33,664 nt of DNA. It comes from Dehalococcoidia bacterium. Its GTDB lineage: Bacteria; Chloroflexota; Dehalococcoidia; Tepidiformales; Tepidiformaceae. Below, piece by piece: positions 1 to 33,664 of this stretch. The notes below the pieces were generated by a model. The model did not search any database and was not told where the DNA came from. It saw nothing but the letters and a program-made list of their open reading frames with translations. The stretch is taken from assembly GCA_007118095.1 (NCBI GenBank), contig SKSF01000126.1:1-33664 (forward strand), in the 5' to 3' direction. Position 1 is the first letter of the stretch. Every line of letters starts with the position of its first letter. A program made the position numbers and the translations under genes.

Positions 1-286
1 ACAACGGCGCTGCCTATCGCAGCAGGCTGTTCGCCCAAACCTGTGCAGACCGCGGCATCCGGCATCGCCGCACGCGGCCCTACACACCACGGACCAACGG
101 CAAGGTGGAGCGCTTCAACCGTACCCTCCTCGACGAGTGGGCCTACGTCCGCGCCTACGATTCCGAAGCCGCCCGCACGGCCGCCCTTGACCGCTGGCTC
201 CACCGCTACAACCATCACCGCTGCCACGCCGCACTCGGAAGGCTTACCTCCCGTCAGCCGTGTCACCAATCTCCCTGCATCGCACA
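1..286 (+). mobile_element. IS481-family insertion sequence, right end (partial)
   Basis: The window opens inside a transposase of the IS481 type. The probable right terminus is at 286: the stretch 261-286, read on the - strand, begins with TGT as IS481-family terminal repeats do. The six bases that follow (287-292, cctagt) fit NCTAGN, the target and duplication known for IS481 of Bordetella. The left end, its matching terminal repeat and the other copy of the duplication lie outside the window, so the terminus is inferred from one side only. Confidence 0.7.
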
Positions 287-291
287 CCTAG
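1..291 (+). pseudogene. IS481-family transposase, C-terminal part, frameshifted
   Basis: Read from base 3, the frame encodes the end of the DDE/RNase H-like integrase core. It shows NGAAYRSR (after the second catalytic Asp, cut by the window edge), RPYTPRTNGKVERF with the catalytic Glu, and the WLHRYNHHRCHAALG block typical of IS481 transposases. At 237-243 the reading gga-a-ggc carries one extra A (near 240). Removing it gives ALGG followed by [15 protein letters not shown] and a TAG stop at 289-291, the expected family C-terminus. Left as it is, the frame runs on to 362 over ispG with unrelated residues. The gene is therefore a one-base frameshift mutant, or the base is a sequencing error. 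The TAG stop falls in the flanking target site rather than in the element. Confidence 0.8.
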
Positions 292-292
292 T
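287..292. other. Candidate IS481 target site (NCTAGN)
   Basis: The sequence cctagt directly abuts the inferred IS terminus. Its central CTAG supplies both the transposase stop (TAG 289-291 on +) and the ispG stop (288-290 on -). Only one copy of the expected 6-bp duplication is inside the window. Confidence 0.6.
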
Positions 293-1460
293 TCCCGGCA
301 GTCCCTGCCGCTGCTCGCTTCTCCTCGATAATCGTGTCCAGTTCGACTTTGAGCCGCTCTAGGACCTCGTCGTACCCAAAGGCGCCTAGCGGCTCTTCGC
401 CCCGCTTCAGGTTGACGAACGTCGGTGCACACCATAGACCGAGGTCGGCATCGTCTGTCTCGCCGGGGCCGTTCACCCGGCAGCCCATCACAGCGATGGT
501 GACGTCGTGCTCCTTCGCGTACTCGGTCATATCGCGGACGCGGAATGCGAGGTCGACGAAAGCCTCGTTTTCCACGCGTGAGCAGCTTGGACAGCTAATG
601 ATGTTCAACCCGTCAGGTAGCACCGACGGCACCGACCGGAACCGGCCAGATTCGATGTCATCGAGGATCTGCTGACCCACTTCCACCTCGCGCCACTTCT
701 CCGCGAACGGCAGCGTGAGCGACACGCGCAGGGTGTCGCCGATGCCTTGCGAGATGAGTTGTTCGAACGCCACGCGCGTCTTGATCGCCCCGTCGGGCAA
801 CATGCCGGCTTCGGTGACGCCCAGGTGCAGCGGGACATCCGGCCGCTGCGCCGCGAACCGTTCGTTGGCAGCCACCACCTTGGCCGGGTCACTGTCCTTC
901 AGCGAGACGACGTACCGCGTGAAGCCCAACTCATCCAGCATCGCACAGTGTTCCACGGCGCTTTCGACCATAGCGGTCACGCCTGCCAGTCCCGGTTCAT
1001 CTGCCCCGGCGAACTTCGCGTCCATCTCGGGGTCGACAGAGCCGCAGTTCACCCCTACTCGAAGCGCACACTCGTTAGCCGCTGCGGTTTCGGCGATGAA
1101 CGCCACCTTGTCCCGGACTGGCTTGTCCTTCTCGTGATGGTAGAGATGGCCCGGGTTATAGCGCACCTTCACCACATGCGGGGCAACCCTGGTCACTAGC
1201 CGGTAGTTCTCCTGCAGGTCCACCACCAGGTTGGCGCCCGGCACTCGTGCAGCTACTTCGCCGAGCGCCTCGACGTCCTTCGCGCTATCCACCGCCACGC
1301 GGACCAGTCCCGCGCCGGCTTCGTGCAACATGCGGGCCTGTTCGACGGTCGCATCGATATCCTGCGTCTTCGTCGCACACATCGACTGGATGACGAACGG
1401 GTGACCGTTCCCGATGATGGCCGTACCGGCCCGTACTTCCCTGGTGGCAGCTCGCTTCAT
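288..1460 (-). CDS. ispG: 4-hydroxy-3-methylbut-2-enyl diphosphate synthase IspG (GcpE)
   Basis: This is the penultimate enzyme of the MEP isoprenoid pathway. It reduces methylerythritol cyclodiphosphate to HMBPP with a [4Fe-4S] cluster, in the cytoplasm. The 390-residue protein has an N-terminal TIM-barrel region and a C-terminal Fe-S domain. The cluster ligands are visible as C290 and C293 (SCPSC) and C327 ([10 protein letters not shown]), with the conserved Glu at 334. The 7-residue spacing from the third Cys to the Glu matches E. coli IspG. The ATG start lies 6 bases below a TACAAT box with no ribosome binding site, suggesting a leaderless message. The stop codon lies in the CTAG where the IS481 element ends, so the gene is intact but has an insertion one base past its stop. 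DXS, earlier in the same pathway, is encoded at 23257. Confidence 0.97.
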
Positions 1461-1466
1461 GGCTCG

Positions 1467-1472
1467 ATTGTA
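1467..1472 (-). promoter_or_regulatory. -10 box for a leaderless ispG transcript
   Basis: TACAAT on the - strand (5 of 6 matches to TATAAT) is separated from the ispG ATG by exactly six bases. Transcription would start at or within a base of the start codon. No convincing -35 or Shine-Dalgarno sequence is present. Confidence 0.5.
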
Positions 1473-1522
1473 GCAGCGCCTTTGTGAACGAATGTACGAA
1501 AGCTCACCCGCAATGCCCCGGA

Positions 1523-4240
1523 TTAGTCGTGCTCCCCCGCCTCCGCGCGTGCGTGCGGGACATCCGTGTCCGAATGGTCCGGGTTTGCCAGAACTAGCGC
1601 GATACCGCCAACGACCACAGCCACAATGGCAATACCCGCCAGGTATGAATACTCGCCGACCCGCGCCCGAAGCGGGGGCCGGATTATTTCCTCCACGGTG
1701 GCAGGCTGGCGGAAGCGCCGCAGCCGCAGCGCATTGGTGACAACCGAAACGCTGCTCATGGCCATCGCGGCCGCGGCAAGTACGGGGTTCAAAAGCAAGC
1801 CGAAGAACGGGAACAGCACCCCCATTGCGACCGGGATGAGGAGAGTGTTGTATCCGAACGCCCAGAATAGCCCCTGCTTAATAGCGCCGACGGTCTTCCG
1901 CGACAGCGCGATCGCCGTAACGATGTTGCGCAGGTCGCCACCGATTAACGTTATGTCGGATGCTGCCATTGCCACGTCGGTGCCGGTCCCGATAGCGATG
2001 CCGAGGTTCGCCTGTGCCAATGCCGGGGCATCATTAATGCCGTCGCCGACCATAGCCACCGTCCGCCCTGCGTCCTGGAGCGACTGCACTTTCTCCGCCT
2101 TCTGTTCAGGCAGGACTTCGGCTAGAACACGGTCGATACCGACCTCGTCGGCAATCGCTGCTGCCGTCTGCTCGTTGTCTCCGGTAAGTATCCACACTTC
2201 CAGCCCGAGCGCCTGGAGCTTGGCGATTGCTTCCGTCGACTCTGGCTTGAGCGTGTCTGCCACCGTGATGATACCGGCGGCGCTGTTATCCACCGCCACG
2301 TACATGGGTGTCATGCCACGGGCGGCAAGCTCGTCGGGCTTCTCGCCGAAGTCCGCCAATGGAACAACCTGCTCGTGCATCATTGTGCGGTTCCCGACAA
2401 CGACGTCGCACCCATCAACACGTGCACGGATTCCCCGTCCGGTGAGCGAGTCGAACGTCTCCGCTGTCGGCACCTCCAGCCCCAGCTCGTTCGCGCGGTC
2501 GACGATTGCCCGGCCCAGTGGGTGCTCCGAGCCGATCTCGGCTGCCGCTGCTAGCCGGAGAAGTTCGGCCTGCGTTATGTCCCCGATTGCGACGATCTCG
2601 GTGACTGCAGGCTTTCCGCGGGTCAGGGTCCCCGTCTTATCGAGCACGATCGTGTCGATGCGCCGCGTCATCTCCAGCGCTTCCCCGCCGCGGACGAGCA
2701 CGCCGTGTTCCGCCGCCTTGCCGGTGCCCACCATGATCGCCGTAGGCGTCGCCAGTCCCAGGGCACACGGGCACGCGATGATGAGCGTGGCAATTAGAAC
2801 CGTCAGCGCGAAGATGAGCCCCGGCCCGAACGCCAGCCACGCGACGAACGCAACTGCCCCAGCAGCAAGCACAGCCGGTACGAAGTAACTTGCGACCGTG
2901 TCGACCATCGCCTGCATGGGCGCTTTTGATCCCTGGGCCTCTTCGACCATCCGCATGATCTGCGAGAGGGTCGTGTCGCGCCCGACCTTGGTTGCCCGGA
3001 ACACGAAGCTCCCGGTGTTGTTGATAGTCGCGCCGATGACCGCGTCGTCTGCGGACTTTTCGACCGGCACGCTTTCGCCCGTCAGCATGCTTTCGTCTAG
3101 GGTGGAGCGCCCTTCGACTATCACACCGTCGACCGGTACCTTTTCGCCGGGCCGCACGCGGACGTGGTCACCGACCTGCACTGACTCGATCGGAATGTCC
3201 TGTTCGACCCCGTCCCGGATGACCCGGGCTGTGCGTGCCTGCAGGCCCGCAAGGGCTTTGATCGCCGAACTCGTTTGCTTTTTGGCGCGAGCCTCCATCC
3301 ACCGCCCCAGCAACACCAGCGCGATGATGATGACAGCGGTTTCGAAGTACAGGTGGAACGGGAAGCCCCATTGCGCCGCGAGATTTGGCCATAGCGTGAC
3401 GAAGGCACTGTAGCCGAATGCCACGCTCGTCCCGATGGCTACGAGCGTGTTCATGTTCGTCGTGAAATGCTTCGCGGCCGCCCAGGCGCCTTTGTAGAAG
3501 TCGGCCCCGGCCCAGAACTGGACGATCGTCGACTGGATAAGGAGCAGTGGCGCCAGGTTCTCCATCGAGATGCCCAGCGGCACGTACATCTCAACCATCA
3601 TGATCGCGCCGATCACGAGGCCAACGACCCACTTGCGCTGTAAGGCTCGCATTTCCTGGTCGCGGGCGGCATCTCGCGGATCCACCGCAGACCCGGTGGC
3701 GGGTGCCGCGTGTGACGCGCCCGCACCGCGTTGCGGCGGGGCCGCCGCAACCGTCACGTGATACCCCGCTTTTTCGACTGCCGACGTCAATGCGCTGATA
3801 TCGACCCGCGCCGGGTCAAATACCACCGTTGCCTGCTCGGTCGCCAGGTTCACGTTCGCTTCTTCCACGCCTTCCACGCGGCCCAGCGACCGCTCAACCC
3901 GCCGGACGCAGGAGGCGCAGGTCATTCCTCCGACGTCCAGCGTCACTTCGCCGCCTGTGTCCTGGAAAGGCGCGGCAGCGTCCGCCTCATGCCCGTTTGA
4001 CGAAGGAGGCTGCCCATGCACACCCTCGACTTCGTAGCCTGCTTTCTCAATCGCACTTTGGAAGGCATCGGCATCCGCGAGCGATGGGTCATAGGTAACC
4101 ACTGCCCGCTCAGTCGCGAGGTTCACCTCGGCCGAGCGCACGCCATCAACCTTTTCCAGCGATCGCTCAACGCGCCGGACGCAGGACGCACAGGTCATAC
4201 CCCGGATGTCGAACGTGACACCCTGGTCCGCAGTGGTCAT
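1523..4240 (-). CDS. copA: Copper-exporting P1B-type ATPase CopA
   Basis: This is a 905-residue ATP-driven Cu(I) exporter of the inner membrane. Two N-terminal heavy-metal-binding domains each carry GMTCASC (Cys17/Cys20 and Cys108/Cys111). They are near duplicates of each other, sharing [14 protein letters not shown]. The transmembrane metal site CPC is at 490-492, and the phosphorylated Asp534 sits in [17 protein letters not shown] and [10 protein letters not shown] mark the nucleotide-binding and hinge regions. The C-terminal membrane segments carry NT...P and [14 protein letters not shown], as in Cu(I) rather than Zn/Cd pumps. The start has GAGGAG 10 bases upstream. It is the last gene of csoR-copZ-copA, 39 bases after copZ. 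Copper specificity follows from these motifs and the neighbours; silver is a usual side substrate. Confidence 0.96.
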
Positions 4241-4279
4241 GTTATTATGGCTCCTCTCGCCCGCGGTGGACGGTGGCGG

Positions 4280-4489
4280 TTAGCGGGGCGCGGCCTCGTA
4301 CCCCTCTTCTTCGATCGCGGCCACGATCGCGCTGGCATCGGCGGATTCGGACTCCACCGATGCCTTTTGCGCATCGAGGTCGACCTTCGCGCTCACTACG
4401 CCGGGCACGCCTTCGATGGCCTCGGTGACAGCCCGGACGCAGTGGTCGCAGGTCATGCCGGTCACTTCGAACTCAACGGTCGTTGCCAT
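4280..4489 (-). CDS. copZ: Copper chaperone CopZ (HMA-domain protein)
   Basis: This 69-residue protein is a single heavy-metal-associated domain with the Cu(I)-binding motif GMTCDHC near the N-terminus and a conserved EEEGYEA end. It is cytosolic and would deliver Cu(I) to the N-terminal domains of CopA and to the CsoR-type sensor. It lies between csoR and copA on the same strand, 15 bases after csoR and 39 bases before copA, so the three probably share one transcript. Confidence 0.93.
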   Translation of the reverse strand: MATTVEFEVTGMTCDHCVRAVTEAIEGVPGVVSAKVDLDAQKASVESESADASAIVAAIEEEGYEAAPR

Positions 4490-4504
4490 AGTGCTTCTCT
4501 CCTG

Positions 4505-4801
4505 TCATTGGCTGTCTGATACGAACAGCCCGTCAGCCGGGCCCTGGACCCGGTAGAGGCGGAGCAGCTCCTCAACGGCGCGCTCTGCCTCGCCCCCGGC
4601 CATCTGCTCCTGAACATGTGTCCGCAAGTGCCCTTCGAGCACGAGCGTGTCGAGGCTTCGCAATGCGCGCTGGATCGATAGCGAGAGGTCGAGGATGTCC
4701 ATGCAATAACGGTCTTCCTCGATCTGCCGCTGCAGCGCCTCCACTTGCCCGGCAATAATCTTCAGCCGACGGTTGGCTTTTCGCTGTGTTTCCGGGGTCA
4801 T
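4505..4801 (-). CDS. csoR: CsoR/RcnR-family metal-sensing repressor (Cys-His-His type)
   Basis: This is a 98-residue all-helical DUF156 repressor. Members bind operator DNA as tetramers and release it when metal binds. The metal site is C33 (DRYCMDIL), H58 and H62 (EGHLRTHV). The spacings of 25 and 4 are identical to Cys36-His61-Cys65 of Mycobacterium CsoR, but the third ligand is His instead of Cys. A Cys-His-His set is known from Thermus thermophilus CsoR and, with an extra N-terminal His, from RcnR. This protein has no N-terminal His, and its operon carries copZ and copA, so copper sensing is most likely. It heads the operon and probably represses it through the C-tract element next to its start. 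Confidence 0.9.
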   Translation of the reverse strand: MTPETQRKANRRLKIIAGQVEALQRQIEEDRYCMDILDLSLSIQRALRSLDTLVLEGHLRTHVQEQMAGGEAERAVEELLRLYRVQGPADGLFVSDSQ

Positions 4802-4805
4802 GTAA

Positions 4806-4825
4806 ATACCCTACCCCCCTATCCC
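4806..4825 (-). promoter_or_regulatory. Candidate CsoR operator next to csoR start
   Basis: On the + strand the bases read ATACCC-TA-CCCCCC-TATCCC, so on the - strand a G6 tract is flanked by short A/T-rich steps. That is the architecture of CsoR/RcnR operators. It begins 5 bases before the csoR ATG, and TAGGGT (4808-4813 on -) sits six bases from the ATG like a TANNNT box. A tetramer bound here would block both transcription and the translation start. Confidence 0.5.
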
Positions 4826-4920
4826 AGACACGTGCAAGTGCCTGCTGCGGGTTCGTTCCTCGGCCGCACCTCCCGTAGCATGGGGACGTCGAAATCCTTT
4901 CCCACATTTATGGAGAGCCT

Positions 4921-5232
4921 GTGAGCACACCACCGCCCCGACGACTGGAAGGCGAGCTCCTCACCGAGTGCGCCGGCTGGATCTGGGAACAAATGCAGGA
5001 AGAGGGCTACATGCTGGCCGGCGAGCTTGTGGAGCTCGTCCTTGTTACCGAACGTGAACTGGGAATACACGCCCAGGAACTCGATACCATTGCCGCGAAA
5101 CTCGAAACCGAGTTCCAGGAACGTGGTATCGGGGGCAATCCCGCGCCCTTCGAAGCACCGATTATCCGGGTCATCCTCGAGTGGGAGGAAGACTTCCTCG
5201 GGTTCGCGGGTATCGCGCGGGCCGATAGCTGA
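4921..5232 (+). CDS. Small acidic protein of unknown function
   Basis: I do not recognise this 103-residue protein. It begins at GTG, with GGAG 5 bases upstream (4912-4915). It is rich in Glu and Leu and largely helical by eye (WIWEQMQEEGYMLAGELVELVL, then ELGIHAQELDTIAAKLE). It ends in a hydrophobic-aromatic stretch (VILEWEEDFLGF). There is no signal peptide, membrane segment or metal-binding Cys/His cluster. It is divergent from csoR across about 120 bases, so the CsoR operator might also affect it, but nothing in the protein suggests a role in metal handling. Good start signals and a following hairpin support it as a real gene. Confidence 0.7.
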   Translation: MSTPPPRRLEGELLTECAGWIWEQMQEEGYMLAGELVELVLVTERELGIHAQELDTIAAKLETEFQERGIGGNPAPFEAPIIRVILEWEEDFLGFAGIARADS

Positions 5233-5264
5233 CCGCCGTATCTTCATGTTGACGCCTCCCGTGC

Positions 5265-5289
5265 AACTGCTCGACACTGCAGAGCAGTT
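5265..5289 (+). terminator. Hairpin after the 103-residue gene
   Basis: AACTGCTC (5265-5272) pairs perfectly with GAGCAGTT (5282-5289) around a 9-base loop, 32 bases after the stop codon. There is no T-run, so this is a candidate terminator or 3'-end structure. TTGACG at 5249-5254 is the only -35-like sequence seen before the glmS leader, and its best -10 partner (GACACT) is poor. Confidence 0.4.
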
Positions 5290-5352
5290 CAAAGGCGGAG
5301 GTGCCGTGCCCATCAAGCATCACAGCCCCGGAGAGCATGAGACCGGAAGCAA

Positions 5353-5488
5353 GCGCCAGGTCCGCGCACAGTGCCGCGGATGACGAGGTGGGGGCAGTAT
5401 CGAAGCATTCGGCGGATGGCCCCCCGGCTGCGCAGCCGTCAGGCGCCGGACAAACCAGGACGGGTAACCGACTGACAAACCCGGCGCC
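5353..5488 (+). promoter_or_regulatory. glmS ribozyme (glucosamine-6-phosphate riboswitch)
   Basis: The glmS 5' leader contains the conserved core of the self-cleaving glmS ribozyme. Cleavage would fall between A5352 and G5353, just before GCGCC. The P1 hairpin pairs TCCGCG (5361-5366) with CGCGGA (5375-5380). The invariant TGACGAGGTGG, TATCGAAG and TTCGGCGGATG blocks follow at 5381-5418. GGGGGC pairs with GCCCCC, and CGGCT-GCGC-AGCCG forms the next hairpin (5425-5438). An outer 3' stem GGCGCCGG/CCGGCGCC (5442-5449 with 5481-5488) encloses GGACAAACC and a GTAA-capped hairpin (5461-5470). In known examples glucosamine-6-phosphate is the cleavage cofactor, and the cleaved message is degraded. 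The ribozyme lies 120 bases before the glmS start, as expected for feedback control. The 3' boundary is my estimate from the outer stem. Confidence 0.93.
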
Positions 5489-5564
5489 GCGCGCAGGGAC
5501 TCGCACATCCCTCTCCAATCCCAGCGCTCTCCAGCACAACGAACGAAAAAGGATGACCGCAAGC

Positions 5565-5596
5565 GGCGGCACCGCTCTGCATCGCATTGTGCCGCC
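5565..5596 (+). promoter_or_regulatory. Hairpin adjoining the glmS ribosome binding site
   Basis: GGCGGCAC (5565-5572) pairs perfectly with GTGCCGCC (5589-5596) around a 16-base loop. The right arm ends two bases before the Shine-Dalgarno GGAG (5599-5602), which is six bases from the ATG at 5609. It may shape ribosome access or protect the cleaved message. The stretch between the ribozyme and this hairpin (5489-5564) shows only a weak AGGGA/TCCCT pairing. Confidence 0.45.
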
Positions 5597-5608
5597 ACGG
5601 AGAACGCT

Positions 5609-7459
5609 ATGTGTGGAATCGTTGGCTATACTGGCAGCAGGCCTGCCACCCCCCTCCTCATCGAAGGCCTCCGCGACCTCGAATACCGTGGGTACGACTC
5701 CGCAGGGGTCGCTGTTATGTCTGGCAAGGGCGACCTCGAAATTGTGAAGCGCGCCGGGAAAATCCAGCGCCTCGACGATGCACTCGACGGTGGCGAACGC
5801 ACCAGCGCGACTACTGGTATCGGCCACACTCGCTGGGCAACGCACGGCAAACCCACCGACATGAATGCACATCCCCACCCGGGGACGAACGGGCACGTTG
5901 TCGTGGTCCACAACGGAATTGTTGAGAACTACGCTGAGCTCCGCCGCGAACTGAGCGAATGTGGAGTCACCTTCTCCAGTGAGACAGACACCGAAACGAT
6001 CGCTCATCTCATGGAACGGGCCATGGACCGGGGGCTCGACCTCGCCAGCGCTCTGCGCGAAACGGCCGCCCGCCTCGAGGGGTCCCAGGCAATCGTCGCG
6101 ATCAGCCCATCGGAGCCCGGCGTGCTTGCCGCCGCACGCCTGGGCAACGCCGGGGGTGTCGTCCTTGGCATTGGCGAAGGCGAGAACTTTGTCGCAAGTG
6201 ATCTCGCGGCAGTTATCCCGCACACGCGCCACGTCGTCTTCCTGGCAGACCACCAGTTCGCGCGCGTCACGCCCGGGGCCTTCACCATCACAGGCACCGA
6301 TGGACAGCCCGTCGGCACCATCGACGAGCGCGTTGTCCCCATCGACCCGATGAGTGCGCTAAAGGGCAACTACCCCCACTTCATGCTCAAAGAGATCATG
6401 GAGCAGCCCGAGGCGCTGTCGGATACGATCCAGAGCCTTGTTTCGGTCGAGCCACCCGAGATACGCCTGCCCGACCTTGGACCTGCTGCGGACCAGCTCA
6501 CGCGAGTGAACCGCGTCGTCCTCATCGGCATGGGGACCAGCCTCCACGCCGCAATGCTTGGCCGCTACTTCGTTGAGAAGTACGCGGGCATCCCCGCGGA
6601 AATCGATAACGCCAGCGAGTTTCGCTATCGCGACGCCATCCTCGACCCGGGCACCCTTGTCGTTTCCGTTAGCCAGTCCGGCGAAACGGTTGACGTACTC
6701 GAAGGAATGAGGGTGGCGCGTGACGCGGGATGCTTGCAGGTCACGATATGCAATACAGAAGGCGGTCAAACAACCCGCGTCGCTGACGGAACAGTCTATA
6801 CGCGTGCCGGGCTCGAACGCGGCGTGGCCAGCACCAAGTGCTTCACGGCTGCCCTGGTCGCGCTCTATGCCCTGGCGCTACGGCTCGGCGAAGCGCGGGG
6901 ACACCTCGACCAGGAAACCATCATCGAACGCATCCGCGCGCTCGTACCCCTGCCCGAGCACGTGGCACGCATCCTCGGCGCCGAACAAGCGCTCGCACGC
7001 GTCGCACGCGACCTTTCACAGGCTCAGAACATGCTCTTCCTCGGCCGTGGGGGAGCGTTCCCCGTGGCGATGGAAGGCGCACTTAAAATGAAAGAGGTGA
7101 GTTACATCCACGCTGAAGGCTACGCCGCAGGGGAAATGAAACATGGGCCCATCGCGCTCATCGACCCCGGTTTCCCATCAGTTGTCATAGCGACACGGCA
7201 TGCGCTGCGCAACAAAATCATTTCAAACATCGAACAGCTCCAGGCACGCGGTGGACGCGTCGTCGCCCTGGTGACTGAAGGCGACAACGAAATCGAGGAG
7301 CTGTGTGACGATTGCATCGAATTACCACCCGTCGATCAGACGTTAGAGCCTATACTGGCCACAATTCCGCTACAGTGCCTCGCCTACCGGGTCGCTATCA
7401 TCCGCGGATGCGATGTTGACCAGCCTCGCAACCTCGCGAAGACGGTCACGGTCGAATAG
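5609..7459 (+). CDS. glmS: Glutamine-fructose-6-phosphate aminotransferase (isomerizing) GlmS
   Basis: GlmS makes glucosamine-6-phosphate from fructose-6-phosphate and glutamine, the first step toward UDP-GlcNAc and peptidoglycan. The 616-residue length is normal. The N-terminal glutaminase domain begins MCGIVGYTGS, so the catalytic Cys becomes residue 1 after Met removal; RYDSAG-type residues (EYRGYDSAG) and GHTRWATHG follow. Two SIS sugar-isomerase domains follow, with GMGTSLHA, VSVSQSGETVD, ERGVASTKCFT and the conserved AEGYAAGEMKHGPIAL. The protein ends in DQPRNLAKTVTVE, the family C-terminus with the invariant Lys. GGAG lies six bases upstream of the ATG. Regulation is almost certainly through the ribozyme in its leader. 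It is a single gene; the next gene starts 153 bases later. Confidence 0.98.
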   Translation: MCGIVGYTGSRPATPLLIEGLRDLEYRGYDSAGVAVMSGKGDLEIVKRAGKIQRLDDALDGGERTSATTGIGHTRWATHGKPTDMNAHPHPGTNGHVVVVHNGIVENYAELRRELSECGVTFSSETDTETIAHLMERAMDRGLDLASALRETAARLEGSQAIVAISPSEPGVLAAARLGNAGGVVLGIGEGENFVASDLAAVIPHTRHVVFLADHQFARVTPGAFTITGTDGQPVGTIDERVVPIDPMSALKGNYPHFMLKEIMEQPEALSDTIQSLVSVEPPEIRLPDLGPAADQLTRVNRVVLIGMGTSLHAAMLGRYFVEKYAGIPAEIDNASEFRYRDAILDPGTLVVSVSQSGETVDVLEGMRVARDAGCLQVTICNTEGGQTTRVADGTVYTRAGLERGVASTKCFTAALVALYALALRLGEARGHLDQETIIERIRALVPLPEHVARILGAEQALARVARDLSQAQNMLFLGRGGAFPVAMEGALKMKEVSYIHAEGYAAGEMKHGPIALIDPGFPSVVIATRHALRNKIISNIEQLQARGGRVVALVTEGDNEIEELCDDCIELPPVDQTLEPILATIPLQCLAYRVAIIRGCDVDQPRNLAKTVTVE

Positions 7460-7527
7460 GCGGAGTCTTTGGGACGGCCGGTCGTCGTTAGGGCAACGTA
7501 ACACCCCACACACTGGCCACATCTACT

Positions 7528-7549
7528 GCTGCGGGATGCTCACCGCAGC
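7528..7549 (+). terminator. Hairpin downstream of glmS
   Basis: GCTGCGG (7528-7534) pairs with CCGCAGC (7543-7549) around an 8-base loop, 68 bases after the glmS stop. No T-run follows. A second weak hairpin, CGCAC/GTGCG, lies at 7566-7579. Nothing else is seen in the gap 7460-7612. Confidence 0.4.
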
Positions 7550-7612
7550 CAATAGCTCGCCGTCACGCACCACCGTGCGGCAACGAGGGACAGTCGGAGG
7601 TTCTTAGGCAGG

Positions 7613-9892
7613 ATGGTTAGCATCACAAAAGCCGTCGTATGGTTCGATGAGGTTGATCGTGACGACCTCGGCCTGGTTGGCGGCAAAGGCGCAAACCTTG
7701 GCGAACTTACGAAAGCGGGCATTCCCGTCCCGCCCGGGTTCATCGTCACAGCAGACACGTACTTCCATTTCATCCAGCAGAGCGGTCTCGAACCGCTGCT
7801 TCGGAAAGACCTGTTCAAGCTCGATGTCCACGACTCTCAACAGCTCGACGAGCGGGCCAGGAGGATCCGCCAGCGCATCCTCGACGCGCCCATGCCGGAG
7901 CCGATCGCGCGGCAGATCCGCGAGGCCTATGCGGAGATGGGCGAAGGTCCCGTTGCCGTGCGGAGCTCCGCCACGGCCGAAGACTTGCCCGAGGCGAGCT
8001 TTGCTGGCCAGCAGAGCACGTATCTCAACGTCGTTGGCGCGGATAACGTTGTCAACGCAGTCCAGGCGTGCTGGGCCTCGCTCTTCGAAGGCCGCGCCAT
8101 CTTCTACCGCGAGGAAGCCGGCTACGACCACGTGAAAGTCGGCTTGGCCGTACCCGTGCAGCGCATGGTCCAGTCAGAAAAGTCCGGCGTAATGTTCACC
8201 GTTGAGCCGGTGACCTCCGACCCACATAAGGTCACCATCGAAGCAGTCTACGGGCTCGGTGAAGCCATCGTTTCCGGCGAAGTCTCCCCGGATCTCTATC
8301 TCGTCGAAAAAGAAACCCTCAACGTGCTCTCGTCTGAAACCGTCGCACAGGAGCGCATGCTGGTCCGCTCGAGCGGCTCGAACGGGGCGCATGAAGGCGC
8401 TAACGAATGGGTAGCAGTGCCCGGCGAGAACCGGGACCGGGTGAAGCTAAGCGAAGCGGAAATCAAGGAGCTTGCGCGCATCGGCCGCGATGTCGAGGCT
8501 CATTATGGAAAGCCTCAGGACATTGAATGGGCCTACGAACACGGGCAGTTCATGCTCACGCAGACGCGGCCCGTCACCACCATGCGCGAAGCCCACGAAC
8601 CCGAGGAGGACGAAGAGGAGGAGAACGCACCCTTGCTGCTCACCGGGCAGCCCGCCAGCCCGGGTGTTAACTATGGCAAGGTCCGCGTGGTCCATTCGCC
8701 GTCCGAAATCGGCATCGTCCACACCGGAGATGTTCTTGTTGCCGAGATGACGACGCCCGACTTCGTGCCAGCCATGAAGCGCGCATCGGCCATTATCACC
8801 GAGCGTGGCGGCCGCACGTGCCACGCGGCGATCGTGAGCCGCGAGCTCGGCATCCCCTGTGTTGTCGGCGCCGGTGGAGCGACTACGCAGCTCCCGGTCG
8901 ATTCCCCTGTGACTGTCGATGGCGCGCGCGGGAACATCTACGAAGGCCGTGCCGAGGCTCGTCTCGCCTGGGCGGAGCGCGAACGCAAGCGCTGGGAAAG
9001 TGCTGCCGACATCAAGACGAAGACGCGCCTGTACGTGAATCTTGCCGAGCCCGAGCTCGCCGACCGCGTCGCCGAACGCCGGGTCGATGGGGTCGGTCTC
9101 CTTCGCGCCGAGTTCATTGTTGCGCAAATCGGCGTTCACCCCCAGGCCTTTATCGACGAGGGCCAGCCCGAGGAGTACACCCGGCAGCTCGCTGCCGGCA
9201 TCCGGGAGTTCTGCCGCGCCTTCGCCCCCCGCCCTGTCGTCTACCGTCTTACGGACTTCAAAACGAACGAATATGCAAACCTCCGCGGCGGCGCCCAGTA
9301 CGAACACGACGAAGAAAACCCGATGATCGGCTTCCGGGGCGCCAGCCGCTACGTCCGCGAACCCGAAGTGTTTGCGTTGGAACTCGAATCCATCCGCCAG
9401 GTGCGGTCGGAGTTCACCAACCTCTACGTTATGGTGCCCTTCGTCCGCACGCCCGATGAGCTGCGCGGCGTTAAGGACCTCTTGGAGGACTACGGGCTGG
9501 TTCGCAGCGATGACTTCAAGCTCTGGATGATGGTCGAGGTACCCTCAAACGTCCTCATCCTGGATTCCTTCATCGACGTGGGCATCGATGGCATCTCCAT
9601 TGGGTCGAACGACCTCACCCAGCTTGTGCTCGGTATTGACCGTGACAGCGAACGGCTCGCCGAATCCTTCGACGAACGAAACGAGGCGGTGCTGGAAGCC
9701 ATGAAAATCGCGGTCACTCGCGCCCGCAATCGCGGTCTTACCGTCTCGATTTGTGGCCAGGCGCCCAGCGTCTACCCCGAAGTGACCGAACGGCTTGTCG
9801 AGTGGGGCGCCACAAGCGTCAGCGTCAGCCCCGACATGATCGATCAGACTCGGGAGATCATAGCCGAGGCGGAGCGAAAGCTCGGGCGGTGA
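7613..9892 (+). CDS. ppsA: Phosphoenolpyruvate synthase (pyruvate, water dikinase)
   Basis: PEP synthase converts pyruvate, ATP and water to PEP, AMP and phosphate, allowing gluconeogenesis. The protein has 759 residues, slightly short of the usual ~790. The N-terminal ATP-grasp domain begins with VVWFDEV..DLGLVGGKGANLGEL and contains AVRSSATAEDLPEASFAGQQ. The swivelling phosphohistidine domain has GGRTCHAAIVSREL, with His404 as the phosphorylated residue. The C-terminal TIM barrel ends with SICGQAPS, with catalytic Cys714. An acidic linker of Glu and Asp (near residues 330-340) joins the first two domains. The alternative, a PEP-dependent drug phosphotransferase such as Rph, is less likely because the full PEP-binding barrel with its GQAPS motif is present. 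A long hairpin follows the stop. Confidence 0.93.
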   Translation: MVSITKAVVWFDEVDRDDLGLVGGKGANLGELTKAGIPVPPGFIVTADTYFHFIQQSGLEPLLRKDLFKLDVHDSQQLDERARRIRQRILDAPMPEPIARQIREAYAEMGEGPVAVRSSATAEDLPEASFAGQQSTYLNVVGADNVVNAVQACWASLFEGRAIFYREEAGYDHVKVGLAVPVQRMVQSEKSGVMFTVEPVTSDPHKVTIEAVYGLGEAIVSGEVSPDLYLVEKETLNVLSSETVAQERMLVRSSGSNGAHEGANEWVAVPGENRDRVKLSEAEIKELARIGRDVEAHYGKPQDIEWAYEHGQFMLTQTRPVTTMREAHEPEEDEEEENAPLLLTGQPASPGVNYGKVRVVHSPSEIGIVHTGDVLVAEMTTPDFVPAMKRASAIITERGGRTCHAAIVSRELGIPCVVGAGGATTQLPVDSPVTVDGARGNIYEGRAEARLAWAERERKRWESAADIKTKTRLYVNLAEPELADRVAERRVDGVGLLRAEFIVAQIGVHPQAFIDEGQPEEYTRQLAAGIREFCRAFAPRPVVYRLTDFKTNEYANLRGGAQYEHDEENPMIGFRGASRYVREPEVFALELESIRQVRSEFTNLYVMVPFVRTPDELRGVKDLLEDYGLVRSDDFKLWMMVEVPSNVLILDSFIDVGIDGISIGSNDLTQLVLGIDRDSERLAESFDERNEAVLEAMKIAVTRARNRGLTVSICGQAPSVYPEVTERLVEWGATSVSVSPDMIDQTREIIAEAERKLGR

Positions 9893-9906
9893 ATGCGTCG
9901 AAGCTT

Positions 9907-9942
9907 GGAGCGAGGCTGGGCGAAACGCCCTCGCCTCGCTCC
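9907..9942 (+). terminator. Strong 15-bp hairpin after ppsA
   Basis: GGAGCGAGGC (9907-9916) pairs perfectly with GCCTCGCTCC (9933-9942). An inner GGGCG-AAA-CGCCC (9918-9930) continues the stem. It begins 15 bases after the ppsA stop. No T-run follows, but its strength and position make it the likely end of the transcript. Confidence 0.6.
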
Positions 9943-10002
9943 GCACCTGCCTCCAGCCCGCGGATGTAACGCAGGCCCGCTCTTGCGTTTACGCGGTATC
10001 GG

Positions 10003-10008
10003 TAAGAT
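10003..10008 (+). promoter_or_regulatory. TANNNT box for a leaderless dgt transcript
   Basis: TAAGAT lies exactly six bases before the GTG start at 10015, the same spacing as the ispG box. There is no Shine-Dalgarno sequence. The match to the -10 consensus is 4 of 6, and no good -35 is seen. Confidence 0.4.
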
Positions 10009-10014
10009 GTACCC

Positions 10015-11097
10015 GTGGATTTGAATGTCGTCAGGCGCGAGCTGGAAGACCGCGAGGAGGCGCTGAGCCGATTCGCGGCTCGCACATCGACGAGCCGTGG
10101 CCGGCGCCGGCCGGAGGCCCCTTCACCTATCCGGACTGCCTACCAGCGCGACCGCGACCGCATCCTGCACACGAAAGCCTTCCGGCGTCTCAAACACAAG
10201 ACACAGGTCTTCATCGCGCCGCAGCTCGACCACTTCGTCACCCGGCTCACCCATACGCTCGAAGTAGCGCAGGTAGCGCGTACTGTTGCCCGCGCGCTCA
10301 ACCTCAACGAAGACTTGGCTGAGGCAGCAGCGCTCGGTCACGACATCGGCCACGGCCCATTCGGGCATGCTGGCGAAGCAGCACTGGCTGAATGCCTGCC
10401 TGAAGGCTTCCGCCACAATTACCATTCGGTCCGCGTCCTCGATGTACTGGAAAACAACGGCCAGGGGCTCAACCTGACCTATGAGGTCCTCGACGCCATC
10501 GAACGCTCAAGCAAGGTCCGCGGAGACATCTTCGCCGATGCCTGGGGCGTGCCCGGGACACTGGAGGGCCAGGTCGTGAAGACATCGGACGCCATAGCCT
10601 ATGTCAATCACGACATCCTCGACGCAATTCGTGCCGGCGTGATCACCGAAGGCGACCTTCCCGTTGCCGCCCGCCGAATTCTTGGGTCGACCCACCAGGA
10701 GCGCCTCGACACCCTCATCACCGACCTTGTAGAGGCGAGCTGGGAGGCCCGCGGCGAAACGCCCGGGGACCGCCCTGCGCCCCGGATCCGCTTCAGTGAC
10801 CATGTCGGCGATGCCGCAAATAAGCTTCGCGAGTTCATGTTCCAGCGCGTCTACCTGTATGGTGATACTCGCCGCGAAGCCGAACGTGGCAAGCAGGTCG
10901 TGAAGTTCCTCTTCGCGTACTTTGTGGAGCACCCGTCAGAAGCGTCGGAGAGCTTCGCGCTTCCTGGAGATCCGCCCGAGCGGCGGGCCGCAGATTACGT
11001 AAGCGGTATGACAGACCGGTTCGCACTTCGGGTGGCTGCCCAATTGGGCTGTCCAGAGGCTCAAGGGTGGCTCCCCGGGGAAGGGCAAATGCGATGA
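10015..11097 (+). CDS. dgt: Deoxyguanosinetriphosphate triphosphohydrolase-like HD protein
   Basis: Members of this family hydrolyse dNTPs to deoxynucleoside and triphosphate. The 360-residue protein carries the family N-terminal YQRDRDRILHTKAFRRLKHKTQVF block. The HD metal ligands follow: His80 (RLTHTLEVAQ), then His109-Asp110 in GHDIGHGPFGHAGE. The C-terminal part (FSDHVGDAANKLREFMFQRVYLYGD) matches the bacterial dGTPase-like group often found just before dnaG, as here. The GTG start fits a leaderless message; the next in-frame candidates would cut into the domain. Substrate range within the family varies, so a dGTP preference is not certain. Confidence 0.93.
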   Translation: MDLNVVRRELEDREEALSRFAARTSTSRGRRRPEAPSPIRTAYQRDRDRILHTKAFRRLKHKTQVFIAPQLDHFVTRLTHTLEVAQVARTVARALNLNEDLAEAAALGHDIGHGPFGHAGEAALAECLPEGFRHNYHSVRVLDVLENNGQGLNLTYEVLDAIERSSKVRGDIFADAWGVPGTLEGQVVKTSDAIAYVNHDILDAIRAGVITEGDLPVAARRILGSTHQERLDTLITDLVEASWEARGETPGDRPAPRIRFSDHVGDAANKLREFMFQRVYLYGDTRREAERGKQVVKFLFAYFVEHPSEASESFALPGDPPERRAADYVSGMTDRFALRVAAQLGCPEAQGWLPGEGQMR

Positions 11098-11125
11098 GCT
11101 ATGTAACGTTCGCTAGGCCGCATGT

Positions 11126-11154
11126 TTGATGCTATACCACGACGCTCTGATAAT
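11126..11154 (+). promoter_or_regulatory. Sigma-70-type promoter for the SH3/CARDB gene
   Basis: TTGATG (11126-11131) and GATAAT (11149-11154) are separated by 17 bases, matching 4/6 and 5/6 of the consensus. Transcription would begin near 11161. This excludes the upstream in-frame ATG at 11122 and supports the ATG at 11182. Confidence 0.6.
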
Positions 11155-11181
11155 CGGCACAACCCCGCGCATGGTCTGAGT

Positions 11182-12594
11182 ATGTCCGACCGCCAGCGTC
11201 CCCAGCACGAAGACGAGCCCATCATTGGCGCAAACTTCCCGCCGCCCCCGGGCCGGGCGCCTGTCGGCGACTGGGGTGACGGGGACGACGATTTCACAAT
11301 TGGCGGAGCGACAGAGCCGACTGGACGCGTTTCAACCCCCGTGTATGACGACGAAGTCGAATGGGTCGATGAATACGACGAACCCGGCGCGGACCCGTAT
11401 GACGACCCCTATGCGGATCCCTTCTACGGCGACGAGTATTACGAGCCGGAACCCACCAGGAGCCCGCTCTTCTATATCGTCATTGCGCTGGCTGCCGTCC
11501 TGGGTGGAGTACTGGTTTTCCTCATCTTCCAGCTGTTCGCAGGGGGAGGTGACAGTGCCGACCCCAGGCCTGAGTTCAACCTTAGAATCGACCAGCCTCG
11601 TTCTGACGAGCGGGTCACCGTTGGCGAAGACGTTGAAGTCGTGATTCTCGCGAGCGCCACCGAGCAGATCGCGACCATCGAGCTTTACGTAAACGAGGAA
11701 CTCGCTGACGAGCAGGCGTTCGTCGATGAGCCGGGCGACGGGATCTACACGGCGAACCTTGAATTCCGCCCCGAAGAACCCGAAACCTACTACCTGGTCG
11801 GCCGGGTCATCTCCGAATCGGGCCACGCCGCTGAGACCGAGCCCGTTGAAGTCATCGCCGTGGAAGAGATCGACGGTGAACCGTCGACGATGACCGGTGA
11901 AGTCATCACAAACGTCAACGCACGCCTCGGCCCCGGTGACGACTACGAGGCTGTCCGGACCATCGGAAGCGGAGAGACGGTTACCATCGTCGGTCGGAAC
12001 GAGGAAGGCGATTGGCTGATGCTCGACGACGACACGTGGATTCGCAGCGACGCGGTCGATCTGGACGGCGACATCGAGCGGCTGCCCATTCGTGAACCCG
12101 TCGAACCTACACCCGAACCGGAAGACACACCAACGCCGGAACCCGCAGAGACGCCCACGCCCGACCTTGCGAACAACCCGGACTTCGCGCCCACCAACGC
12201 CTCCTTCGACGAAGGCGGGTCCCTGATGCACGTCACCATCAGCAACATAGGGGCGGCACCATACCAGGGGCCGCTTGTGGTTCGCGTGGACGGCATGCAA
12301 CGTGGCCGCCTGGAGCACGTTTTCGATGTCAATATCGGTGCAAGCGGCTCAACGACAGTTACTTTCCACCTCGACCCGCCGAACGAAGTGGGGGCGAACA
12401 TCCAGGTGATCATCGACCCGGATGGCGCGGTGGAAGAAGCGAGCGACGACAACAACCGCGCGAGCTTCGTCCTCTCCGCCCCGCCACAGCCGCGTCCGCC
12501 GGAACCGACAGCCACCCCCACACCGCAGCCGGCGGATACCCCGACTCCTCAGCCGGCGGAGGAACCCGAGCCCACGGTGCCATCCGACCAGTAG
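11182..12594 (+). CDS. Membrane-anchored SH3/CARDB domain protein
   Basis: I do not recognise a named family for this 470-residue protein. It has an acidic, Tyr/Asp-rich cytoplasmic N-terminus (1-93) and one transmembrane helix (about 96-118, FYIVIALAAVLGGVLVFLIF). A beta-rich region (about 135-230) resembles an Ig-like fold. A bacterial SH3 domain follows (about 237-300, NVNARLGPGDDYEAVRTIGSG...GDWLML). Then come a Pro-Thr-Glu linker, a CARDB domain (about 331-435, ending EEASDDNNRASF), and a Pro-rich tail of TPTPQPADTP repeats. The topology is probably N-in, with the sensor-like domains outside. Such proteins are usually thought to bind cell-wall or surface polymers. The start is set by the promoter; a weak longer start exists at 11122. 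It sits between dgt and dnaG with no visible functional link. Confidence 0.85.
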   Translation: MSDRQRPQHEDEPIIGANFPPPPGRAPVGDWGDGDDDFTIGGATEPTGRVSTPVYDDEVEWVDEYDEPGADPYDDPYADPFYGDEYYEPEPTRSPLFYIVIALAAVLGGVLVFLIFQLFAGGGDSADPRPEFNLRIDQPRSDERVTVGEDVEVVILASATEQIATIELYVNEELADEQAFVDEPGDGIYTANLEFRPEEPETYYLVGRVISESGHAAETEPVEVIAVEEIDGEPSTMTGEVITNVNARLGPGDDYEAVRTIGSGETVTIVGRNEEGDWLMLDDDTWIRSDAVDLDGDIERLPIREPVEPTPEPEDTPTPEPAETPTPDLANNPDFAPTNASFDEGGSLMHVTISNIGAAPYQGPLVVRVDGMQRGRLEHVFDVNIGASGSTTVTFHLDPPNEVGANIQVIIDPDGAVEEASDDNNRASFVLSAPPQPRPPEPTATPTPQPADTPTPQPAEEPEPTVPSDQ

Positions 12595-12664
12595 TCGCCG
12601 TAACGTTTCGGTCGCGTTCAGCTTTTCTCGCCGCGGCATCGCCCGCGCACGCGATACGCATACC

Positions 12665-14524
12665 ATGGAAACCATGAACGTTGTCGACGAGATCAAAAGC
12701 CGCCTCGACGTCGTTGAATACATCGGGCGCTTCGTCCAGCTCCAGCGCGCCGGGCGCAACTTCCGCGGCCTGTGCCCGTTCCACACGGAGCGGACACCGT
12801 CGTTTCACGTCTTCCCGGACCGGGGCACCTGGCGGTGCTTCGGCGCCTGCGGTGAAGGCGGCGACCTCTTTACGTTCGTCCAGAAGCGCAACGGCATCGA
12901 GTTCCGCGATGCGCTCCGCGAACTCGCCGATACCGCCGGCGTCCAGCTCAGCCCCGAGGCCGCGGAGCGCCGGACGCGCCGCGAACACCTTGCTTCTGTT
13001 ATGTCAGCCGCCGTCGACTTTTATCAGCGGCAGATCCGCGAGGGCGAAGGCGAAGCCGCGCGCGAGTACGTTTTCCAGGAGCGAGGCCTCGAGCCTGAAA
13101 CTGTCGAAACGTTCCGGATCGGCTGGGCCCCGGCAGGGTGGCACAATCTACGCGACTACCTGGTCCGCCGGGGGTACAGCGACGAAGACGGTATCGCCGC
13201 GGGACTGCTTATCGAAGGCGAATCCGGTGGTCAGCCCTACGACCGATTCCGCTCACGCATCACCATCCCTATTGCAGACGAGCGTGGCGTCTTCGTCGCA
13301 ATGGGTGGCCGAGCGGTCGACGGGGCCGAGCCCAAGTACCTGAACTCTCCACAGACCGAACTATTCGACAAAAGCCGCATCCTCTACGGCTTGGACCTTG
13401 CCGGTGAACCGGCGCGTGAAGCAGGTGAAGTCGTCATTGTCGAAGGTTACATGGACGTCATCGGCCCATGGCAGGCCGGTTTTCACAACCTTGTTGCCAC
13501 AATGGGCACCGCCCTCACCGAACACCACGCAGCGCTCCTTCGGCGCTTCGCCAGGCGCATCGTGCTTGCTATGGACGCCGACTCGGCCGGCATGGCGGCA
13601 GCCGAACGTGCAGGCGAACGCTTGCTGAACAATCCCGACGCCATGGGCCGCGCAACGCGCCACGCCAACAACGTCAGCCTGGGCGCTGGCATCGAACTAC
13701 GCGTGGCCGACATGCCCGGGGGAAAAGACCCGGACGAGGTCACCCGGAATGAGCCTGCCGCCTGGAAGAACGCCATCGCCTCTGCGCGCCCGTTTCCCGA
13801 GTTCTTGCTCACCCGCCTGATGGGCGATGAGCGTCCCGAGTCGCCGCTCGAGGCGCGTCAGACGGTCGACCGTCTCCGCCCGGTGCTCGAAGCAGTTTCC
13901 GACCCGGTTGAGCGTGCAATGTACGTCCAACGCGTCGCCCGGCACCTCGACGTCCGTGAAGCCGCCATCATGGAACGCCTCAAGCGGCCCTCTCAGCGGC
14001 GGCTGGCGGCCAGGGACTCGGCCGACTCCCCGGAAGAAGCGCCCTCACAGGAGGAATACCTCCTCGCGCTCATCTTGCGGCACCCTTCGCTGCGTCCACG
14101 CGTCCGCAATCTACCGCCGGGCCTCTTCAGTGATGCTCTCAACCGGGAACTGTTTCAGCGCTGGCTCGCCGACGAGCCCCTCACGGCCGATAGCATTGGC
14201 GTCGACCCGCTGCAGGAGCACGCAAACCGCCTCGCGGCGCTTCGGCTCCCGGTGCTCGGTGACGAAGGAGCGCGCAAAGCAGCGGGCCAAAAGATCAACG
14301 CGATCCTCAGGGATCGGCTGTTGCAGCGGCAGGTGACTGTGAGCGATGAGCTCGCTGAGCTCGAGCGCACCATGGGTGCCAACCAGCTCGCCGAGATTTC
14401 GGCAAGAGCGTGGAAAGACGGCATCGCCCTCGCAGACGAAGCCGAAGAAGCCGCGCAACGCGTCATCGAGTCATTGCAGCTCGGCGGCAGCCTGCATCGA
14501 AAGGAATCCCCCGAGTTCGCCTGA
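12665..14524 (+). CDS. dnaG: DNA primase DnaG
   Basis: DnaG makes RNA primers at the replication fork. The 619-residue protein starts METMNVVDEIKSRLDVVEYI. The CHC2 zinc finger uses C37, H40, C58 and C62, with one extra residue between the last two Cys (CFGAC) compared with E. coli. The catalytic core has the TOPRIM residues Glu260 (VIVEGYMDV) and Asp304/Asp306 (AMDADSAG). The helical C-terminal part (about 460-619) would bind the DnaB helicase. The upstream in-frame ATG at 12422 lies inside the previous gene in another frame and is rejected; the second Met (12674) is also possible. It converges on cysS with only 9 bases between the two stops. Confidence 0.96.
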   Translation: METMNVVDEIKSRLDVVEYIGRFVQLQRAGRNFRGLCPFHTERTPSFHVFPDRGTWRCFGACGEGGDLFTFVQKRNGIEFRDALRELADTAGVQLSPEAAERRTRREHLASVMSAAVDFYQRQIREGEGEAAREYVFQERGLEPETVETFRIGWAPAGWHNLRDYLVRRGYSDEDGIAAGLLIEGESGGQPYDRFRSRITIPIADERGVFVAMGGRAVDGAEPKYLNSPQTELFDKSRILYGLDLAGEPAREAGEVVIVEGYMDVIGPWQAGFHNLVATMGTALTEHHAALLRRFARRIVLAMDADSAGMAAAERAGERLLNNPDAMGRATRHANNVSLGAGIELRVADMPGGKDPDEVTRNEPAAWKNAIASARPFPEFLLTRLMGDERPESPLEARQTVDRLRPVLEAVSDPVERAMYVQRVARHLDVREAAIMERLKRPSQRRLAARDSADSPEEAPSQEEYLLALILRHPSLRPRVRNLPPGLFSDALNRELFQRWLADEPLTADSIGVDPLQEHANRLAALRLPVLGDEGARKAAGQKINAILRDRLLQRQVTVSDELAELERTMGANQLAEISARAWKDGIALADEAEEAAQRVIESLQLGGSLHRKESPEFA

Positions 14525-14533
14525 GCGACGCCG

Positions 14534-15763
14534 CTACGGGTCGAAGTCTCCCGTGGCAGGGCCCCGCGCCCCCGCGTGGGCGAACCCGAGCACGGAGAGC
14601 ACCGAGCGCAGTGCTGCCGCCTCACCGGGCTCGGCACTCCCGTCCAGCACACGGGTCGCCGCCGCGTCCAGCCGGTCAATCGCCAGGGGCGTATCAAGGT
14701 CGTCGTCCATGGCCTCACAGAACTTGCGGAGGAGCGGGTGATCGGGCACCACGTCGCCTTCATTCCGCGCCGGGGCGGTTGCGGCCGCCCGTGTAAACCG
14801 GTCATGGCGCCCGGACAGTCCGTCAAGTACGCCCTCGCGGTAGTCGGCATCCGTCCGGTAATGCTCACTCAGCAGGTAGAGGCGCAGGTGGTCCGGTTCC
14901 ACTCGTTCCATGAGATCTCGCGCGAGCACCAGGTTGCCCAGCGACTTGCTCATCTTTACCCCATCAAGCTGCAGCATCCCATTGTGCATCCAGGTCCCGC
15001 AGAAGGGCTCAAGGCCGGTGGCTGATTCGGCCTGTGCAATCTCGTTCTCGTGGTGCGGAAAACACAGGTCGCGCCCACCACCATGGATGTCAATCTGTTC
15101 GCCCAGGTGCGTCATCGACATTGCGGTACACTCGATGCTCCAGCCGGGGCGGCCCGGACCCCATGGGCTCTCCCACGAGGGGTCACCCGGCTCCACGCGC
15201 TGCCAGAGCAAGAAGTCGAGCGGTCCCCGTCGCTTCTCCGCATCCTTCGCCTCCGGGTTGTCGCGCGTCCCAAGTTCCTCGAGGGTTACGCCATTCAACC
15301 GCCCGTAGCGGGGAAAGCTCGCCACGTCGAAGAACACGTCGCCATCAACCGCGTACCCCTGCCCGTTCGCGAGGATGCGCTGCGTCGTTTCGATGATCTG
15401 GTCGATATGCTCCGTCGCCAAAGGGTAGACTGTCGGCCGCAGGGCATTCATCCGGTCCATGTCGGCCCGAAAGATGGCGTCGTTTTCATCGCGGATTTCC
15501 GCGATGGGCCGCCCGCCCTGCTGCTTCGAAACCATGATCATGTCGTCGTCGATGTCAGTCACGTTCTGGACATACCTCACCTGGTATCCGAACCGGGTGA
15601 GGTACCGGCGAAGCGCGTCGAACTGGATGTACGAGAACGCGTGACCCAGGTGGGTCACGTCATAGGGTGTGACACCGCACACGTAGATGCCCACCACACC
15701 GTCTTTCAACGGGCGGAGCGGCCGCTGCTCACGGCCCAGCGTCGAGTACAGGGAAAGTGTCAC
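14534..15763 (-). CDS. cysS: Short cysteinyl-tRNA synthetase / MshC-like cysteine ligase
   Basis: This class I synthetase-fold enzyme activates cysteine with ATP. The start is GTG at 15763 (VTLSLYSTLG aligns with usual CysRS N-termini), giving 409 residues. Zinc ligands C29, C212, H237 and E241 (HHENE) match the E. coli CysRS set with identical spacing. HLGH is at 38-41 and KMSKS at 270-274. The first motif, VCGVTPYDVTHLGHA, resembles mycothiol ligase MshC (GITPYDATHLGHA) more than ordinary CysRS (GPTVYD..HIGHAR). The length also fits MshC: a DALR-like helical region ends the protein and the C-terminal anticodon-binding domain is missing. The HHENE motif favours tRNA charging. I call it CysRS with moderate certainty. 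Translation is probably coupled to the short ORF just upstream. Confidence 0.88.
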   Translation of the reverse strand: MTLSLYSTLGREQRPLRPLKDGVVGIYVCGVTPYDVTHLGHAFSYIQFDALRRYLTRFGYQVRYVQNVTDIDDDMIMVSKQQGGRPIAEIRDENDAIFRADMDRMNALRPTVYPLATEHIDQIIETTQRILANGQGYAVDGDVFFDVASFPRYGRLNGVTLEELGTRDNPEAKDAEKRRGPLDFLLWQRVEPGDPSWESPWGPGRPGWSIECTAMSMTHLGEQIDIHGGGRDLCFPHHENEIAQAESATGLEPFCGTWMHNGMLQLDGVKMSKSLGNLVLARDLMERVEPDHLRLYLLSEHYRTDADYREGVLDGLSGRHDRFTRAAATAPARNEGDVVPDHPLLRKFCEAMDDDLDTPLAIDRLDAAATRVLDGSAEPGEAAALRSVLSVLGFAHAGARGPATGDFDP

Positions 15764-15819
15764 GCGAGCATCCGCCCGTCCCGGTGCGTCCGCATCGAAG
15801 CGTCCCGCGCCTGATTCAT
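15760..15819 (-). CDS. 19-codon coupling ORF between CoA-transferase and cysS
   Basis: The peptide reads MNQARDASMRTHRDGRMLA. Its ATG overlaps the upstream CoA-transferase stop as ATGA, and its own stop overlaps the cysS start as GTGA. A good Shine-Dalgarno GGAG (15827-15830) lies 7 bases before its ATG, while cysS has only a weak one. It may pass ribosomes from the upstream gene to cysS. The peptide has no Cys, so it is not a classic cysteine attenuator leader. Confidence 0.5.
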   Translation of the reverse strand: MNQARDASMRTHRDGRMLA

Positions 15820-18188
15820 GTGAGTGCTCCAGATTCCGCGAGGCCAGCGATGCGCTCCGGGTCGAGCCCGAGCACTTCAGCCAGCACTGCAAATGTGTCT
15901 TCGCCCACGCCGTGAACCCCTTCGTAATGCTGCGGACGCTCGCCCTGGAACGATGCCGGGAACCGGTCGACCCCGTATTCACCCCGGACGCCCCCCGTCA
16001 CAGTGCCGAAGAACCCGTGCGCCCGCATCTGCGGATCATTCACCGACAAGTCCGCAGCATTCTGCACAGCCCCGGCAGCGATGCCGGACGCCTGGCACGC
16101 CTCCATGACATCGTACCGGTCTCGTCGGCACGCCCACGACTCTATCAAGGTGTCAAGCGTGCTCGCATTCGCGACCCGGTGTTGATGCGTTACAAACCGT
16201 GGGTCGTGCGCGAGCCCCTGGTCACCCATGACCATTGCAAGCCGCTGCCATTCGTCGTCGCCACGCACCGCGATGGCCACCCAATGGTCGTCGCCGGCTG
16301 CGCGATAGATGCCGTGCGGCGCCCAGGCATCCCAGGGATGGCGGTTGCCGGTGGGCTCGGGATTGCGACCGTTCGAGAAATAGTCCATGTACACGGGTGC
16401 CATGATGCTCAGTCCGAGCTCGTACTGCGCAAGGTCGATGGCAAGTCCCTCCCCGGTCCGCCGACGGTGTTCGAGCGCCTCGCACGCTGCCAGCGCCCCG
16501 GCCAGCCCGCTCAAGTGGTCGGTCAGTGAGAATCCGTAGCCCAGGTCATGACGTCCCGGCGGATTGGTCAGGTACGTCAGCCCGGTGAGCGCATGGATGG
16601 TCGGCGCAAAGGTCACGTAGTCCTTCCATGCGCCGGTCTGTCCCATGCCCCCCATCGCGATGACCGTGATCCCCGGGTGATCGTCTTGCAATCCCTCCCG
16701 GTCAAGGCCCCAACGCGCCAGGACCCCGGCGCGGAAGTTTTCGATGATGATGTCGGATTGCAAGGCGAGTTCCCGCGCGATGGCGAGCCCTTCCGCGCTT
16801 GCCATGTCCAGCGTGATACTGCGCTTGTTCCGGTTCCACGAAACATAGTAGGGGTGCGAGGGTGAATTCGCGCCCGTGCCGCGTGCAGCGGTGCTGACCT
16901 TGATCACGTCAGCGCCAAGGTCGGCCATAACCCGCGTCCCAAAGGGCCCCGCGAGCACGTGGGTGAAGTCCAGCACCCGCACGCCTTCCAGTGGACGAGA
17001 TGGCGCTGATGCTGCGCCCGTTCCCGTTTGCTGCGGTGCCGGCCGGGCATCCCATGCGAGGTCGCGTACCTGGATGCGCCGGGGTGGTTCGACGCGTGGT
17101 CCATCCGCGCTCGTCCGGAACATCCGGCCCGGGAACCACACCGTCCCGGCGCCGGGGACTTCCTGCTCCTGGAAATATCCCCGGGCCTCGATCTGGGGGC
17201 TCTGTACTGCAGTGGCCACGTCCCAGACCACGCCAAACGGCTGGTGTCGCTTCTGCCCTTCGTAGAACAGCTCGTCCGCGTCCTTGGTCGCTACCCACTC
17301 CCGCATGACCTGCATCATGTACGGTAGGTCCTGGATCATCGCGGTCGGGTCCGGGTACTTATCCCGGTCAGCAAGCTCCTGTGCGGCACCTTCTTCCTCC
17401 AGCCACGGCAGGAGGCTGTCGAAGAGGCGCAACGCGACGGTGACCATGATCCCGCGGCCCGTCTTGCCCGAGTACACCTCGTAGGCCCGGCTCCAGTGCA
17501 GGCTCCCTTGCCGCGGCGCGATGGGCGTCTGCCACGGTCCATCCGGGAAGAACCATTCCATCAAGACCTGTTCGGTACACGATGCCAGCGCCTCGTGGGC
17601 ATTCAGATGGACGAGCTGGGCCTCCCCGGTCCGCCGGCGGGAGTGGAGTGCCGCCAGCGCACATAAGGCCGCGTAGAGTCCGACGGTGTGATATGTCTGG
17701 TTCCCGTAGCCAGTGATGGGCGGCGTCTCCTGGTTCCCTGTCACTGATGCCGAGCCACACAGCGCGTTGGCGACAAGGTCATTCACGCGACAACGCTTCC
17801 ACGGACCGCCCGTCCCCATCGGGCTGACGTGCAGATAGACGAGCCCGGGATTGAGTGCACGAAGCTCGTCTTCCCCGAACACCTCATCCCCTGACTGACA
17901 GTCCTCTACAACAATATCTGCAGCAGGGATCAAAGTGCGGAGTGCTTCCCGCCGCTCCTCTTTCGTGACGGTTTCCACCACCTGCTTTCCCGCGTTGTAC
18001 CAGGTGTCCTGGATCGAAACGGTCGAACCAGCGAAGAAAGGAGGCTCTGCTGCAAGGAAGTCGCCTCCCGGTGCTGTAACCCGTACAACTTCGGCGCCGG
18101 CCTCCGTCAGGAGGCGCCCGGCGAAAGCGCCGCTCCACCCACCATGTTCGATAATCCGTAATCCATCCAACGCGCCACGACCAGCCAT
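15816..18188 (-). CDS. Fused tandem CaiB/BaiF (class III) CoA-transferase
   Basis: Class III CoA-transferases move CoA between carboxylic acids through an Asp-bound intermediate. This 790-residue protein contains two family domains. The N-terminal half (about 1-375) begins LDGLRIIEHGGWSGAFAGRLL and has SPMGTGGPW. The C-terminal half (about 395-790) begins LEGVRVLDFTHVLAGPFGTRVMADLGADVIKV and has NRNKRSI. The C-terminal catalytic Asp is present as D585 (GLAIDLAQYE). At the equivalent N-terminal position the residue is His194 (AQLVHLNAHE), so that half is probably inactive. The start chosen (MAGRGALDG) is the first Met next to the domain; a longer frame to 18461 has no family support. The substrate is unknown. 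A TAAGAT box 8 bases upstream suggests a very short leader. Confidence 0.92.
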   Translation of the reverse strand: MAGRGALDGLRIIEHGGWSGAFAGRLLTEAGAEVVRVTAPGGDFLAAEPPFFAGSTVSIQDTWYNAGKQVVETVTKEERREALRTLIPAADIVVEDCQSGDEVFGEDELRALNPGLVYLHVSPMGTGGPWKRCRVNDLVANALCGSASVTGNQETPPITGYGNQTYHTVGLYAALCALAALHSRRRTGEAQLVHLNAHEALASCTEQVLMEWFFPDGPWQTPIAPRQGSLHWSRAYEVYSGKTGRGIMVTVALRLFDSLLPWLEEEGAAQELADRDKYPDPTAMIQDLPYMMQVMREWVATKDADELFYEGQKRHQPFGVVWDVATAVQSPQIEARGYFQEQEVPGAGTVWFPGRMFRTSADGPRVEPPRRIQVRDLAWDARPAPQQTGTGAASAPSRPLEGVRVLDFTHVLAGPFGTRVMADLGADVIKVSTAARGTGANSPSHPYYVSWNRNKRSITLDMASAEGLAIARELALQSDIIIENFRAGVLARWGLDREGLQDDHPGITVIAMGGMGQTGAWKDYVTFAPTIHALTGLTYLTNPPGRHDLGYGFSLTDHLSGLAGALAACEALEHRRRTGEGLAIDLAQYELGLSIMAPVYMDYFSNGRNPEPTGNRHPWDAWAPHGIYRAAGDDHWVAIAVRGDDEWQRLAMVMGDQGLAHDPRFVTHQHRVANASTLDTLIESWACRRDRYDVMEACQASGIAAGAVQNAADLSVNDPQMRAHGFFGTVTGGVRGEYGVDRFPASFQGERPQHYEGVHGVGEDTFAVLAEVLGLDPERIAGLAESGALT

Positions 18189-18196
18189 ATCGCCGA

Positions 18197-18202
18197 ATCT
18201 TA
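18197..18202 (-). promoter_or_regulatory. TANNNT box before the CoA-transferase gene
   Basis: TAAGAT on the - strand ends eight bases before the ATG at 18188, and no ribosome binding site lies between. It resembles the ispG and dgt boxes. Confidence 0.35.
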
Positions 18203-18372
18203 CCTGCCCGCCCGGCGCCCGCAAGACGGAGGGAAGGTGGCGCTGTCGCCATCCCTCCACGCGAGGTAACGCAATCTCCCGCAGGTCGCCACCCGGTGCA
18301 CTCCCGCGCTGCATGCATGATGAAGCTCGACTCCCTGACGGACCGGTCAGGAAAGGCCGGAGCAAGCATGCC

Positions 18373-19137
18373 ATGGCCTCCGAAGGGCTACACGCATCCG
18401 AACATCCGCCGGGCACCCGGCTGACGCTCGCGCAACAGCACGAACTGATTCTCCAGTACACACCCCTCGTGCGAAGGATCGCACGAAACCTCCCGATCCA
18501 GCTGCCTGGACTCCTCGATTATGAAGATGCTGTTGGACATGGGATGTGCGGACTCGTCGAAGCAGTCCAGCGGTTCGAACCCGGACGAGGTGTCGCCTTT
18601 TACACCTATGCCGAGCGTCGCATCCGTGGCGCTATGCTGGATGCCTTCCGGGCCATGGACCGCCTGAGCCGGCCCATGCGGCAGCGCACGCGCGACCTTT
18701 CTCGCGCACAGACTAAGCTGTCCGCGAGTCTTGGCCGGCCGCCAACGGAACAGGAAGTTGCCCGGCATCTCGGCCTTTCGTTGCATGCGCTCCGCGAAGT
18801 AGCCGATCAGTCGCGCTCTGCAACCATCTCACTCGACGGGATGTTCGGCGCCCGTGATGCTAGCGATGATGACGCCCCGGACGAGCTGCGCGAACTCGGC
18901 CAGGAGAGCGACTTCCTCGCCTCCCTCGAAGAGCAGGAAACGCTCCACGCACTCGCAACCGCGATCCGGCAGCTCCCCGAACGCGAGCAGACCATCGTCG
19001 CTCTCTACTACGTGGACGAGCTCACCATGCGCGAAATCGCTCGCATTATCGGCGTATCGGAAACGCGCGTGAGCCAGCTCCACCACCAGGCGGTCCGCAG
19101 GTTACGTGCGGCACTCCACGCCGCAAACGCGGCGTGA
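18373..19137 (+). CDS. FliA/WhiG-type RNA polymerase sigma factor
   Basis: This 254-residue alternative sigma-70 factor would direct RNA polymerase to a separate promoter class. Region 2 is clear: YTPLVRRIARNLPIQ...DYEDAVGHGMCGLVEAVQRFEP...FYTYAERRIRGAMLDAFR. Region 3 (about 115-150) has RPPTEQEVARHLGLS. Region 4 (about 205-250) has LPEREQTIVALYYVDELTMREIARIIGVSETRVSQLHHQAVRRLR. FliA/WhiG proteins control motility or development, but no flagellar gene is in view. The ATG at 18373 has GGAG 10 bases upstream (18359-18362); an earlier in-frame ATG at 18313 has none. It heads a same-strand series of regulators. Its stop codon lies inside a hairpin. Confidence 0.9.
   Translation: MASEGLHASEHPPGTRLTLAQQHELILQYTPLVRRIARNLPIQLPGLLDYEDAVGHGMCGLVEAVQRFEPGRGVAFYTYAERRIRGAMLDAFRAMDRLSRPMRQRTRDLSRAQTKLSASLGRPPTEQEVARHLGLSLHALREVADQSRSATISLDGMFGARDASDDDAPDELRELGQESDFLASLEEQETLHALATAIRQLPEREQTIVALYYVDELTMREIARIIGVSETRVSQLHHQAVRRLRAALHAANAA
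19117..19136 (+). terminator. Hairpin spanning the sigma-factor stop codon
   Basis: CACGCCGC (19117-19124) pairs perfectly with GCGGCGTG (19129-19136) around the loop AAAC. The TGA stop (19135-19137) is in the right arm. It has no T-run. Confidence 0.45.
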
Positions 19138-19273
19138 CGCCCGCAAACTGTTAGAAAGCCGTTGAGCCCTCCACCTGTGCGCGTTCGTGCCGACGATAAA
19201 AGTGACGGGCCGGGTAACCAATGTCCCCGCGCATGAAACCGGCCGCAGAGTTGACAAGGCGTGGAGTGGAACA

Positions 19274-20053
19274 TTGGCACACGAATCCGAAGGTACCCAT
19301 CGCAACCCGGTCGCGTTTGTGACGCATACGCGCGACTACCGGTCCGCTGACCTATTGCCCGCGCTCGCTCGCAACGGATTTACAACCACGGAACGCCCAC
19401 ACGACCGGGATACCGAGAAGCTCATCCGCCAGTTCAACCCAGAGCTCATCGTCCTCGCGATCGACCCCAGACACGAACCTGACGTCGACCTGGTCGGTTC
19501 GCTGGGACGTTCCACCAACGCCATCATCATGGTCATCGCGCCGGGCCCTCAGCCTGTCGGCATGGCCACGGCGTTGCGCGCTGGCGCCGACGTCTGCGTC
19601 CGCGACTCCGACGGGGCCGACCTCATCGCAGCGCAGGTCACCGCGCTTGCCCGTCAGCGCACCCGCACTGCCGGCGAAAGTGCGGAGGCGGAAGAGGAGC
19701 CGACGATGGTCACCATCCGGGACCTTTCTCTCGACTTCGACCGGTGTCAGGCTTCCCGTGGCGATGAGCGCATTCCGCTCACACCTACCGAGTTTAAGAT
19801 CCTTGCCCACCTCGCACGGAACGTGGGCAAGGTCGTCAGCCCGGTCGACATCCTTCGCGCCGTCCAAGAATACACGTACTCGGAACGCGAAGCGCAAGAG
19901 ATCGTCAAGGTCTACGTCCGCCGCATCCGCCGCAAGGTCGAACTCGATCCCGCAACGCCCAGTTACATCGTTAACGTCCGCGGCTTTGGCTACATGCTCG
20001 AACGGCGCGAAGCTCCGCGCGACTCGGACAAGCGGGCGACTGCCGCTGCGTAA
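19274..20053 (+). CDS. Winged-helix transcription factor with degenerate receiver domain
   Basis: This is an OmpR-type regulator of about 259 residues. The C-terminal winged-helix DNA-binding domain is sound (IPLTPTEFKILAHLARNVGKVVSP...VKVYVRRIRRKVE...YIVNVRGFGYML). The N-terminal domain has the length and pattern of a receiver but lacks its key residues. The acidic pair is replaced in VAFVTHTRD. The segment PELIVLAIDPRHEPD puts Ala at the phospho-Asp position, with an Asp two residues on. The Lys-Pro is replaced by VRDSDG. It is probably phosphorylation-independent. I chose TTG at 19274, with GGAG 7 bases upstream (19263-19266); a GTG at 19187 in the same frame would add 29 residues. Perfect TTGACA at 19251 has no matching -10. 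Confidence 0.85.
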   Translation: MAHESEGTHRNPVAFVTHTRDYRSADLLPALARNGFTTTERPHDRDTEKLIRQFNPELIVLAIDPRHEPDVDLVGSLGRSTNAIIMVIAPGPQPVGMATALRAGADVCVRDSDGADLIAAQVTALARQRTRTAGESAEAEEEPTMVTIRDLSLDFDRCQASRGDERIPLTPTEFKILAHLARNVGKVVSPVDILRAVQEYTYSEREAQEIVKVYVRRIRRKVELDPATPSYIVNVRGFGYMLERREAPRDSDKRATAAA

Positions 20054-20151
20054 CCCTGACGTCCTCAAGACGACTGCAAGTATTCGCATCTTTACCTCGA
20101 CTTGGGAGTTTCACAGTTACGGTGGAGGAAAGTTGAGGGGTGATCTGCACG

Positions 20152-20814
20152 ATGCGCGTGCTTGTGGTGGAAGACGAGGAGCCGATTGCGTCCGCGATTG
20201 AACGCGGCCTCATGAAGAAGGGATACGCCGTCGATATCGCGTTCGACGGGGCCGAAGCCCTGGAAAAGGCCGGTGTGAATCACTACGACGTTGTGTGTCT
20301 CGACCTCAATCTGCCCAGGATCGATGGCGTCGAGGTCTGCCGCCGCCTGCGTGATGAGAATTTCAGTGGCGGCATCATAATGCTCACAGCGCGCAGCTCC
20401 ATCCGGGAGCGTGTCGAAGGGCTCGACGGTGGAGCCGACGATTACCTCGTGAAGCCCTTCGCCTTCAGCGAACTCGAAGCCCGGATCCGCGCGATAGCCC
20501 GCCGCGAAGGGGGACTCCGTGAGCCCGTACTCAACACCCGCGGCCTCGAACTCGACCCCAACACGAACCGGGTGAAGCGTGACGGGATCGAAATTCACCT
20601 CACACCCAAGGAATTCGCGTTACTCTATTATCTGGCCCGAAATGAAGGTCGCGCTGTCCCACAGGAGGAACTGCTCGAGCACATCTGGGACGAGCACGCC
20701 AACCCCTTCACCCAGACCGTGAAGGTCCACATGAACAACCTGCGCCGGAAAGTTAATGACGGCTTCTCAGACCAGCTCATCGAAACCATACGCGGAAAAG
20801 GGTACGTCCTCTAA
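20152..20814 (+). CDS. OmpR-family response regulator
   Basis: This is a 220-residue two-component response regulator. The receiver has all the key residues: the acidic pair E7/D8 (LVVEDEE), phospho-Asp51 (VVCLDLNLP) and Lys101 (DDYLVKPF). The winged-helix domain follows (about 130-220), with LTPKEFALLYYLARNEGRAV, a VKVHMNNLRRKV recognition helix and ETIRGKGYVL. The ATG at 20152 gives the usual MRVLVVEDEE start; a GTG 12 bases earlier is possible. It overlaps the downstream kinase by 59 bases, so the pair is translationally linked. The genes it controls and the signal are unknown. Confidence 0.95.
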   Translation: MRVLVVEDEEPIASAIERGLMKKGYAVDIAFDGAEALEKAGVNHYDVVCLDLNLPRIDGVEVCRRLRDENFSGGIIMLTARSSIRERVEGLDGGADDYLVKPFAFSELEARIRAIARREGGLREPVLNTRGLELDPNTNRVKRDGIEIHLTPKEFALLYYLARNEGRAVPQEELLEHIWDEHANPFTQTVKVHMNNLRRKVNDGFSDQLIETIRGKGYVL

Positions 20815-22033
20815 CGTACCCTTCCCCCCGTTCGCACGGACGGTCCGGTTCCGCCTCGCCGTCTGGTACTCCAGTCTCCTTCTTGTCTTCGGCATCGCCT
20901 TCGTCGTGGCGCTGAACGTTGCCCTGCGCATGGACAGCCCCAGCACCACGATTGTCATCGAAGACGACGGCTACACGGTGAGCCAGCAGCCCGGCGGCGC
21001 TTTCGAGGGCGCCGAGCCGAATTATCCAACCAACGTCTACATCCGGGATGCCGAAGCCCAGATTGTCGCCGACAACTTGGACCGGCTTCAGACGTGGTCC
21101 ATCCTTTCCGTGGTCGGTCTCGCGCTTGCCTCTGGTATTGGCGGGTATGTCCTGTCCGGAATGATGCTGCGTCCCGTCCGCGACATCACCCAGGTCGCCT
21201 CTACCATCAGCGCGACGAACCTCAATCAGCGCATCAATCACCAAGGGCCGGAGGATGAGCTCAAAGGCCTCGCGGATACCTTCGACTCCATGATTGGACG
21301 ACTCGAAAATGCATTCGAAAGTCAGCGCCGCTTCGTCCAGTACGCTTCCCACGAGCTCCGGACGCCACTCGCCGCCATCCGCACGAACATTGAAGTGACC
21401 GAGATGGACCCCGAGGTCTCCACCGACGAATACCGCGAGTTAATGGACACCGTAAAGGTCCAGACGGAGCGTCTCACACGACTGAGTGACGACCTGCTAT
21501 TGCTCACCTCCACGGAAGCTGAACCGCCCCACATCGAGGAGCTCGATGCCATACCGCTCGCCAGGGAAGCCGTAGCACAGCTCGAAGGACTGGCTGACCG
21601 CAAGGCGATCGGTCTTCGCATGGATGGGGACGCAGAGGCACACGTTCTGGCCAATCCGGACCTCCTCTACCGTTGTATGTTCAACCTGGTCGATAACGCC
21701 ATTAAGTACTCTGGCGAAGGTACCAACGTCACCGTCACGATCCGGCGGGTCGGCGATTCCGTGTCTATTGAGGTACAGGACACCGGCCCGGGGATCGCAG
21801 AGGAATACCGGCAGCGCATCTTCGACCGGTTCTTCCGGGTCGACAAGAGCCTCTCCCGCAAGACCGGCGGGTCCGGACTGGGCCTCGCCATCGTTAAGGA
21901 GCTCGTGGAAACGATGGACGGCTCCGTCGAGCTTCGTTCGGAGGTAGGCATCGGATCCACATTTGTCATCGCCCTTCCCGCGCCCGGGACCGGCGGGTCG
22001 GCGGAGATAAAGACTCATAGCTCCATGCTATAG
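20756..22033 (+). CDS. Membrane sensor histidine kinase
   Basis: This 425-residue kinase is the partner of the response regulator it overlaps. It has two membrane helices (about 35-58, and about 118-140, ILSVVGLALASGIGGYVLSGMML) flanking a short extracytoplasmic sensor of roughly 60 residues. A HAMP domain comes next (VRDITQVASTISATNLNQRI). The HisKA domain has phospho-accepting His199 (YASHELRTPL). The HATPase domain has the N box (NLVDNAIKYS), G1 (DTGPGI), F (IFDRFFRV) and G2 (GGSGLGLAIV). The only in-frame start before the first helix is the ATG at 20756, inside the regulator gene. The ligand cannot be read from the sequence. Confidence 0.94.
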   Translation: MTASQTSSSKPYAEKGTSSNVPFPPFARTVRFRLAVWYSSLLLVFGIAFVVALNVALRMDSPSTTIVIEDDGYTVSQQPGGAFEGAEPNYPTNVYIRDAEAQIVADNLDRLQTWSILSVVGLALASGIGGYVLSGMMLRPVRDITQVASTISATNLNQRINHQGPEDELKGLADTFDSMIGRLENAFESQRRFVQYASHELRTPLAAIRTNIEVTEMDPEVSTDEYRELMDTVKVQTERLTRLSDDLLLLTSTEAEPPHIEELDAIPLAREAVAQLEGLADRKAIGLRMDGDAEAHVLANPDLLYRCMFNLVDNAIKYSGEGTNVTVTIRRVGDSVSIEVQDTGPGIAEEYRQRIFDRFFRVDKSLSRKTGGSGLGLAIVKELVETMDGSVELRSEVGIGSTFVIALPAPGTGGSAEIKTHSSML

Positions 22034-22122
22034 CACCATCAGCTTATCAACAGTGGCGGCTATAGCTGGATCACGGTACCCTGCTTTCCTGTCATCACCT
22101 ATACCAAACTGCAGGGGGCGCT

Positions 22123-23109
22123 ATGGCTTTCACTGTCGATATCAATAAATTCAAGGTCCACCCAGCGTTCGCGGCCGGCGTCGAGGGCAAGCGAGTCCTG
22201 ATCAGTGGCGCAGGCAAGGATGGCGGGATGGGCCAGGCTTTCGCGCTGGCCGCCGGGATGAACGGTGCCAGCCACGTGGCCGTCCACTTCCACCGCAGCT
22301 ATGACGACGCACTCGACCTTGTCGATGCACTGCGAGACCAGGGGGTCAACGCTTTCCCGGTCCAGGCGGACGTCACCAACCTCAGCGACCTCTGGGCCAC
22401 GCGCAGCTACATCATCGAACATATGGGCGGACTGCCTCCGAACCTGGTCATCTGCAACTCTGGCCTCACTGAAGGAGGCTATTCGTTCGGCCGCTCTCTC
22501 CGCGAAGTGGAGGGTGAATCGCAGGCCAAGCGCCGCGCTCGCGTCCGGCAAGCGTTCGTCGACAACCTCTCCGAATCCCGTTCCGTACTGGATACCAAAA
22601 TCGACGGTTTCCTCGGCATGACCCACCTCTGGTCGGGTGAAGCTGTCTACCACAATGAGCCCGTCCGCTTCGTCTATGTCTCGTCCCGGCAGGCCATCGA
22701 TCCCGGCGCCGCCGTCCCCGGCTACGCAATCGCCAACTGGGCGGTCCTGCAGCTCCCGAGCGTCTTGCACGTGAACCTCGGCAAGAGCGCGTCCCTTGTC
22801 TCCGCGTTCAGCGTCCTCTATCCCTTTGTCCGTACGGGCATGACCGAAGAGCTGGCTGAAAACCCGAAAGTCTACGGGCGGTGGCAGCCCCGCATGCTCG
22901 AAACCTACGAGGCCGCCGAGGCCTTTCTCCAGGCCCTCGCCCGCCCCGACGACGAGGTGAACAATTCCATGCTGGAAGTCATGGTGGACCCGGCCGAGGG
23001 GAAGGAAGACGGCTCCGTCAAGGTCACCTGGAACCGTGTCGAACTTCAGGTCAACGAAGTCGCCGCGCCCTGGAGCACCGAGAACCCGCTTACCTACGGC
23101 GCCCCCTGA
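22123..23109 (+). CDS. Atypical short-chain dehydrogenase/reductase (SDR)
   Basis: This 328-residue protein has a Rossmann fold of the SDR superfamily. The cofactor loop is ISGAGKDGGMGQAFA (about 28-42), close to the TGxxxGxG pattern. QADVTNLSD would contact the adenine, and CNSG stands where NAG is usual. The active-site strand is FVYVSSRQAI, followed by the Tyr motif GYAIANWAV. Here Tyr201 is present, but the catalytic Lys four residues later is Asn205. It is also longer than a classical SDR (~250), with an insertion around 130-170 and a C-terminal extension. An AGGGGG ribosome site precedes the ATG. FabI-like enoyl reductases are another possibility. No substrate can be assigned, and the lost Lys makes normal oxidoreductase activity doubtful. 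Confidence 0.8.
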   Translation: MAFTVDINKFKVHPAFAAGVEGKRVLISGAGKDGGMGQAFALAAGMNGASHVAVHFHRSYDDALDLVDALRDQGVNAFPVQADVTNLSDLWATRSYIIEHMGGLPPNLVICNSGLTEGGYSFGRSLREVEGESQAKRRARVRQAFVDNLSESRSVLDTKIDGFLGMTHLWSGEAVYHNEPVRFVYVSSRQAIDPGAAVPGYAIANWAVLQLPSVLHVNLGKSASLVSAFSVLYPFVRTGMTEELAENPKVYGRWQPRMLETYEAAEAFLQALARPDDEVNNSMLEVMVDPAEGKEDGSVKVTWNRVELQVNEVAAPWSTENPLTYGAP

Positions 23110-23117
23110 CTTCCGCG

Positions 23118-23176
23118 GCGGTTCCTCCCTCACATGACCCCGGCTCTTATCTTGGGTCATGTGGGGGAGGAACCGC
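23118..23176 (+). terminator. Long 23-bp hairpin between the SDR gene and dxs
   Basis: The arms 23118-23140 and 23154-23176 are complementary over all 23 positions, with a single G-U pair and a 13-base loop. It begins 8 bases after the SDR stop. No T-run follows. It is probably a terminator or processing signal. The next 80 bases hold the dxs promoter. Confidence 0.6.
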
Positions 23177-23222
23177 GATCGCCGGCTGGTAAGCACCCGC
23201 ACGCCGCCGGGCTGGTTTCTCG

Positions 23223-23253
23223 TGGTCTAATGTCGGATGGGATGAAGGAGGAG
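23223..23253 (+). promoter_or_regulatory. Extended -10 promoter and ribosome site setting the dxs start
   Basis: TGG-TCTAAT (23223-23231) is an extended -10 box with 5 of 6 consensus matches. Transcription would start near 23238. AAGGAGG (23245-23251) is a near-perfect Shine-Dalgarno sequence 5 bases before TTG 23257. The in-frame ATG at 23230 lies inside the -10 box and the ATG at 23242 lacks a site. Confidence 0.55.
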
Positions 23254-23256
23254 TGC

Positions 23257-25179
23257 TTGGAACGAATACTCGACCGGGTGAATGCTCCCGCCGACCTGCG
23301 CGGCCTGTCCGAGGAGGATCTGAAACAGCTCTGTGCAGAGATTCGCGAGTTCCTCGTGAACACTGTCGATGGGATTGGCGGCGGCGGCCATCTCGCCTCG
23401 AACCTTGGCGTCGTCGAACTCACCGTAGCGCTCCACCGTGCCTTCGAGACGCCTCGCGACCAGATTATCTGGGACGTCAGCCACCAGGCCTACGTCCACA
23501 AGATGCTTACCGGCCGAAAGGATGGCCTCGCCGCCATACGTCAATATGGCGGCCTCTCTGGCTTTGCCGACCGCCAGGAAAGCCCCCATGACGCTTTCGG
23601 TGCCGGTCATGCTGGCACGGCCATCTCGGCCGGCGCCGGCATGGCTACGGCTCGCGACCTCGCCGGCGACGAATTCGATGTCATCGCGGTTGTCGGGGAC
23701 GGCGCTATGACCGCCGGGATGGCCCTCGAAGGCATGAACCACGTGGGCCACATGGGGACGCGCATGCTTGTTGTCTTGAACGACAATGCGATGTCCATTT
23801 CGCCGAACGTCGGCGCGCTCAGCCGCAACGTTAACAAGCTACGCCTCGAACCCCTCTACCGTAACGCCAAGCGCGACTTCGGCAGCTTCGTCGAACATCT
23901 CCCGCTCGGGAAACATGTGTGGGATGGCGCGAAGCGCGTTAAGGCCAGTTTCCGGGAGCTAATGGTCCACGCCAGCTTCTGGGAGCAGTTTGGCTTCGAG
24001 TACTTTGGTCCCATTGATGGTCACAACCTCCACGAGGTCGAATCCGCACTCCATGCGATAAAACAGGTCGAAGGGCGACCCGCGCTCCTTCACTTGCTTA
24101 CCGAAAAAGGACATGGCATCCCCGAGGCGGCCGCCGATCCCATCAAGAGCCACAGCGGTACTTTCTGGCTCAAGACACCGGCGGACCCATCAGTGCCTCC
24201 GCCTCCACCGACGTATAGCAAGGTGTTCGCAGACGCCTGCCAGGAGCTCATTGAACACGACGACCGGGTGGTCGCGATCACAGCTGCCATGCTCGAAGGG
24301 ACCGGTCTCGCTCCCGTTCACAAGCAACACCCCGACCGCGTCATTGATGTGGGTATCGCGGAACAGCACGCGGTCACGTTCGCGGCCGGGCTAGCGACGC
24401 AGGGTATGCGGCCCATCGCATCCATCTACTCGACCTTCCTCCAGCGAGGATATGACTCCGTGGTCCACGATGTGGTGGTGCAGAACCTGCCTGTTGTGTT
24501 CGCGCTTGACCGTGCGGGCTTTGTGGGCGACGACGGCAAGACCCACCAGGGCTTCATCGACACGAGCTACCTGCGCTGCCTGCCCAACATGGTGGTCAGC
24601 GCACCAAGAGACGAGGCAGAGCTTCGGGACTTGCTCTACACTGGGGTGCTGCATGATGGGCCGTTCTCGGTCCGCTATCCACGGGGCGCGGGCCCGGGCG
24701 CCCCGACTGACCAGCCGATGAAGCAGCTAAAGATCGGCGAGAGCGAGGTGCTGCGCAAGGGTGACGATGTAGCCTTGCTGGGTTTTGGCGCCACCGTGAC
24801 ACAGTGCTCCGGCGCAGCTGACATCCTCGCAGACATTGGCGTCAAGGCAACGGTCGTCAACGCCAGGTTCGCAAAGCCGCTCGACGAAGAGCTGATCCTT
24901 CGCCTTGCCAGGCAGACCGGCGGGATCATTACTGCCGAGGAAAATGTGCGCGCTGGCGGCTTCGGTGAGGGCGTCCTGACGCTCCTCGCGGATCATGGCC
25001 TGGCTGATCGCTTTCTCGGGGCGCTCGCGATGCCCGACCACATAGTCGACCATGGGCCTCAATCAACATACCGTGCGCTCTACGGCCTCGATGCGTCCGG
25101 CATCGCCGCGAGGGTCCAGGAGCACCTCGAAGCCGACCAGGTTTCCCGGACCGAGCCATCGCTCGGCACGCCTGCCTGA
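23257..25179 (+). CDS. dxs: 1-deoxy-D-xylulose-5-phosphate synthase DXS
   Basis: This thiamine-diphosphate enzyme condenses pyruvate and glyceraldehyde-3-phosphate to start the MEP pathway. From TTG 23257 it has 640 residues, the normal length, beginning with ERILDRVNAPADLRGLSEEDL like other DXS proteins. Markers are HLASNLGVVELTVAL, WDVSHQAYVHKMLTGR, GDGAMTAGMALEGMNH (GDG about 147-149, the ThDP/Mg site) and NDNAMSISPNVG. The second half has IDVGIAEQHAVTFAAGLA and DRAGFVGDDGKTHQG, followed by a transketolase C-terminal domain. The prenyl synthase gene follows after 8 bases, so the two probably form an isoprenoid operon. IspG of the same pathway is at the left end of the window. Confidence 0.97.
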   Translation: MERILDRVNAPADLRGLSEEDLKQLCAEIREFLVNTVDGIGGGGHLASNLGVVELTVALHRAFETPRDQIIWDVSHQAYVHKMLTGRKDGLAAIRQYGGLSGFADRQESPHDAFGAGHAGTAISAGAGMATARDLAGDEFDVIAVVGDGAMTAGMALEGMNHVGHMGTRMLVVLNDNAMSISPNVGALSRNVNKLRLEPLYRNAKRDFGSFVEHLPLGKHVWDGAKRVKASFRELMVHASFWEQFGFEYFGPIDGHNLHEVESALHAIKQVEGRPALLHLLTEKGHGIPEAAADPIKSHSGTFWLKTPADPSVPPPPPTYSKVFADACQELIEHDDRVVAITAAMLEGTGLAPVHKQHPDRVIDVGIAEQHAVTFAAGLATQGMRPIASIYSTFLQRGYDSVVHDVVVQNLPVVFALDRAGFVGDDGKTHQGFIDTSYLRCLPNMVVSAPRDEAELRDLLYTGVLHDGPFSVRYPRGAGPGAPTDQPMKQLKIGESEVLRKGDDVALLGFGATVTQCSGAADILADIGVKATVVNARFAKPLDEELILRLARQTGGIITAEENVRAGGFGEGVLTLLADHGLADRFLGALAMPDHIVDHGPQSTYRALYGLDASGIAARVQEHLEADQVSRTEPSLGTPA

Positions 25180-25187
25180 GCGCCCAG

Positions 25188-26213
25188 GTGAGGCCAATTG
25201 TGGACGAGCACCCGGACCTCCCGCCCGTACTCACCCGGAATTTGGAAGCCATCGACATGGCACTGCGCGCCTATATCGGGGACGACTCGACCGAACTCGA
25301 TGCTGCAGCCCGCTATGCGCTTGGCTGGGAAGATAGCGGCGGTGTGCCAAGCACGCCTGGCGCCAAGCGCATACGTCCAGCACTATGTCTATTTGCAGCG
25401 GAATGCTGCGGGAACGACGTGACGGTCGCACTCCCGGGCGCCGTCGCGCTCGAATTGATCCACAACTTCTCGCTCGTCCATGACGACATCCAGGATCGCG
25501 ACCAGGAGCGCCACAGCCGACCAACCCTCTGGGTGCGCCTGGGCGAGGCACAGGCGATCAATGCCGGCGACTTCCTGTTCACCTCGGCGGTGCGTTCACT
25601 CGCGACCGCATCCGCGATCCCGGACGCGCAGCGCACACGCGCACTCGATTCACTCACATCCGCGACCACGCGCATGATCCGTGGTCAGTGGATGGACCTG
25701 CGCTTCGAGACGGCGCCGCCACGGGACGAGAACGAGTACTTTTCGATGGTCGCCGGCAAGACCGGGGCACTCCTCGGCGCGTCAGTCGCCGTAGGCGCGA
25801 TCCTGGGTGGCGCATCCGACGAGGATGCCGCCACCTTCCGCCGCTGGGGTGAAGCACTGGGGCTCGCGTTCCAGGCACACGACGACATCCTCGGCGCATG
25901 GGGCAACTCGGCAGTAACCGGTAAATCAAACACCAGCGACATCGCCCGCAAGAAGCGGTCACTTCCGATCATCATCGCAATGCAAGACGAGGCCGCCCGC
26001 CAGGTCATCGAACGCGAGTACGCCGACGATGAACCGGACGTCTCGGCGGTTATGGCCGCACTGGAGTCATCAGGTGCGCGGGCACGGACAGAGGCGATTG
26101 CCGCGGAGTACGCGGAGCGGGCACGCGAGCTGGTCGCCACGGTGCCTGCATCACCGGGACACCGTGACGAGCTCGCTGAAGTTACACATTACGTCGTGAA
26201 CCGGACCCGATAG
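25188..26213 (+). CDS. Polyprenyl (geranylgeranyl-type) diphosphate synthase
   Basis: This enzyme elongates isoprenoid diphosphates by adding isopentenyl diphosphate. The 341-residue protein has the GAKRIRPALCL block. The first Asp-rich motif is HDDIQDRD (D99, D100, D103) and the second is HDDILGAWG (D232, D233, with Gly at the last Asp position). That second form occurs in several bacterial GGPP-type synthases. K(T)GALLGASVAVG also fits the family. Product chain length cannot be read securely; residues before the first motif are Asn-Phe-Ser-Leu-Val. The start is GTG, 8 bases after dxs, with a weak ribosome site, so translation may depend on dxs. It converges on gltD with six bases between the stops. 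Confidence 0.92.
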   Translation: MRPIVDEHPDLPPVLTRNLEAIDMALRAYIGDDSTELDAAARYALGWEDSGGVPSTPGAKRIRPALCLFAAECCGNDVTVALPGAVALELIHNFSLVHDDIQDRDQERHSRPTLWVRLGEAQAINAGDFLFTSAVRSLATASAIPDAQRTRALDSLTSATTRMIRGQWMDLRFETAPPRDENEYFSMVAGKTGALLGASVAVGAILGGASDEDAATFRRWGEALGLAFQAHDDILGAWGNSAVTGKSNTSDIARKKRSLPIIIAMQDEAARQVIEREYADDEPDVSAVMAALESSGARARTEAIAAEYAERARELVATVPASPGHRDELAEVTHYVVNRTR

Positions 26214-26219
26214 ACCGGT

Positions 26220-27653
26220 TTACGGCAGCTTCGTTTCGCCCATCAGGTACTTGTCCATACCCTTCGCCGCCTCACGGCCTTCGGCGATTGCCCAGACGAT
26301 GAGGGACTGGCCACGCGTCATGTCCCCGGCTGTAAAGATGCCCGGGACGGTCGTCATCTTGTGCTCGTCGCCTTTGACGTTGCCACGGTCAGTGAGTTCG
26401 ATGCCGAGCTGGTCAATGAGCCCACCTTTCTCGGGTCCGACAAAGCCCATTGCCAGGAGGAGCAGGTCGACGTCCTGGGTGAACTCGCTCCCTGCGACCT
26501 CGCGCATCTCCATCCGGCCGTCCACGCGTTCGAATTCGACACGGATGCCATGCAGATGCTTAAGCTTCCCATTCTCCCCGGAGAGGCTCTTGGTGAGGAT
26601 GGAATAGTCACGTTCGCCACCCTCTTCATGCGCCGAAGAGACACGATAGATGTTCGGCCACATAGGCCACGGCGTGTCTTCGGGACGCTCCTCGGGAGGC
26701 TTGGGCAGCAGCTCGTACTGGTAGACGTGCTTTGCCCCCTGTCTATGTGCTGTGCCAAGGCAGTCGGCACCGGTGTCGCCGCCGCCGAGAATGATCACGT
26801 TCTTGTCTTTGGCGCTGATGAATTCTTCGTCCGGAACCTCCTCGCCCGCAACGTGGCGGTTCTGAAGGGTGAGATACTCCATCGCAAAATGCACGCCGTC
26901 CAGCTCCCGTCCGGGGACGGTAAGGTCGCGCGGCTGAGTCGAGCCCCCGGCAAGACAGATCGCATCAAATTCGGAGTGGAGCTCCTTTGCATCGACATCA
27001 AAACCGATGTTAGCGCCCGGGCGAAAAGTAACGCCTTCGCCTTCCATCTGCTCCATCCGCCGGTCGATGTGGTACTTGCGCATCTTGAAGTCAGGGATGC
27101 CGTAGCGAAGCAAGCCCCCGATTTGGTCTGCGCGTTCGAACACCGTGACGTCATGCCCGGCGCGTGCGAGCTGCTGTGCACAGGCCAGCCCTGCCGGACC
27201 GGAACCCACTACAGCCACGCGCTTGCCGGTCTTCACTGCCGGCGGGGCTGGCTTCACCCAACCTTCCTCCCAGGCGCGGTCGATGATCTCGACCTCGATC
27301 TGCTTGATCGTCACCGGGTCGTCGTTGATTCCCAGGACACACGCGGCCTCGCACGGAGCCGGGCAAAGCCGGCCGGTGAACTCGGGGAAGTTGTTCGTCG
27401 CGTGCAGACGTTCGATCGCGTCTTGCCAGTGTTCGTGCCACACCAGGTCATTCCAATCGGGGATGATGTTCCCGAGCGGGCAGCCCTGATGGCAGAACGG
27501 GATGCCGCAGTCCATGCAGCGTGCGGCCTGCGCCTTGAGCTGCGACGGTGGGAAATCTTCGTAGACTTCCAGCCAGTCGTGGACACGTTCTTCAACGGGG
27601 CGGCGCCTTGGCAGCTCCCGCTTGTATTCCATGAATCCGGTTGGTTTAGCCAC
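26220..27653 (-). CDS. gltD: Glutamate synthase small subunit GltD
   Basis: GltD is the FAD- and NAD(P)H-binding subunit that feeds electrons to GltB. The 477-residue protein has N-terminal Fe-S cysteines ([17 protein letters not shown] and CPAPCEAAC). The first dinucleotide fold is [21 protein letters not shown]. The second is [22 protein letters not shown], for NADPH. The C-terminal FAD motif is [22 protein letters not shown]. It starts with GTG inside gltB, overlapping its end by 8 bases (GTGGCTAA), so the two are coupled. Confidence 0.97.
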
Positions 27654-30600
27654 CCGTTGCCCCCACAGTGTCAGAAGTCTCTTCTACCTGGCGCCGCTGC
27701 TCCTCAAGTACCCGCTTGTAGTCACGCGGCATCACTTTTACGAACCGGCCGACGACGTTCTCCCACGAATCCAGCATGCCCTGGGCGACTGTGCTCGCCG
27801 TATATTCCACGTGGCGCTCCAGCAGCCCGCGGACCAGCTCGATGTCTTCAGTGTCGTCCAGGTCTTCGAGGTCGATCATGCCCATGTTGCATCGATCCGC
27901 GAAGGTGCCGTCCGCGTCATACACATACGCCACGCCACCGCTCATCCCTGCGCCGAAGTTGCGCCCGGTGCGGCCGATTATGACCACCCGGCCACCAGTC
28001 ATGTACTCACAACCGTGATCTCCGGTCCCTTCGACGACCGCAACCGCGCCACTATTGCGCACCGCGAAGCGCTCGCCGGCACGTCCCCGTGCGAAGAGAG
28101 CGCCGCTGGTCGCGCCATAGAGCGCCACATTCCCGATGACGATGTTTTCTTCGGGGACAAACGCCGAGTTCTCATGCGGGTAGACCACAAGCTTGCCGCC
28201 TGACAGGCCTTTGCCGCAGTAGTCGTTCGCATCACCACGCAACCGCATCGTGACTCCCGGTGGCACAAACGCGCCGAAGCTCTGCCCGGCCGAGCCATCG
28301 AAAGCAATATCGATCGTGTCATCCGGGAGCCCGTTGAATCCGTACCGGCGAGTCAGCTCGCTGCCGAGCATGGTTCCCACGGTCCGGTTCACGTTGCGGA
28401 TTGCGAGCGAAAGCTGCACGGCTTCCCCGTTCTGCAGCGCCCCCGAGGAACGCCTGATCAGCTCGTTGTCGAGTGCGACCTCAATGCCGTGGTCCTGTTC
28501 CACCACCTTGCGGCGCGGGACATCCGCCGGCATCTCCGGGTCGTAGAGGATAGCCGAAAGGTCGACACCCTGTGCCTTCCAGTGGTCCACCGCACGGCGC
28601 GAATCCATCAGGTCCACGCGGCCGATGACCTCGTCCAGCGTCCGGTAACCAAGCTCGGCGAGCAGCTCGCGCACTTCTTCGGCCACGAACTTAAAGAAGT
28701 TGACCACGTGGTCCGCCTGGCCGGCGAACTTCTCGCGAAGCTCCGGGTTCTGCGTTGCGATCCCGACCGGGCACGTATCCAGGTGGCAGACGCGCATCAT
28801 GATGCAGCCCATCACCACCAATGGCGCGGTCGAGAAGCCGTATTCTTCTGCGCCGAGTAACGCAGCGACCATCACGTCGCGCCCGGTCTTCATTTGCCCG
28901 TCGGTCTGGACAATGATGCGGTCCCGCAGCTTGTTCATCACCAGCGTCTGCTGCGTCTCTGCCAGGCCGAGCTCCCAGGGGATCCCGGCGTGCTTCAGCG
29001 ACGTCAACGGGCTGGCGCCTGTGCCGCCGTCGTAACCGCTGATGAGGACCACGTCCGACTTCGCTTTCGCGACCCCGGCGGCCACCGTCCCGACGCCAAT
29101 CTCCGCCACGAGCTTCACGCTGATGCGCGCCCGCGGGTTCGAGTTCTTCAGGTCGTGGATAAGCTGCGCGAGGTCCTCGATCGAATATATATCGTGATGC
29201 GGCGGCGGACTGATGAGCGCTACGCCCGGCGTCGAATGGCGCACGTCCGCAATCCACTGCCAGACCTTGTGCCCCGGGAGCTGGCCACCCTCACCGGGCT
29301 TGGCCCCCTGTGCCATCTTGATCTGCAGCTCATCGGCGTTCACCAGGTATTCACTGGTCACGCCAAAGCGCCCCGATGCCACCTGTTTGATGGAGCTCCG
29401 CCGCGAATCTCCGTTCGGGTCGGGCTTGTAGCGGCGCGGGTCTTCGCCGCCCTCGCCGGTGTTGCTGCGCGCACCGAGCCGGTTCATGGCGATCGCCAGC
29501 GTCTCGTGCGCTTCCGCGCCGATGGATCCAAACGACATCGCGCCCGTAGCGAACCTTTTGAAGATGTTCTCAGCGGGTTCAACTTCCTCGATCGGAATTG
29601 GCTGCCGGTCGGACTTGAAGCGGAGCAGGCCACGCAACGTCGCCATCCGCTCGGCCTGGTCATTTACGAGCTGCGTGTACTCGCGGAAGATTTCGTCCCG
29701 CTTTGTCCGGGTCGCATGCTGCAGGCGGAACACCGTTTCCGGGTTGAAGAGATGGTACTCCCCGTCACGGCGCCACTGGTACTGGCCGCCCCAGTCCAGC
29801 GAATCAAGCCCACCGTCACGCCTCGGGTAGGCGCGGCCATGGTGTGTAAGCGTCTCTGCACCCACCTCGTGGATGCCGACACCGCCGATGCGCGAGACCG
29901 TGTGCGTGAAGTAGCGGTCGACAAACGTCTCCGCCAGTCCGATCGCCTCGAAGATCTGCGCACCCCGGTAGCTCTGAACCGTGGAGATGCCCATCTTCGA
30001 CATCACCTTCACGACGCCCTTCTGCGTCGCCTTCAGGAAGTTCGCGATTGCCTTGTCGACGTCGAGTCCCTCGGCGAGCATGCCCTCGGCGTGCATCCCT
30101 TTGAGGGTTTCTATTGCCAGATACGGGTTGACCGCGTCAGCGCCATAGCCGAGCAGCAGGGACAAGTGATGAACCTCGCGGGCATCACCACTTTCGATCA
30201 CGAGCCCCACGTGTGTCCGGCGCTTCTCACGCACCAGGTGGTGGTGGAGTCCCGCAACCGCCAGTAGCGAGGGGATGGGCGCGTGCTCCGAGTCCACACC
30301 ACGGTCCGACAGCATCAGCAGCTTTGCGCCGTTCTTCATCGCACGATCGGCACGAGCATAGAGGTCCTCCATTGCCGATTCCAGACCGGCAGGCCCCGCC
30401 TTCGCCGGGAACAGGGTGCTGAGCACCTCCGGCTTCAGGGCAGGCTCCTTGATCGCCTTGATACCCGCCATTTCGTTGTTTGAAAGGAACGGCGAGTTCA
30501 GCTTAAGGTTCCGGATGTCGTGTAGCCCTTCGTCGAGCAGGTTCCCCTTGGGCCCAACCAGCGTCGCGACGGAGGTCACCAGCTCTTCGCGGATCGCGTC

Positions 30601-32196
30601 GAGTGGCGGGTTGGTCACCTGCGCGAAGAGCTGCTTGAAGTAGTTGTAGAGTGGCTGCGGCCGGTCCGAAAGCACTGCCAGTGGCGTGTCGGTACCCATC
30701 GACCCGACAGCCTCTTCGCCGTTATTCGCCATCGGCCCGACGTGGTACTTCTGATCCTCCACCGTGTATCCGAACGCAATCTGCTGCTTCAGCAACTCGT
30801 GTGCGTCCATCGCCGGCGCTTCGTCGCCGCCGGGAAGCTCGTCAAGGGTGAGCAGGTGGTTCTTCACCCAATCGCCATAAGGCTGCGCCTTGCACAGGTC
30901 GTCCTTCAACTCTTCATCGTCAATGATGCGGCCTTCTTCCATGCTCACAAGGAACATGCGGCCCGGCTCCAGTCGGCCCTTCTTGAGGATCCGGTCCGGT
31001 TCGATGGGGAGCACCCCCACTTCGGACGCCATGATGACCTGGTCATCCTTGGTCACGTAGTATCGCGACGGCCGCAGGCCGTTCCGGTCGAGGACCGCGC
31101 CGATGTCCTTCCCGTCGGTGAACGCAACCGAGGCGGGGCCGTCCCAGGGCTCCATGAGCGCACTGTGGTACTCGTAAAAGTCCTTCTTCTCGTCGCTCAT
31201 CGACTCGTGGTTTCCCCACGCTTCCGGGACGAGCATCATCATCGAGTGCGCGACTGACCGCCCCGACAGCGCCAAGAGCTCCACAGCATTGTCGAGAATC
31301 GCCGTGTCACTGCCGCTTTCCCGGACGACGGGAATGATCTTGTTGACGTCGCTGTATCGCGATGAGGCGAACATGCCTTCGCGGGCGGTCATCCAGTTAA
31401 TGTTGCCGCGCAGCGTATTGATCTCGCCGTTATGCGCGATGAGGCGGTACGGGTGTGCCCGGTCCCAGCTCGGGAAGGTGTTCGTGCTGAAGCGCGAATG
31501 AAACATCGCGAACGATGCGATCATCCGCGGATTCGAAAGGTCCGGGAAGTAATCGATGAGCTGGTTCGCCGTCAGCATCCCTTTGTAAACGATGGTGCGG
31601 CTGGAAAGACTGGCGAAGTAGAAATACTCTTCGTCCTTGATACCCCAGCGCGTGACCGCCTTCTCAAAGCGCTTACGGATGACATAGAGAACGCGCTCGA
31701 AGGCGTCATCGCTATCGATGTTCGCGCCGCGCGCGATGAACGCCTGGTGCATTGTCGGTTCGGATTCGAGCGCCGTCGCGCCGAGCGATGCATTGTCCGT
31801 CGGCACATCGCGCCAGCCCAGAAGGTGCTGACCCTCTTCCTCAACAATCGTGCTGAAGAGCGCCATTGCCTGCGAGCGGCTCCGTTGGTCGGGTGACGCG
31901 AACATCATGCCGACGCCGTATCGCCCCGGCTCCGGGAGACGCAATCCGAGAGGAGCAGATTCGTGCCGGAAGAATTCGTGCGGCATCTGCAACAGCAGCC
32001 CGGCGCCGTCACCAGTGTTCACTTCCGAACCCGACGCGCCCCGATGGTTCAGGTTCTGCAGCGCCGTGATCGCATCCTCGAGGAGCCGGTGCGAGCGCTG
32101 CCCTTTCAGGTTCACGATGAACCCGACACCACAGCTATCATGCTCAAACTGCGGACGGTATAAGCCCCGCGCGGCGGGTGCCTGCGATGCTTCCAT
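27646..32196 (-). CDS. gltB: Glutamate synthase large subunit GltB
   Basis: GltB converts 2-oxoglutarate and glutamine to two glutamates. The 1516-residue protein is full length. The N-terminal amidotransferase domain has its catalytic Cys at 22 ([11 protein letters not shown]), normally exposed by removal of a short propeptide. A central domain follows, then the FMN/Fe-S synthase domain with [32 protein letters not shown] and the [3Fe-4S] site [19 protein letters not shown]. The C-terminal beta-helix has GGxxxV/I repeats ([32 protein letters not shown]). It is preceded by a structured leader that appears to include its ribosome site. It is divergent from the aminotransferase gene at 32461. 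Confidence 0.98.
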
Positions 32197-32203
32197 TGGT
32201 GTC

Positions 32204-32274
32204 GTTCCCCACTTTGGCTACCTGAATTTCCCTCGCGCCGGGAAATACAAAGCCTTCGCAGGCCCGGAGTGAAC
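32204..32274 (-). promoter_or_regulatory. Candidate structured RNA leader of gltB
   Basis: The - strand leader can fold as a three-way junction. An outer stem GTTC/GAAC (32271-32274 with 32204-32207) encloses two hairpins. One is GCCT-GCGA-AGGC with a GNRA loop (32252-32263). The other has TTTG/CAAA (32248-32251 with 32213-32216) enclosing a perfect 7-bp stem ATTTCCC/GGGAAAT (32226-32246). The only Shine-Dalgarno-like run, GGGG (32207-32210), sits next to the outer stem, 10 bases before the ATG. I do not recognise a known riboswitch class, and it is not a match to the glutamine riboswitch core. Confidence 0.4.
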
Positions 32275-32295
32275 CCGCTTGTGAAATCCTTCCCA

Positions 32296-32325
32296 ATAAC
32301 AGGCGCGAGAGAGAATAGGGTTCAA
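32296..32325 (-). promoter_or_regulatory. Possible gltB promoter
   Basis: On the - strand TTGAAC (32320-32325) and TGTTAT (32296-32301) are 18 bases apart, each matching 4 of 6 of the consensus. Transcription would start near 32289, giving a leader of about 93 bases that contains the whole foldable region. Confidence 0.35.
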
Positions 32326-32421
32326 TATACCAGCGGATCTGCCCGCTTCGTGTGAAGAACAAATTAAGCATGCGATCCGGCGACGCTTCCCCGGCTCCAA
32401 CAGAAGTCCCATCTCCCGCGC

Positions 32422-32454
32422 TATACTCGCCCCCATCCTCTAAGCACTGCGGAG
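32422..32454 (+). promoter_or_regulatory. -10 box and ribosome site of the aminotransferase gene
   Basis: TATACT (32422-32427) is a 5/6 match to the -10 consensus, with no good -35. GGAG (32451-32454) lies six bases before the ATG at 32461. The rest of the 264-base divergent region holds the gltB leader and nothing else recognised. Confidence 0.45.
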
Positions 32455-32460
32455 CACCCC

Positions 32461-33664
32461 ATGGAACGCGAGCCTTTCTGGAACGCCGAGCGAGTCGACG
32501 AGATCGTCAACTACCGTGGCCGCATCCTTGGGCCTGCGGTGTGGGCCGCGGCGCAACCGGACCCTCGGCCTGTCATCCCCTTCGGAGGAGGCGTCCCTGA
32601 TGTCCCTTCCCTCCCGGGCGACCTACTGCTAAGAGCTGCCCACGCCGTCGTCGAGCGCGAGCAGAAGGAGGCGCTGCAATATGGTGGGACCTTCGGCCCT
32701 TTGCCTCTTCGGGAAGCCATTGCAGAACGATCGACCCGTATGGAGGACATCCCCGTTGGCGTGGACCAGGTGATGATCGTGTCGGGATCGGCGCATGGCA
32801 TCGGGATTGTCTGCGAGACACTGCTCGACCCCGGCGACGTCGTCCTGGTCGAAAGTCCCAACTTCCCGGGCAGCATGCGTACCATTCGCTCGTTCGGGGC
32901 GGAGCAGATCGCCATCCCGCTCGACGAGAATGGTATGCGGGTCGACGTGCTCGAAGACGAGCTGCAGAAACTCGCGGATGCCGGCCGCCGCGCGAAGTTC
33001 GTTTACTGTATCCCGACTCACCAGAACCCGGCCGGCTGCACGCTGCCTCTCGAACGACGCGAGAAGCTTGTAGAGCTGGCACAGCGGTTCAACACGCTCG
33101 TCGTCGAAGACGACGCCTACGGAGAACTGTGGTTTGATGAGCCGCCGCCGCCGTCCGTCTTTTCGCTCGCGAACGGGGACCACTGCATCAAGGCGTGTTC
33201 CTTCTCCAAGACCCTGGCCACCGGGCTCCGCATGGGATGGCTCATGGGACCGTCAGCTTTGATCAGCCGCATGGCGGCAGTGCGGTATGATATGGGCACG
33301 AGCCCGTTCCTCGGCCGCATCATTGCGGAGGTCATCCGAAATGGGGACCTCGACCGGCATGTGGAACGGCTCCGGGACATCTACTGGCGAAAGCTCGAAC
33401 GCACCGAGACGGCGTTGAAACGCCACTGTGCCGACCACTGCACATGGGTCTCACCCCGCGGCGGGTTCTTCCTCTGGCTGGAGCTGCCATCGCACATTCC
33501 TGTGCGTGAGGTACAGGCAGCGGCCAACGAACGCGCCGTCATCCTTGGCGCCGGTCCGCAGTTCTTCGCCGATGAGAATGTCACCAATCATCTGCGCCTT
33601 TCCTTTTCATACGTGCCGACTGAAGACATCGAAGAAGGCGTCCACCGGCTGGGCGAAGCCATCG
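32461..33664 (+). CDS. PLP-dependent class I/II aminotransferase (partial)
   Basis: The gene is cut by the right edge of the window after 401 codons and shows no stop. It is a fold-type I aminotransferase. The substrate-entry block is FGGGVPDVPSLP. ALQYGGTFGPLPLREAIAER is the family N-terminal signature. SGSAHGIGIVCETLLDPGDVV binds the cofactor phosphate side. CIPTHQNPAGCTL holds the conserved Asn, and VVEDDAYGELWF the Asp that pairs with the PLP nitrogen. SFSKTLATGLRMGW has the Schiff-base Lys250. The closest functional types are 2-aminoadipate/aromatic aminotransferases of the LysN or MocR-like subgroup, without the regulator's DNA-binding domain. The substrate is uncertain. It diverges from gltB, which would supply glutamate as amino donor. 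Confidence 0.92.
   Translation, partial: MEREPFWNAERVDEIVNYRGRILGPAVWAAAQPDPRPVIPFGGGVPDVPSLPGDLLLRAAHAVVEREQKEALQYGGTFGPLPLREAIAERSTRMEDIPVGVDQVMIVSGSAHGIGIVCETLLDPGDVVLVESPNFPGSMRTIRSFGAEQIAIPLDENGMRVDVLEDELQKLADAGRRAKFVYCIPTHQNPAGCTLPLERREKLVELAQRFNTLVVEDDAYGELWFDEPPPPSVFSLANGDHCIKACSFSKTLATGLRMGWLMGPSALISRMAAVRYDMGTSPFLGRIIAEVIRNGDLDRHVERLRDIYWRKLERTETALKRHCADHCTWVSPRGGFFLWLELPSHIPVREVQAAANERAVILGAGPQFFADENVTNHLRLSFSYVPTEDIEEGVHRLGEAI

Follow-up and report, generated by a model that had tools for sequence, protein, structure and literature searches.

A glmS ribozyme in the glmS leader of a Dehalococcoidia bacterium, with a candidate stabiliser 5′ of the cut and glnA-linked relatives in Chloroflexota

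Ribozymes of the glmS class reportedly occur outside the Firmicutes, in Deinococcus-Thermus, and all but two of them are said to be hosted by glmS mRNAs. In B. subtilis, RNase J1 degrades the 5′-OH product that glmS cleavage leaves behind (PMC3997798). A second described system bears on the sequence that precedes such a ribozyme: STAB-SD elements, exemplified by cry3A, lie in 5′ untranslated regions and make the mRNA more stable (Agaisse and Lereclus 1996, cited in PMC3997798).

We analysed a stretch of 33,664 nucleotides (hereafter the window; GenBank assembly GCA_007118095.1, contig SKSF01000126.1), in which a complete glmS ribozyme had been predicted from the sequence at 5353-5488. The host had been read as a member of the Chloroflexota and is indeed one, the genome belonging to the class Dehalococcoidia. 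Compared with the RF00234 ribozymes of B. subtilis, B. anthracis and T. tengcongensis, the window has the same cleavage site, double-pseudoknot core and P3/P3.1, a P4 with IL4 adenines and a GNRA loop, the same place before glmS, and RNase J in the genome. It differs in its GC-rich stems, in a short 4-nt pairing of L3 with the 3′ tail, in an extra P2.1-P2.2 loop nucleotide (relative to the Rfam consensus) and in an unusual GCGC/GCGC P3.1. Its leader may resemble that of cry3A: a Shine-Dalgarno-like sequence, strong across the class and modest in the window, lies in the 5′ UTR near the predicted 5′ end and lacks a conserved start codon. Unlike the cry3A element, however, this candidate lies 5′ of a self-cleaving ribozyme, and cleavage would remove it.

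The ribozyme and its fold

A cmscan search of the whole window returned RF00234 (glmS ribozyme) as its sole Rfam match. The match covers 5341-5498 of the forward strand, on which all window features described here lie, at full length and with 63.4 bits (E=1.6e-12). This is well over the curated cut-off of 37 bits, as the prediction of a complete ribozyme 5′ of glmS implied, and below the score of most Bacillota glmS ribozymes. Deinobacterium chartae and B. subtilis served as positive controls for the scan, and the 3.23-Mb assembly holds one RF00234 copy, that of the window. The glmS gene (5609-7459, 616 aa; TIGR01135, 730 bits against a cut-off of 418) has no second full-length copy in the genome and follows a likely ribosome-binding site, GGAG at 5599-5602, read from the sequence. 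Placement of the ribozyme in the glmS leader, also foreseen, recurs in all 59 of the 59 loci examined, each with glmS 3′ of the ribozyme on the same strand. On sequence grounds, we regard the element as confirmed: a genuine RF00234-class glmS ribozyme in the 5′ leader of glmS.

The sequence blocks on which the original prediction was built are all in place: AAGCGCC at 5351-5357, TGACGAGG at 5381-5388, TATCGAAG at 5398-5405 and TTCGGCGGATG at 5408-5418, together with an 8-bp stem (5442-5449/5481-5488) and a GTAA loop (5464-5467). The Rfam alignment likewise puts the predicted self-cleavage site, A(-1)/G(1), at A5352/G5353; G1 is invariant in 29 relatives.

We placed the crystal-structure helices P1, P2, P2.1, P2.2, P3, P3.1 and P4 on the window, using the helix definitions and roles given in PMC11602151 and PMC7125110, and tallied the base pairs across 29 relatives from the window's class. 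Among these relatives 94.1% of cells are paired, and 23 pairs show compensatory changes. The covariation score is 0.359, whereas shuffled alignments give 0.138 ± 0.009 (0/500 as high) and slid controls no more than 0.091. The P2.1, P2.2 and P3.1 pseudoknots all map onto the window.

The double-pseudoknot core P2/P2.1/P2.2, with its A/G cleavage dinucleotide, is present. The 5′ strand of P2.2 (5354-5359: CGCC and G7, with A6 bulged at 5358) is invariant in 29/29 and pairs with CGGCG at 5410-5414. The P1 stem-loop (5360-5381) is 98.5% paired, with compensatory change in 4/7 pairs. P2.1 joins CGA at 5384-5386 to 5400-5402 (97.7% paired) and includes G5385, the active-site G that corresponds to B. 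subtilis G39 in PMC11602151. P2 joins 5390-5395 to 5419-5424; it is 100% paired and four of its pairs covary.

The peripheral elements are present as well: a P3/P3.1 pseudoknot, IL4 adenines and a GNRA L4 (GUAA). The P3 hairpin (5425-5438), whose innermost pair is not conserved, carries the 4-nt loop L3, GCGC at 5430-5433. This loop pairs with GCGC at 5491-5494, in 100% of the 29 sequences and with compensatory change in 2/4 pairs; relatives have GCAC/GTGC or GTAC/GTAC where the window has GCGC/GCGC. The pairing is absent from the Rfam model, and its identification with the P3.1 of the literature is our own assignment, made from its position and the description in PMC11602151. Because the P3.1 strand occupies 5491-5494, we extend the ribozyme domain to 5494; of the extent first given, 5353-5488, the start stands and the end does not.

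The P4 domain (5442-5488) consists of an outer stem, the internal loop IL4, an inner stem and the GUAA tetraloop at 5464-5467, and 7/8 outer and 5/7 inner pairs covary in the 29 relatives. IL4 is formed by AAA at 5452-5454, invariant in the relatives, and AAA at 5477-5479. In B. subtilis the IL4 adenines are sensitive to mutation, and roles for IL4 and L4 have been described (PMC11602151). The direct repeat GACAAACC, located as predicted at 5449-5456 and 5474-5481, had been taken for a local oddity. It is instead accounted for by the two conserved strands of IL4, and we do not treat it as a separate feature.

Could this be a decayed relative that has kept the fold and lost cleavage? Thermodynamic folding does not set this GC-rich sequence apart (z=-1.45), and we set minimum-free-energy folding aside as uninformative. 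The minimum-free-energy model joins GCGC at 5353-5356 to GCGC at 5489-5492, which leaves room for misfolding, and the window-specific GCGC/GCGC P3.1 gives a non-catalytic reading some footing. Across the relatives, however, positions of the active site and the cofactor pocket vary little or not at all, and compensatory changes continue. Loss of catalysis thus seems extremely improbable.

We conclude that the window very probably carries a functional RF00234 glmS ribozyme, inherited within its Dehalococcoidia lineage and acting through cleavage with glucosamine-6-phosphate (GlcN6P) as cofactor, decay by RNase J, and feedback. The dependence on GlcN6P, the cleavage and the decay are here inferred from membership of the class. 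At high levels of GlcN6P, the RNA would use it as cofactor and cut itself between A5352 and G5353. RNase J would then degrade the glmS mRNA 3′ of the cut, starting from its new 5′-OH end, and amino-sugar synthesis would thereby come under feedback control. The window's genome encodes RNase J (TIGR00649, 610.7 bits).

Distribution and inheritance in Chloroflexota

In samples of genomes that are not exhaustive sets, RF00234 matched 125 of 400 from the phylum (111 over the cut-off), 37 of 294 from the class and 22 of 24 from the window's own family, its own genome included. In the phylum of one Bacillota MAG, 96 of 149 genomes have a match. Six named GlmS relatives of the window (L060-L064 and L066) carry the ribozyme; the more distant named relatives that were scanned do not.

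In a GlmS tree of 84 rows the window groups with members of its family (SH-aLRT 100), and this group falls within a Dehalococcoidia clade (99), away from Bacillota GlmS. Presence and absence of the ribozyme require at least 7 changes on this tree, against 25 when shuffled. This placement suggests vertical inheritance of the ribozyme within the lineage, with losses, which is the parsimonious interpretation. One small-genome member of the family, G617 (f1, 1.4 Mb; locus L164), has a glmS at 53% identity and no RF00234 match, an apparent loss of the ribozyme.

The original prediction had offered two explanations for a glmS ribozyme in this host, an outlying member or lateral transfer, and the GlmS tree and the distribution count against both. 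A recent transfer from Firmicutes, of the ribozyme with or without glmS, would be natural to suspect of a class best known from that group. Moreover, ribozymes occur on several distant GlmS clades within Chloroflexota, so the phylum may have seen older transfers. Yet the window's GlmS is nested within its own family and class, away from the Bacillota proteins, and nearly all sampled family members have a ribozyme in the same place. We therefore reject recent transfer, which we judge highly improbable. On the reading of vertical inheritance, the glmS ribozyme is a widespread and lineage-inherited feature of Chloroflexota and not a Firmicute import, and the known class is extended accordingly.

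The leader 5′ of the cleavage site

A putative promoter, TTGACG-N18-GACACT, lies at 5249-5278. A sigma-70 consensus scan did not pick it up; we infer it from closely similar hexamers in the window's family, where a promoter-like pair TTGAC(G)-N17/18-(G)A(C)ACT precedes the cleavage site in 16/16 loci. Just 5′ of the leader is a 103-aa open reading frame (4921-5232) with no Pfam or NCBIfam match.

The leader itself contains a Shine-Dalgarno-like GGAGGTG at 5297-5303, a candidate stabiliser of the STAB-SD type. GGRGG is found in 30/30 class loci and GGAGG in 28, with TG next in most. In the class loci the motif sits 28-68 nt 5′ of the cleavage site; in the window's family it lies 11-21 nt (mostly 16-19) 3′ of the -10 element. 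Its spacing to the promoter is steadier than its spacing to the ribozyme, which fits an element acting at the 5′ end.

We scored the motif by its duplex energy with the anti-Shine-Dalgarno sequence against dinucleotide shuffles, counting as hits those loci in the top 3 of 60. The duplexes were computed with the near-universal anti-Shine-Dalgarno sequence, since the window's own assembly yielded no match to the 16S 3′ tail pattern. The mean z is 3.22 in the window's family (13/16 loci), 2.84 in other class loci (11/14) and 2.98 in Bacillota (17/24), these and the following counts coming from related loci and so not being independent. It is 1.96 for glmS of the Chloroflexota family f62 (11/29), 0.9 for other phylum loci (3/21), 0.57 for f62 glnA (3/25) and 0.24 for glmS genes that have no ribozyme (4/37). 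The motif is therefore enriched 5′ of the glmS ribozymes of the class and of Bacillota, and not 5′ of ribozyme-less glmS. The window's own site is modest (-13.2 kcal/mol, matched by 3.8% of random 100-mers from the window).

Two other roles for the motif were considered. Pairing with the 3′ strand of P2 was rejected: GGAGG is unchanged where P2 is CCCCCC, and there is no consistent covariation. Alternatively, ribosomes could bind at GGAGG (5297-5301) to make a leader peptide, and their translating into the ribozyme would control its folding. The window does have a GTG at Shine-Dalgarno spacing (5306), which opens a 25-codon frame that ends in the ribozyme, and an ATG follows the motif in some Bacillota leaders. 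This GTG is not conserved, however; a start codon occurs 3-12 nt 3′ of the motif in 3/30 class loci, against 4.9 expected by chance, and no conserved frame was seen. We rejected the motif as the Shine-Dalgarno sequence of a conserved leader peptide, and consider control by leader translation unlikely.

Since the motif is enriched at ribozyme loci and not at ribozyme-less glmS, cleavage may instead remove a STAB-SD-like stabiliser. We tentatively propose, at somewhat less than even confidence, that the non-initiating element at 5297-5303 binds the 30S subunit and protects glmS mRNA from RNase J, and that the GlcN6P-triggered cut would remove this shield along with the 5′ triphosphate. Such an arrangement might be general for the class and for many Bacillota, and previously undescribed; among the papers we could search, none links STAB-SD elements to the glmS ribozyme. 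If the motif is a stabiliser, it would supply a missing half of glmS silencing, in which one cut both removes a ribosome-bound cap and creates an entry site for RNase J.

glnA-linked elements in family f62

Genomes of f62 often have two RF00234 matches, one before glmS and the other before glnA, which encodes a type I glutamine synthetase (TIGR00653 in the four proteins tested). RF00234-like elements lie directly 5′ of glnA at L195:395-602, L197:1305-1508, L198:2662-2879(-) and L200:1389-1608, and at about 20 more f62 loci among L204-L233 and L258-L277. Several f62 copies score near or below the RF00234 cut-off.

The two kinds of copy differ in P2.2. The glmS copies have GCGCC(N)G pairing with CGGCG (bulge at position 6) or GCGCATG pairing with CAGCG (bulge at position 5). 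The latter is a third register, seen in f62 glmS copies such as L212, L215 and L216 and also in L011-L013 and L017. The glnA copies have GCG(G/A)CTG opposite CAGCG, which pairs fully only with a bulge at position 4. A script found this bulge in 24/25 glnA copies; the 25th (L211), which it passed over, also has GCGGCTG. The bulge-4 form is absent from the glmS copies of the same f62 genomes. All these glnA copies keep ACGAGG, and nearly all keep the cleavage dinucleotide AG and ATCGA. In vitro, shifted P2.2 bulges can rescue cleavage (PMC7125110).

The glnA-linked elements are possibly a novel variant of the ribozyme, one that has a new target and perhaps recognises a different ligand. They may represent a naturally diverged glmS-like set in which the active-site bulge has shifted and the target gene is new, which would make ligand specificity in the glmS ribozyme fold directly testable. 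These sister ribozymes, and a leader motif that the cut would remove, are apparently undescribed features. A scan for the glnA-type pattern in the class of G355 gave only chance-looking matches in coding sequence, with a gap limit in the pattern too short for a fair negative.

Compared with the window, both glmS- and glnA-linked f62 copies can carry one or more extra stems between P2 and P2.1 (L196:1074-1232, L200:1389-1608). Genome G831 has a third, glnA-type element at L268:1501-1715 that adjoins neither glmS nor glnA. Beside the f62 glmS/glnA loci we also observed a T-box-like leader of 68.8 bits (below its cut-off of 93) and a 6S RNA match of 47.1 bits (L195:5155-5373, L197:1098-1273).
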